64,000 nucleotides of DNA from Entophlyctis helioformis (lineage: Eukaryota > Chytridiomycota > Chytridiomycetes > Chytridiales > Chytriomycetaceae). The notes under the pieces are model-generated. The model was not told where the DNA came from and did not search any database. It saw nothing but the letters and a program-made list of their open reading frames with translations. The DNA lies in NCBI GenBank assembly GCA_025526915.1, contig JAHLKH010000103.1:1-64000 (forward strand). Reading direction: 5' to 3'. This document shows, piece after piece, positions 1 through 64,000 of this stretch (its first letter is position 1; each line of letters opens with the position of its first letter). The translations under genes were made by a program, and so were the position numbers.

Positions 1-3000
1 GGCCGTGACGCTGCCTCGCAAGATTTTCGACGAGATGAAGCGCACCACCAAAAAGAACCCGCCTGCCACAACACCGCTGCGCATCATGTTCTCAAACTAT
101 GACGAGTACGAAAGCTCGTCTGGCGTCCGCGGCGGCATCAACATGTTTGATGATCTCCTTCCTGGGCCGAGCGACCAGGGCCGCGTTTTCATTGGCTTTC
201 CGACCCACCAGACCACCGGCTGTGCGTTCCAGATTGCTGGCCATCTCATTCCAACAGTCGAGCGCGAGAGCATTGACTTCGTCGACCGCACGCTCAGCTA
301 CTGGAACCAGGAGCTGCTCAGCATGGGCGGCCTGCTAGCACGAGTCGTCTTTGAGAACGATCTCGACAGCGTTCAGCGACTTTACAGCGAGCTCGACGTT
401 GACGACACTAGCCGCACGTGGCTGGAAAAGAAGGCCATGCACACCCTCAACGCCTTCACGTTTAAGCAGTCGACTCCGTCGCCCCTTGTTGGACGCATAG
501 TCTCGGACACATTCTTCAAGATGTCGAGCATCCCCATCCGCATCATCTCGACACGAGGCATTCTACCAGCGCAGGATGTCCGAATGCCGGCCCCTGAGAT
601 GAAAGCCTTTATCAAGACGACCCCAACTCTTGCCGAGGAGGCGCTCACCAGTTGCAAGGAGCTTGTGCAGCGATTGCGTGCTAGCGGGTATCTAAAGCCC
701 ATTGGCCTGCAGGACATTTTCAAAGAGCTCAGCAACCGCACATGCACGATTGACGAGACTGTCGGGCTCATGAAGTGGTGGATCGAGCAGGTCCAGCTTC
801 GCAACGGGTCCATCAACACGTCGCACTGCGCAGAGCTACAGAAGCTGCTTGTCGTGCAAGAGTCTGGCCAGCAGCCGATTTCCTTTGCACGCATGACGCA
901 CTTTGTCAGCCCGCGACTCGTTCCAGCCGACCTTCCGCTGCCCGAAATGGTTCTTCCTCTGTCTGTCACGCGCCATTTTGCAACCAAGGACCTCGAGTCT
1001 TGCTTCTGGGGCCTTCGCGAGCTGTCGGTAACCGACTGGACGTCCTTTGTGATCAAGCATGCCGACTTTGCAGTCAAGCCCGCCTTCACCGAAAAGGTCA
1101 TGGCAACTCTGAGCCGACACTACACGGGCAGCATCCCGGACACGTCCCGCGCCATGCTCGTGTCTATTCTGGCGCCAACCTGCTGCATTGTCACCCAGTT
1201 TGGCACCAAGATGCCCAAGGAGAGCTACTTTCCAACGGTAACGCTGTTTGACGATCTACCCAAGGTCGGCTTCGAGCACCCGCGCAGCGTTGCAGAGAAC
1301 TTCCTCAAGGCCCTTGGCGTCCGCGAGCACGTTGACCTCCAGATGGTTTTTGATCGGCTCAATGACCTCAACTGGGACCAGATCCAGCTGGTTAGTCTAT
1401 TGCTTGGCGTCGCTTTCTGATGTCGTCTTTGCTGACTTTTGCTCCTGTCCGCCTTGACAGATCAAGTACCTTGCCTCTGTGCAGACCAAACTCACAGATG
1501 TCGAGATCAACCGTCTGCGCATGACACCCATCTTCACCAAAGACTCTGGCATCGACCATGGCGCTGAAACCGGCACGCATGCGTCCCCGGAAACGCAGGG
1601 AAAGAAGGCAGCTGTGCACACAACCCCGACACAGCAGCGTTTTCTGGCATCCAAGCTGTACGCGCCAAGCGAGACACTGCGCGCATTTGGCCTTCCTCTC
1701 CTCGCGTGGGTGGGGAAATGGAAGACCCATTCCGACGAAGCCAGGTTCATGGAGCGTCTTGGCCTGCGAACCACCGTGCCTGTAGAGGAGCTTATTGCAG
1801 CCATTGCAGCCGCGCCGACTCACAAGAGCCGCATGGAATGGTTCAAGTACTTTCTGGACAACCATGAGACCGTTTACAAGTCGACGTACAGTCCGTCGCT
1901 CGTCAAGAGCCCGTTCCTGCCCGTTGCTGGATCAGAAACCACGCTGTCGACTCCTGGCGACTGCTTCCTTGACCCGAGTGCAGCTGTCATGGGATTCTCT
2001 GTCATCCACCCTGATCTGAAGATCCACGCAGACAAGTTTGGTGTGCAGCAAGCACCGTCGCCACGGTTGCTGCTTGACCGGCTGCGAACAACACCTCCAA
2101 CGCTCGATAACGCTGCCAGCGTGTTCACGTTCCTTGGGTCTCGCCAGGCTGGCTTCCTGAACAGTGACTGGCTTGCCCTAAAGAACCTCAAGTTCATCCC
2201 TGTCAAGCGCCACGATGGCGTCCTATACGCCGCCCCGTCAATTGTCTACTTTGAGAATGCGGACGTGTCGACTTTGCACAGCCAGTTCATCTACGTTGGT
2301 TCGTGCGATTGCTGCGTCTGCTTAACTGCTGGCTGAAGACTTCCACTGACAGTCTGCCCTGCATCTGAACAGATTTTGGCACATCGGCCAACGCGTTCCT
2401 GCGTGCCTGCGGCGTCAAGGACCAGCCATCGCCGCTCGAGCTTGCACGAAGCCTTGTGCGCGCACCGCAGGAGTTCCTGGACGCGTCCGGATACGACGCC
2501 TACATGGAGCTGCTTCGGCAGATTGCGGCCAACTACCCGAGCATGCTCCGCCACAACTCGACGCTCATGCAGCAGATGAAGTCGTCTGCCTTTTTGATTG
2601 GCATCCGGCCAGAGCAAGAGTCTGGATCTGCTGCTGCTGCTCCTACTGGCGACCAGCCTTCTCAATCCTCTGGCGATTCTGCGGTGCGATTCAAGCTGGC
2701 TGTGGCATCCGAGATCTACCTTGTAGATGACACGGTTCTGTCGCAGATCTTTAGACCTCTTGGGTGAGCATTGTTGGCTGCGTTTCTGGCCACGAATGCA
2801 AACTGACGGGAAACCTGCAACAGTGCTCCAATTGATGAGCTGCTGGAGCCCATGTACCAGGACCTCGGATCCAAGTGGCTGTCTCAGCACGTTCAGGAGA
2901 CGCATTCTCCCAAGGGCACACCGACTGCGACCGTGTCTGCGCAGAAGCTCCAAGGTATCATCAACGAGCGTGCGCCGCTCCTTTTGTACGACGGTCATCA

Positions 3001-4615
3001 GATGCGCCATTCCCGCGACTTGGTGTCGGGTGCAGAGCAGACGCTTAAGGCGCTGCGTGTGCTTGAGATCCCGCAGATTGATATTGTCCGAACGTTTGAC
3101 CGAGTATCTCGGACGCAGCGCACCACGGCATGCACGGCTCTGAGCGCACGCAACCGCGAACTGCTGCTTTTGATCACGTCCGACTACGACTACTTTGACG
3201 TGGCCAGCGCCATTGGCAAGATCATTCTCAAGCAGCCCCGCCTCAACGACTCGCTGTTGCTGTCGACACTGCTGTCCACGTCGCTCGAGAACCTCAACCG
3301 CAAGGGATTCCCAGTCGATCGCATCCTCAACCTTCGTGCAAGCAAGCTCAAGGCATCAACCGCCAACGCGGTCCTCGAGCGTGAACAGGCATCCAGCCCA
3401 GGACCCAGTGGTGGCTTGCAGCGATCTGGCAGCACGCTCTCGCAGCAGAGCGCAAGCGCAGGATCGCAGTCGACGCTGGCTGCTGCTGGAAACCGCTCGC
3501 AGGAACCCCCCGCGACGGCCAACAGCCCCGAGACAAAGGAGCTGCAGTCCATGTTCCCTGACGCCGACCCAGCGTTCATCCAGAAGCAGATTGGCATTAT
3601 GGGTCCGGAGCGTCTGCAGGATATTGCAAACAGCATGATCGAGTCTGGATATCCAAAGGGCTCTTCCAAGACGTCTGGCGCATCTCCCCCGTCGTCATCC
3701 CCGCAGCAGCCAAAGCCAACCGACAAGGCATCGTCCGACGACCTCTTTGGCATGCTCAACAAGTTCACTGGCCTGGACATCAAGAAGAACCTTGGCGGCA
3801 ACATCAACGATCTCACCAACCGTCTGACCCAGTCCATCTCAACGGTGACCGGCGGGGCCATTGGTGGCAGCGTGCCTACTGGGCCTGCGCCGTCCACCAA
3901 CATCACGCCTCGCCAAACCGACCAGCTCAAATCCCACCTGGCCCAGTCCATCACGACCGCACGCGGCGCGCGCGAGTCCAGCATCCGCTCGCAGATCCCG
4001 AACGACCCGCCAGCACCGCCACCGCTCCAGCAGGTTGCCAACCAGTGTAACGTGCTCGCTGACCAGGACCTTGTGCTCCTCGCACAAATCGACACCAACA
4101 TGCCGTTCTATGTCGATCGCCACGTGCTTGAGGAGGGCCGTCTCATTCTCGTCAACGACCGCCATGCCATTGACCGGTTCGCGACTGTCTTGCGGTTCCT
4201 GTCGCGAGTGTTTGCGCTGCCACGCGAATCGGTGCACATCTACTGGGACAAGGACGGCTCGACAATCGCCTTCAACCGCGGCCGATCGCTCTTTTTCAAT
4301 CTCCGCTACTACCTTGGCCTGCACTACCCGCGCGACACCAAGCCTTCCAAGTCGGCTGCCAGCGCCGCCCTCCCTGGCGGGTTCCCCTCGTCGTCTGGCG
4401 CGCTCAATGCGTCTGTTGGTGGCTTGCAGTTATCCGACGAGCGCGCAGCAACGTTCTACTACTGGTTCATGACGTTCTGCCATGAGCTCGCGCACAATTT
4501 CGTGTCTTCCCACGACTCTCTGCACGAGTACTGGATGTCGTCGTTTGCGGAGACGTACATGGGCCAGCTGGTTGTTGCCATGCATATGGAGCACATTGAT
4601 CTGGCGTCGGGGTGA
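1..4615 (+). CDS. Sacsin/HSP90-like ATPase family protein (fungal DUF3684 type), 5' partial
   Basis: Four exons fit one frame: up to 1390, 1461-2298, 2373-2763, 2824-4615 (about 1470 residues). The start lies upstream of the window. The introns are 70, 74 and 60 bp with GT..AG ends. The early part resembles the segment that follows the GHKL ATPase in large fungal sacsin-like proteins annotated DUF3684; the ATPase itself is not in view. Around 3535-3655 there is a CUE-like ubiquitin-binding stretch with an MFPDADP core, set in Ser/Gln/Pro-rich linkers. The last 70 residues carry HELAHN (codons from 4481), an HExxH zinc-protease-like signature, followed by a second conserved His region. The family is predicted to act in chaperone or proteostasis roles; no reaction is established. 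The family call rests on recognition of the overall pattern. Confidence 0.6.
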
Positions 4616-4643
4616 TCAGTGTGATTGACCGCGGACATGCACC

Positions 4644-4649
4644 AATAAA
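4644..4649 (+). promoter_or_regulatory. Polyadenylation signal AATAAA
   Basis: A canonical AATAAA lies 29 bp after the stop of the HSP90-like gene. It sits inside the 127-bp gap before the convergent membrane-protein gene. Confidence 0.5.
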
Positions 4650-4742
4650 ATCAGATGTTGATTGTACGTGGCAAGGGAAAGGATCGGAAGAAAAGGGAAG
4701 AGCAAGAGATGCATCGTGCTTGGTATGGTGCATTTTGTATTG

Positions 4743-6030
4743 CTATGTCGCATGTTTCTGCTGACTGGCAGCAAGGATGCTGTTGGTCGGCGTCATCAAA
4801 GGGTTGCCGCCGCCAAAATCGGTCCGCCCCTGATCTGCCGGCGACAGCGATGCATACGATGTCATTGACGCCATCTCCACCTGCGTGTTGTACGCCATCT
4901 GCGGCTGGTAATGCTGGTTCTGCTTCTGATGCGCGGGGGTGGACGGGCCGACCTTGGCAGGTATGTTGTGTTTCGGCCCCGACACGCTCCGCTGCTGCAC
5001 GTCTTTGCTGGACCCTGCCTGGCTGCCCTGATGCGTGCGACCAAACAGCATCAGCGTGAGCGCCTCAATGAGAAAACTCTTGATGACAAAGTTCACCATC
5101 AGCCCGTGCGTGACTGTCTGGCTGTACGCATAAGCTAGCCGTTGTGTCTTTTCGTTGCCCGATCCGTCGTTCTTGTTGCTCATGTACGTGCCGAGTGCTG
5201 CCAGGGCCGCAATGGTCAGCATCGTGTAGATGAAGCCGAGAATCATGTGATAGTGTTGCCGGATGCGCGCCGGTGTCCAGTGCAGCAGCTTGCCGGAGAG
5301 TGCACGCAGCTCGGCGCACTTTGCGATCTGGTGCGCAATAAAGACGAGCAGAATAACTTCAAAGGTGACACCGATCGCCACGAGCACCGTGACGCCGATG
5401 TTGTACCATCGCGCAAACCAGCGCGGATCTGTCTTGTTGTCAAACAGAATAAACTAGCACGGTATTGCATAGCGCGTTAGTGATGGGTCGGAAAGCAGGG
5501 AAAGTGGCACAATGTCTGGTCTCGTCGCCCACGGAGGAGCAAGCACGGCCTTGCTCAAGCGTGTATCTGCAGACATGCACACCTGCTGCCCCTCCGAATA
5601 CGCAATGAAAGCCGAGACTCACACGAACATAGCCGCCGCCCCAGGCGATCACCTGGAAGACAGCAGCGCCTGCCTGCATGTACCGCACGGCCCTTGCCGA
5701 CAGGCCCGGCACGAGCGGCGCAAACACATACAGGACCTCGAGGCCAACGAGGTTGCTGAACAGCACGGTGAAAAACTGCGTCCACATAAAGAAAACCTGG
5801 ACGGCCGTCGACTTGTTGAGATACGTGTTCACGACCTCGACAGTGGTGTTTAGGATCGTGACACTGGTGCCTGCGGTGATGGCGAGCACGACCGTCGAGC
5901 GGCTGCCGGCAAGCAGCGACCGTATCTGATATGTGAGCGACGTGACCAGGCCAGTGTAGGCGAGCAACGCAGTTGCAGCTGATGCCCACTCCATCGCCAT
6001 ATCAAACTGCGGTCTGTACTCGACGCTCAT
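4743..6030 (-). CDS. Seven-helix membrane protein, paralog A
   Basis: Two exons on the minus strand, 6030-5623 and 5453-4743, with a 169-bp phase-0 intron; 372 residues. The start MSVEYRPQ at 6030 was chosen because the first helix follows closely; an in-frame ATG at 6111 is an alternative. About seven hydrophobic segments are visible. Hallmarks shared with the next gene are AWGGGYVR just before the intron, TDPRWFAR just after it, and LFGRTHQGS after the last helix. The C-terminus (about 110 residues) is polar, Gln/Ser-rich and likely cytosolic. I do not recognise a named family; the topology suggests a receptor- or transporter-like protein of unknown ligand. It is convergent with the HSP90-like gene. 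Confidence 0.65.
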
Positions 6031-6223
6031 GGTGCCGAGTTTCTGTGTGGTGCGATATGGGAAAGCAGTTGGTCGAGAATGCTGTTTGGTGGTACGCAAA
6101 TGATTGGACACGTCATGCTATTGATGTCATTCTCAAGGAGTGCTTTGAATGATGGCGATGGTGAAACTGCTCGGCATTTTTATTGCATGGCCGCTGTAGA
6201 TTGCGGTCGGCTGGGCTGTCTGG

Positions 6224-7485
6224 TTAGCCACTTGCACGCGTGGCCTCTTCCGTGCTAGTCTGCATTGCAGTGGCTGTGGCGATCATGGTTGGCATGGGCC
6301 TGTGCGTGACGCCATAGCCGCTAGCATCAGACTTATCAAGTTTGACCCGCGTGACTTCCGGACGCCTCAAAGCGCGGTCGTCTACCGGCAATGGTGCGTT
6401 GGCTTCCTTTTGCTGCTTCGAAGGCGACGGTTTGGGTCGAGTGCTTCCTTGAGAGTCTCGGCTCCCAAACAAAAGTGTCGTCAGGTTATCAATGTTCCTG
6501 TAGATACACAAGACAATACCCACGGCACGCGTTAGTACTAATGGTTGCGTCTTACAATGCCGCTAGTGACCAACTTGCACTGTGAGGCTGACGCTGTAGT
6601 GCAAGATGAACAATGATGCTGATATCTGGGCCAATGCGCATGCTAGGCGCTCAGCAAGGATCTTATCGGCTGACTTTAAGAGCAGGCTCATGATATTGAA
6701 CCCCATGGACAGGGCATCCGAGAGCATGAGCAAGACCAGCCAACCGACAGTGACGTAGAACCGGAGGCGGAAGTTGTCTTCGCGGCTGACCTTGCCACTC
6801 GCGATCCGTGCTTCAACAAACCTATAGAGCTTGTGGACTATCCAGATGTTTTGGATTGTGTCTGCGGCTGCAACCCCACCGAGGACGAAGTTGAGTCCGA
6901 CGGCATGCCACTATCCATTTCGTTGCGCGTGGCACGTTAGCGGTCGTCCGGCTATGGATGCATGCATACCCCAAAGCTTACCCGTGCAAACCACCTCGGA
7001 TCCGTTTTCTCAAAATAGACAATGTACTGTTGGATCCCGGAAAACCAGTCAGCAGCATTCGCGGTATATAAATGTCTGGCAAGACTCACACGGACGTATC
7101 CACCGCCCCAGGCCACCAAAAGAGCGCCAGTAGAGAGGGCCTGCAGCACTCGTATCCTCGTTGTCGTAATGCTCGCGGTAATGGCTGAAAACAGGTGGAG
7201 GGTCTCGAGTATGATCATGATAGCAAACCACACCGTCAACAGGAGCAGCCAATGCGTACACAGCTTGATGATCACGGAATCGCTGAGATAGATGGCGGAT
7301 GTGTACGAGACGAACATGAGGAACCCAATGGTGTTGCCGACGAGGAGGATCAGGCGAATGCTCCGGTTGCCGGGCTTGTACAGACTGCGGATCTGAAAGA
7401 CGGTCGTTGCGGTCATGGCCAGCAGCGTCGCAACAGTCACGACTGCTGCCACGATCTCGATGGGGATGTCGAGCAGCGGTGCCAT
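6224..7485 (-). pseudogene. Seven-helix membrane protein, paralog B, frame broken near its 3' end
   Basis: Exons read 7485-7090, 7026-6982 and 6910-6556, then 6497-6224. The first two introns are clean (63 and 71 bp). It is a tandem paralog of the preceding gene: AWGGGYVR and TDPRWFAR flank the first intron, and LFGSRDSQGS follows the last helix. The third exon reaches an in-frame TAG at 6563-6565, eight bases before a near-perfect donor (GTAAGA), a TACTAAC branch site and a CTACAG acceptor. The downstream exon is homologous to paralog A but joins only in another frame. Either the gene carries a one-base lesion, the assembly has an indel, or an unusual splice is used. Confidence 0.55.
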
Positions 7486-9763
7486 AATCGCGTCGTGAGT
7501 CGTGCGTCAGGGGAAACTTTCAAAATGACTCAAAGCCTGATCTCAGACTGTCATCAGATTGCTTCGCCCATTGGAACAGGCGTGAGTGTCACAATGCGGG
7601 CAATGTCTGCGGGTGGTGCTGGTGTCACGGCTGGCGCTGCGGTCGCTTCGCTGACAGAGTCGCATGGCTCGGCCGCACGAACCGTTTGATTCCAGCGTGC
7701 TGATCTGTGGGCATCACCGCTACCCTCTGCTCGACAGATCTCGAGTGCCAATGAGGAGGGGGTAATTGATTTCGTTCCCATAGAGCACCCTGTGCCGGCA
7801 CCTGATTGGCCGGCTGGTTTGCCTCGAATTTTGTTCAATTTGGCATCCAATTTCCAATCTTTTTGAATCCAATTTCATATTCTTGTCCGGAATTCCCAGT
7901 CACTCTGAGCAGCCTTCAGTCGATGCCTTCTCAAGTCGTAGTCGCTTTGACGCTTGCTTGTGGACTGCTGAGCCTGTCCAAGGGGCAGCAGTTGGCTGCG
8001 TGTTGGTAGTGTCACCAAGAACTGTCGTGCGACTGCCTGTTGCAGCTGTTGGCCTTCTGCGTCCAGTCGGCCCTCTTGTGTGTGCTGCTGGGGCTGCCTG
8101 CTGCAATGTCCGAACGACCGATGTCACAGCCGACACAGACGCACTGGCATCAGCTGCTGCTCTCTTCCGCTTGCTTGTCGCTCCACGGCGGCTGGCTGTT
8201 GGCGTGGCAGCTGCAGCAACGGTTGGCTGTCCATGCTCGTCCACAACGTCCTTGTCGTCGTCGAGATTGTCAAGGCACACAGTGTCAACAGAGTCGCAAC
8301 TGTTGACAGCCATCGCACAACAGGCAGACGAGCTCACCAACGAGGGCATGGATGGATCACTCGGCGTATCGTTTAGCTGCCGCGTATCGTCGAGCTGCTG
8401 TAAGGCATCGCGCTTGGCTTGGTCTGACTTTGAGAACTGTCGAGGCGATACACAGAGAATGCCTGCAGCAATTCTGCTCACTCATGTCAACCTCTGTCCT
8501 GGCTGCCTTTGTGTAAACAGCAAGGTCGCAGCAACAAGTGTCTTTGCAACAGCCAGCAGCGCAGATGACCAGCAAGTCGTTCATTCAAGGCACAATGCCG
8601 TCGCACCCCGTCATCCACAGCCAACAGCCACGCCCACCTGACTTGTCAGCATGCCCACGAATGCAATGACGAGCAGCATGCACAGTCTTGGTCAACAACA
8701 AAGGGCTGATCAACTGCAGGCTGCAAAGAACAAGTCGTCCCAGACCTGCTGGCGACTGAAGTCAACAGCATCCAAGGTCGGCAATGAAGACACTGAGCCC
8801 AAGGAGAAACTCGCCTTGCACCATCATCACAAGAAAGTGCGACACATTTGTGAGATCTGGGATGACTACTCGGTCAAAGATTGGAGGATTGTCATGGTGT
8901 TGGTTGGCAATCTCTGTTCCAAAGAGCCAGATAGCGATATGGCGCATCTCAGTACTGCTCAGAGCACAAAGGAGGGCTGGGCATCAGGTTGGAGGTATTC
9001 ACACAGACGAGATCTAGCAATTCCATGTGCACTTGGTGATTCCAACTGCGGCATGGACCCTATGAACAAGGCTGGATGGGCAACCAGTGATGAGGCTACC
9101 ATGCCAGCATCCAACCGCCGTTGAGCATCAAGCAAGTCTTTGGTTGCCCATTCAACCAAGGCATCCAGGTCTGCTGTGGCGCGGTTGTCTCTGCAGCACG
9201 CAAAAGAGTGCCGGCTGGATGCAAACAGGTGCCAGTTGAGACTGCCACAGGCAGGAGAGTCCATGGTGTGCCGCCCAGTGGCCATCAAGCCACCACCTCC
9301 AAGATGGGCTGCATCAATGCCATCTGTTCACTGATCAGAGTGACTGTGTATCCATGAATATTCAAGTTGAGTTTGGTGTCAACTGATCAGATATCAGGGC
9401 GAGCCAGCTGCGCATGCTCATCGACAAGAGCACACGCCTCGTGCCAGACTCACCGCCGAGGCCAGCTTGCCATCCACGACTGTGCTTGTGGAGGATGAGG
9501 CATGGTGATCTTTTGCAATCAACACTCCAGATCAACGCGTTCATGTGCCTGGGTCGCGTTTTGGTGACGCGCCACTGATCATGAATCAAACATTGCAAAT
9601 CTCCGACACACAGATGTGATCATCTGTGGCAGTCGCAACAACACGGCCGCTGTGTTTGTCATAAAGAGAGCGGTTGGCCCGTCTGTGGTTGCTCGACCAT
9701 CCACATACACTCTGTCGCTCCTTGCCCTCTTCAGCACACCCTTGGCCGTCCATAACGCAACCC

Positions 9764-9764
<1 letters not shown>
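7486..9764. other. Gene-poor interval with no recognisable gene
   Basis: About 2.3 kb between the membrane-protein pair and the CA repeat. Short open stretches occur on both strands (minus 7900-8481, minus 8762-8947, minus 8959-9288). None resembles a family I know, and they do not join by convincing splice sites. It may hold a decayed gene on the minus strand or the upstream regulatory region of the XPG-Fanzor gene. Confidence 0.4.
7900..8481 (-). CDS. Unrecognised open reading frame
   Basis: A 193-codon open frame with an ATG start. It is rich in Ala, Thr, Ser and Arg, with a short basic patch (TSKRKRAAAD) that could be nuclear-localising. No domain is recognised and no splice-linked neighbour found. 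Composition alone could produce such an ORF in this GC-rich DNA, so it is listed only as a candidate. Confidence 0.2.
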   Translation of the reverse strand: MSRIAAGILCVSPRQFSKSDQAKRDALQQLDDTRQLNDTPSDPSMPSLVSSSACCAMAVNSCDSVDTVCLDNLDDDKDVVDEHGQPTVAAAATPTASRRGATSKRKRAAADASASVSAVTSVVRTLQQAAPAAHTRGPTGRRRPTAATGSRTTVLGDTTNTQPTAAPWTGSAVHKQASKRLRLEKASTEGCSE

Positions 9765-9818
<54 letters not shown>

Positions 9819-9861
9819 CCACGCACACGCACACGCAAGCACACACACACACACACACACA
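9765..9861. repeat. (CA)n microsatellite
   Basis: A nearly pure CA run at about 9765-9817, followed by an interrupted CA/CGCA run to about 9861. It ends about 28 bp before the ATG of the XPG-Fanzor gene, so it lies in the 5' leader or core promoter of that gene. Confidence 0.9.
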
Positions 9862-9888
9862 ACACAAGCACACGCAAGCACGCACAAC

Positions 9889-11130
9889 ATGGGGGTCCCT
9901 GCGGTTGTTTCGTGCGCGGTGGAGAATGGCGGCGGCAGCGTACACAAGGACGTGCGCTGGTCCTTGGTGTCGAAGCTTGTGCTTGGCAGCGCACGACTGT
10001 CACAAGATCCAAGCGACACCAACACGGCCACACCCAGCAACTGCGGCGCCTTTCTTGTTGATGTGATGAGTGTGCTTTATCCACACTTCATCAGGAGAGG
10101 AGGGCCTGATCACCCGTTGTCAAAGGCCGAGTGGATACCGATCCTCAAGCCGGTACTCAGCTCGTTCACGGACAAGTTTGGCCCCGAGTACGCCTACATG
10201 TTCCACGTTGACGGCAGGCTCGGCGACTCTGGGATTAAGATTGTCCACAAGGGCCGTGCGATCAAGGTCCTGAATGCGGTGGGCACAGTTCTACGGTGTA
10301 TTCGCAGACGCCGCAAACGCAAGAGATACAAGCGCTTATCCAAGTATGTCCACTTTGTCCTGCCGCATCGAGGCGATTCTAACTCTCAGTCAATGATCCA
10401 GGAAAGAGAAGCGTGCGCTGCTGCTCTCGTTCACGCTCACGCACAATGACAAGAAGCTGATTTACGAGGCGATCGCGGAGATCTTCAGTTCTGAGCCGCG
10501 GCGTGCTGTATGCTGGTGCAAGCACGAAGCGGACGTTTGCATTGCCCGCCATGTAGCCTACCATGCAAGCAAGCCAAGGTATAGATCGCCATGGCAACTG
10601 TCTGTTTTGATTGACAGCTAACAGTCTTTGTCTTGCAGCAGCGACATTCCCATTGCCGTCATTTGTAACGACTCTGATCTCGTGGCACACTGTGCTGGAC
10701 GTTGTCCTGTCATCATGATGTCCACGCGGAACGCGGAGGCCAACAACCTGCGGTCTTTCAACCATTCAGGCATTGTATCTCTTGCGTCGGCCCTCGGAGT
10801 ATACGAATTCCCTGGCGCTTGCCAACTTGTGGTTGCGTTGAGCAAGAGTGACTATTTCGATTGCTACGGGCGTGGTGCGTGCAATGCCTGTCTTGATGCT
10901 CTGTATTGTCATCCAAGATGTGGTGTTGACTAACACGCATTGCTACTCACATTGTCTTGCAGGTCTGCGCACTGCCGTCAACACCGTCAACAGGTACGTC
11001 GAGGAGGCGGCGCACAAGAGGAATATCACGCCGGAGGAGTTCTGCGTCCTGCTCCACACCCCCAAGATTGCCAGCGACTTCAAGAAGGATGTCAGGGCCG
11101 CCTACTCTGACGAGTTGTTGGCAATCGGAG
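9889..11130 (+). other. XPG/FEN1-type nuclease domain of the fusion gene
   Basis: The order of the structure-specific 5' nuclease fold is visible: N-terminal MGVPAV; an N-region acid in FLVDVMSVLYP (Asp codon 10060); a second in FHVDGRL (10210); a basic helical arch (IRRRRKRKRYKRLSKKEKR); I-region HEADVCIARH (Glu 10526, Asp 10532); ICNDSDL (10670 and 10676); and ALSKSDYF (Asp 10850), followed by a helix-hairpin-helix-like GRGLRTAVNTVNRY. All acidic positions that bind the two metals in FEN1/XPG enzymes appear kept. Such enzymes cut flaps, bubbles or 5' branches in DNA. The family call is firm; the substrate is not known. Confidence 0.75.
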
Positions 11131-14100
11131 GCGAGGACCTCGTCAAGTCGTTCCTCAACGCCTTCTCCGTTTTCGTGTACCACGACGAGTCGGGAAACAT
11201 TGCCAGCCAGTTCAAAGCCCCAAGCAGCAACAACGGTCAATCTGGCGATGTGCAAGGGCAGAGGCAAGTCATTGCATGACTGGCCAAGCACGTGGCACTG
11301 TAGATGCATTTGCATGCATAGCACCATACTGACCATCCATTGTTACGTGGCAATGACAGCAGCCAGGCTGCCAACACGACCACCGCGGCTCAACCAAGGT
11401 ACGCACGCATGCGATCTCTTGAAGTCTCTCACATTGCTGACTCTGCGTTCCTGTCTTTGATGTCATTGTTGGATCGCGATGCAGATGCTCATCTGCTGGC
11501 TGCCTCCTTGTACACTCCAAGTGGCAAGAACGCAATCCTGACTCCGACATTGTGCACCTGACGCAGAAGGATATCGACGGGCACCTCGACAAGATTGTCA
11601 ACAACGGCGAAATGGCCACAACTTTTTACGAGGTCAAGCGATGTCCGATTGCATTCGACTGCATTGTCAAGCACGTGCCAGGTTACCTCGCTCGCAACCC
11701 CGATGGAGTCGCAGGCCGAGACATTCTAGCCAAGATCAGCAGGACAACAAGTGCGCAGCTGTTGGAGCTTGTCATGAGCAATCCCTTTTGCCGACAGTAC
11801 GCGCAGAGCTTGGTCGACTTGATCAGTTTGTTTGGGACACACATGTACGTTATGGCATGACTTGGATGCATGTGCATATCTTGCCTTGAAGTGTCTAACT
11901 CAATCCACTTTGCATTGGACAGGGCGCAGCTCAGAGGATGAAGGTACAGCTGGGCAAAATTGTGAATCCTTGCTGCGTATCCTTTCAGGATATTTCAACT
12001 CCACGTACGTTTGGCTTGCATTGGAATGACTCGATGCCATGTACTGACAACACCCTCTTCTCTGAATGTGCTATTCAAGAACCAAAAACGCAGCCAGGCA
12101 CGCAGAAAGGCAAGCAGAAAGGCAAGCAGAAAGGCAAGCAGAAAGGCAAGGTCATCAAGCAGGACGATCCCCAAAAATCCTTGGCCGAGATCCACAGAAA
12201 GGCCACCGAACGGCTGAACGACCTGAAATCTCGCACGGATGGCGAATCAGTGACACTTGTCGAGCAGCTGAACGAGGCCATCAAACTGCTAGAGTTGATC
12301 ATCAAGGAAGCCTCGGTGCGTCTTCATCTTGACTGTCTGTGTGTGCATGTACTGACTTTTCGCGATCACTCATTTCTCCAATTGGCAGGAGGCTCGGCCT
12401 CCAAAGCGGCGCAACCAGCGAAAGTGGCGCAAGCGACAACAGCCATCTGTTGACAATCAAGCGGAGCAAGCACAGCCCGTGGTCTTTTCTCTCAATCGAC
12501 ATTTAGACACCAAGACGACGGTTAGTTCTGATGTACCATTGGCGCTTGCATATGCATTGTGTGCACTCGGAATGCATTGCTCATGCTGCATCCAACCTCC
12601 ACAGCCACGACTTCAATTCACAAAGAAGCAGGAGGCCGCGCTCATGAAGAGAAGCACATTGCAAGCTGCAAAGGCCGCGACACTGAAGGCCATCAAGGCC
12701 AACAAGGGAAAGTCGAGCCGGTTTGCCGGCAGTAGTTTGCCTGGTGGCTCGAGACGGGGGTAAGTGATGTATGCTGTGCCATTTGCCTTGAGTACTCTTG
12801 CTGACATGCGTGTTTGGCAGATACGTGCGTCGCTCACGATGGGCACTACATCTGCTGATTCGAAAGCTGGGTCGCACTGTTACAGGGCCACTCATGTCCT
12901 CTCTGCGGCGATCGGCAGCAATGATCAACAAACGGCAGAGCAAGCAACCAATCAACCTGCTGTGGATGCGCCAGATCAGCCTGCCGTGGACGAGCCTGAT
13001 CATCATGGCGCGAGAGTGGTGCTTAAGGTACGATTTAGGATTGCCATTCTGCCTGCATGCATGGCTTTGCATGGACTGACTCAGAGGTTGGCGTGGTGTG
13101 CAGAAAATGTTGTCGGGCAATCCAGGAAGCGCCAAGGTCTATGGCATCGAAGCCAGGAAGATGCCAGAGATATGGACGCGGCGTTTGATCATCGAGGACA
13201 CATTCATAAAGGTGTACTCGTTCATCGTCGGTCTTCGGCACGCTGGATTCGTCACAATCGGCGCCGTCGTCGAAGAGATGCTCGATCTCGATGCGGATGC
13301 GCCACTCCCGCCCAAGTACCACGTCTACAAGTGGATCGATGGAAAGACGACGAGGTATTGTTTCTTGGACCTGGACTTCAATGGCATCAACGACCTCGGC
13401 GACCATGCCAGCATTGACGGCCTCGGCGGCGTGACCAAGGCGGAGCTCTTCTCGGGTCGATTCACCCTCGGAAAGGACGTCACCGCCCGCCTCATGTACG
13501 GTTCGAGTTTGTACAATCACGAAAGCGAGGAGCCTCGGTATGGGCATCCGGTGCAACTGGCGACGGGTACAAGACTCGAGCGCGTTATGTTTGAGAAGGT
13601 CAAGAAGCCCAAGAAGGTCACGAAGCCCAAGACAGCCGAGGAGTCAAAGGACGCAGAGCAGCATGAGGATGCCGAGGATGCCGAGGACGCCGAGGATGCC
13701 GAGCAGCACGAGGATGCCGACATTCACGAGCAGCCCGATCAGCCTCAGCAGCCCGATCAGCCTGCAGCAGCAGCACCAACAGTACCGACATCCAACCAGC
13801 TGTTCACGGCACTCATCAACAGCACCTCGGGTGGCGAGACAACTGTGGCCTGCATCTTTCGCCACCTGTCATTCATTTTCACCGGCAAGGAGATGGTCAA
13901 GCCGCAGCAAAACATGGAGACGATCAATGCATGGGTCGTCACTGTCATGCAGTTGATGATCCACCGTGCATGGACGCGCGGGATGGTGCAGGCCAGTGCG
14001 GACAAGATGTACGCGGACAAGAATGGTGCGCAGCAGGCCGACACAATCCAGACGGACATGCAGGAGGACGTCACGTATCAGGCAGCTCTACCATACCGCC

Positions 14101-17100
14101 TGGATGACACTCTCTGTGGGAGCGCAACAGATGACATCTTCAACAACCTCGCCAGAGAGGTGAGCACCATACTTGCGCGGCACTACATTGGAAGTCAATT
14201 CGACCTGGCGGTTGGTGCAGCCATCAAGCTTGCTCCCGGAATGTCTCGCGAGCAGGCGAAAGAGTTGGTTCAATCCCTGTTCGAGGAAGCCGATGCCGCC
14301 AAGGCTGCTGCTGCCAAGGCCACCAAGGCTGCTGCTGCCAAGGCACCGCGCCAAGACCATCGGCGGCCAAGAGAGGGAGACAAACGAGTGTGGCGTCAAG
14401 CACTGAGGACGCCGCGTCAAGCCCGACGCAACCCAAGAGAGCAAGGCGCAAGAGTGCAGCGCCAAACCCATCGTCGGCCGATCTTGACACCACCCCTCCT
14501 GCGCCAAGCAACAAGAGAGGCCAGTCAGGCTCATCGTCGGCCACTGACAAGAGCGGCGCGACCAAGAAGGCACGCGGCAAGAAGCCGGCCGCCAAGGACG
14601 CCGCAGGGAACAAGAGCGCTGTCGTGACCCCGCCAGCATTGCACAAGCTCGTGGCCATCATACGCAACATGTCGCTGTCGACTGTTGGACGCTTCAAGCA
14701 GCTGCGCGATCTCGCTGGAAGAGAGAGCATCAAGCTCTGTCCTCAAGCAGCAAGTCGTGATCCCTTTGTTCTGATCACCGAAACCATCCTCTTCTGGGCG
14801 GTTATGGGGCTGAAAAGGGATCGCACCAGCAAGTCACAAGATCCCGTCTTGCGAGCATTGAGACTGGAGCTTCTTGCTGCCATAAGTCAGTCACACTGCC
14901 TGTCTATGCCATCTTTTTATGATTTGATGCTAACAATCCACTCGTCTCAAAGAGCCTGGCTGGCTTCTCAAAAGCTTAACTGGAAAGACTCGGAGCTTGC
15001 ATTGCCCAATGACAAGATCCAGAAGGCATTCAGTTCAAGTGACGAGCTGTGCGTCATGGATCTTCTGCTTCCGGGTCTTGCCTCCGATACACGGCGCTAT
15101 CAAACGCCAGCACAGGCCAAGTTGCAGATTGACCCGGCCGACACCGCGGCAGAGGCCAGAGCAACTCCTGATGTGACACAAGAAGCCAAGGCTGACGATC
15201 TTCAACTGGACGACAAGCAGTCGGCGGACTTGATCAAGGCCGAGGTTGATGCTCTTCCTCAAGTGCTACCAACCAAGTCGGTCAGATTTGGCAGCATCAA
15301 GACCGATGGGAAGAGTGTCTTTCAAACTGTTCTCGAGTTTCGCACAAACCGTCCAAAGTCACCTCGCAGTATGTGCCATGCTTGGATGCTTTGGTGCACG
15401 CATTGATTCTGACCACTGCCTTGCTCTGCAGGTCCCAACGCGGCGACTTCAGACGAGCAGCCCAGTCACGTTGAGGATGCTGATGACTCTGATTCTGACG
15501 ATGACTTGGATGATGACTTGGATGACGATGACTTGGATGATGGCTTGGATGACGATGGCTTGGATGGCGAATGTGAGTTGCTGTACCAATCCAGACGAGC
15601 ACTTGTTGACCACACCAACTGACATGCCATCCACAGCCGCCAATCCAGCCAACCCGTCAGCCGCCAAGCCATACACGCCCAATCCTGTAAGCCACTTGCA
15701 TGCTAAACTCGCGCATTGGTGCACATGCATTGCACATTCCTCACTCATGCCATGGCATGACAGGTCAAGCGCAACTTTTACGCCTCGCAGCGACTGCCCG
15801 ATGTTGCTGATGCCAACAAGCTGCTCGCCGACAAGGACTTTGTTCGCGTTGTCAGCTTTGATTGGGGCGAGCGGTACCTGTATGGCGCGTCAAGTATGCT
15901 AGTCAATGTCAAGGAGGAGACATACACCATGGAGTCCAACTACGTGCTCTCCTCTGGCGTATTTCAAGCTGAGCGCATCTTTCAGGACTGGTATGCATGC
16001 AATGACTCTGCCATGCGCACTCTTGACCAGATCAACTCACAGTGCCTGCCTCCTGTGCCAGGCTCACAATCGATATGCCAAGGCTGCGGACGTCCACGAG
16101 GCCATTGCATTCAAGACAGCAAAGCATGCCGATCCAGCCATCTCAGCAGGCGAGAGAGCCTTTTGGGATCTGCGCTGCCATGCGTACTGCACGCCATTCC
16201 TGAATGCACGGGTACGTTTTCTCTGGTTGTGGATGCCCATTGACACGGCCGCCAAGCTGCTTGATCGCCTGCTGATTGCACTGAATGGCATGGCATGGCA
16301 TGGCATTCCACAGAAGGTCAAGGACAAGCGGTTTGCCATGCGCTGCAAGCGCATGTCTGATCGCGGACAGGCTCTTGAGGGCATCATGAAGCTGGCAGGA
16401 TCGACCACTGGAATGCGCGCATCCGATGCGTCTCAAGGCCTCCCTGTCGACCGAACAAAGCCGGAAAGGACACATTCCCGTTGTGTGGGCATTTGGCATT
16501 GACTTTACAGGCCAAGGTGGCCGGCACGCTGTGTTTGAGAAGTTTCTCATCAGGCATCTGCGGTCTCTGGATATGCCTATGTGCGTCTGATGCCACGCTG
16601 TCCATCCATCCATCCATCTGTGCACCAACTGACCACACATCACACACACACAGATCTACCGCTGCAATGAGAACCTGACCAGCCAGATGTGCCCACAGTG
16701 CAAGCAGCGGATCCCATACGAGAACCGCACCAACCTGCGACGCTACGAGTGCATACCATGCGAGACCGTCTACCACCGCGACGTGCTTGGAGCCACCAAC
16801 ATCGGAATGGTCGCACTGGAGCATCTGCTTTTTGGACAACGGCCGCTCTACTTGACGCACACGCCAGTCGATCCGCCTGTCGTCCAGCAGCCTCCAGCAC
16901 CAGATCAGCCTGTCAACCAGCAGCGTTCTAGACACGCCATCAAGCGACGTCTAGAACCAGATCCGACGGTCGACCAGCAGCGCCCAAGACGTGCCATCAA
17001 GCGGCGTCCAGCACCGGATCCGCCTGTCGTCCAGCAGCCTCCAGCACCGGATCCATCCGTCGACCAGCTGCGTCCAACACGCAGACAGCGTGCCAGCAAG

Positions 17101-17178
17101 TCAAGTGCCACTCCACGTGCTCTGACTTCCAGCACAACCACCAACACTTTGAATCGGGGCACCTCCCGATCGACCTAA
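9889..17178 (+). CDS. XPG/FEN1-like nuclease fused to a Fanzor (TnpB-like) RuvC nuclease; two frameshifts
   Basis: One continuous spliced frame can be drawn through about 20 exons: 9889-10343, 10402-10578, 10639-10874, 10963-11263, 11360-11398, 11485-11848, 11923-11943, 11989-12004, 12080-12315, 12389-12520, 12605-12759, 12821-13027, 13085-14885, 14955-15368, 15432-15572, 15637-15686, 15764-15990, 16043-16211, 16314-16584, 16654-17178 (about 1975 codons). Intron phases agree throughout, except for one-base shifts near 14.29-14.39 kb and 16.39-16.44 kb. The intron after 11263 is GC-AG (GCAAGT). Order: XPG-like nuclease, basic KGKQ repeats, an unrecognised globular part (13.1-13.6 kb), Glu/Asp and Ala/Lys linkers, an acidic DDL stretch, RuvC halves with a zinc ribbon, then Pro/Gln-rich repeats. 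It could instead be two adjacent genes, but I see no stop or new promoter between the parts. Whether it is still active is uncertain because of the shifts. Confidence 0.6.
15764..16830 (+). other. Fanzor/TnpB-type RuvC and zinc-ribbon domain of the fusion gene
   Basis: RuvC-I is VRVVSFDWGERYLYGA, catalytic Asp codon 15860. A helical stretch follows (FWDLRCHAYCTPFLNAR, then MRCKRMSDRGQALEGIM) like the bridge region of Fanzors. The RuvC-II-like part is VVWAFGIDFTGQGG near 16475-16520, the place where Fanzors have a Gly-rich G-x-x-F motif. The zinc ribbon is LTSQMCPQC (Cys 16690, 16699) and YECIPC (Cys 16750, 16759), and RuvC-III is YHRDVLGATNI (Asp 16780). This matches the TnpB/Fanzor order TS..C..C, C..C, RD..A.NI. 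Known family members are RNA-guided DNA nucleases carried by transposons; guide RNA and target here are unknown. Confidence 0.72.
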
Positions 17179-17639
17179 CGGGTCACTTATCACATCATTG
17201 TTCAAACAATGGTGCAAGGTGAGACCCTCATGCATGTGGATGTGCCTCGCCCGCCTGTCGTCGCATGCTCGTTGCTGACTCGAACCTTGCATCGTGTGAT
17301 ATGCGGGTTTGCATTCGACGCCTCTCGGGTCGAATCCAATTCCAAAACGCTTGGTAATTGTTTGAATGTCGGGCCATTTGCCGGCGGTTTGCCGGTATTC
17401 CCTCGCCCTTTTTCCCACCCCTCAGTCAGTGTCGCGGGTCGAGGTTTGAACCGCGGGTCGCATGTGTCACACGTGCCACACGTGCCACATTCGCACAAGT
17501 GCCATTGGTTGCGTGACAGCACGAGGTAGACTTGGACCCTTGTTCTCCCACCAGTCCAGCCAGCCCGCTGATTGGCTGGAACGAGAGACGTGCTGGCGAG
17601 GTGAATGCCTCGTGACGAGCGACCCGTGTTTGCCCGCGG
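17179..17639. other. Intergenic region upstream of the phosphoesterase gene
   Basis: About 460 bp with no open frame I can support. It carries several CACGTG-type E-box-like repeats near 17465-17485 (three CACACGTG-like units in tandem). If a guide RNA belonged to the Fanzor 3' end, this is where it would lie. I see no clear hairpin or terminal repeat. Confidence 0.35.
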
Positions 17640-17646
17640 TATAAAG
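17640..17646 (+). promoter_or_regulatory. TATA box
   Basis: TATAAAG about 68 bp before the ATG of the phosphoesterase gene, followed by a C/T-rich initiator region. This is the usual spacing for a strong fungal promoter. Confidence 0.6.
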
Positions 17647-17707
17647 AGCAGATCGTCCCGCGACCCCCACACTGCTGCCCAGCCCACTCTGCCTCTTCCT
17701 CTCTGCA

Positions 17708-18769
17708 ATGATCCTCGGAAACGTTGCCCTTGTCGCTTGCGCTGTCGCCTCTGTCGCTGCCGCCCCTGCCCCGGCCTCCCCTGCGGCTGTTGCACCGACC
17801 ACGTTTGATCGCCTCGCAATCATCGTCTTCGAGAACACGGCCTACGCCACTGCTATCAAGCAGACCTACTTCAAGACGCTGTCCACCCAGGTAGGCTGCG
17901 CTGCTCATAGTCTTGGATACGGCTGTCACTGCCTACAACTGACTCTCTTGTCCACATGGTATTGTCCGCCTGCTCTGCTCCGGTGAACGACGACTCGACG
18001 GCTTAGGGCCGCCTCTACACCAACTACAAGGCCATCACCCACCCCTCGCAGGGCAACTACGTGTCGATGGTGAGTGCACCATCGTGCATGACAGACCTGC
18101 CGTATGCCTGCACAGCGCTGACGTCACCATCGCCGTTTGATCACACTTGTTGCGTCGTTGCAGATTGCTGGCGACACTGCTGGTGTCACTGGCGACGGCG
18201 TCTACAACATCGATCGCCGCTCGACGATTGTCGATCTCCTCGAGGCCAAGGGCATCAGCTGGGGTGCCTACCAGGAGAACTACCCAGGCAACTGCTTCAC
18301 CGGCAAGTCTGCCGCCGGCGGTCTCTACGTCCGCAAGCACAACCCCTTCATTTCGTTCACGAACATCTCGGGCAACCCGGCCCGCTGCGCCAAGATCCGT
18401 TCGTTCGTCGACTTTGCTGCCGACACGGCCGCCGGCACCGTGCCCAAGTACGTGTTCATGACGCCCAACATGGACAACGATGCCCACGACACTTCGGCCG
18501 CCTTTGCGTCCAACTGGCTCAGCAACTTCCTGCCGCCCCTGCTCGCCAACCCGTACTACAAGAACACGACCTTCCTGGTCACCTTTGACGAGGACGACTA
18601 CTCGGCCAGCAACAAGATCTACACCGTTGCGATCGGCGGCCCCGTTGTCCCCGGCAACGACTCCACTGCCTACACCCACTACTCGCAGCTGGCCGCTGTC
18701 GAGGCTCGCTGGGGTCTTGGCGACCTTGGCAAGAACGACAAGACCGCCGTTCCCCTCAAGTTCTTCTAA
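17708..18769 (+). CDS. Secreted phosphoesterase / acid phosphatase-like protein
   Basis: Three exons, 17708-17890, 18007-18069 and 18164-18769, all phase 0; 283 residues. The first 18 or so residues (MILGNVALVACAVASVAA) are a signal peptide, followed by an Ala/Pro linker. The mature part carries the marks of the phosphoesterase family (PF04185, phospholipase C / fungal acid phosphatase group): VFENTAY, THPSQGNY, FMTPNMDNDAHDT and TFDEDDY. The Glu/Asn, Asp-His and Asp clusters are expected metal ligands. It likely removes phosphate from organic substrates outside the cell or in the wall. At 283 residues it is a compact, plausibly complete member. A TATA box precedes it and AATAAA follows. Confidence 0.8.
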
Positions 18770-18858
18770 GTGCACGTCTAGAAGCGCATTTCGTCCGTCC
18801 TCTTGCATCCTCACGCCATACATGAACTTGTGCAATCGTGTGAACAGCTGTACGCTTG

Positions 18859-18864
18859 AATAAA
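18859..18864 (+). promoter_or_regulatory. Polyadenylation signal AATAAA
   Basis: AATAAA about 90 bp after the phosphoesterase stop and about 70 bp before the stop of the convergent PH-FYVE gene. The two 3' UTRs probably overlap. Confidence 0.55.
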
Positions 18865-18934
18865 CGATGTTGTATTGGAAACAAAGAGAACACACTGGAT
18901 AGGCACACATCATGTCCAGGGGACACCGGCTTGG

Positions 18935-21165
18935 TTAGGTTGAATACATTGACTCGTTGTCGTAGAAATAGTACGGAGGGCCATCGTCTGTCGGGTAAAG
19001 CGTGCTGCAGTCGCAGTCGGTGCACACTCGTACTTTGGACGCGTCCTTGTGCGACTGCCGAAACACCGAGCACTTGTGGCAGATGACACGCCCGCAGGTC
19101 CTGTTGGCCAAAAATGGTGGCAGTTAGTCGCACAGCTGGGATGCGAGCAAGCTTTGAGGAGCAACGCATACAGCACGTACCGGCAGTGGTGCTTTCGGAC
19201 AAACAGATTAAACTTTGTGATTCTGCAGATCATGCAGATGACGGCCTGTATGCACCACAGCATTGACGTGCCAGCGTAAGCATGCATCCAACAACACACT
19301 TTCTGCATGGCGAAACCGCACCTCTTGGTCAGGAATCCATTTCTCTGCATAGGCAGATCCTGCACTGTTTGCCGTCGAGACGCTTGGCGTACGCGTTCGC
19401 ATGCCAGCACCAAACGCAAACTCTTGGCCAGCATGAGCGCTATCGTAAGACGTCCCTTCGATGGCAGAGACCCATGCGGCAGCCAGTTGCTGTCGCTCTG
19501 CTTGCGGAAGAAGTAAAGGCGATGGCAATCCCATGGCTGCCAATGCAGGCGACACGCCTGGCGATGACATGGCCGCACCTGCGTTGCTGCCACCTGTACG
19601 CTGTGCTTGCAGCTGGATGCGGCGTGCATAGCGAATCATCGTGGCCCGATGAGCGTCCAGAGTCGTAAAGACGGTGTTGACCCATCCGTCACGCTCAAGC
19701 TCGTGCGCAAAGAGAATGCCGATGCTCGTTTGGCCCGAAACAAGGTGCACTCCTAAACGGGTTGGTTAGCGCACGCTTTGACGTGGCAGTCAGACGACAA
19801 CAGCTTTACAAGGAACACACGCACCTTGCTCGCCGACTTTGTCGAGGGCAATCTGCTTGTCAAAGGAGCATGTCATCTGACTGGCATACACCTGGCGCGG
19901 GTCTTGCGGCTGGGTAGCCGTCTTCTCCGTCCATGGGCCGCAGATGAGCATGTTGTTGAACAGCAGCAGCTGCAATGGCCTGCCGTCCATGTCCATGGCG
20001 TCGTCCTTTCGAATAAACACGCGGTATCCATCAATAAGAGGCTGGCGTATCATGGCGTCAGCCGTCAGTTATCGATAGATGAGGCATGCATTTCACTCGC
20101 ACGGGATCGGCGAATGGCCAAGCACAGACGCACCTTGCCAAGAGTCTCAATCTCAATCTCCATGAGTTTGGACATGTTGCTGAACGTTGTTGCCGGGTTT
20201 GGAGGGCGGCTTGAGCGGACAGAGTCACGCGAAACATGGCTGCCGTTGTCGTTGAAGCTTCCGACGGCAAACTCGCCGGGGATGGAAGAAAGAGACGCAC
20301 GGTGTCGCAGGATGGATCGCTTGAGTCCGTTGGCGTTGCTGTTGAACGAGTTGGCTGGCGACGCGCCGCCACGCGGAAGAGTTGCGAACCCAGTCGACAG
20401 CGGGCTGCGCTGTGGATGGGCCGGGTGCTGGGAAACAGGCAACTGCTGCTGCTGCTGCTGATGGGTTGGGATGGGCTTTGTGATGATGGGCGACGATGTC
20501 AGCAGGCTGGGATCGCGGGTGCTGGACGGCCGTGCACCACCGCTCAGCGCATTGATCGAGTTTGGATTGTCTTGAAGTGGACGACGTGGAGCATTGGCGC
20601 TGGAGGGCGGCGCTCCAAGAGTTGGTTGCGACGAGGCCCGCGCAACGGGTCTTTGCAGGTGCAGCTTGGGCGATCCTTGGGTGTGCTGTCCTTGCTGCTG
20701 CTGTTGCTGCTGCTGCTGCTGTTGGTGCGACTGTTGGTGAGCCGTCACAGGCCGTCGGTTGCCTGGCGCGGCTGGGCCACCGCCACTGCCCGAGCCGCTG
20801 GAAGGCATGCCGCCGGCACCAAGGAGCACGGCATGCTTGTTGGCAGCAATAACCCTGTGCCGCGGCTGGCTCCCTGCCGGCTGCCTGTTCTCCTTGGGTG
20901 TAGCAGCGGCAGCAGCAGAAGTGCTGGACGGTTGGCTACGAGTTGCAGCCGTTGAACTTGCACCGGCTGTCGCAGAAGCGGCAGCAGCGGCAGCCGCTGT
21001 TGATGTCGCAGAGGTCGCCGCGGTGGCGGTGGCGTTGCTGCCTGTCGACAAGCTTCGGCCGCTACTGGTAGAAATGGACGCATTCGCCGAGCCAGTTCCA
21101 GCAGAGACCGCAGTGCCCGTAGTGCCAGCAGTGCCCGCAGTGCCAGACATGCGACGAGAGTCCAT
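18935..21165 (-). CDS. PH and FYVE domain protein (phosphoinositide binding)
   Basis: Five exons, 21165-20134, 20041-19825, 19752-19322, 19245-19181 and 19100-18935; 636 residues with consistent phases. The first 340 residues are low complexity (Ser/Ala/Thr, then a Gln run from CAG repeats near 20690-20740) and probably disordered. Exons 2-3 encode a PH domain (GYRVFIRKDDA, LLLFNNMLICG, ELERDGWVNTVFTTLDAH). Exons 3-5 encode a FYVE zinc finger: WIPD, CMIC, VRKHHCRTCGRVICHKCS, then CTDC. The RKHHCR motif is the PI3P-binding signature, so the protein should sit on endosomal membranes. The arrangement recalls FGD-type proteins, but I see no RhoGEF (DH) domain, so exchange activity is not supported. 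Confidence 0.8.
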
Positions 21166-21305
21166 GCCTGTTTGTTGTCGGCGTGCAAGGTGGGATTGGT
21201 GTGCTCGAGTTGAAACGGTGGATCGTGAAACAGATCGCGAACGTGCGTTTCAAGAGGGTGCGTGGAAACGATGCGCATCTCGTGGTGTAAACTCATTGCA
21301 ACTTC
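21166..21305. promoter_or_regulatory. Promoter region of the PH-FYVE gene, cut by the repeat arm
   Basis: Only about 140 bp of unique sequence separate the PH-FYVE start codon from the left inverted arm, so the repeat has landed in or next to its promoter. No TATA box is obvious. Confidence 0.35.
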
Positions 21306-21947
21306 TCACACAGCACATGCCACGAGCCATGGCACAGACTTGTTAGCAACAATCCCGTATGGTTCCTGCCAACCAGTCCGCCGTTTGTGTGCCCAGAGAT
21401 GAGACTGGATCACGACAAGTGACGCCTGCAGCAAGTTCGCAGCAAGGCTGGCATTGACGAGCAGGCCGTGCAAGATGCCAGCCAGTGGACTTTTGCCAGG
21501 CGAGTGGCCGCGTGTCTCGAGGTCCATTGACTTGATGCTGGATGCCAGAGAGCCAAGACACGGCAAACGCGCGACAGGACACTGTGCAAGTCGGCGTGGC
21601 GTTGCGAGCAACGTGATATCAGCAAAAGGAGAGCGCCACGACAGGATGCACATCGTCGCTGTCTGGCTGAGCAAAAGTGTATGCTACATGGACAAAAGAA
21701 GTGGTTCCATCCGGGATCGAACCGGAGACCCCCGCGATGTGAACACGGTGTGATAACCAACTACACCATAGAACCCCCTTCTTGTCTCTTTTTTCGGCTA
21801 TGCGCTAATCATTCATGACTTTTGGATATCCTTCCTGAATTGAAATGCAATGCTCACGCGTTGAATTGTGTAGGATACTGGATTGGAATGCAGCCAGCTT
21901 TCGACATCTGAACTTCATATCAAAGTATAGTAACACTGTGATGGTAT
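21306..21947 (-). repeat. Left inverted arm carrying tRNA-Val (copy A)
   Basis: About 640 bp that is a near-identical inverted copy of 24010-24655, with a few substitutions and single-base gaps. From outside to inside it holds a LINE-tail-like part, a roughly 250-bp body, tRNA-Val(CAC), and a roughly 170-bp leader that meets the gypsy fragment. Confidence 0.85.
21702..21775 (-). tRNA. tRNA-Val (anticodon CAC), copy A
   Basis: 74 nt. Acceptor GGTTCTA pairs with TGGAACC (one G-T pair) and the discriminator is A. The D arm, five-pair anticodon stem, loop TTCACAT (anticodon CAC) and T arm with GGTTCGATCCC fold normally. Internal A and B boxes are present. It is identical to copies B and C. Confidence 0.9.
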
Positions 21948-21976
21948 GGCAGATCCTGCGACACTCTTGAAGAAGC

Positions 21977-24013
21977 TCATGGAGCAAGTCGTCCAGCTGT
22001 ATCAGTGCTTCCAGAGTCGCGTCCTTGTGACTCTTGCTCACGCAGCAGGCGTGCCGACTGAACAATTGGGATGCCGGCAGGCGTGTGCATGATGCGTGGT
22101 AGTGCGACGGGTTGCATGTCTGGACGCGAGACCGTAGGCTGGACCGTTGCGACGGCCGGCTCGGCTGACAAAGGTTGGTTGGATGAACTGCCGTAGAAGC
22201 TGTCGCGCTGTGGGCTGTAGTACGGCGCCAGGTGGTCGGCACTGATGAGGTTGTCGACCGCCGAGCCGTTTGGACGCATCAGTCGGTACGTGTCGTTTGG
22301 GCCTTGGTCAGTGATGATGAATGGGCCGATCCAGCGGAACTCGAACTTGTTCTTGTCGTGGTGCCACATCTTGACATACTCGCCAATCTCAAACCGACGC
22401 TCCTGCACAGGGTGGCTGCCGTCGTACTGCTCCTTCATGCGTTCGGCCTGGCGCTGTCAACAGTGCAGAGCGGCCGCGTGGTCCAGTCCAAGATCCTCGA
22501 GCTCGCATGCAGTCCACGCGGCTAGGTCGTCCGGATCGCGCAGGTCGTACTCCAGCGGCGGTCGGTCGTCACCGGGCAGCCGCGGCTCAACGCCAAAGAG
22601 CAGGTAGAACGGCGAGAAACCGGTCACCGAGTGAATGCGTGTGCGCAGGGCAAAGACGGCTTGCGAGAGATACACATCCCAGTGCTCAGGAGAACTGGCG
22701 CACAGCTTGGTCAAGATGTCGCCCAGATTGCGGTGCATGCGTTCGACGGCTCCATTCGTGCGTGGGTGATATGGCGTGCTCGGCAGATGGTGGATGTCTT
22801 GCAGACGCAGGTACTCTTGCATCGCCTCGGCCATGAATGTAGCTGCGCGGTCAGACACGATCTCAACAGGTGCACTGTAGTGCATCATGATCTCCTCAAA
22901 CAAGAACCTGGCGAATGTGGCCATGTCCCGCTTGGCATAGGCCTTTGCGACGTCCCATCCTGTGGCATAGTCGATCGCGGTGAAGATCTGTGTGTTTCCC
23001 CGCTTGGTCGGCGTCAAGTCCTGCACGATGTCCACTCCCCACCGTTCAAATGGAAGCGCGACGGGTGGAAGCGGGTGCAGCGGTGCGCGTGGCGGCCTGG
23101 CTGGCACCTCGTGCAGCTGACACTCGGGGCACTCCTTGATGAAATCGACCAGCGACGCCTCCATGTCTGGCCACCAGAACCTGTGCTGCAACAGCCCGAG
23201 CAGCGATGACGAGCCCAGGTGTCCAAGCGACCAGTGGTACCTGCCAATGAGCGTTGTCTGTTCGGACGCCGGGATGTACGGGACCGTCACGACCTGGCGG
23301 TGCACATTGACCTTGCGCATGAGCGTGTCGTGCTTGATCTCGAACCGCGACGCCTCATGCCGGATGCGCGCCGCAATGTCGACCGGAACCGTGTCTGGCA
23401 CAGTGCCTCTGTACTTGAACTGGACGACATATGCAGGCCAGTCAGTCTCTGGATCCCATTCCTGCTCCTCAGCGACTGCCGGCGTCAGCACGTTCAGCTG
23501 CGCGGCCCTTTCGAGCAGGCCGTATGGGTCCTGGTCCGAGACTGACTGCTCTGGCTCGGGCAGACCTGAACGACGCGACGGACCATCTCCCAGCTGTGCC
23601 GATCCCGGCTGGTACACCAGGTGCGGCTTGTAGTGCTCGAATTCCTGAATCCAGCCCCACAGACGCGGCTTGGGGTCTTTCATGCTGTACAGCCATAGCA
23701 GCGGCTTGTGATCCGAGTGCACGGTCGTCGGGACGCCATGCACATAGCACCGGAAGTCACGCAACGCCGCAATGACCGCGAGAAGCTCACACTCATGGGT
23801 CGGGTACCTCTGCTCTGCGTCGCTCAGCTTCTTGGACATGAACGCCATTGGCTGTGGGCCCTTGCCGAGATCCTGCGTCAAGACCGCGCCGATGGACTCC
23901 TTGGACACGTCTGGCCAGATGTCCATTGGCTTGGTAAAGTCTGGCACGATGCGAACGGGAGCTGACACAAGCGCCTGCTTGAGCTTCTCCAAGAGGGTCG
24001 CAGGAACGTCCAT
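21977..24013 (-). pseudogene. Ty3/gypsy pol fragment: RNase H and integrase, with in-frame stop
   Basis: The frame opens at 24013 and runs to a TGA at 22457-22459, then continues in the same frame to 21977. RNase H shows VSKESIGAVL, HECELLAV and VHSDHKPLL. Integrase shows the HHCC zinc region (SLGHLG ... CPEC) and the DDE core: WGVDIVQDL, IVSDRAATF and HPRTNGAVERMHR. After the stop comes the integrase C-terminal barrel (FEIGEYVKMWH ... FRWIGPFII). Gag, protease and the reverse transcriptase palm are missing, and no LTR is seen. It lies exactly between the two inverted tRNA-Val arms. It is dead by truncation and by the stop. Confidence 0.9.
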
Positions 24014-24655
24014 ACCATCACAGTGTTACTATACTTTGATATGAAGTTCAGATGTCGAAAGCTGGCTGCATTCCAATCCAGTATCCTACACAATTCAACG
24101 CGTGAGCATTGCATTTCAATTCAGGAAGGATATCCAAAAGTCATGAATGATTAGCGCATAGCCGAAAAAAGAGACAAGAAGGGGGTTCTATGGTGTAGTT
24201 GGTTATCACACCGTGTTCACATCGCGGGGGTCTCCGGTTCGATCCCGGATGGAACCACTTCTTTTGTCCATGTAGCATACACTTTTGCTCAGCCAGACAG
24301 CGACGATGTGCATCCTGTCGTGGCGCTCTCCTTTTGCTGATATCCACGTTGCTCGCAACGCCACGCCGACTTGCACAGTGTCCTGTCGCGCGTTTGCCGT
24401 GTCTTGGCTCTCTGGCATCCAGCATCAAGTCAATGGACCTCGAGACACGCGGCCACTCGCCTGGCAAAAGTCCACTGGCTGGCATCTTGCACGGCCTGCT
24501 CGTCAATGTCAGCCTTGCTGCGAACTTGCTGCAGGCGTCACTTGTCGTGATCCAGTCTCATCTCTGGGCACACAAACGGCGGACTGGTTGGCAGGAACCA
24601 TACGGGATTGTTGCTGGCAAGCCTGTGCCATGGCTCGTGGCATGTGCTGTGCGAG
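24010..24655 (+). repeat. Right inverted arm carrying tRNA-Val (copy B)
   Basis: Mirror copy of 21306-21947. Homology to copy C (28897 onward) begins only about 24 bp before the tRNA, at GCATAGCCG. The 150 bp between that point and the gypsy fragment are therefore private to copies A and B. Downstream the sequence runs into the antisense 3' end of an ankyrin gene. Confidence 0.85.
24184..24257 (+). tRNA. tRNA-Val (anticodon CAC), copy B
   Basis: Identical to copy A with the same fold. It points away from the gypsy fragment, so the two copies diverge with the retroelement between their upstream sides. Confidence 0.9.
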
Positions 24656-24837
24656 TACTTGCAACAATGCATTCACGTACATTCAAGTAAACATGCTGCT
24701 CGCACGGATTCCCTTGTCCGAGTCCCGTAGTAGGCTGGTATTACTGGAAGATTGCCAGAGGGTCTTCTATGCTCTTTCCAACACGACAATCATATCTTCA
24801 TTCCAACGTCAAAGAGCGAGTCTTGGCTGTCCATTCA
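24656..24837. repeat. Shared 3' flank of the ankyrin family
   Basis: The 180 bp after the ankyrin stop codon recur in the same order downstream of the ankyrin genes ending at 40993 and 57199 and of the stub at 29571. It reads into a part resembling the 3' end of the LINE found at 41.3 and 62.4 kb. Confidence 0.7.
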
Positions 24838-26472
24838 TCACATGCTTGACGCTTGCAGCTTCTTGATGGTTGACTCGAGTCGCTCGATGGTGGCGTTGGT
24901 GACATTTCTTTGCCTCGCTTCAGCAAGCAGCGTCTGAGCCTGGTCCAGTGTGAGGCTGCCGAGGAGGATATCGGCGATATCAGCAGTCTGAGCACAGACG
25001 AGTGTGTCGAGTCCAGCCACATATCCACAATCCACCAGATGCTGCACCAACTCGGTTTTGCCCATTCTGGCTGTCGTTATGATGAAGTTTCTTGATGCGC
25101 GAGAGCCTTTCGAGTGCATGTACTTGACGACGCCAATGAATCCCTCGTCGATGGCTTCGCCGAGTGCCGCGGACGTGCACTCTACACCGCGGGTCTCGTG
25201 GAGCCACTTGACGATATGCAGATGACCGCTGCGAGCCGCCTTATCCATCGCCCACTCCGTGCATCCTTCAGTCCTGTTTTCGTGGAGCCATTCGACGACG
25301 TGCAGATGGCCGTAGGCAGCCGCGTCATCCATGGCCCACGCCGTGCATCCTTCTATCCTGTTCTCGTGCAGCCACTTGACCACATGCAGGTGGCCTTCGC
25401 CAGCCGCCTGGTCCATCGCCTGATGGGTGCACGCTTCCGTCCTGTTCTCGTGAAGCCACTGCACCACGGGCAGATGACCGTTGGCAGCCGCACCATTCAT
25501 CGCCGACGTCGTGCATCCCGTCACACCGACCCCAAACAAGTACTGCACAACATCAAGATGTCCGTGCCGCGCAGCTTGATCAACTGCTCCGTGCCAGAAC
25601 GACCTTGCTGTACCCTGCTCGCCCATCCAGTGCTGGAGTGTTTTGTACTTGTCGTCGAGATACTTGAGCAGGTCGAGGCATCCAAAGCGGATGGCCAAGC
25701 GAGCGAGTATGATGGGATACGAAAAGTCGAACAGATCGAACCAGCCGTGCCGCATGGCGATGAGAAGCAGCCGGCTACTGATAAAGGAAGTGAAGTCGAA
25801 CGATCCGTCGAAGGTGTTGTTCTGTTCGTCGTACATCGCGCAGGAGGGCTCGATGTCGTAAGGAAAGTGCTTGCAGAGACGATCGTACATGGAGCGAGAG
25901 TGTGCGAGGAGCAGTCCGTTGTCGGCCGTTAGAAAGGCGTCAGGCAGCAGCGCCAGATTGCCCTGCCAGTCGACCTTGGACGCATCGATCCACAGCTCCA
26001 GCTTGGTCGCTTGGTCGAGGCTGTCCTTGTCGCCGAGCAGGCCGCACAGGAAGAGGGTGAGCGGGCCGGCGTGCTTGAGGATCATGGCGTGGATCTCGGC
26101 GGGCTTGCCGTCCCAGTGGCTGCTGCCGAACGCAAGGTCGCCGGTGGCTGGCTGCACCACATAGCGAGGCACACCTGGCTGTGCGGTTGCTGCTGCTGCT
26201 GTCTTGAGTCGCTTGGCTGGTGGCTGTCCTGGCTCTCCTGGCTGTCCTGGCTCGACGGCTTGGCTGCCACTCGCTCCAACGACCTGCTCGACGACGGCCG
26301 GCTGCTCGGCTGTGCTCTGCAGCTGGCTCTGCAGACGGCACATCAGCTCGTCGCTGGCTGCTGCGTCTGCGTCTGCGTTGTCGGTCGCTGCGTCTGCATC
26401 GTCACAGCCGCTTGCTCGCTTTGTGGTTGTCCGGACAAGATCCACTTGACGCGATCGTCCAACAAGTGCCAT
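24838..26472 (-). CDS. Ankyrin-repeat protein, family member 1
   Basis: One uninterrupted exon of 544 residues from ATG at 26472. An Ala/Gln/Pro-rich N-terminus with a possible nuclear signal (PPAKRLK) leads into a conserved block (SSHWDGKPAEIHAMILKHAG), a family-specific head domain. From about residue 290 come short ankyrin-type units of about 28 residues with the pattern GHLHVVKWLHENRTEGCT..AMD.AA, at least six in a row, then degenerate units. A C-terminal helix ends RLESTIKKLQASSM. Ankyrin stacks bind proteins; the partner is unknown. A short acidic open stretch at 26687-26620 (DLFGAFSDSDED) could be an upstream first exon. The gene is divergent from the next ankyrin gene. Confidence 0.8.
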   Translation of the reverse strand: MALVGRSRQVDLVRTTTKRASGCDDADAATDNADADAAASDELMCRLQSQLQSTAEQPAVVEQVVGASGSQAVEPGQPGEPGQPPAKRLKTAAAATAQPGVPRYVVQPATGDLAFGSSHWDGKPAEIHAMILKHAGPLTLFLCGLLGDKDSLDQATKLELWIDASKVDWQGNLALLPDAFLTADNGLLLAHSRSMYDRLCKHFPYDIEPSCAMYDEQNNTFDGSFDFTSFISSRLLLIAMRHGWFDLFDFSYPIILARLAIRFGCLDLLKYLDDKYKTLQHWMGEQGTARSFWHGAVDQAARHGHLDVVQYLFGVGVTGCTTSAMNGAAANGHLPVVQWLHENRTEACTHQAMDQAAGEGHLHVVKWLHENRIEGCTAWAMDDAAAYGHLHVVEWLHENRTEGCTEWAMDKAARSGHLHIVKWLHETRGVECTSAALGEAIDEGFIGVVKYMHSKGSRASRNFIITTARMGKTELVQHLVDCGYVAGLDTLVCAQTADIADILLGSLTLDQAQTLLAEARQRNVTNATIERLESTIKKLQASSM

Positions 26473-26749
26473 TTCAACACATGAGAATGTGGGACAACCT
26501 CAGACACGGCATGCCATGGTGCACAGCGTGGCTGGCGTGGTGAGCTTGGCATGCGGGATATGGTGTGAAGCATGCAATGCATAGCAGATGCGTGCAGCGG
26601 GATGGGCACGCTTGTCTGCACGTCCTCATCCGAGTCTGAAAAGGCACCAAACAGGTCGTCGACGTCGACCTTGCCCGCTCTCTTCATCGTTGCGGTTCGA
26701 GATCAACAGCGACAGCAACAAAAAGAAAAACGAACGAACCTCGGCGACG

Positions 26750-28145
26750 ATGCAGAGCACGAGCGACAGCAGCGCCGATGCATGCCTGCCGTGGGGCCGC
26801 TCACAGTGGGACAGGCTGGCGGTTGAGCTGCGTGTCATGGTCCTGCGTCGCGCCGGCCCGCTTACCCGCTTCCTGTGCGGACTGCTGGGCACCGTGAGCG
26901 ACATCGACGACCAAACTGCACGGGCCATCTGGCACGATGCCGCCACGATCGACTGGCACGGCGACCTGCGCCTGCTGCCGGACCTGCCGATCGACAGACA
27001 GACGCTTGTGGGTCTCGAGTGCACTCGCTCCATGTACGGCCGTCTGCTCACCCGCTTCCCACCAAGCCCGGCGGCCTGCAGCATCCATGCCGGCCTGGAC
27101 AAGAGCAGCGTCGACACGCCGATCGAGTGCGACAGCTGTCTGCACCACATCCCGATGCGCCGCGGGTGGTTCGATCTGGTCGACTGCACGCACCCGGTCG
27201 CCGTCGGCTGGGTGGCGATCCACGCTGGCCACGCCGACATGCTGCGGCACGTTGCAGCCTGCCACGGTGTCGACCTGGCGGGGTTTGGCAGCGTCGGCAC
27301 CAACGAGGCTGTGAACATTGCCGCATTCGGTGGATCGGTCAGTGTCCTGCAGATGCTGCACGATGCAGGGAGCAGGGGCAGCGAGACTTGGGCGATGGTG
27401 CTCGCGGCCGGCCAGGGGCATCTTGCAGCGGTCGAGTGGCTGCACGAGCATGGGTATGGGTGCACACATGACGCCATGGACGATGCGGCCGAGCAGGGCC
27501 ATCTGGCTGTGATGCAGTGGCTGTACGATCACGGGCACACTGGCGCATACAGGGCGATGGAGCTCGCAGCAGGCAACGGGCACTTGGATGCGGTCGAGTG
27601 GCTGCTTGAACGTGGATACCCATGCTCGCACGATGCCATGGACGACGCAGCGCACGCTGGCCACATGGCCGTTGTGGCGTGCCTGCACAAGAGGGGATTC
27701 AGATGCAGCACGGCTGCGATGGATGGAGCAGCAGCCGCTGGGCGGCTTGGTGTCGTTGAGTGGCTGCACGAGCATGGATACGGGGTGCACCAAGGCAGCG
27801 ATGGACGGCGCAGCGCACAGCGGCCATCTGGCTGTGATGCAGTGGCTGCATGCCAACCGCACAGAGGGCTGCACACACGAAGCCGTGATGCTGGCAACAG
27901 CACCCGATGTGGGTGCGTGGCTGCGGGACAGCGTATCCAGCCGTGCATGCAGCGACGGTCGACATGGGCGACGATGGCAGCGTGGAGTGGCTGTTTGGCT
28001 GAAGCGGGCTGAAGGAGGGCAGCGACTGAATGAAGACGGCTGGGTTCATTGGCAGAGCACACACACACAGACAGACAGGCACACAGACAGGCACACAGGC
28101 AGGCACACACAGATCAAGCAGACCAAGGGGCATGAGCGGGTATGA
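26750..28145 (+). CDS. Ankyrin-repeat protein, family member 2, with a +1 frameshift
   Basis: ATG at 26750. The frame as given ends at 28012 (420 residues). It has the same head domain as its neighbour, diverged (LAVELRVMVLRRAGPLTRFLCGLLG), then six or seven ankyrin units (GHLAVMQWLYDHGHTGAYRAME). At about 27780-27784 a run of four G (TACGGGGTGC) replaces the expected three, and the repeat pattern jumps to another frame: GCTKAAMDGAAHSGHLAVMQ up to a stop near 28145. The tail after that is Thr/His-rich from an ACACAGACAG microsatellite. Either a real frameshift trims two units, or the assembly has one extra G. Confidence 0.65.
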
Positions 28146-28896
28146 AGTCGACACTCGCACCGAGTGTGGGCAGCAACAGAAGCAACGAGTTGCGCTGCTC
28201 AGACTGGGATTGAGTATGACCTCATACCACCGCATGGCCGAGTGCACACAGCCAGACCGATAGACAGACAGACCAGACAGACAGCCAGACAGGCAGCATG
28301 TCAGACGGGGCCAGTCACCCTTCCCGGCCAGAGCCAGCCGCACAAGGCAGCCAGTCTCCAGCGATCGGGAGCAGTCTTCAACCAACGGCACCCACGCTGA
28401 CGCATGGGCTGCAGCGTCGCACTTCCCGCTCGGGTGACTGTCCTTCGTCTCATCATCCATGCTGATGTGTGCAGCTATCTTGAGAAAGATAGTGCGGTAC
28501 GAACGACTCTACATATGATCCTGAAGAGTTGGTCGATGGGGCGGAAAGTCGGCGCTGGGCTGCTGCTGCTTTTATACCCTGGCTGTCTGTCTGCTGGCTG
28601 CTGCGGCTGGCAAGAAAAAAGTTTTGAACTGCGCTCGAATTGCACCAATCAGAAGCGGCTGTTGTTGGCACCGACTGCGGCCGCTTGGCATGGGCGGTTG
28701 TCGGCATAGACAGCCGCTTGGACAGCATGCATGCAAGCGTGCGAATGCGCCAGACGCTGATGGCAAGTGTCGGCAATTGCCGGTGGCAGGCGACCCACAG
28801 CCAGGTCAAGCCAAGCCAGCTTGTGGCAGTGTTGCGGGCACAGTTGCTGTGAATTGCTTGCTTGTGGCGTGGTTGTGATGCAATGGTATAAAAATG
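28146..28896. other. Intergenic, no gene seen
   Basis: About 750 bp. It begins with CAGACAGACC-type simple repeats (28255-28300). No supported open frame on either strand. A TATAAAAA about 40 bp before tRNA copy C (28885-28893) is the likely upstream Pol III TATA element of that tRNA, and it is absent from copies A and B. Confidence 0.4.
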
Positions 28897-29570
28897 CATA
28901 GCCGAAAAATGAGACGAGAAGGGGGTTCTATGGTGTAGTTGGTTATCACACCGTGTTCACATCGCGGGGGTCTCCGGTTCGATCCCGGATGGAACCACTT
29001 CTTTTGTCCATGTGGCATACACTTTTGCTCAGCCAGACAGCGACGATGTGCATCCTGTCGTGGCGCTCTCCTTTTGCTGATATACACGTTGCTCGCAACG
29101 CCACGCCGACTTGCACAGTGTCCTGTCGCGCGTTTGCCGTGTCTTGGCTCTCTGGCATCCAGCATCAAGTCAATGGACCTCGAGACACGCGGCCACTCGC
29201 CTGGCAAAAGTCCACTGGCTGGCATCTTGCACGGCCTGCTCGTCAATGTCAGCCTTGCTGCGAACTTGCTGCAGGCGTCACTTGTCGTGATCCAGTCTCA
29301 TCTCTGGGCACACAAACGGCGGACTGGTTGGCAGGAACCATACGGGATTGTTGCTGGCAAGCCTGTGCCATGGCTCGTGGCATGTGCTGTGCGAGTACTT
29401 GCAACAATGCATTCACGTACATTCGAGTAAACATGCTGCTCGCACGGATTCCCTTGTCCGAGTCCCGTAGTAGGCTGGTATTACTGGAAGATTGCCAGAG
29501 AGTCTTCTTCACTCTTTGCAACACTACGATCACGTCTTCATTCAAACAGCGAGTCTTGGCTGTCCATCCA
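28897..29570 (+). repeat. tRNA-Val repeat, copy C
   Basis: Direct repeat of 24160-24830 with only scattered substitutions: tRNA-Val, body, LINE-like tail, then ankyrin 3' flank in antisense. The 150-bp leader of copies A and B is missing. Confidence 0.85.
28924..28997 (+). tRNA. tRNA-Val (anticodon CAC), copy C
   Basis: Same 74-nt sequence and fold as the other two copies. It has a TATA-like element upstream, so it may be the original locus. Confidence 0.9.
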
Positions 29571-29622
29571 TCACTTGCTCGACGATTGCAGCTTCTTGAT
29601 AGTCGACTCGAGTCGCTTGACA
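29571..29622 (-). pseudogene. 3' stub of an ankyrin-family gene
   Basis: Only the last 16 or so codons (KRLESTIKKLQSSSK and stop) remain, matching the C-terminus of the ankyrin gene ending at 40993 rather than the one at 24838. The rest is lost at about 29623, where unrelated sequence begins. Confidence 0.8.
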
Positions 29623-29741
29623 GGATAACGGCGATTTTGACATCACTGGTGGGGCGTGCTGAGTGAACGTTTGGAATGAAGCAGCCTGACCCATAAAGAA
29701 AAGGCCTTCTGTCGACGGATATGATTCATTGGTGATGCCAG

Positions 29742-31278
29742 TCACTTTCTCTTTTTGAGAGCCTCAAAGCGACGAGCAAGTTCGTCAAAGTCCGGTCCAT
29801 TCTCGTCACTAGCAGTGCCTGTTGACGACGACGCTCCGGCCTCTTGGCTCGTTCTCGCTGGTTGCGCTTGTTGCTGCAGAGGCTGCGGAGGTGCTTGCAT
29901 TGGCGGTGGTGGTGGCAGCTGCTGAATGCCAGCATTATACGCGTCCATGGTCATTGGCATCCGCATCGGCGGTTCTTGCTGTTGTTGGTGAAGCGGCTGC
30001 AGTGGTTGTTGTGGATAGCCTGCCGCAGGAGCGTTTGCCTGTAAGGGATATTGTTGTGCATACACAAACTGCTGCTGCTGCTGTTGAGGCATCTGCTGCT
30101 GCTGTTGAGGCATCTGCTGCTGCTGTTGAATCGGCTGGATCTGCTGCAGTTGTTGAATCGGCTGGATCTGTTGCAGGGGTGTCTGCTGAAGCTGCAGCGG
30201 CTGGAGAGCGGGCGGTAGACCGGGAATGGATCTGTGCGTGTAGAGAGGTCAGGACGGTCTTGAAAGAGTGATCAAAACGAGAGACAGAGACAGAGAGTAC
30301 ACACAAGAAGAGACTCACTCGAGGCCCAGGGAGACGGCAGGGTCCTGCAAAAGCGTCTGTGCGGGAGGGTCCCAAGCCACATTGTAAGCAGACGCGATTG
30401 TCTTGAGGTACTGGTTGACCAAGACGGGGTCCGGAGTCTGGACCTGCAGCTTATGGATGACGCGGTCGCTGACTCTGTGGTCTGCGTTCTCCATGGCAGC
30501 GACGGCAAAGTCCTTGCCGTACTTTGCAATGAGCTGGTCGCGCACAAAGGAGAGCTCCTTGTTGTCGACACGGGGCGCCGAGTAGATGATGGTGTTGACC
30601 GACTCTGCAATGGCGGCATCGCAGTATCTGTCCGAGGGCGAGACGGGGTCAGGACGAGATGTGCAAGGTGAGACGGGTGAGACGGGCGAGACAATCGAGG
30701 CGGGAGTCGGGGGAGCACGCACTTTGCGGTCTCGACCAAGCCGAAGCGGGCGAGCAGGGTCTCTGCGTGCAGCTCCAGCAGCTCCAGGGCCTCGATCATA
30801 AAGTCTTCTCTGATGATGTGCTCGACCTGGGCGAGAGCATGCAAGGGTGAGGGGGGCGCACGGGATGGCATGGCATGTCGGGCATGGCATGGCATGGCCA
30901 AGAAAGGAGCCACAGGGCACATGCACACACGAACGCACCCGCACACGGGCACTGTCGTCCTTGCCCTTTTCGAGCAGCAGGGCAATGTCCTTGCGGGCCT
31001 GCTGGTTGATGGAGGCCTTTTTCTGCTGAACGAGCTTGAGTCTGTTGATGGCGACCTTGAGCTGGACCTATGCGAGAGAGAGTTAGAGAGAGTGTGAGAG
31101 TGAGAGTGTGAGAGAGTGTAAGAGAGTGTGGCTAGCCAGCCAGCCAGCCAGCCAGCCAGGGTGTGTGTGTGAGAGTGCAAGCGAGGGGCCAAGACACGCG
31201 GCCGCACACCTTTGTCTTTGTGGGGTTCCAGCCCAGGGCGGCCGTCTGCTGCAGGCTGTTGAGCTGCGTCTGGAACAT
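29742..31278 (-). CDS. IST1: IST1, regulator of ESCRT-III / Vps4
   Basis: Five exons, 31278-31210, 31067-30945, 30826-30723, 30627-30319 and 30231-29742; 364 residues, phases consistent. The IST1 core (residues 1 to about 190) is clear: LKVAINRLKLVQQKKASIN, then the motif ARKDIALLLEKGKDDSAR, then HIIREDFMIEALELLELHAE and YCDAAIAESVNTIIYSAPRV. A long Gln/Pro linker follows. The last residues FDELARRFEALKKRK fit the MIM1 consensus that docks on the MIT domain of Vps4. It therefore acts at endosomes and the cytokinetic bridge. Its introns are rich in GGGTGAGAC and CAGC repeats. The ATG sits close to the conserved N-terminal helix, as in other IST1 proteins. Confidence 0.9.
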
Positions 31279-31407
31279 GCGGCGGCTGTCTGGTGGGTGA
31301 GAGAGTGGGTGTCGTGGGTGGGTGGTTGTCTTAGAGAGCGGTGGCCAAGCAAGCCGAGGAGCGAAGATCTCGCCGCTTTTCCCAGAGATTCGTCGACCCA
31401 ACTCGCC
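31279..31407. promoter_or_regulatory. Divergent promoter between IST1 and VPS10
   Basis: Only 129 bp separate the two start codons, so both endosomal-sorting genes must share upstream elements. No TATA box is visible. Shared regulation is inference from the spacing. Confidence 0.5.
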
Positions 31408-34400
31408 ATGGCCCTCGCCGCCGCGCTTGTTGCCGCGCTCGTCGTGGCCGCCCCTGGCTCCCGCCTGGCCACCGCCTCGGCAGCCTCGGCCGTTGCACCA
31501 GCTGCACCGGCTGCACCAGCTGCACCACTGCTGCCCCACCAGGCACTCCAACCACTACAGACACTCGCAGCCGCAGCCGCAGACACCGGCACCGGCACCG
31601 GCATCGGCATCCACAGCAGCCCGTTCGAGTCGTCGCCCGCTCGGGTCCACTACTTTGCCAACTCGGAGGTGCGCGGCACTCTCACGCCATCCACTCCTGC
31701 CACTATCCACTGCCATCCACTACTGCATACCACTATCCACTGCCATCCACTACTGCATACCACTATCCACTATCCACACTGCATACCACTATCCACAGCC
31801 ACCGGCCGTGCTGCGATAAGAGGCGGCCGCGTGCACCTGCTGCCCCTCTCTCTGCCTTTGCCTCTCTCTGCCTTTGCCTCTCTCTGCCTTTGCCTCTCTC
31901 CGTCCGTCTTCTCCGCTCGTGCTTTTGCCTTTGTCGATGATGCTCCGACTCTGATCGCCCGCTGACCCTCTCGCTCCATCTCGCTCCTTCTCATCTCATC
32001 TCATCGCATCCCACTCGATCCATCCCGACCGACCGACTGCCCATCCATCCATCCCGCCCGCCAGTCCGTCGTCCTGCAGGAGAGCGGCCCGTCCGGCGCC
32101 ATCTGGCTGTCCACCGACGAGGGCCGCTCGTGGGCCCGCGCAAAGGGCCTCCCTGCCCAGGACACCCGCTCGTCCGTGCTCGTGCTCCATCCTCACGCAA
32201 AAGACTCCACCGCCTTTCTCCTGACCAGATCGCAGACCCACTACATCACCTCGGATCGCGGTGCCTCGTGGCTCCCCATCTCCTTTCCTCTGCCCGCCTC
32301 AAACAACCTCGCAAGCTCCCTCTCCTTCCACCCCGTCCGTCCCTCCTACATCATGTACCGCGGCTTGAACTGCGCCGCAGGCTCCCGCAGGTCCTGCCAC
32401 GAGGACGTATGTATTCCGTGCCCCTTGCTCGCCCTGCCACGACGCTCCATGCCAAACCCCCCTCGATTCTCACGCGTCTCCGTGTCCCGCGACAGACGTA
32501 CTACACGACCGACTCGTTCAAGACCTCAAAGCTCCTCTTGCCTTGGACTTCCACCTGTCTGTGGGCACAAAACATCGATCCTGCCAACAAGGATCTCGAC
32601 TCCACCGCCCTGTGCACAGAGTGGCCCGCCGAAGAGCAGTCGGGCGACGTCGCCAACAAGGACATTTCCAAGCTGCGTCTGGTCAAGTCGTCAAAGTTCT
32701 TTGCCGGCGGCGACACCGAGATCCTCGCAACCAACATCCCGCTCCTCGGCATTGCCGACACCTGGATGCTGGCTGTGAGCAAGCACGACGCGTCGGGCTC
32801 CAACATGGATCTGTACCTCTCCAAGGACGCAAAGACCGTCATGAAAGCATCGTTCCCCGACAGTCCCTCTCAGCAGGTATGCCTTTGCGGTGCCACCGGC
32901 TGATTGCCTTGCTTGACTTGCGTCGTGCACTGCCGCCTCTCTTTGGACGCTGACGTCACAGCCTTTTGTGCACAGGGCTATACTGTTCTCGAGTCGTCCA
33001 GCTCGGCGCTCTTTGTCGACATTCTGAGCGCCGACCCTCACTCGTCTCTGATGCCTCCCTTTGGCGCTCTCTACAAGTCCGACTCGGACGGCACCTACTT
33101 TGTAAAGTCGCTCGACCACACCAACCGCGACATTGCCCGTGGCCAGGTCGACTTTGAGCGTGTCCAGGCTCCCTTCATGGACGGGATCCTGATTGCAAAC
33201 ACGGTCACAAACTGGCGCGAGATGGCCGACCGTGTCGACTCCATCAAGAAGCTCGCAACCCTCATGTCCTTTGACAATGGCCGTCGCTGGGCTGCCATCA
33301 CGCCGCCCGTCTCGGACATGGACGGCAAACCGTGGAACTGCAAGCCCAATCCGCCAAAGGGATCCACCTCTGACTTGCAGTGCGCGCTGCATCTCCACTC
33401 GGTCACGTCGTCGCGCAACGTTGGCAAAGTCTTCTCCACCACTTCTGCGCCTGGCATCCTTGTCGGTGTTGGCTCTGTTGGCTCATACCTGGCCGCCTAC
33501 GAAGCCTGCGACACCTTCTTCTCTGACGACGCGGGCAAGTCATGGCACATGGCGATGCGCGGCCCCGCAAAATACGAGATCCTCGACATGGGTGCACTCA
33601 TTGTGCTCATCCCAGACTCGCCGCGCTCTGACCAGGTCCTTTACTCGTCCAATCGCGGCCAGAAGTGGGACGCTCTCCCGGTCAAGGTCGATGGCGCGCA
33701 GTCTTGGACACCGCTTTTCACGCTCCTCGACCCCGAATCAACCTCTCAGCGCATGATCATGGCCATCAGTCCCAACGGCGACGCGTTTGGCCCCGGCCAG
33801 ATTGTTCAGCTGGACTTTCAGAAGCTGCATTCTCGCAAGTGCGATCTTGACGTCAACCACCCGGACCGGTCCAAGGACTTTGAGCTGTGGCGGCCTCCCG
33901 GCTCGGACGACAAGGGATGTCTGCTCGGCCAGTCGGTTGGCTATTTCCGTGTCAAGGCAGACGCAAACTGCTACGTGGGCGAAAAGTTCAAGCATCCCAA
34001 GGAAGTGTCGACAGTCTGCAGCTGCTCGGCTGCCGACTTTGAGTGTGACATTGGCTTTGAGCCAGAGGCTGGATCCGACGCTTCTGCCAGCCTCAAGTGT
34101 GTCCCCTCTGGCCTCATCAACGACCAGCCGCTTGGATGCAAGGTGGGCGAGAAGTACTGGGGTCGCTCAGGGTACCGCAAGATTCCCGGCGACCTGTGCA
34201 AAGGCGGCGACGAGTCGCTCCTCAAGCCCGTCGAGCGAGTGTGCCAAAACACCAACCGTGGCCCTGTCGAGCCGCCCGAAAAGAACCGGCCTGTTGTGCA
34301 CCACGGGTCGTTTGACGATCGTCTTGACGAGATGCTCTATGTGCCAGGCACATCTACGATTCTCGCTCTCACTCGCCAGGGCGTCATTCGTCGCAGTGGC

Positions 34401-37400
34401 GATGAAGGCATCACATGGGACACACCCGAATCTGTCAAGAAGCTCGGCAAGCGCGTGCTCCGGATGGGTCTCCACGAGACAGTCAAGACGCGCGTCTTCA
34501 TCTTCACCGAAGACGACATTTACGTCTCCGATGACGCTTTTGCATCCGCCAAGGATCTGGCCAAGTTTGAGGCCGCCGACAAGTACAATACGTTCGGCAT
34601 CAAGATTATTGATTTCCATCCCGACCATCCCGACTGGTACGTCTACGTCACCGGCGGCCGCGACTGCCCCGACGTTTCCGGCTGCTACACCAAGACGTAC
34701 ACCACCAAAGACGCTGGCAAGACATTCACGCTTGTCGACAGCTGGAGCAACAAGTGTGTCTGGGCACGCGACTTTGGGTTCAACGACCGCAACCTCCCCG
34801 ACGATGCGCTCATTTGCTCGTCATTCAAGTACAAGAAGGGATCTGTTGGACAGGACCGACTGCGGCTGCCTGGCAACCACCGTGACAACCCTGCGCATCT
34901 GGTGCTGCTGTCGCGCGATGGTCGTGACACCAAGGTACTGATTGACGCGCATGTCATGGACTTTTATGTCGTCGATGGCATCATGGTTGTTGCTGTCGGC
35001 GACATTGGGTCGCCCTCGCTGTACGTGTCGACAGACGGCCAGTCGTTCAGAGAGGCCAAGTTCCCGCCCAACGTTGCGTTTGAAATGAGTGTGAGTGTTT
35101 GCGGCCCATGAATGCTCGTCTATCTGTCTATCTGTCTGTCTGTCTGCGTGTCTTCCTGCTTGTAGGGTGTGCAGGCATGGCCATCTAACCAGTCCGTGCA
35201 CGCTGTGTAGGGATACACACTCCTCGAGTCTACGACTGGCGGTGTGTTCCTGGACGTTGCCCAGGGCCTGGAGGACTATGGCATGCTGTTCAAGTCCAAC
35301 CAGAACGGCGAGTACTTTTCCAAGTCGCTCTCCTACACACACCGCAGCTCCCGCGGTGTTGTCGACTTTGAGAAGCTGCGCAGCGTGCCTGGCATCATTC
35401 TTGCCAACCGTGTAGTCAACCCGCACGACCCGCCAGGCACGCATCGCGTCGAATCTCTCATGTCGTACGACGACGGGTCGACATGGACGAAGCTGGTTGC
35501 ACCCGACACCGATTCCACCGGTGCGCGCATCAAGTGCAGCGACGCTTCTAAATGTGCTTTGCATCTGCATGGCATATCCGCATCGTCGCCATCCACTCTT
35601 GGACTGTCCACCGAACGATCCACTGCTGCATCTGCCGGTCTTTTGCTTGGTGTCGGAAATGTCGGCGACAGCCTGCTCGCCTACAATCTCGGCAACGTGT
35701 TTGTGTCGACCGATGCTGGCCGCTCTTGGACCGAGGCGCTCAAGGATGCGCACAAGTGGGCCATTGCCGATTCCGGCGGTCTCCTTGTCCTTGTCAATGA
35801 CGAGAAGCCCGTCGACACGCTGTCGTACTCGTGGGACTTTGGCCGCACATGGGCTGCCCACAAGTTTTCTGACCGGCCCGTGCGTGTTGAAGAAGTGACC
35901 ACCAAGCCTGGTGCCGACTCGCGGAAGGTGCTTGTGACGGGCCACTATATCGGCGGTGGCAGCGGCAGTGGCGGCGAACTCGATACTGCGATCATTGCCG
36001 TGGACTTTGAGAAGCTCTTTGACCGCAACTGCGATCCAAAGACGGACTTTGAAGCGTGGTACCCAGGCTCGGCTCCCGGTACGCCGCCCGACCAGCAGCA
36101 GCGTTGCTTTTTTGGCCAGGAGACGTCGTACATCCGCCGCAGGCCCGACGCGGTTTGCGCGATTGGCTCTGGCTTCAACCACGTGGGCGGCGACACACAC
36201 GCGTGCCCATGCACAGCGGCAGACTATGAATGCGACTACAACTTCTTCCGGTCCGACTCTGGGTCGTGTGTGCTGTTCGGCCTCGACCCCGACCAGCCCA
36301 AGTCGTGCCCGCTTGGCAGCAAATACCAAGGGTCGTCTGGATACCGTCGGCTGTCGCTCTCCAAATGCAAAGGCGGCATCGACCTTGCCGGCAAAACGCA
36401 GCGAGAATGCCGTGCGCCAGAGACGCTCCCTGGCCAGGTGCTTGTCAATGTGCACGCCTTCCCAGCACCCATTGACGACTTTTTCTACTTTAACGAGACG
36501 GGCACAGTCGTTGTCAAGGATGCTGCCAACGCTGTCTTTGTGTCGAAAGACGAGGGTCGGCTGTGGGCCCGTGTTCTCGAAAATGCCGGATCAGTCTTTG
36601 GTATCCTTGACGACCCGTACTACCCGCGCCGCGCGTTCTTTATGACCGAGACCAGTGATGTGTGGTACACTGACGACGGCGGTGCTGGATTTGGCAAGAT
36701 TGCTGTGCCATCGCCGCCGCATGTGGGTCTTGCACCCGTGTTCCTCGTGTCGCATCCAAAGCACGCCGAGTGGCTTTTGTTTGTCGGCGCGGCCGACTGC
36801 GCGGGAACTGGCTCCTGCCATACTCTTGCGCATGTGTCGTACGATTTTGGCCGCAAGTGGACTCTCTTGACGGGCTATGTGTCGCGGTGTTCCTGGGCGG
36901 CAGGCTCGCAGCGGTTTGTTGCGGTGCACGAGCGTGGCGTTGTATGCGAGGTGTTCAATCCGGCAGTTGGCGACCAGCGCGTGCTTGTGTCCAAAGACTT
37001 GGTTGTGTTTGACGAGGCGGGCAACAGCGCAGGACGTCCGCTGTTTGCCACGTCTGGATTCGCAGTGTTTGACGAGTTTATGGTTGCTGCCGTCGTGAGT
37101 AGATTGATCTGCTTGTGTGTCTGGAGTGGATTGTGGAGTCGCACTGACGCATTGGATGGCAGCCCAATGCGGATTCGCGCAAGGTGCAGGTGCAGGTCTC
37201 CATGGACGCTCAGACGTGGGCACCGGCCATCTTCCCGTCCGACACGCTCGTGCGCTCTGGATACACGGTTCTCGACTCTTCCTCGGGCTCTGTGTTCCTC
37301 CATGCCATCCAGTCGACCACAAAGGGACTCGAGCACGGCAGCCTCCTCAAATCCAACTGGAACGGCACGTTTTACCGCGAGATTCTGCAAGGAGTCAACC

Positions 37401-39268
37401 AGAACCACCGTGGGTTTGTCGACTTTGAAAAGGTGGCCGGCGTGCCAGGAGCCATGGTTGCCAATGTGGTGTCAAACATTGACGATGTGAGGCGTGGTGA
37501 GAGCAAGAAGATCCAGACCAAGATATCGTTTGACGATGGTGGGTCCTGTGTCTCCTTGCATGTGCTTGATGTGGGCATGCAACGCTGAAACAAGGGACAC
37601 AGGCGAGACATGGAGCCTCTTGGCTGCCCCCAAAACCGATGCGACAGGACGCGACTACACGTGCACGCCACACTGCTACCTGCACTTGCATGCGTACACT
37701 GAGCGCCACGACCCGCGCGACCAGCTCTCGTCGACCGGCGCTGTTGGCACGCTCATGGGCGTTGGCAATGTTGGTCCGCATCTCACCGAGTTCAACGAGG
37801 GCGACACGTTCATTTCGCGAGACGGAGGCCGGTCTTGGACAGCGGTTGTGAAAGAGGCGCATATGCTCGAGGTCGGCGACCATGGCGGGCTCATTCTGCT
37901 CGTGAATGACGAGACGTACACGGACACGATCAAGTTTTCTGTTGACGGTGGACAGACGGTCAATGAGATCCGCGTGGACGACTTGCTGCGTGGAAACTCT
38001 GGCGCACGTGGCGCTTCCATTCAGGCGCGTGCTGTTGGCGCTTCGGGGACCGGCGAAGCACGGCTTCGTGTCACGAATATCCTAACTGAGCCGAGCGGCA
38101 CCACGCCACACTTTATTGTGCTGGGCAAAGTTCGGCTATCGGGCAGCGGCGTCGGAAGCATTGGATCTGCGGATGTGCAGTCGGTTGCCATACATGTCGA
38201 TTTCACGCATGTGTGGGCCCGCAAATGCGAGTACAAACCGAGCGATCCGTCTGCTTCAGACTTTGAGGCATGGGTACTGGCAGGATCTGGCTCGCCTTGC
38301 TTGTTTGGCACCAACGTGGGTCTATGCGTTCCTTCTGTCTCAGCCCCTTCTGTTACGCGTTCTGACACCATTCCAACGACCAGACCACACTCTACAGACG
38401 CAAGGCAGACCGCGACTGCTCAGTGGGCGAGACGTACAAGCAGCTGCCGCAAACAACCACGCCTTGTGCCTGCAAGCTCTCGGACTTTGAGTGCGACTAT
38501 GGCTGGCACTCTGAAGGCAACTCGTGTGTTCCTGATGCCGACACGCTTGCCAACGGCGCCACGTGCAGCTCGGTGAGCCATGGTGCTGCAGGGCCAGGCG
38601 GTGTCTACCAGGGTATCCACGAGGGGTACCGTCGACGCGGAATATCGGCGCAGTGCACCAACGCGGATGCCGTTCTGCCGCCGTCGGGCAACTGCGCGAT
38701 GCCAGTTGGCTCGGGGAGACCCGGGAGCGGCACCACGACGTCGGGCTCGTGGACGTTTGTGATTCTGATGTCGATTGTCGTGTCAGGAGCGGTTACATGG
38801 GCGGCTCTGCATTACCAGAACGGCGGGTTCGGCCGGTATGGATCACTTCGACTGCCGCTTGACGCTGACGAAGAGCGCGCGGGAGGGCGGCCAGGGCGGC
38901 TTTCTTCTGGCGTGGATTGGCGGGATCGTGCTGCGGCAGTTGTCGCGGCGGGCGGCACGGCTCTCGTTGGCGTGGTTGCAGGTGCAGTGGTGGTTGGGCA
39001 TGCGGCTGTGGACTGGGTGCGCGCGCGGATGAATCGCGACACGGGATACACGCCGCTGCGCACGACTGCCGTTGACCCGTTCTCGGCAGATGACGACCTG
39101 CTGGAGCGCCGCCTGTCGGAACGAGCGAGCTCTGGCGCGCTGCGGGACGCCTTTGGGGCGGAAGGCGGCGACGGGCTTGACCTTGACTGGAACTCTGGCG
39201 ACGATGACGATGGCGACGAGGATCGGGTGCCGCCGGCAGCAGGACCGCCGCGGTATGGGCCTCTGTGA
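31408..39268 (+). CDS. Vps10/sortilin-type sorting receptor with three Vps10 modules
   Basis: Eight exons, 31408-31668, 32065-32406, 32496-32876, 32976-35090, 35211-37094, 37163-37538, 37603-38315 and 38384-39268; about 2318 residues. A signal peptide (MALAAALVAALVVAAPG) starts it. The luminal part has Asp-box beta-propeller units (LSTDEGRSWA, SFDNGRRWA, STDAGRSWT, SRDGGRSWT). There are three Cys-rich 10CC-like ends: CSCSAADFECDIGF, CPCTAADYECDYNF and CACKLSDFECDYGW. A membrane helix (TFVILMSIVVSGAVTWAALHY region, 38750-38815) and an acidic cytosolic tail follow. The receptor should carry vacuolar hydrolases from Golgi to endosome. Yeast Vps10 has two modules and about 1580 residues; this one is larger, its third module being shorter than the first. 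Confidence 0.88.
31675..31800. repeat. Tandem repeat in VPS10 intron 1
   Basis: About three copies of a roughly 31-bp unit built on CCACTATCCACTGCCATCCA, followed downstream (31850-31910) by CTCTCTGCCTTTGC repeats. Intron 1 (31669-32064) is 396 bp, far longer than the other introns here. Confidence 0.7.
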
Positions 39269-39538
39269 GAGCGGCGTGTGTTTTTCTGGCTGTCAATGAA
39301 GTGTGATTGCACGTGTGGGTGACGGTGCCTTAAAGTCGGTGCAGCCAGTGCCAGCAGGGCAGCAGAGAGATGCGCAAGAGAGAGTGCCAAGTGCTTGCAT
39401 GGCGTGCCTTCAACCTGGCACTCTGTGTATGTGCGATTGGAGGCGCATGTCCCACACTTGTGTTTCCACGCGTTTGGACGCGGTCGCGTCGAGTGGATCT
39501 TGTCCTCACAACCACAAAGCGAGCAAGCAGCTGTGACG
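39269..39538. other. 5' flank of ankyrin member 3
   Basis: No separate gene. The last 70 bp (TGGATCTTGTCC ... CAAAGCGAGCAAGC) match the 5' flank or N-terminal coding part of ankyrin members 1 and 4, so the repeat unit includes the 5' side of these genes. Confidence 0.5.
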
Positions 39539-40993
39539 ATGCAGCTGAGGCGACGAAAGACAGTCAGTGCAGCAGCAGCGGCAGCCAGCGACGAGCAGCC
39601 GGCTGTGCTCGAGCATGTCGTTGGTGCGAGTGGCAGCCAGTCCGTCGAGCCAGGACAGCCAGGACAGCCAGGACAGCCGCCAGCCAAGCGACTCAAGACA
39701 GCAGCAGCACCAGCGCCAGCAACGACCGCACAGCCAGGTGTGCCTCCTTGTGACGTCTCGCCAGCCACTGGCGACCTTGCGTACGGCAGCAGCCACTGGG
39801 ACGGCAAGCCCGCCGAGATCCACGCCATGATCCTCAAGCTGGCTGGCCCGCTCACGCTCTTCGTCAACGGCCTGCTCGGCGACAAGGACAGCCTCGACCA
39901 AGCGACCAAGCTGGAGCTGTGGATCGATGCGTCCAAGGTCGACTGGCAGGGCAATCTGGCGCTGCTGCCTGACGCCTTTCTAACGGCCGACAACGGACTG
40001 CTCCTCGCACACTCTCGCTCCATGTATCACCGCCTCTGCAAGCGCTTTCCGCAGCACACCGAGGCCTCCCGTGTGAGAGACGACGCCTATTTCAACGACT
40101 TTGATGACCCATTGGGTCCCATTTCTTTCGATTGCTACCGGCTGCTTCTTATTCCCATGCGGCATGGATGGTTCGATCTGGTCGACTTCAAGTATCCGAT
40201 CACACTTGCTCGCATGGCCATCCGCTTTGGATGCTTGGATCTGCTCAAGCATCTCGACGACAAGTACAAAACACTCCAGCACTGGATGGCTAAGCAAGAT
40301 GTGACGAGCGAGTATTGGCACGGCGCAGTTGATCAAGCAGCGCGCTTTGGACATCTCGATGTTGTGCTGTACCTATTTAGTCTTGGTGTGACGGGATGCA
40401 CGACTGCTGCGATGGATAGTGCGACTGGAAACGGCCACCTGCATGTCGTCAAGTGGCTGCATACCAACCGGACGGAAGGATGCACAACGTCGGCCGTGGA
40501 CGGCGCGGCAGAGAATGGTCACCTGCACGTTGTCAAGTGGTTGCATGCCAACAGGACCGAAGGCTGCACGACTGCTGCGATGGAAAATGCGGCTCGCAGC
40601 GGTCATATGCATATCGTCAAGTGGCTCCACGAGATCCGCGGCGAAGCGTGCACGTCCGACGCACTCGATGAAGCCATCAGCCGCCGACACTTTGATATCG
40701 TCAAGTACATGCACTCGAAAGGCGGCCGCGCATCAAGCAGTGCTGTTGAGACTGTAGCCAGATGGCGCAACACCGAGATGCTGCAATGCTTGTTGGATCT
40801 CGGATACGATTTTCAAGTCGAAGCACTTGTCTGCGCCAAGACTGGCAAAATCACCAATATTCTGCTTGCCAGCCTTACACTGGACCGGGCACAGACGCTG
40901 CTTGCTGAAGCAAAACAAAGATATGGCATCAAGATCTCCATCATCAAGCGACTCGAATCGACTATCAAGAAGCTGCAATCGTCGAGCAAGTGA
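39539..40993 (+). CDS. Ankyrin-repeat protein, family member 3
   Basis: Single exon, 484 residues from ATG at 39539; the frame is open further upstream but without an ATG. Same plan as member 1: low-complexity N-terminus with PPAKRLK, the block SSHWDGKPAEIHAMILK, LFVNGLLGDKDSLDQATKLE, then 28-residue ankyrin units (GHLHVVKWLHTNRTEGCT, GHLHVVKWLHANRTEGCT, GHMHIVKWLHEIRGEACT) and the C-terminal RLESTIKKLQSSSK. It is very close to member 1 and intact. It sits 22 kb from the Val-tRNA block and directly next to a LINE whose 3' end points at its stop codon. Confidence 0.8.
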   Translation: MQLRRRKTVSAAAAAASDEQPAVLEHVVGASGSQSVEPGQPGQPGQPPAKRLKTAAAPAPATTAQPGVPPCDVSPATGDLAYGSSHWDGKPAEIHAMILKLAGPLTLFVNGLLGDKDSLDQATKLELWIDASKVDWQGNLALLPDAFLTADNGLLLAHSRSMYHRLCKRFPQHTEASRVRDDAYFNDFDDPLGPISFDCYRLLLIPMRHGWFDLVDFKYPITLARMAIRFGCLDLLKHLDDKYKTLQHWMAKQDVTSEYWHGAVDQAARFGHLDVVLYLFSLGVTGCTTAAMDSATGNGHLHVVKWLHTNRTEGCTTSAVDGAAENGHLHVVKWLHANRTEGCTTAAMENAARSGHMHIVKWLHEIRGEACTSDALDEAISRRHFDIVKYMHSKGGRASSSAVETVARWRNTEMLQCLLDLGYDFQVEALVCAKTGKITNILLASLTLDRAQTLLAEAKQRYGIKISIIKRLESTIKKLQSSSK

Positions 40994-41290
40994 TGTCTGG
41001 ATAGCCAAGACTCGCTGTTTGAATGAAGACGTGATTGTTGTGTTGCAAAGAGTGAAGAAGACTCTCTGGCAATCCTCCAGTTCTGCCAGCCTACAACAGG
41101 ACTCGGACAAGGGAATCCGTGCGAGCAGCATGGCTACTTGAATGTACATGAGTGCATTGTTGCGAGTACTCGCACAGCACATGCCATGGCATAGGCTTGC
41201 CAGCAACAATCCCGCATGGTGCTTGCCAACCAGCGCGCTGCTCGTGTGTCCAGAGATGAGACTGGATCACCACAAGTGACTCTTGCAGCA
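40994..41290. repeat. Ankyrin 3' flank merging into the LINE 3' end
   Basis: Read on the minus strand, this continues the LINE from 41291 through a tail also found in the tRNA-Val repeats, and ends at the ankyrin stop. The start of the LINE and the end of the ankyrin unit cannot be separated by a target-site duplication that I can see. Confidence 0.65.
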
Positions 41291-43778
41291 AGTCCGCTCA
41301 ACCCACCATAGCCAACCCATCACCCTCGAAATTCCGCATCTGCTCCGCATTGAATGCTTCGCCCCACGTCCCGCCAAGGACTAACCCCCACATCAAGTTT
41401 ACCACGTCAGAAACAATATGTACAAGATCGCCGCGTATCTGTGGGTGTCCCACATTCTCGTGCGTTGCAATGGCGCGCGCTGCTGCGAACCGTGCGTCCA
41501 AGCCACGCTGCCCGTGCGCTGTGCGGATAGCCACACTCCGCTCCTCTGTGCACTCAAGTGCAAAGTGCGCAATCTCCAGCGTGCTTCCCAGATCCTCGCC
41601 GCACATGATGCAGCATGAGCCGTCACCAAACGGGTGGGCTGGGTCGAGCAGGTTGGCGTTGATAGCGCGGCGAGCCGTGTAGATGCCGCCCACGCGTGCA
41701 AGCATCAGGAACCGTGCACCTTCCAAGCGTCGCGGGTCAATGACCGGGTCTCGTATGATATTGGCTGTCTTCTGCATCTGGAACGCAGTGTAGATGGCGG
41801 CCGTGTCGCACTTGCTGGCAGACTTGAGCGTGACGGCCAGGCCGTATGCCTTGAGGCGTGGCTTGCTGTCTGGGTCGCCGTCGGGCAGGCCGGGCGTGGC
41901 CATGTAGCGGTTGTAGAGTTGGATCGAGCGGCGTGTCCAGTACCAGAGGCGTCCACCAACAGGTGCTGGCTGTGCGGGGCAGAGCAGGCCGAGAGCCGAC
42001 TTCAGCTTGGGCGTCTTGAGACGAAGGCGCATGCGTGCGACCAGACTGCGGGCCACCATGGTTTGGATGCCGCACTCTGTCAGCATTGGGACGACGGGTG
42101 TGTACATGGGTGCACCAGGCATCTTGCGGACGCCCTGGTTGACAGCCGTCTGCAGAGGGTTTAGCGCCGACACATCGCTGCCCAGCAGCTCGAGACCGTA
42201 GTTGGCGATGCCAAGGACGGATCCCAGGTTGATGGAGTGGCGATAGCGCAGCGACAGCTTGCTGTTGGTCAAGACCGGGTGCAGCGCACTGGTCGCCTTG
42301 CGTATGGACTGTGCCTTGGACTTGATCCACTGCTTGAGCGTGAGCTCATGGTCGATCAGGACGCCGAGGTACTCGTACTCTGTCAGCACGGGCACCGCCG
42401 CTCCATGCAGCTTGATGACGACGTCCGGCGGGCCGTTGCCTGCGTTGTGGTTTGAAGAACGCCATGATGCCGCACTTGTCGACACCAAACGCCATCTGCC
42501 ACTTGTCCGCCCATGCCGCCACGACTTCCACCGCGGCTGCCAGCGCTGCATGAGACTCTGCGAGAATGACCACATCGTCTGCAAACATCAGTCCACGGAT
42601 GCCATGACCGTCAGCCACGGCTGGGATGCTGATCTCGGGGATGCCATCGAGTATGTCGTTGAGGAACAGGTTGAACAAGAGGCCAGACAGCGGGCAGCCT
42701 TGACGGACGCCTCGCCTGACGTTGAACGGCTCAGAGAGCACATTGCCTGATCGTGCACATGCAGTGGATGATGTGTAGAGTGCCTTGAGGAACTCGTACG
42801 TGCGTGGCGGGATGCCCATCTTGCGTAGCTTCCACAGCAGTGCGCTGATCGGCACCGTGTCAAATGCCTTCTTGATGTCAATGAATGCTGCGTGTGTGGG
42901 CAGCTTGCGTGCACGCCGCCGCTGGATAATGTTGACGAGAGCGCAGACCTGCGCTACTGCCTCCTCACCGCGACGGAAGCCTGCTTGCTCGTGCGTTATG
43001 AGGTTATTAGCTTCAACGAATGTGTTGAGCCGCATGTGCACTGCTTTGCACAGCACTTTCAGGCCGACATTGATCAGCGAGATACCACGATGGTTGGACG
43101 GATCGCTCAGATCGCCCTTCTTTGGCAGCGAGGCAATGGACGCCGACTGCCACGCCTTTGGAATGACTGCGTCCTCGAAGATGGTGTTGCACACACGCAT
43201 CAGCCCCTGTGCTGCTCCCGAGATACCGGCTGCTGCCGATCGCTGGCCCTGGAGCTCCGGTGGGATCTTTGCGTCAAACGCCTTGTAGAACGACGCAGGA
43301 ATGCCGTCGTCGCCAGGCGCTTTGCGTCCATTCATCTCAGAGATGGCTGCCGCCAGATCGTTCCAGCTGAACAGCAGGTCAGTGTCGCGTGCGCCTTTCA
43401 GTGGCGCAGCAGGTGGTTGCGGCTCTCCACATCTGTTAATCCAGTAGCCGAGCTCGAAGCCGCCTGATGCGTCTGCTGCCAAGGCTGAGTAGTGCCTGTG
43501 CCAGATCCGTGCGATTGACTCGGGCTCGTGCTGCAGCACACCGTTGCTGTCCTTCAGTGGTGTTGCGGCTGCACCCGTGCGGTGCTTCCATCGTGCCATG
43601 TTGCGTGATGCCCTCCACGCTTCAGCGATGCGTCCATCATGGAACATTGTGTCAAGATCTCTGCCACGCTTCTGCCAGTTTTCCCGGCTGTCAGCACGGC
43701 AGAGCTCATTGGCCTCGCGCTTGGCTGCCTCGTATGCCTCGGCGTACGCCTCGACCTCCTCACGCGTGCAAGCATCAG
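41291..43778 (-). pseudogene. LINE (non-LTR retrotransposon) reverse transcriptase, copy 1, decayed
   Basis: The 5' part reads from about 43770 to 42446. It has the domain start ISEMNGRKAPGDDGIPASFY, then NHRGISLINVGLKVLCK, HEQAGFRRG, HAAFIDIKKAFDTVPISAL, RRGVRQGCPLSGLLFNLFLND, and the catalytic box GLMFADDVVILAE. Near 42446 an 8-bp deletion relative to the copy at 63.65 kb shifts the frame; the rest continues in another frame to a C-terminal zinc knuckle (CCIMCGEDLG ... HFALEC). A further change makes an early stop (41298). No RNase H and no ORF1 is seen. The element is 5' truncated near 43778. The group is L1/Tad-like by motif order only. Confidence 0.88.
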
Positions 43779-43812
43779 GAACCGTGCACCTTCCGAGCGT
43801 CGCGGGTCAAAG
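43766..43812 (-). repeat. Misplaced internal LINE fragment
   Basis: About 45 bp (CGTGCAAGCATCAGGAACCG and onward) are identical to an internal LINE segment, 62899-62943, and are fused to the 5' broken end of copy 1. This marks a rearranged junction rather than a simple truncation. Confidence 0.7.
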
Positions 43813-43885
43813 CAGAGCAGCAGAGTGGATGCAGAGTTGATGTTCACGACCAAAACAGTGACAACGTGCAAAAGCAAAAGGAAAC

Positions 43886-43958
43886 GGGGTCACCCCGGAC
43901 TCGAACCGGGAGCCCCTCGCACCCGAAGCGAGAATCATAACCCTTAGACCAGTGACCC
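43886..43958 (-). tRNA. tRNA-Pro (anticodon CGG)
   Basis: 73 nt. Acceptor GGGTCAC pairs with GTGACCC and the discriminator is C. The anticodon arm CTCGC-TTCGGGT-GCGAG gives CGG, and the T arm has GGTTCGAGTCC. It lies about 75 bp beyond the broken LINE end. Confidence 0.9.
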
Positions 43959-44029
43959 ACATTTCCATGCTGAGATTCTTGGCATGTGCATTATATTGAT
44001 CTGTTTCTGTGTTTGTGTAACCGACGATT

Positions 44030-44135
44030 TGGTCTCATGCAGCCACTGAATCAGCGGCAGACGGCCCGTGTGTGCTGCGCCGTCGATGGCGCCGTGTTTG
44101 CACCAGCAGCCATGCTCGTGCAGCCAACATGCCGC
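44030..44135 (-). pseudogene. Ankyrin-unit remnant
   Basis: Reads WLHEHGCWCKHGAIDGAAHT then GRLPLIQWLHE, clearly an ankyrin-family unit pair close to members 1-4. It is cut off on both sides, between tRNA-Pro(CGG) and the TAF3 promoter. Confidence 0.75.
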
Positions 44136-44284
44136 TGCACGATGGCGTGGCCAGCGTGCATCGCTGCCCAGCCGCCTTCCTCGTTGCTGTCGCGGGTTTC
44201 CGTCCAAGATCAGCAGCAGCGCAACGTCGCAACCTCACAACCACAACCACAACCACAACCACAACCGCTGCAACGACCGCCCGC

Positions 44285-47200
44285 ATGGCCAGCCGCATCG
44301 CCATCGACGTCATGCGCATGTCCCTGGCCCGCCTGCTGCACCTGCACGGCGTCGACCGGCTGCCAGGCACGGCGCAGGATGTGCTCATCGACGTGTCGGC
44401 CCGCTTCCTGGAGCTGCTGGCCCGCACGGCACACGAGACGGCGCAGCTGAACGAGCGCACGCAGCCCAGCCTGGCCGACCTCGTCGTGGCCTGCGAGCTG
44501 GCCGGCCTCGACGTGGCCGAGCTGGCCGACTACGCCCGCGACTGGCGGGCCCGGTCCGTCTCGCTGGCCGAGAAGCGCGCAAAGGCCTCGGCGCTCGGGC
44601 CGTCGGGCGCTGGGCCGTCGGCAACCTCGACTGCTCTGCCGGCCGCCGCTGCTGGCGCTGGCCCGGCTGCCGGTGGCCAGAGCGACGCTCAGGCTGCTGG
44701 CACTGCAGCAACCACAACCACAGCGGCACCACCAACAGCAACAGCAGCAACAGCAGCAACAGCGGCCGTGGTGCCCGACGAGCGCACGATTCCGCCCTTG
44801 GGGTTTCCGCGCATGGAGCCTGGCCCATTCCCGCTAAGTGTGTGTTGTGCGCTGCCCTAGATCCGCTCACGATCCGTCGTGTCTGACACCTGCGTCTGCC
44901 TTGCATCCGCCCAACAGACCCAGATCTGTTCGTTGAGGACGACGAGACCGCCTCCAGTCCAAGCCAAACGACTGCCGGACACGGCGACGACGATCTGATC
45001 AAGCGCGAGTCTGCCAGCTGCACCGACATGGACGTCGATGCTCCCGAACGCGATCTCGTCAAGGTCGAGAGCGGTGCCGACCATGCAGCGGACGCAGACA
45101 AGCTGCAGTACGTCGATCCGACACTGCCTCCCCTGCCAACAAAGAAAGACCTCGAGCTTCTCGAGCAGGCGATCCAAGAAGCAGAGGCTCCGGCAGCGGT
45201 TGAAGCGCCTGAATTGCTGCTGGATCTTGAGGAAGATCTTGCCGACGAAGGCGAGTTCGGCCGTGGCAGAAGCGGCAATCCCTACGCCGGCCCGGTCTCC
45301 TACCATGACTCGCAGCTGCTGGCCAGCGGCCGCAAAGTCGCGTCGTTTCCCGCGTCTGCATCCAAGCCAGGCAGCCGCATCAAGGACCTGGGAGACGACA
45401 TGCAAGTCGACACGCAGTTGCCTGCACACCTACAGAACCCTGAAAAGACGTCGTTTGATCTGCTCGTTGCGGCCATCCAGAGCATCAATCTGCACTCGGC
45501 ACCCAACCTGGTGATCCCCAACGACGACATGGTGCGGTACATGACCCGCCGCGAGATTGTCGGCATTTCCTTCCTGGGCGACTCGCTCTTCCCCCACGAT
45601 CGCGGCTTCATCGACGATGTGTTTGTGATGACGCTGTCCAACATGGACGCTGTGTTTGGCTGCGAGAAGATGCCCGACGAGGCCGTGTCGCTGCCGCCGA
45701 TCGATCAGATGCTGGACGTGCGCACTCGGCACGATCTGAGCAACAAGCGTGTCTCGAATGCAGCTGCCTCGGGCACGGGTGCAAATGCGCCGCCTTCCAT
45801 GGCCGGCGGCATGTCTGGCGCTGCATTAGCCATGGTGCCATCCATTCCGACTGTCAAGCTCAAAGCGCCGCTTCCAGGCACGCCAGCTCCGTCAGCCCAA
45901 AAGGCTGGCGCTGGACAGCCGGCAGACAGCGCGACCGCTGCATCAGAGGCGCCAAGCACACCGGCGGCATCAGCAGGTGACGCGACCGTCTCTGTAAAGA
46001 AGCCGCGGACCACCAACGCAAAAGCACCAAAGTCTGCCAAGCCGCCTGCAGAGGAAGCGTCGACGGTTCCGTCGACACCGACACCTGCAGCAGCAGCACC
46101 GCAAGCAGATGCGGCCAAAAAGGCCGATCAGACGCCCCTGCCTTCTCTAACGCTCAAGCTCGCGCCGCTTGCACCGCCGCCTGCCCAGCAGACGCCAACG
46201 CCACAGGCAAAGCCGCTGGGAGATGCAACGCCAGGCACCGCACCAGTTTCTGTCAAGCTCGAAGCAGGAGCAGCCGACGCAGCGGCAACACCAAAGCCCG
46301 CCGCCAAATCCAAGCCACGGCCCAAGCCCACGCCCAAGCCTGCCGACGGTGATGCTGCAGCGGCTGGCAAAGATGCGAGCAAGGCGGCCCCGTCTGCTGC
46401 CGCATCGGACGCTGAGGCGCGGCCGTCCAAGCCAGCGCCGTCGCCGCGCAAGAAGCCTGCCAAGCCAGCACTGCCTGCAGAGGCACCGACGGCCCAGCCA
46501 CCAGCAGCAGCAGCCGCATCGTCCTCTGAGGCATTGGCGCCAACGCCCTCAAAGCCAGCACCTGTGGCGCCGCATATTGCGCGTGTCCAGGCAACGTCGG
46601 CAACGGCCAGCACGCCCCCAAAGCTAAAGTTCAAGCTGACGGTCGCGCCAAGCACGCCTGCACCTGCATCTACTCCAGCCGCTCCAGCCGCTCCCGCGAC
46701 GCCTGCACCTGCCGCTCTCTCGGTTCCCGCCACGCCTGCACAGGCAGCTACGCCAACACCGGCCCCACAACCTCCCAAGCCAACCAAACCGGCTGTGCCT
46801 GCGCCAGCACAGCAAGCCTCGCGACCCGCAACGCCATCTGGACCTGCAGAGCCAATGCCTTCCTTCAAGTTGACGTTTTCCACCAAGCCGCGCACCGCCA
46901 CGCCTACCCCCAAGCCATCCACGCCACAGCCAGCACCGGCGCCATCTCAACCCTCGGCACATGCGGCTGTCTCGTTGCCAGCATCTGCTCCCGCGCACCA
47001 TGCCAATCGCAGTCCAAAGCCCAAACAAAAGCCCAAACCGCCGGCGCCAGAGCCTGCACAGACACCATCGCGTCTTCCCACAGCAGCGGCCATGCCACCG
47101 CAGCAAGCACCCATCTATTCCACACCAGCAGCACTACCGCCAGCACCAGCACCAGCACCAGCCGCATCCACCGACGAAGAGGTCATAAACTGCGTCTGCG

Positions 47201-47331
47201 ACTTACCGGCCATTGACTATGGCCTGTTCATGGTGGCATGCGATGTCTGTAGCCACTGGTTCCACGGCCATTGTGTCGGCGTCATGTCTGATGTGGATGA
47301 ATGGGTGTGTCCACGATGTCGCCGTCGATGA
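44285..47331 (+). CDS. TAF3: TAF3, TFIID subunit with histone fold and PHD finger
   Basis: Two exons, 44285-44837 and 44918-47331; 988 residues. The N-terminal 80 residues are a bromo-associated histone fold (IAIDVMRMSLARLLHLHGVD ... LIDVSARFLELLARTAHETA), which pairs with TAF10 in TFIID. The middle is Ala/Pro/Lys-rich and disordered, with a Glu/Asp-rich segment. The last 50 residues are a C4HC3 PHD finger (CVCDLPAIDYGLFMVACDVC, HWFHGHCVGV, WVCPRC) that in animals reads H3K4me3. Yeast Taf3 lacks the PHD, animals have it. The aromatic DYGLFMVACD region is compatible with a methyl-lysine pocket. The start was chosen at the ATG right before the fold. Confidence 0.85.
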
Positions 47332-47991
47332 ATACAGCGCGTGGTTTTTGTTGCCTCTTGTCCATTCATTGTCATCAGCATGTACGGTGCGTGGTCGCGC
47401 TTTGTTGTTGACGGACGCGTTGTGACGGCGCGATACACAGAGAGATGCAGAGAGAGAGATGCAGAGAGAGTGGCTGAACAAAAGTGCCCCAACATATGCG
47501 CAGGACGTCCACCTACTGGGTCTCTTTCCAACCGTCCTGGTAGTCGTGCGGGTGCGGCTGGGTCTTGTAAGTTGCTGGCTATGGCTGTATCGCTGAGCTG
47601 TAGCGCTGATGGATGCCGACTGACCAAGCTGGCGGTCCAAGCCTGGGGTCGGCCGCAGGGGCAGGCGCCGCCAGGCATGCCACCACGCACAGGTGCAGTC
47701 CACGTTTTTGGTTGGGGTGTCCGTCTTGTTGCTGTACTGACCGCTGCGGCGACACCATGCCGTGCCCTGGCTGGCGTAGGCGTGCAGATGGTGAGACCGT
47801 GTCGGTTGCGTGTGCTACTGCTGGTGGTGGACGCACCACTGTTGACTGACAACAAACCCGTTTGGCATCGTTGCAAAGCCTCCTGGCACAGCCAACCGCA
47901 TCAACCAGGCGCGTCCGGGCACTGCCGCACGTGCGTTTGGACTCGCAGTGTCCTGCATCGCCTTGCACCCCGCACTCTGCTCGCGACTGAC
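47332..47991. other. Intergenic between TAF3 and IFT74; possible small minus-strand gene
   Basis: About 660 bp. On the minus strand, open stretches around 47790-47720 and 47570-47500 could form two exons of a small protein ending HPHDYQDGWKETQ, with plausible splice signals (GTGCGT donor, ATAG acceptor). I do not recognise it and give it low weight. The first part of IFT74 (a basic N-terminus) may also need an exon here. Confidence 0.25.
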
Positions 47992-50415
47992 ATGCGGCAT
48001 GCAACGCGCTTGCAATCAGGCATCAACGTCATCGACCGCCCGACCACACAGCAGGGTCTCGGCGGGATCAGGATCAAGAACCAGGGTCCAGGACGCATGG
48101 TCCAGGACGTCACGTTCTTCCAAAACGAGCTCCGCCAAAAGGTCAACATCCTCGCCGAGGAGATCTACCGCATCAACACCGAGATCGACACCGTCACCAA
48201 AGAGAACAGCAACTATGCCACGTTTGAGAAAAGGTGCGTCGGTGCGGCCGTGCGGCGATGCGTGTATTGCGGCGAACGGATGCTGACAGGCGTGATTCTT
48301 GGCTCGACTGTGTTGAAAGGGCGGACACGCTTGCTGAGGAGCTCAAGGAGTTGCAGGGACAGCTGGGCGATCTTAACACGCTGGTCGACAAGCTGCACAC
48401 TGATACGGATCTGGACGAGCTGGAGCGGCAGTACAATCAGCTCAAGGCAAAGAACCAGCGCGAGAGCCAGGTGCTGGACGAGATCTTTATGCAGCGCCAG
48501 CAGTGAGTTTTTGCATGCATCGTCGCAACGACAAGTCTGTTGCTGCTGACTTGCGTTGCATGGCAGGCGCGAGGCGACTATCCGCGATATTGAGAAGCAG
48601 ATTGGCGAGGAGCGCCAAAAGGCCGAAGAGCAGATCAACGAGCTTGTATGTGCATTGGGCATTACCATGTGGGCCGCCACGTCAACTGATGTGCATGGTT
48701 GTGGCAATAGGACCCGGCCCGTCGCGCCGAGTACCTGAGACTCAAGGACGAGAACGACAAGCACCTGGCCGCCATCTCGCGGTTCCAAGACGAGATGGAG
48801 CAGATGGCGCAAAAGTCCCAAGCCATGCAGCTGGTACGCAGTTTCCTTGGGCCGAGTACTTTTGCAGCATGCCACGGCAGAAATCTGACACTCAAGACAA
48901 CAGGAACTGTCCCAAGATCTCATCAAGCAAAAGGCAGTGTCGCTGCATGAGCGTCTGAACGAGGTGCGCGAAAAGAAACGCGAGCTGGAGGAAGCCATCA
49001 AAAAGGCCGAGAATGAGTCGGGTCCCCAGGAAAAGGCCCGCCTGCTTGACCAGGTGGGTGACTCGAATCTGCGTAACCACGTGAATGGCTCTGTTCAAAA
49101 GAAGCGGCTGATGGTGGATGTCGTGCGTGCATGCAGGTCAAGGAAGACAACCTCGAGACGTCAGGAATGGAGCGCAAGATCACCGAGCTCGAAGACCAGA
49201 TCCGCAAGATCAAGGAGCAGATTTCTCAGGCCGATGCCGAGCTTGATCCTGCACAAAGTGGGCATCATTTCACTGCGTTTGAGCCCTGATTGCAAAGCAC
49301 AGTACTGACACGCGCTGCTGGCTGCCACAGACGAGCGCAACGCCAAGTACGAGGAGCTTCTCAAACGCGACCGCGACATGCAGGCATTCTTGGACAGCTT
49401 TGACGAGAAGCGCCACGAGTGTCTGACACGCAACCAGGACTCTGAGCGCAACATTGTCGAGCTGCTTGAGCGCATCAAGGTTAGGCGGCCACCGCGTACC
49501 TGGGTCAATGTGATGCTGTGCACTGACATGAGAATGGCCAGACCATGTCCAAGAAAGACATGAGCAACCTGCCGTCTGCCGATGGATTCAAGGAGCTCCA
49601 GGGCGACCTCGCGTTCAAGGAGAAGGAGATGCAAAACTCTGAAAACACCATGGAGGCTCTTGTCCAGGGTCAGCGCCATTGCACAACTCGTGCCCGCCGT
49701 TTGCAGTGCATCGCCATACTTACATGCTGGCGTGCTGATGGGTGCCGCAGAGCGCGATCGCCGCATGCAGGATCTCGAAAAGGTTGGCCAGCTCGAGACC
49801 AAACTCAATGCCGAGCTCAAGCATCTCCGCGAGAAGCAGCAAGCCATGACCGACGACATGTCCAAGATCCGCAACATTGACGGCATCAAGCGCGAGGCTG
49901 AGCTCACCAAGAAGGTATGTGTCCGCTCCCCTTCTCTCCTCTGGCCACTGTGCATCTGCATCGCAGTGAAGGCAGCAGGGCAAGACGACTGGTGGCGGTG
50001 GTGGTGCTGACACGGCGGAGCAGAAAAACGCGACCGAGAGAGAGGATCTGCAGCTCAAGCGCGACTCGATGCGCATTGCCGTGCAGATGATCACGAACCG
50101 GTACGAAGCCAAGAAAGCACAGCTGCACGAGAACGAGACGTACACGCAGCTCGGTGCGCTTGAGCAGCGGCTGCGCCATCACGAGGGTGTCACGTACGGC
50201 TTCAAAGACTGTGAGTGGTTGTGTGGTGCGCCGTGGGTTGGGCGGCAGCCGGCTGACATGCGTTGGATGCGATGGACGGACTGGATGGATGGGCAGACAT
50301 TGCGTCCAAGACGGCAGAGAGCGACTACAAGCCGCTTGTCAAGGACGTGCTCAAGCGCATGGACGAGCTCAACGGACAGCTGGGCAGGCTTATGGCTATG
50401 CCCGCCGCACGCTAG
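47992..50415 (+). CDS. IFT74: IFT74, intraflagellar transport complex B subunit
   Basis: Eleven exons, 47992-48233, 48320-48502, 48567-48645, 48711-48833, 48904-49053, 49137-49257, 49331-49479, 49533-49668, 49751-49914, 50024-50210 and 50297-50415; about 550 residues. The N-terminal signature DRPTTQQGLGGIRIKNQGPG, followed by the YEKR-ADTLAEELKELQGQLGD-type segment, is diagnostic of IFT74. The rest is almost all coiled coil (ERQYNQLKAKNQRESQVLDE and so on) up to the conserved end KPLVKDVLKRMDELN. IFT74 pairs with IFT81 to bind tubulin during flagellum assembly, which argues for a zoosporic organism. The basic region upstream of the chosen ATG may be in a missed first exon. Confidence 0.9.
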
Positions 50416-50467
50416 TCTGGCCAGGCTGTTTGTGTGGGCTGTGCACCAAGCTCTGTCATGCAGACCC

Positions 50468-50473
50468 AATAAA
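50468..50473 (+). promoter_or_regulatory. Polyadenylation signal AATAAA
   Basis: AATAAA 53 bp after the IFT74 stop. The following gene begins within about 60 bp, so the two are tightly packed. Confidence 0.5.
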
Positions 50474-50530
50474 GGAGCGCGGATCTGGACGGCATCTGTG
50501 CATTGTGGCCGACTTCCGCCATCATCGCAC

Positions 50531-50671
50531 AAGTCCGACAGTCGACTCGGCCAGCGATGATGACAGCGACAGCAGCAGCAACAGCGGCGGCGGTGATGCA
50601 GCAGAGCAAGGGGCAACCGCCGCCAGCAACAGCAACAGCAACAGCGACCACGGCCACGGCCAAGAGCATCG

Positions 50672-50718
<47 letters not shown>

Positions 50719-53700
50719 GCATCGTACCGCAGTCGGCGCGATCCAGCCCAGCGCACTCGAGCACACACAGCGCAGATTCGGCGCAGGCGCAGGCACACGC
50801 ACACGCTGGCGGAGCTGCCGCCCACCCGCTGTCCCGCTTCTTCATCACGGGCAAATACTCGGACGCCGTTCTGCGTGTGCGCAGCCTGGCCGACACGGGT
50901 GCGTCCTGCCTGCTTGTATCTACATCTGCATCTGCCTGTATCTGCATCTGCCTTTGTCTGCCTATGCCACGACACCTCACACGGCACCTTGCACTGCTTG
51001 CCCGCACCGCCCGTCTCGCTTCATCGCGTCTGCGCCGCCATCGCTCGTCCCATCTCGCTGCTGTTCACAGCCCACGTCGTCGACGTGCCCGTGCATCGCA
51101 TCGTGCTCGCTTCGCAGAGCCACTTCTTCGACACGCTCTTCTCGCAGGCGCCTGAAGACGAGGCCACGCTCGGCACGTTTGAAGAGCGCGCACGCCGCTG
51201 CGGCGTGTGGTCCGTCGTCGTGCAGAGCGACGCCCTCGTCCGCATCCTGCTCGAATGGCTGTATCTCCGCACGGCCGATCTTGCCCGCGACACCTGCTGG
51301 GGCGTTCTGGCCCTTGCCCGCTCCTTCTTCGTGTTCGACCTCGAGGACTACACGGGCCGGTGGATCGTCGACAACCTGCTGTCCAGCCCGGCCGGCACCC
51401 ACAAGCCGGCGGCCGAATGGTTCGAGTACCTGCTCGCCGCATTCCACGCCCACGTGCCCGACAGCGTCATCGAGTCGCTGGTCGAGGCCGCCGTCGTCGA
51501 CGATCAGGCGCTGGATGCCGCTGCCCGCGAGGCCGACGATGCCACAAAGTCGTTCCGGCGCTACATGCTTCTGCGCAACCTGGTGCGCGCAGGCGATCTC
51601 GCCCGCAAGCCGCTCACGAACCACCAGGTGCGATTCATCTTCCGGTCGCTCGATCCCAGCCTGTGGGCCCGTGGCCAGCTGCAGCAGGCGTACATGGACG
51701 GGCTGCTGCCGCGGGACAAGGTCAGCGCGAGTCTGGCCGCCTGCGACTCGCGCAACAGCTCTGCTCCGATCTCGCCCATCACGCCCACGTCGCCGCCGTT
51801 GTCGGTGATCGCGCAGACTCGCCGCCTCTCCAAGATTGCCTCTGTGGCTGACTCGCCAGCCGCAAGCACAGTGCCGAATGCACCAGTAGCAGCAGCACCA
51901 TCCGTCGCACCGACAGCAAGCACGACCCTTGCGTCTGACCCTGTCCGTGGTTCAAGCCATGCCACTCTCCGAAGCAAGGCGGATGGCGGAGATTGCGATG
52001 CAACTCAGCCAGTCCCCGCCGTGAGCACTGCCACAACAGCAGCATCGCACAGCAACGACGGCAGCAAGGCTCGAGTGAGCGCTGATCGCGAGCCAGACAT
52101 GACAACGATCAAGCAAGCCACCATCCGTCCGTCGCGCCAGAGTCTCGCTGCACTCTTTTCTGGCGAGCCGGCGTCCCCGCAACTGACCAAAGACGATGGC
52201 ATCATAGCACCATCGCTCACCACCGCATCTGCCGACTCAAGCATCAACGCGTCTGAAGGCCCAGCGGCCGCCAACCAGCCGACTGCTGCCCCGCTGCCTG
52301 GGTCGTTCCCGAGCGAGAAGATGGGAGACCATCCACGAGATGCCAGAGCTGCTGTCGCCCGTCTCTCCGTCTGACAGCCAGCAACCACCACACGCTGCGC
52401 CGTCCGACGAAAAGTCCACCACATCCCGCAGCCTCACCTCTTCGATCGCGTCGTCCATGTCAGCACTCTCGGATGTCGCCATGAGCGTGCTCATGTTGCA
52501 GCGACGCGAAGTGTCCACTGGCCAGCAGAATGGCGCGGACGCATCCGATGCCTCGGCTGTCAGCGGCGCGAGCTCCGAGAGCATCCTGCCCGCCTCGACG
52601 CTGTCGCCGACACCCAGCGGCGAGAATGGCGTGGACGTGAATGGCGACCAGCCAGACGAGCGGGCCGCACTGTGTGAGACACCTGAGCAGGGCATCATGG
52701 CCATTCGCGCACAGCTCGATCGCATGCTTGCTGAACAGCAGGACTTGTACGACCGCAAACAGGTGCAGGAGACTGAGTCTGCGACCCGCGCCTCCATTCC
52801 AGTCCTGCAGCGCAACAATGGCGACCTGCCCACCAAGCCGTCCACGCCGGATGTGCTGCGCCAAGTCAGTGCCCGGCTGCACTCGATCTCTGGCTCGACA
52901 CCGTCGCAGCAGTCTGCGGATGAGCGGGACAGGGCGGTAGTCGACTATGTGATTGATCCTGCGTCGCTGCCGTCGCCACCACCGCCCTTTGAGGCATCAC
53001 GGCACTCGACAACCCATGCCACGCGTGTTGATGCCGCATGGCCGACAGCAACGACTGCACCGTCAGCCGAGACGCAGAGTGCTGCTCCTCCCTATGAAGG
53101 CTGCCAGACCCGCGACACACACACGGAGCATGGCAAGTAACGGCCGCTGCTGCTCGCTCGAGGGAATGGCTTGAACTGACTCGTATCGTAACCAGACCAC
53201 CGATCGCTGTACGATCTGAACAACCAGAGCTTCACAACCGTCGACGTGTTCCAGAACGGCGTGCGTGCCATCAGGTCGCCGCAGTCTCAGCAGCCCCAAG
53301 TCGCAGACGCAATGCTGCTGCGCGCCAGAAAAGCCCAGCAAGCCATTCAGATGCAGTCAGGTCTGGCACAGCAGCACAGTGCACGGCCGCCTCTAACCGG
53401 TGGCGATGCAGCCATTTACAGCAACGGTGTCGCGAATGGCGAGCAGCACAAGCAGCAGCGCATGCATTACCAGCAGTACCAACAGCACCAGCACCTCCAG
53501 CCATACCAGCAGCCAGAGTATGCGATGCAGACACCGACGCAGGCGAACCGCAACGCTCCATTCAAGCCGTCGCCCCAAGTGACATCTGCTGGCCGATCTT
53601 CGATTGGGTACCATCCCCTGCCGCAGCCTCCCATTGACGCACGACAGACTCGCAACATCGTCGTGCACAACCAGCAGCCGGCATCGTTTGCCCAACCCGC

Positions 53701-54538
53701 ATTGCCGCCAAAGGAATCTGGCAACGCAAGCGGCAACCACGACACCATGAACAACCAGCACCGTTCATGGCGCACAATGCAGCACGACGGCAACAGCAGC
53801 ATGATGAGCGAACAGAGCATCGGCAATGTGTCCATGCGTCAGGACGGGCGATCCATCCAGCAACAGCACCAGACGGGCGGGGCCAACAAGACGTACACGC
53901 TCCGATCGTCGGCATCGACCTCGTTTTTGTCGTCCGCCATGGCAGCCGCAGCTGCAGGCGCGCGCGAAATGTCGCGGTCCACTCTCAAGAGCCTCAACAA
54001 GTCGTCATCCGATCTCGCCGGCCAACGGCAGCTGCAGCCACACTACCAAGCGCAACAGCCATCCGCGCCAGAGTCTTTCCAGCAGAGGACGAGCGCATCC
54101 AGCCACGACCGACGGTTCTCCATGCCGCCTCCTGAAGCGTGCTCGTCGTTCATGGACGACTCGTCTGACCAGCTGGACGTGAGCGGGTCCAACAACAGAT
54201 CGTTCCGCATGCTGCGTCTCAAACACGCCAGCCACCTGCCCGCCGGCGATCCCGCCCCGCAGCCTGTTATCCACCACGCCAAGCAAGGCCCGCCGCCCGT
54301 CTCGCCTCGACACGCCGGCACATCGTCGTCGTCAGTATCAATGGATATGGGCCGTGGACCAGGCGCCTTCAGTTTGTCGGTGAGCCATGCTGCAAGCTTC
54401 GACAATGGCCACAGACAGCCGCAACAGCAACAGCAACAGCAACAGCAGCCTGCATTGCCGACGACTGGCACCATCAAGAAACGCATCTCGATTATGGGTC
54501 TCATCAAGGGTCTTGGCAACACTAGCCGTATTGAATGA
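50531..54538 (+). CDS. BTB/POZ domain protein with long disordered tail; one frameshift
   Basis: Exons: about 50531-50898, 51071 to about 52335, about 52335-53132, and 53196-54538 (about 1250 residues). The start codon is unresolved because exon 1 has no clear in-frame ATG after 50531. The BTB fold is split by intron 1: FFITGKYSDAVLRVRSLAD before it, then VPVHRIVLASQSHFFDTLFS. BACK-like helices follow (WLYLRTADLARDTCWGVLAL and on). Near 52.30-52.34 kb the frame moves by one base (SEKM to WETIHEMPELLSPVSP) with no intron visible. The last intron is GC-AG (GCAAGT at 53133). The tail is Ser/Gln/Pro-rich with poly-Q and ends KRISIMGLIKGLGNTSRIE. BTB proteins often recruit Cul3 or self-associate; the role here is unknown. 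Confidence 0.7.
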
Positions 54539-54856
54539 AACACTCGTCTTCCTGTACACCAATGACATGGATGGTCTGATCGGACGCGCACATTTCCGAG
54601 AGTCGTCGCGTTTGCAGAGCGTTCGGATGCCTCGAAAACGCGCATGAATGTGCGCATGCATGGGGGAAAGATTGTGCGAAAGGTTGTGCCAAGTCACGCG
54701 TAATTTGACTTTTGGCTATTGCAAATGAACTTGGCCTCACTTCCGAAAATCCACGACTGTCCTGCTCCGCAATCCACTCGAACAAAGATGCAGTCGCGCA
54801 GTTGGATGCGTATGGTCATGATGGCGGAGTCACGGACAAAAAAGAAAAATAGAGAG
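54539..54856. other. Intergenic, no gene seen
   Basis: 3' flank of the BTB gene and 3' side of tRNA-Pro(TGG). No supported open frame. An A-rich stretch at 54838-54852 gives, on the minus strand, the T-run terminator expected after the tRNA. Confidence 0.4.
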
Positions 54857-54929
54857 GGGGTCACCCCGGACTCGAACCGGGAGCCTCTCGCACCCAAAGC
54901 GAGAATCATAACCCTTAGACCAGTAACCC
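54857..54929 (-). tRNA. tRNA-Pro (anticodon TGG)
   Basis: 73 nt. Acceptor GGGTTAC pairs with GTGACCC (one T-G pair). The anticodon arm CTCGC-TTTGGGT-GCGAG gives TGG. It is close in sequence to the CGG tRNA at 43.9 kb. A LINE fragment starts 170 bp upstream of its 5' end. Confidence 0.9.
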
Positions 54930-55101
54930 CCAACTCTTGTGAGATTCTCCGCCCGTACCGAATATGAATCCACCTACTATCAGGATGGACTGAATCGTTT
55001 CTGCACTTGTTGTCACCATACCGACCGAATGGAAAGATGCATCAGACAGAGTGCTTTATTTGCGGCTTAGTAGTAGATATCCTCGTCTTCGTCGTACACG
55101 G

Positions 55102-55536
55102 TCGCCGCGTATCTGTGGGTGTCCCACATTCTCGTGCGTTGCAATGGCACGTGCTGCTGCAAACCGTGCGTCCAAGCCACGCTGCCCGTGCGCTGTGCGG
55201 ATAGCCACGATCCGCTCCTCTGTGCACTCGAGCGCAAAGTGCGCAATCTCCAGCGTGTTTCCCAGGTCCTCGCCGCACATGATGCAGCATGAGCCGTCAC
55301 CAAACGGGTGGGCTGGGTCGAGCAGGTTGGCGTTGATAGCGCGGCGAGCCGTGTAGATGCCGCCCACGCGTGCAAGCATCAGGAACCGTGCACCTTCCGA
55401 GCGTCGCGGGTCAAAGACCGGATCTCGTATGATATTGGCTGTCTTCTGCATCTGGAACGCAGTGTAGATGGCAGCCGTATCGCACTTGCTGGCAGACTTG
55501 AGCGTGACAGCCTGGCCGTATGCCTTGAGGCGTGGC
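55102..55536 (-). pseudogene. Internal LINE fragment (copy 2)
   Basis: About 435 bp matching the C-terminal third of the LINE protein (KSASKCDTAAIYTAFQMQKT ... CCIMCGEDLG ... HFALEC). Both ends are missing: it lacks the reverse transcriptase core and the LINE 3' end. It is fused directly to the 5' flank of ankyrin member 4. Confidence 0.85.
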
Positions 55537-55675
55537 AGGTCTGGACACTTTCTGCCAAGACCGCTGCACAGCAAGCGAGCGAGCGGACCAGCAAAGCCAA
55601 GAGTGCCGCAGATGAACGCGGTCGCGCTTTTTGTTGTGGTTGTCTGGACAACCAAAGAGCGAGCAAGCGGCTGCG

Positions 55676-57199
55676 ATGTTGAAGGCAGAGCTTCACAGGA
55701 AGCGGCAGAGGAAGCGACAGAGGAAGCGACAGACGACAGTCGACGCAGACGCAGCTGCAGCAAGCGACGAGCAGCCTGTCGCCCTTGGCCGCACCGACAT
55801 TGTGCTGGCTGTGGTCGAGCAGGTCGTTGGAGCGAGTGGCAGCCAAGCCGTCGAGTCAGGACAGCCAGGACAGCCAGGACAGCCGCAAGAGCAGCCACCA
55901 GCCAAGCGACTCAAGACAGCAGCAGCAGTAACGACCGCACAGCCAGGTGTGCCTCGCTATGTGGTGCCGCCAGCCACCGGCGACCTTGCGTTCGGACGCA
56001 GCCACTGGGACGGCAAGCCCGCCGAGATCCACGCCATGATCCTCAAGCACGCCGGTCCGCTCACTCGCTTCCTCAACGGTCTCCTCGGCGACAAGACGAC
56101 ACTCGATGAGGCGACCAGGCTGGAGCTGTGGACCGATGCGTTCAAGATGGACTGGCAGGGCGATCTGGCTCTGCTGCCTGATGGTAGACCGACGGCCGAC
56201 AACGGACTGTTCTTTGCACACTCTCGCTCCATGTACGATCGTCTCTGCAATCGCTTTCCTCGGTTCAACGAGATCGCCTTCAACTTTAACGACGACGAGC
56301 ATGACAACTACGACGACCCGTTCGATGACCATCCGTTTTACAGCTGCAGTTTGATTCTCATTCCCATGTGGCATGGCTGGCTCGATCTGTTCGGTTTTTG
56401 GTATCCGATCACACTCGCTCGGATGTCCATCCGCTTTGGATGCCTCGATCTGCTTAAGCACCTCGAAAGCAAGTACAAGACACTCCAACGCTGGATGGCC
56501 AAGTACCCTCCCAATAGCGAGTTCTGGCACGGTGCCATTGACCAGGCAGCAAGCCACGGGCATCTCGACGTTATCCAGTACCTGTTTAGTCTTGGTGTGA
56601 CGGGATGCACGACGGATGCCATGGACTGGGCGGCCATGTTTGGCCATCTACACGTCATCATCTGGCTCCACGAGAACACGACGGCAGGGTGCACAGATCG
56701 GGCGATGGATGAGGCGATTCAAGAAGGCCATATGCACGTCGTCAAGTGGCTCCTTACCAACAGGACAGAGGGATGCCCGGAGGATGCCATGTTCCATTCT
56801 GCAAGCCGTGGTTGCCTTGATATGGTGCAGTGGCTTCATGGAACCCTCGGTGAAGAGCTCACGCCCGAAGCACTTGATGAAGCCATCAGCTGGGGACGTT
56901 TGGACGTCGTCAAGTACATGCACTCGAAAGGCTGCCGTACATCATGCGATTTCGTCAAGGCGGCAGCCATAGCCGGCAATATCAAGGTTTTACGGTGCTT
57001 GTTGGATCTCGGATATGTGGCTGGACTCGAAGCACTTGTCTGCGCCAAGACTGCCGATATCGCCGATATCCTCCTCGGCAGCCTCACACTGCATCGGGTA
57101 CAGACGCTGCTTGCAGAAGCGAAGCAGCAAGGTGACACCAACACAACCATCGAGCGACTCGAGTCAACCATCAAGAAGCTGCAAGCGTCAAGCATGTGA
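55676..57199 (+). CDS. Ankyrin-repeat protein, family member 4
   Basis: Single exon, 507 residues from ATG at 55676. The N-terminus contains a KRQRKRQRKRQ basic run from a 12-bp tandem repeat, then PPAKRLK, the block SHWDGKPAEIHAMILKHAGP, and ankyrin units (GHLHVIIWLHENTTAGCT, GHMHVVKWLLTNRTEGCP), more diverged than members 1 and 3. The C-terminus is RLESTIKKLQASSM, like member 1. It is intact. Neighbours are the LINE fragment upstream and the shared 3' flank, then the ABC transporter, downstream. Confidence 0.8.
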   Translation: MLKAELHRKRQRKRQRKRQTTVDADAAAASDEQPVALGRTDIVLAVVEQVVGASGSQAVESGQPGQPGQPQEQPPAKRLKTAAAVTTAQPGVPRYVVPPATGDLAFGRSHWDGKPAEIHAMILKHAGPLTRFLNGLLGDKTTLDEATRLELWTDAFKMDWQGDLALLPDGRPTADNGLFFAHSRSMYDRLCNRFPRFNEIAFNFNDDEHDNYDDPFDDHPFYSCSLILIPMWHGWLDLFGFWYPITLARMSIRFGCLDLLKHLESKYKTLQRWMAKYPPNSEFWHGAIDQAASHGHLDVIQYLFSLGVTGCTTDAMDWAAMFGHLHVIIWLHENTTAGCTDRAMDEAIQEGHMHVVKWLLTNRTEGCPEDAMFHSASRGCLDMVQWLHGTLGEELTPEALDEAISWGRLDVVKYMHSKGCRTSCDFVKAAAIAGNIKVLRCLLDLGYVAGLEALVCAKTADIADILLGSLTLHRVQTLLAEAKQQGDTNTTIERLESTIKKLQASSM

Positions 57200-57392
57200 T
57201 GAATGGACAGCCAAGACTCGCTCTTTGACGTTGGAATGAAGACGTGATTGTTGTGTTGGAAAGAGCATAGAAGACTCTCTGGCAATCTTCCAGTAATACC
57301 AGCCTACTACGGGACTCGGACAAGGGAATCCGTGCGAGCAGCATGTTTACTTGAATGTACATGAGTGCATTGTTGCAAGTACTCGCACACCA
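57200..57392. repeat. Shared ankyrin 3' flank, shortened
   Basis: About 190 bp matching the 3' flank of members 1 and 3, ending at GTACTCGCACA, where unique sequence next to the ABC transporter 3' end begins. Confidence 0.75.
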
Positions 57393-57458
57393 GCCACAAA
57401 ACAGGCTTGTTGTGCAGATCCGACTCGTTTATTGGTGGTATACATTAGCACGACGGTT

Positions 57459-60400
57459 TCAAGCATTGTTGTAGTGGCCAGACGCAATCTCGCGAATGAC
57501 GGCAGCGTTGGCAGCACCAGTCGCATCCACAAGCTCGCCAAACACAGAGCCAGCCCGGCCGAGCAGCACATGCGGCGCATCAAACTCGGCAATCTCGCCC
57601 TGGTCAAGCACAAGCACGCGGTCAAACGCCGCAATCGTGTTGAGACGGTGCGCAATGCTCAGCACCGTCGTGTGTGCAAACTGCGACCGGATCGACTCTT
57701 GGATGCGCTTGTCGGCCTCGGCATCCACCGACGCTGTCGCCTCGTCCATGATGAGCACCTTGGGCCGCGCGAGAATGGCCTTGGCAAGACACAGCAGCTG
57801 GCGCTGGCCCATCGACAGGTTGGATCCGTTTTCCTCGATGGCCGCATCCAGCTTGTCCGTCTGCGCAGCCACGTAGTCCTTGAGACCCACGAGCGACAGC
57901 GACTCCCACAGCTGGTCGTCGGTGTATCCCGTCTGCAGCATGTCGAGGTTGGACCGCACACTTCCCTTGAACAGCACGGGCTCCTGCGGGATGATCTGCA
58001 GGCGAGAGCGCAGCGTCTTGAGACCGAGCGTCGCAATGTCGCGGCCGTCGATGGTAATGGATCCCTTGGATGCCTCCATGATGCGGAACAGGGCCGTCAT
58101 GAGCGTGCTCTTGCCCGAGCCGGTGCGGCCGACAATGCCGACCTTTTCGCCAGGACGGATGGAGAGCGATAGGTTCTTGATGACGGCGTGGTCGGGACGC
58201 GAGTCATAGCAGATCTGCAGGTCGCGGATGGCAAGTGCACCAGCAGTCGGCCACTCGTCCTTGGTCGCAGGGTCGTTGGGCAGCAGGCGGGCAGCCTCGG
58301 ACGGCAGGTCGTTGGCGTAGTGGTTGAGACGCTCGACCGAGTTGAAGGCAGCCTCGGTCTCGGCAACATTGCCCAAGGTGTTTACAACGTTCTCGCCAAT
58401 CTTGAGAGCACCGAAGATGGCAAGACCCACGGCCGAGCCAGTGATGTTGTTGGTAGCACAGAGTGTGATGATGACGAGGACGATGGTGGACACGAGGAGC
58501 TGCAGACGAAGTGAGAGCCACGCACGCGAGCTGCGGAGGACCAGAACCGACTTGTTGAGCAGATCCATCTTGACGTGCTCAGTGGCAATGAATGCCGACT
58601 GTGCACCGTACGCATTGATGGTGGGGATGCCATTGAGCGACTCTGAGACGTGCGAGTTGAGCGGTGACTTCATGATGGACGACAGACGCTTGAGCTCGCG
58701 GTACGAAGCCAGGAAGTAGCGGTAGATGACGAACGCAAGGCTGAAAATGATGGCAAACTGGACTGTTGAGAGAGTGTCAGTCGTAGAGTCGTGGATCAAC
58801 ACGGTCTGGTCAGTGGCAGCGGCGACTTACTCAGTAGAAGAGGGAGCGAGTATGCCATGATAATGATAAGTGTGGCGAAACCAGCCAGGCATTCCGCGGT
58901 GTTGATCAGAAGCATGGCCATATTCAGATCAAGGTTGCGGACATCGGCAGTCATGCGGTTGAGGATGCGGCCGATGGGCTGGCCGTCAAAGAAGGACATG
59001 GGAGCGCGGACGAGGCCAGCCAGAGCAGAGTCGTGGAGCGTGATGGAAGATATGTAGCCAACAATTGTGATGATGGTAAACATCAGGACTGGATGGGAGA
59101 GCGCATGGATCAGTTCTCTGGTACGCCGAAGACGGGCATGCATGCAACACAAGCAGGACGACTTACTTATAACAAACATCTCCGCAGCACCAAGACCAAT
59201 GTACAGCTTGTAGTAGTCGCCAAGTGCCCATCCCCACTTGTTGTCCGCCCAGATCGTGATCATGATCTGCACCATGCTCGAGGCAGCCACAGAGAGAACA
59301 AAGAGGATGGCGAGCAGGCCAAAGTAAAAGGGACCGGCAGCGATAAAGTACGAGCGGAACGTATCAAGCTTGACGGCGCCAACGCGACGGTCTTCCATCG
59401 TGGCCTTTTCGGTCTTGTACTCCTCGATGGCCTTGATGATCTCGTCGTCCTCCTTGGCTTCCTCCTTGTCCTCTTCGCTGTCCTTGTCGTCTTCGTCGTC
59501 AAAGTGGTAGTCCTTCATGATGCCAGAGAGAGCGCTCTCGGGGACAGCCATGAGATCCTTGAACGTGCCCGTCTCGGCAACACGGCCGTTGTCAAGCACG
59601 ACAACAAAGTCGACCTTGGGAAGCAGGTGCAGCTGGTGCGTGACAAGCACGACCGTCTTGCTCTTGAGCGTGCCGCAGATGGCCTCGTCAAACACCTTCT
59701 TGCCAACGTGTGCATCAAGTGCAGCGATGGGATCGTCGAGCAGGTAGATGTCGGCATCGCGAGCAATGGCACGAGCGAGTGCAACACGAGCCTTCTGGCC
59801 GCCAGACAGGTTGATGCCCTTCTCGCCAATCTGCGTGCCGAGACCGTTGGGGAGGATCTCGAGATCGTGCTCGAGGCACGAGGCAGACACGGCCTTGGCG
59901 ATGTTGGGACGCACGGACTCGTCGCTGAACACAATGTTCTCCTCGATGGTGCCGGTCAAGATCCACGGCTCTTGAGCGCAGTAGGCGACGGATCCGAAGA
60001 CGGACGACGAGCCAGCTGTCTTACGCATGCCGCCAATGAGAGCAGACAGGAACGACGACTTGCCAGATCCAACAGAGCCAACGACAGCAACGAGCGAGCC
60101 GCGCGGGATGGACAGGTTGACGTCCTCGAGCTTGAACGGCTCCTGCTTGGTCGCCTCGGCGGTATCGCTCACGACAGCTACAACAATCGCCTTAAAGGAC
60201 GCATCGTTGGAATTGGCAATGATGGCTGACTCGAGAGCTGGTGCAGGTTCCGCATCCTTCTTGTCGCCTTGCTGTGCAGGGGTGTCGGGCATGTCAGACT
60301 CTTCTTCGACGATCTCCCAGGTGAACGCAGCGCCGTCCATCTTGATGGCAGATCCGTCGTCCGACTGGTCCTCAGCAAGCATGGCAGTGATCTCGCCGTC

Positions 60401-61974
60401 CTGGATCTCAGGAGCGATCAGGAACGCGCTGACACGCTTGTAGCTGACAAAGAACTGCAAAGTGTCGCTGCAGACACAAACGGATACAGGGAGGAAGCCA
60501 CATCGTCAGTTTACAACCGAAACACAATGCATGCACATGGTCCAAGTGCTGAGCACGACTCACGTGAACACCTCGCCAATGTAAAACGTCGGAGCACAGA
60601 CGGCCTGCAGAAGAGCAAGGATTCCAAAGATGTTGCTCGAGTTGATCTCGTTGCCAAAGCCAGCATACGCGATGATGGAGATGGGAGCAATGCAGGTCTG
60701 CTGGATGACTAAACCAGCAGTAATAAAGTTGAGCGGCACAATAAACCTGCGGAGAGCGGCGAGCTGCTGTGCACGAGCACCGAGGATTGCCGAGTGGAAA
60801 AACTCTTCGGCAGCCTGGTACTTGATGATCTTGACGCCTGTAAGTGGCGATGCGAGGAGTTGGATGCAGACTGTCAGCACAAGAACAATGTGTGCAATGC
60901 AATGCAAGCATGGCAGGCAGGCTCACCGTAGAGGAACTCGCGAAGCTTGCGAGTGCGCAGATCCATGATCTCCATGTAGTCATCAATGGCAGCGCTTTGG
61001 ATGGGACCCATGGCGAGCACAAAGAAGAAGAAGAAGAAGAACACGCCGATGGTGACCCAGGTCGCGACGCCAAGCACGCGGCCAAGGAAGTAGAGACCGA
61101 TAACGATCTGCACGATGCCGCCAATGAGCATGAGCAGGACGGGCGGGAAGTTTATGACGGTATCGGCATCGGCATCGACGAGCGAGTTGATCTTGCCGGC
61201 CGAGAACTCGCCGCGGGCCTTGGGCGAGAGGCGGAGCGACTTGCCAAAGATGGCGTCAATAATGACAGCGCGCAGGGACATCGTAAAGTTGAGATCGACG
61301 GCGGTTTCGGCAGCACGAAGGAGGACGAGGACGAGGTTGGCGGCAAAGAAGAGACCGGCGAGGCCGTAGACGTTGGCGATGAGCAGGCCAGGAGCATCAG
61401 GGCCGACAAGGATGGCCGTGATGATCTGCGGCACAAGGAGCGGGATCAGGATGTTGGCCGTGACTGTGAGCGCACTGATGAAGAAGAGAGAGGTGCTGCA
61501 TGTCGCGAAGTGAATGGCAAGTGGTGGATGAGCGGTGCAGTGCAATGTGAGCCAAAGGTCTGTGTCGGAGTTGCAAGAACGACGGGGTGGCGCAATCAGC
61601 TTGCCAGTAAGAGTGCACTTACAAGTAGCCGATGTACGACAAAGCGAGCGTGGTAAAGAGCGACGGCGGCTTGACCTGCTGCGGGTTGGCAGAGTGGGCT
61701 CTGAGCTGGGCCCAGAAGCCATCGAGAACCTTGGCAATACTCTCGGCCTTGTCGTTGTTGCTCAGGTCGGGCAGATCCTGCATGCAAGTGTCAGCGTCGG
61801 CATTCGGTTGCAAGCAGCCAGTGGACAGAGCGGCCTCAGACGCACGTCTTCCTGCAGCGGACGCTTGTAGCCGAGCGATAAGGTGGGCGACATCCACGAC
61901 ATGGTGACGAACGAGAACACATTGCGCTTGATCTGCGTGCGGACAGTGGAAGCGGGAGCGTTGCGGGTATCCAT
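57459..61974 (-). CDS. ABCC-type (MRP/Yor1-like) ABC transporter
   Basis: Seven exons, 61974-61846, 61777-61623, 61495-60927, 60837-60564, 60467-59167, 59088-58831 and 58762-57459; 1329 residues, phases consistent. The order is TMD1-NBD1-TMD2-NBD2, without the extra N-terminal TMD0, as in short MRPs. NBD1: Walker A VVGSVGSGKSS, signature NLSGGQKAR, Walker B IYLLDDP. NBD2: Walker A IVGRTGSGKST, signature NLSMGQRQ (Gly to Met change seen in many ABCC NBD2), Walker B VLIMDEAT. An acidic/charged linker (DDEDDKDSEEDKEEAKEDDE) follows NBD1. It should export conjugated or hydrophobic anions across the plasma or vacuolar membrane; the substrate is unknown. ATG at 61974 begins a polar N-terminus. Confidence 0.92.
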
Positions 61975-62188
61975 GCTGGTCTATGCGGAGTGTGGGGGCA
62001 GAGTGCAGCATGTTGAGCAGGGCGATGGTCGCTCTTTTATTGAAGGATGCAGTGCACAGCAGTGAGGTGCAAATTTTACTGTCACGTAGGCGAGAGTTGG
62101 TGACGACGATGACAGCGATGACAACGATGACGTTGAACGGTAGGTGGCCGTAGTCCTCTGATCGGCGTGCAGCAGACTGACGGCACAG

Positions 62189-62330
62189 CCACCATGGCAG
62201 CATGCGTGTCCTTTTACGGCATCCCACCGCCCTCGCTCATCGACATCAAGCAGCTGCCCGTCACCACGCCTGTGCAGGGCCACTTTGGCGCACTCGACAC
62301 GCTCAAGGAATTCAGCGACAGCGACACGAC
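62189..62330 (+). pseudogene. Dienelactone-hydrolase fragment cut by a LINE
   Basis: After a splice acceptor (GGCACAG) the frame reads ACVSFYGIPPPSL, then LPVTTPVQGHFGALD, the C-terminal-half hallmark of dienelactone hydrolases (FYG..., PVQGHFG..D). It stops abruptly at the A-tail of the LINE. The upstream exons with the catalytic Cys motif are absent; only about 200 bp separate it from the ABC transporter start. The distal part may continue beyond the LINE, outside the window. Confidence 0.65.
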
Positions 62331-64000
62331 TTTTTTTGATGGATAAGAAAGCTTCATTCCAAATGCTCGCATAGCATGCCCCACCAGTGATGGCATAGGC
62401 TCGTTGGCAAATCCCACAGGTACCCTTACCCTACAGCGCGCCGTTTGTGTGCCCAGAGCTCAGACCGGTACACCCAAATAGACGCTTGCAGGAAGTCCGC
62501 TACACCCACCATAGCCAACCCATCACCCTCGAAGTTCCGCATCTGCTCCGCATTGAATGCTTCGCCCCACGTCCCGCCAAGGACTAACCCCCACATCAAG
62601 TTTACCACGTCAGAAACAATATGTACAAGATCGCCGCGTATCTGTGGGTGTCCCACATTCTCGTGCGTTGCAATGGCGCGTGCTGCTGCGAACCGTGCGT
62701 CCAAGCCACGCTGCCCGTGCGCTGTGCGGATAGCCACGATCCGCTCCTCTGTGCACTCGAGCGCAAAGTGCGCAATCTCCAGCGTGCTTCCCAGATCCTC
62801 GCCACACATGATGCAGCATGAACCGTCACCAAACGGGTGGGCTGGGTCGAGCAGGTTGGCGTTGATAGCGCGGCGAGCCGTGTAGATGCCGCCCACACGT
62901 GCAAGCATCAGGAACCGTGCACCTTCCGAGCGTCGCGGGTCAAAGACCGGATCTCGTATGATATTGGCTGTCTTCTGCATCTGGAACGCAGTGTAGATGG
63001 CAGCCGTGTCGCACTTGCTGGCAGACTTGAGCGTGACAGCCAGGCCGTATGCCTTGAGGCGGGGCTTGCTGTCCGGATCGCCGTCGGGCAGGCCGGGCGT
63101 GGCCATGTAGCGGTTGTAGATTTGGATCGAGCGGCGTGTCCAGTACCAGAGGCGTCCACCAACGGGTGCTGGCTGTGCGGGGCAGAGCAGGCCGAGTGCC
63201 GACTTCAGCTTGGGCGTCTTGAGACGAAGGCGCATGCGTGCGACCAGACTGCGGGCCACCATGGTTTGGATGCCGCACTCTGTCAGCATTGGGACGACGG
63301 GCGTGTACATGGGTGCGCCGAGCATCTTGCGGACGCCCTGGTTGACAGCCGTCTGCAGAGGGTTTAGTGCTGACACATCGCTGCCCAGCAGCTCGAGACC
63401 GTAGTTGGCGATGCCAAGGACGGATCCCAGGTAGATGGAGTGGCGATAGCGCAGCGACAGCTTGCTGTTGGTCAAGACCGGGTGCAGCGCACTGGTCGCC
63501 TTGCGTATGGACTGTGCCTTGGACTTGATCCACTGCTTGAGCGTGAGCTCATGGTCGATCAGGACGCCGAGGTACTCGTACTCTGTCAGCACGGGCACCG
63601 CCGCTCCATGCAGCTTGATGACGACGTCCGGCGGGCCGTTGCCTGCGTTGTTGGTTGGTGGTTTGAAGAACGCCATGATGCCGCACTTGTCGACACCAAA
63701 CGCCATCTGCCACTTGTCCGCCCATGCCGCCACGACTTCCACAGCGGCTGCCAATGCTGCATGCGACTCTGCGAGAATGACCACATCGTCTGCAAACATC
63801 AGCCCACGGATGCCATGACCATCAGCCACGGCTGGGATGCTGATCTCAGGGATGCCATCGAGTATGTCGTTGAGGAACAGGTTGAACAAGAGGCCAGACA
63901 GCGGGCAGCCTTGGCGGACGCCTCGCCTGACGTTGAACGGCTCAGAGAGCACATTGCCTGATCGTGCGCATGCAGTGGATGATGTGTAGAGTGCCTTGAG
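62331..64000 (-). mobile_element. LINE copy 3, best-preserved, runs off the window edge
   Basis: A run of seven A (on the minus strand, at 62331-62337) ends the element. A roughly 90-bp 3' UTR and the reverse transcriptase frame precede it. The 5' part lies beyond 64000. Confidence 0.85.
62426..64000 (-). CDS. LINE reverse transcriptase ORF, 5' end beyond the window
   Basis: Open without interruption from the window edge to the stop at 62426 (525 codons visible). It covers RRGVRQGCPLSGLLFNLFLN, the catalytic GLMFADDVVILAE, the thumb, a central region (VPVLTEYEYLGVLIDHELT), the zinc knuckle CCIMCGEDLG...HFALEC, and a C-terminus ending SELWAHKRRAVG. It is intact at the 8-bp site where copy 1 is deleted, so it is closer to an active master. 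No RNase H domain is seen. The C-terminal codons (LQAS...LWAHKRR) resemble the tail part of the tRNA-Val repeats. Confidence 0.88.
   Translation of the reverse strand, partial: LKALYTSSTACARSGNVLSEPFNVRRGVRQGCPLSGLLFNLFLNDILDGIPEISIPAVADGHGIRGLMFADDVVILAESHAALAAAVEVVAAWADKWQMAFGVDKCGIMAFFKPPTNNAGNGPPDVVIKLHGAAVPVLTEYEYLGVLIDHELTLKQWIKSKAQSIRKATSALHPVLTNSKLSLRYRHSIYLGSVLGIANYGLELLGSDVSALNPLQTAVNQGVRKMLGAPMYTPVVPMLTECGIQTMVARSLVARMRLRLKTPKLKSALGLLCPAQPAPVGGRLWYWTRRSIQIYNRYMATPGLPDGDPDSKPRLKAYGLAVTLKSASKCDTAAIYTAFQMQKTANIIRDPVFDPRRSEGARFLMLARVGGIYTARRAINANLLDPAHPFGDGSCCIMCGEDLGSTLEIAHFALECTEERIVAIRTAHGQRGLDARFAAARAIATHENVGHPQIRGDLVHIVSDVVNLMWGLVLGGTWGEAFNAEQMRNFEGDGLAMVGVADFLQASIWVYRSELWAHKRRAVG

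Follow-up and report, generated by a model that had tools for sequence, protein, structure and literature searches.

A multicopy chytrid transposon family with a predicted fusion of a flap-nuclease-like domain and a Fanzor-type nuclease

Fanzors are RNA-guided nucleases of eukaryotes. The prototype, SPu-1-1p, is a protein of 633 aa encoded by one ORF, in an element with putative TA target duplications (PMC3627910). The same paper gives the Fanzor motif as D-X(125,275)-[TS][TS]-X-X-C4 zinc finger-X(5,50)-RD, and later work placed the RuvC-II glutamate six residues ahead of the zinc ribbon and described the RuvC-I DPG as near-exclusive in Fanzors (PMC10711439). Here we describe a locus of Entophlyctis helioformis found in the window, that is, the whole stretch of 64,000 nucleotides that was analyzed. 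With the Fanzor1 protein SpuFz1 from another chytrid, Spizellomyces punctatus (PMC10432273), and with the Fanzor elements described by Bao and Jurka in 2013 (PMC3627910), it has in common a C-terminal RuvC, a C4 zinc ribbon, and the alternative RuvC-II glutamate, as well as residence in a chytrid TIR DNA transposon with a conserved right end. It differs from SPu-1-1p in the size of the protein (about 1,842 aa, from 19 exons), in its 9-bp duplications, in DWG replacing DPG, and in some 800 extra N-terminal residues that include a nuclease-like domain.

We propose that the window holds a decayed transposon copy whose 19-exon gene probably encodes a flap-nuclease-like (predicted XPG/FEN1-type) domain, a charged linker, and a Fanzor-type RNA-guided nuclease. 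The gene extends from an ATG at 9889 to a stop codon at 17176-17178 and sits inside a 9.67-kb element, with the following features.

7753..17423, + strand: whole element, 9.67 kb; ends GAGGAGGGGG ... CCCCTC; similarity to copies C95, C108, and C16 stops at both edges
9889..10343, + strand: E1, flap-nuclease-like domain; D58 (10060-10062), D108 (10210-10212)
10402..10578, + strand: E2, HEAD motif; E194 (10526-10528), D196 (10532-10534)
10639..10874, + strand: E3, NDSD with D222 (10670-10672) and D224 (10676-10678); KSDYF with D282 (10850-10852)
10963..11263, + strand: E4, closes the nuclease-like part; the next intron (11264-11359) is GC-AG
11360..11398, + strand: E5, short exon
11485..11844, + strand: E6, frame break (4 nt fewer than the intact copy has)
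11923..12004, + strand: E7, linker
12080..12315, + strand: E8, linker, Lys/Gln-rich
12389..12520, + strand: E9, linker
12605..12759, + strand: E10, linker; the donor at 12760 is conserved, in the forms GTAAGT, GTGAGT, or GTACGT
12821..13027, + strand: E11, linker; a base near 12898 is missing in the window copy and C169 and present in other copies (frame break)
13104..14885, + strand: E12, Fanzor N-terminal region (WED/REC predicted); in the window copy the frame breaks near 14.3 kb
14955..15368, + strand: E13, Fanzor
15432..15686, + strand: E14-E15 (15432-15572, 15637-15686), acidic linker
15764..15990, + strand: E16, RuvC-I; D of DWG at 15860-15862
16062..16211, + strand: E17, RuvC part of the Fanzor; C1 has 1 nt more
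16314..16580, + strand: E18, Fanzor, GIDFTGQGG block; internal frame change in the window copy
16654..17178, + strand: E19, alternative RuvC-II Glu (16669-16671), C4 zinc ribbon (16690-16761), RuvC-III Asp (16780-16782), proline-rich tail
17179..17423, + strand: conserved right end, candidate omega RNA scaffold, from identity among copies and folding

Each end of the element has at least 40 matches in the genome. Perfect 9-bp target duplications were found in two of the nine copies for which both flanks were seen (C108, AGCTGTAAC; C264, GAGTTCAAC); the duplication is partial or displaced in C13, C95, C169, and C112, and inspection of both flanks revealed no clear one in the window copy, C16, or C130. 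Terminal inverted repeats are accompanied by a target duplication of fixed length, the combination that defines cut-and-paste DNA transposons. The right end of copy C264 reads CCCCTT. The absence of any recognizable transposase from the frames searched speaks against our explanation: the MULE transposase family (PF10551) had 0 matches across the genome, and eight frames of the left arm gave nothing over threshold against Pfam. The left arm contains an unassigned reverse-strand ORF (7903-8481) that may be a transposase. No relatives were found in the viral contigs searched. The window copy belongs to a large transposon family, with dozens of copies in the genome, and has itself decayed.

The C-terminal half was readily recognized. 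The Pfam family Cas12f1-like_TNB (PF07282) matches the window at an E value of 2.7e-10, with scores of 40.7 and 38.6 bits (cut-off, 26.3), and the RuvC-I Asp, zinc ribbon, and RuvC-III Asp that the first-pass annotation had assigned to a Fanzor were all located. In the protein of copy C1, the Fanzor motif is present as D1568, TS 1760-1761, CPQC..CIPC, and RD 1793-1794, and the glutamate is found at the expected distance (E1757-NLTSQM-CPQC, 16 residues, CIPC, 6 residues, D1794). However, RuvC-I reads DWG rather than DPG in the window copy, C1, and C5. Of 7,994 candidates scored in a search for relatives of the Fanzor part, none reached E 0.001. By its TNB match and Fanzor-specific glutamate, the C terminus is classed as Fanzor-type, DWG apart.

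The N-terminal half had been read as a flap nuclease retaining all of its metal-binding acids. Seven acids indeed follow the FEN1/XPG order (D58, D108, E194, D196, D222, D224, and D282). They are strictly invariant in eight family sequences (E194 and D196 in the seven rows covering them), and the strictly invariant acids of the family are the FEN1 ones only, with FEN1-like E-x-D and D-x-D spacing. This pattern, drawn up after the sequence had been seen, occurred in 11 of 300,000 shuffles. Six of the acids are also invariant in six public gene models, but D108 is replaced by N in P0006. The XPG/FEN1 identity itself is partly supported, by these acids together with sub-threshold Pfam matches. 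XPG_I_2 was the best family for all five public gene models tested (E 0.0047-0.038; best score 16.9 bits versus a cut-off of 24.2), and the 5'-3' exonuclease family PF02739 was listed, likewise below threshold, for four of the five. Sub-threshold XPG_I_2 matches also arose with four of seven hand-spliced domains and none of four reversed controls.

The profile search proposed at the outset recovered the Fanzor side over its cut-off, while XPG_N, XPG_I, and XPG_I_2 all stayed below theirs for the nuclease part, and searches of the E. helioformis genome matched only other loci. Against Pfam, NCBIfam, PHROGs, and PDB sequences, the nuclease part returned nothing over threshold, and neither it nor the Fanzor half has a PDB sequence relative. 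Points against the assignment are that unrelated Pfam families score comparably in some scans (Alpha_kinase, E 0.0084; SAM_6, E 0.013) and that hhalign comparisons with FEN1-type profiles were weak (P 0.28, 0.088, and 0.037); in one of these comparisons, 23 of 300 column shuffles scored as high and the HEAD block was two residues out of register. In a weak hhalign match of the gene models, E-A-D falls opposite E-A-E; D-x-D, DY, and the next Gly-rich stretch align in register; and, after the last acid, GNAAAVKFIN, a candidate helix-3-turn-helix, lies opposite GPLRAVQLMK. AlphaFold models of the E1-E3 read-through (pLDDT 40.6) and of E12 (pLDDT 41.0) were of low confidence, and fold searches with them gave no match at E 0.001.

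Are both halves part of one polypeptide? The single phase-consistent frame initially described holds for the family and not for the window copy, in which at least four exons are shifted. Copy C1 (contig C1, 130746-137648) has an unbroken spliced frame of 1,842 aa that spans all 19 exons up to the E19 stop codon, with 16 GT-AG and 2 GC-AG introns. Relative to C1, the length differences of E6, E11, E12, and E17 in the window copy are not divisible by three, and the frame of E18 shifts internally; an open chain can be forced through the window copy, but via out-of-frame stretches. Counting against our explanation, C1 was the only intact copy of the seven compared in full, and codon periodicity is unclear over 11.9-13.0 kb. 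When the window exon structure was projected on six other copies, donors were GT or GC at 108 of 108 sites and acceptors AG at 100 of 108. Among the nonzero net length changes versus C1, triplets account for 18 of 25 in exons E5-E11 and 3 of 28 in introns 4-11, in a tally that skipped two exon cells with insertions of >100 nt and left E13 and E19 uncounted. On this reading of the sequences, it is the family that has the fused frame, and C1 preserves it unbroken.

The genomic arrangement points in the same direction. Among the matches listed in the E. helioformis genome, the nuclease part lies upstream of the Fanzor N-terminal part on the same strand, 1.9 to 4.1 kb away, at 65 of 98 loci; within 6 kb, none of the 98 has it downstream or on the opposite strand. 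Since order, strand, and spacing recur in this way, the linkage exceeds chance. For the listed RuvC loci, it is upstream on the same strand in 50 of 100 and otherwise placed in none. The linked architecture recurs within its own genome, and the proposal that one spliced gene joins both domains gains support from the C1 frame and this linkage; such a gene, as predicted here, is likely. Several of the 33 listed loci lacking a partner are near contig ends. We rejected an absence of the nuclease part from distant Fanzor groups, because with diverged queries it turned up upstream of many such groups.

Estimates of dN/dS of 0.20-0.36 for the flap-nuclease-like domain and 0.29-0.40 for E12 show, at the level of codon comparison, purifying selection on this domain and on the N-terminal part of the Fanzor, although values for the linker (0.64) and RuvC (0.38-0.99) count against constraint there. 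The right end (17179-17423) shares 85-95% identity, along its full length or a portion of it, with 17 of the 18 other copies found, and 82% with the remaining one. Its folding z score is -3.0, with 0 of 200 shuffles as stable, and it is likely the place of a putative guide (omega) RNA scaffold.

An alternative to the fused protein, which we regard as unlikely, is that the element encodes two proteins: a standalone flap-nuclease-like one, terminated within the GC-AG intron by its in-frame stop or farther along the linker, and a Fanzor with its own downstream start, so that the tight linkage would reflect one transposon and not one polypeptide. None of the seven public gene models found is fused, and no fused relative was detected at E 0.001 among 7,996 scored protein-database candidates. 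Model P0001 (349 aa) stops at the GC-AG intron, its end KKRQVLA resembling the QRQVIA of the window intron read-through; GC splice donors are weak sites in general, and therefore retention of this intron is plausible. However, P0002 runs on through the equivalents of E5-E6 and includes the stretch homologous to E6, C1 is open from E1 to the E19 stop, exons E5-E11 show the triplet bias, and the GC donor after E4 is kept in 17 of 17 other copies, 14 of which have the AG acceptor at the same place. Moreover, donors in the join region are conserved, whereas the candidate TAA and ATG codons in frame there are not. A Fanzor gene start at ATG 12839, following the TAA that overlaps the E10 donor at 12760, was rejected because C1 and C3 keep neither.

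It is also improbable, in our judgment, that the N-terminal domain has another acid-bearing fold, such as a different PIN-like or binding domain, and resembles XPG/FEN1 by motif only. The lack of a Pfam match over threshold and of a PDB relative, the weak hhalign results, and the unusable structure model would fit such a fold; the restriction of strict invariance to the FEN1 acids at FEN1-like spacings, the top rank of XPG_I_2 for all five public models tested and the listing of PF02739 for four of them, and the in-register alignment of the gene models argue for the flap-nuclease-like assignment. Another view, to which we give a similarly small chance, is that the nuclease domain serves mainly in transposition, opening or resolving transposon ends, with the Fanzor as a passenger that restores lost copies. 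This would suit an element that makes 9-bp target duplications and whose transposase was not recognized in the frames searched; yet the transposase may come in trans or be the reverse-strand ORF, and FEN1/XPG enzymes are hydrolases that are not known to carry out strand transfer.

Under the fused, two-nuclease reading, the protein may cut in two ways (a guided cut plus flap trimming) or help in mobilization, as first suggested. In the most likely mode of action, RNA from the conserved right end would guide the Fanzor part to the empty donor or allelic site, where RuvC would cut. At the R-loop and the broken ends, the tethered flap nuclease would then trim 5' flaps or the displaced strand, leaving a break that is hard to rejoin and favoring the copying back of the element by homologous repair, so that the element would be retained and spread. 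The insertion step would probably depend on a transposase that was not found in this analysis. We tentatively see here a natural two-nuclease cutter, that is, a Fanzor with a built-in flap endonuclease in a self-propagating chytrid element that cuts its target and processes the ends, with gene-drive-like spread, although we put this somewhat short of an even chance.

Like FEN1, XPG, EXO1, and the Asteroid-type (XPG_I_2) nucleases, the N-terminal domain has seven acids in the same order and at similar spacing, with EAD for EAE, a D-x-D, and a DY followed by a Gly-rich turn. Unlike them, it falls below the Pfam thresholds, is predicted to be joined to an RNA-guided nuclease, and has been multiplied by a transposon. 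The literature searched contained no paper joining Fanzor and XPG. If the fusion is real, it is the first such case among natural Fanzors as far as the searches made go, and it would offer a starting point for editing tools. The purifying selection on the nuclease-like domain and the Fanzor N-terminal part and the multiplication of the predicted fusion in one genome make it testable whether end processing at a guided break decides the copying of the element. Engineered CRISPR-nuclease fusions and end-processing partners add another nuclease to a programmable cutter so as to alter the repair outcome. Those are man-made, whereas the E. helioformis fusion would be natural and, if confirmed, an existing model for editors whose cuts withstand error-free rejoining.

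The gene at 9889-17178 joins an N-terminal domain, in which a set of acids is invariant in eight family sequences, to a C-terminal Fanzor half; it belongs to a transposon bearing marks of mobility. The window copy is similar in DNA sequence to other copies (named by contig, C; the window lies on C103) from about 7753-7777 through to 17423, and most copies examined have GAGGGG...CCCCTC termini. The 29.6-Mb, 482-contig genome contains at least 40 matches to each element end, and exon matches (which are not loci) number 180 for the nuclease part (exons E1 to E4), 211 for the Fanzor N-part (E12), and 378 for the RuvC part. Perfect 9-bp target duplications flank two of the nine copies in which both flanks are seen, C108 (AGCTGTAAC) and C264 (GAGTTCAAC). 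Those at C13 (7/9) and C95 (7 bases in common) are imperfect, as are the displaced or odd ones at C169 and C112, and flank comparison revealed none at the window copy, C16, or C130. The element also contains:

7903-8481, minus strand: open reading frame of 193 aa, Ser/Thr/Ala-rich, with a KRKR stretch
9767-9880: long CA-repeat tract immediately 5' of the start codon, differing among copies

The reverse-strand frame has no above-threshold Pfam match and may represent a second gene of the element; similar frames of 180 to 230 aa are open in C95, C108, and C16.

The first-pass annotation had proposed an XPG/FEN1-like nuclease fused to a Fanzor, and both parts are present in the window. In profile searches, the Fanzor end passes the threshold (PF07282, E = 2.7e-10), whereas the XPG end falls short of the Pfam cut-off; Pfam and PDB searches gave the N-terminal part no above-threshold relative. 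From its sequence, we consider this domain very probably a flap nuclease. It carries the motif series LVDVMS, FHVDG, HEAD, NDSD, and KSDYF, and exactly seven acids are strictly invariant in eight family sequences (in window numbering D58, D108, E194, D196, D222, D224, and D282; for E194 and D196, invariance rests on the seven rows covering them). The gaps between them are 50, 86, 2, 26, 2, and 58 residues, those between the corresponding acids of human FEN1 being 52, 72, 2, 19, 2, and 52, and shuffling the window sequence 300,000 times reproduced a pattern built from the seven acids 11 times. Six of the acids are also invariant across six public gene models from the same species; the seventh, D108, is replaced by N in one of these (P0006).

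XPG_I_2 was the top Pfam family for all five gene models tested, at E values (0.0047 to 0.038) that miss the cut-off; the 5'-3' exonuclease family PF02739 was listed for four of them and the PIN-like YacP family for one, and unrelated families were also present at E values of 0.013 and above. Four of seven hand-spliced domains matched XPG_I_2 (E = 0.0089, 0.039, 0.12, and 0.15), their E-A-D and D-x-D stretches falling within four profile positions of one another; the other three gave no match, nor did any of four reversed controls. One hand-spliced domain also matches Pox_G5 (E = 0.022), a family that we take to be FEN1-like. In a first Pfam scan, XPG_I_2 was matched by two of seven members (best E, 0.013), with Alpha_kinase alongside at 0.0084. 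With hhalign, comparisons with FEN1-type profiles were weak: one gave P = 0.28, a second P = 0.088, with 23 of 300 shuffles equally high, and the gene models P = 0.037, with E-A-D, D-x-D, and DY all in register. AlphaFold returned no confident model of the domain. The dN/dS ratio is 0.20 to 0.36 here (dS being large in most pairs), 0.29 to 0.40 in E12, and 0.38 to 0.99 in the exons of the RuvC part, for which most dS values are small.

Whether the two halves form one gene or two was addressed by projecting the window exon borders onto six other copies: donors are GT or GC in 108/108 cases and acceptors AG in 100/108, a conservation that holds even where identity between copies drops to about 69%. 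The single spliced frame of the first-pass annotation is open in the intact copy C1 (1,842 codons; 19 exons and 18 introns, 16 GT-AG and 2 GC-AG) but broken in several exons of the window copy, which is therefore decayed.

Frame breaks by copy (E13 and E19 left out of the tally)
Window: E6, E11, E12, E17, and inside E18
C95: E4
C366: E6, E12
C16: E6, E10, E11, E12
C108: E3, E4, E17
C3: E4, E8

The window TAA at 12760 overlaps a donor that diverged copies keep (GTGAGT in C3, GTACGT in C1) while the stop is gone, and C1, C3, and C366 lack the possible start codon (ATG) at 12839. Where the length differs from C1, the difference is divisible by three in 18 of 25 exon cells (E5 to E11) and in 3 of 28 intron cells (introns 4 to 11); because cells share ancestry, this is a tendency rather than a P value. 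Counting against a single coding frame, codon periodicity is not clear in the stretch at 11.9-13.0 kb. The GC-AG intron at 11264-11359 has a GC donor in 17/17 other copies; its retention would yield a nuclease-only protein, and regulated splicing is therefore possible.

All database relatives found for the nuclease part (seven with E values of 1 or better out of 7,995 candidates scored) are hypothetical proteins of Entophlyctis helioformis, and the fusion is absent from the seven public gene models found, all predictions. P0001 agrees with E1-E2-E3-E4 splicing and ends at the expected beginning of the GC-AG intron, as would be expected, we infer, of a gene-finding program that does not allow GC donors; in P0002, from a diverged copy, splicing continues through the E6 equivalent. 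In P0007, the nuclease start is joined to sequence that by eye resembles the polyprotein of a retrotransposon; a nested insertion or an error in the gene model is the probable cause.

Of the 62 close nuclease loci among the matches listed, 42 are followed within 6 kb by the Fanzor N-part in the same orientation. Adding two diverged queries to the original gave 98 listed Fanzor-N loci; in 65 the nuclease part lies 1,865 to 4,055 bases upstream, and in none of the 98 is it found downstream or on the opposite strand inside 6 kb. It likewise lies upstream of half of the listed RuvC-part loci (50/100), within 9 kb. Unpaired nuclease loci make up 75 of the 140 listed, from which the Fanzor-N query may be too distant. 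At C23, C52, and C82, the nuclease and Fanzor parts lie 7 to 10 kb apart, probably through later insertions inside the element. Diverged nuclease-part genes at C40:38997-39848 and C24:167607-168455 (YEADVCIA/YEADCCIA) have no Fanzor N-part nearby among the matches listed; they may be a standalone version, or their Fanzor may have diverged beyond the reach of the query.

Between C1 and C3, dS forms a striking mosaic (nuclease domain, 1.63; E12, 0.48; linker, 0.22; RuvC, 0.13) that fits a recombining family. Against these two copies, the RuvC exons and right end of the window (15237-17423) are about 85 to 93% identical, and the nuclease and REC parts only about 69%, a contrast that we read as modular exchange within the family. 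Several introns of these copies within 10344-16653 appear better conserved than third codon positions in adjoining exons.

The 245 nt of the right end (17179-17423) are conserved, and their folding beats 200/200 shuffles, as would be expected for a guide RNA scaffold; a transposase-binding end is also possible. The Fanzor half would use a guide, both nuclease halves would cut, and end trimming would favor element copying via homologous repair.

Full-text literature searches, with most subscription papers outside their coverage, found no paper with Fanzor and XPG together and nothing on TnpB fused to a PIN domain nuclease. The accessible passages of PMC11071296 mention "candidate Fanzor flap endonuclease homologs" in two virus contigs and describe no fusion; those of PMC3627910, PMC10432273, and PMC10711439 describe variable or extended N termini and report no flap-nuclease-type fusion. 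The C terminus, with its zinc ribbon and two RuvC aspartates, has no PDB relative by sequence and is assigned by its PF07282 match and these motifs to the TnpB/Fanzor-type nucleases. Its spacing (a Glu six positions ahead of the first CxxC, 16 residues separating the two C pairs, and 6 more up to the last D) fits the Fanzor expression in the accessible text of PMC10711439, while its RuvC-I motif is DWG (window, C1, and C5) instead of the DPG nearly universal in Fanzors.
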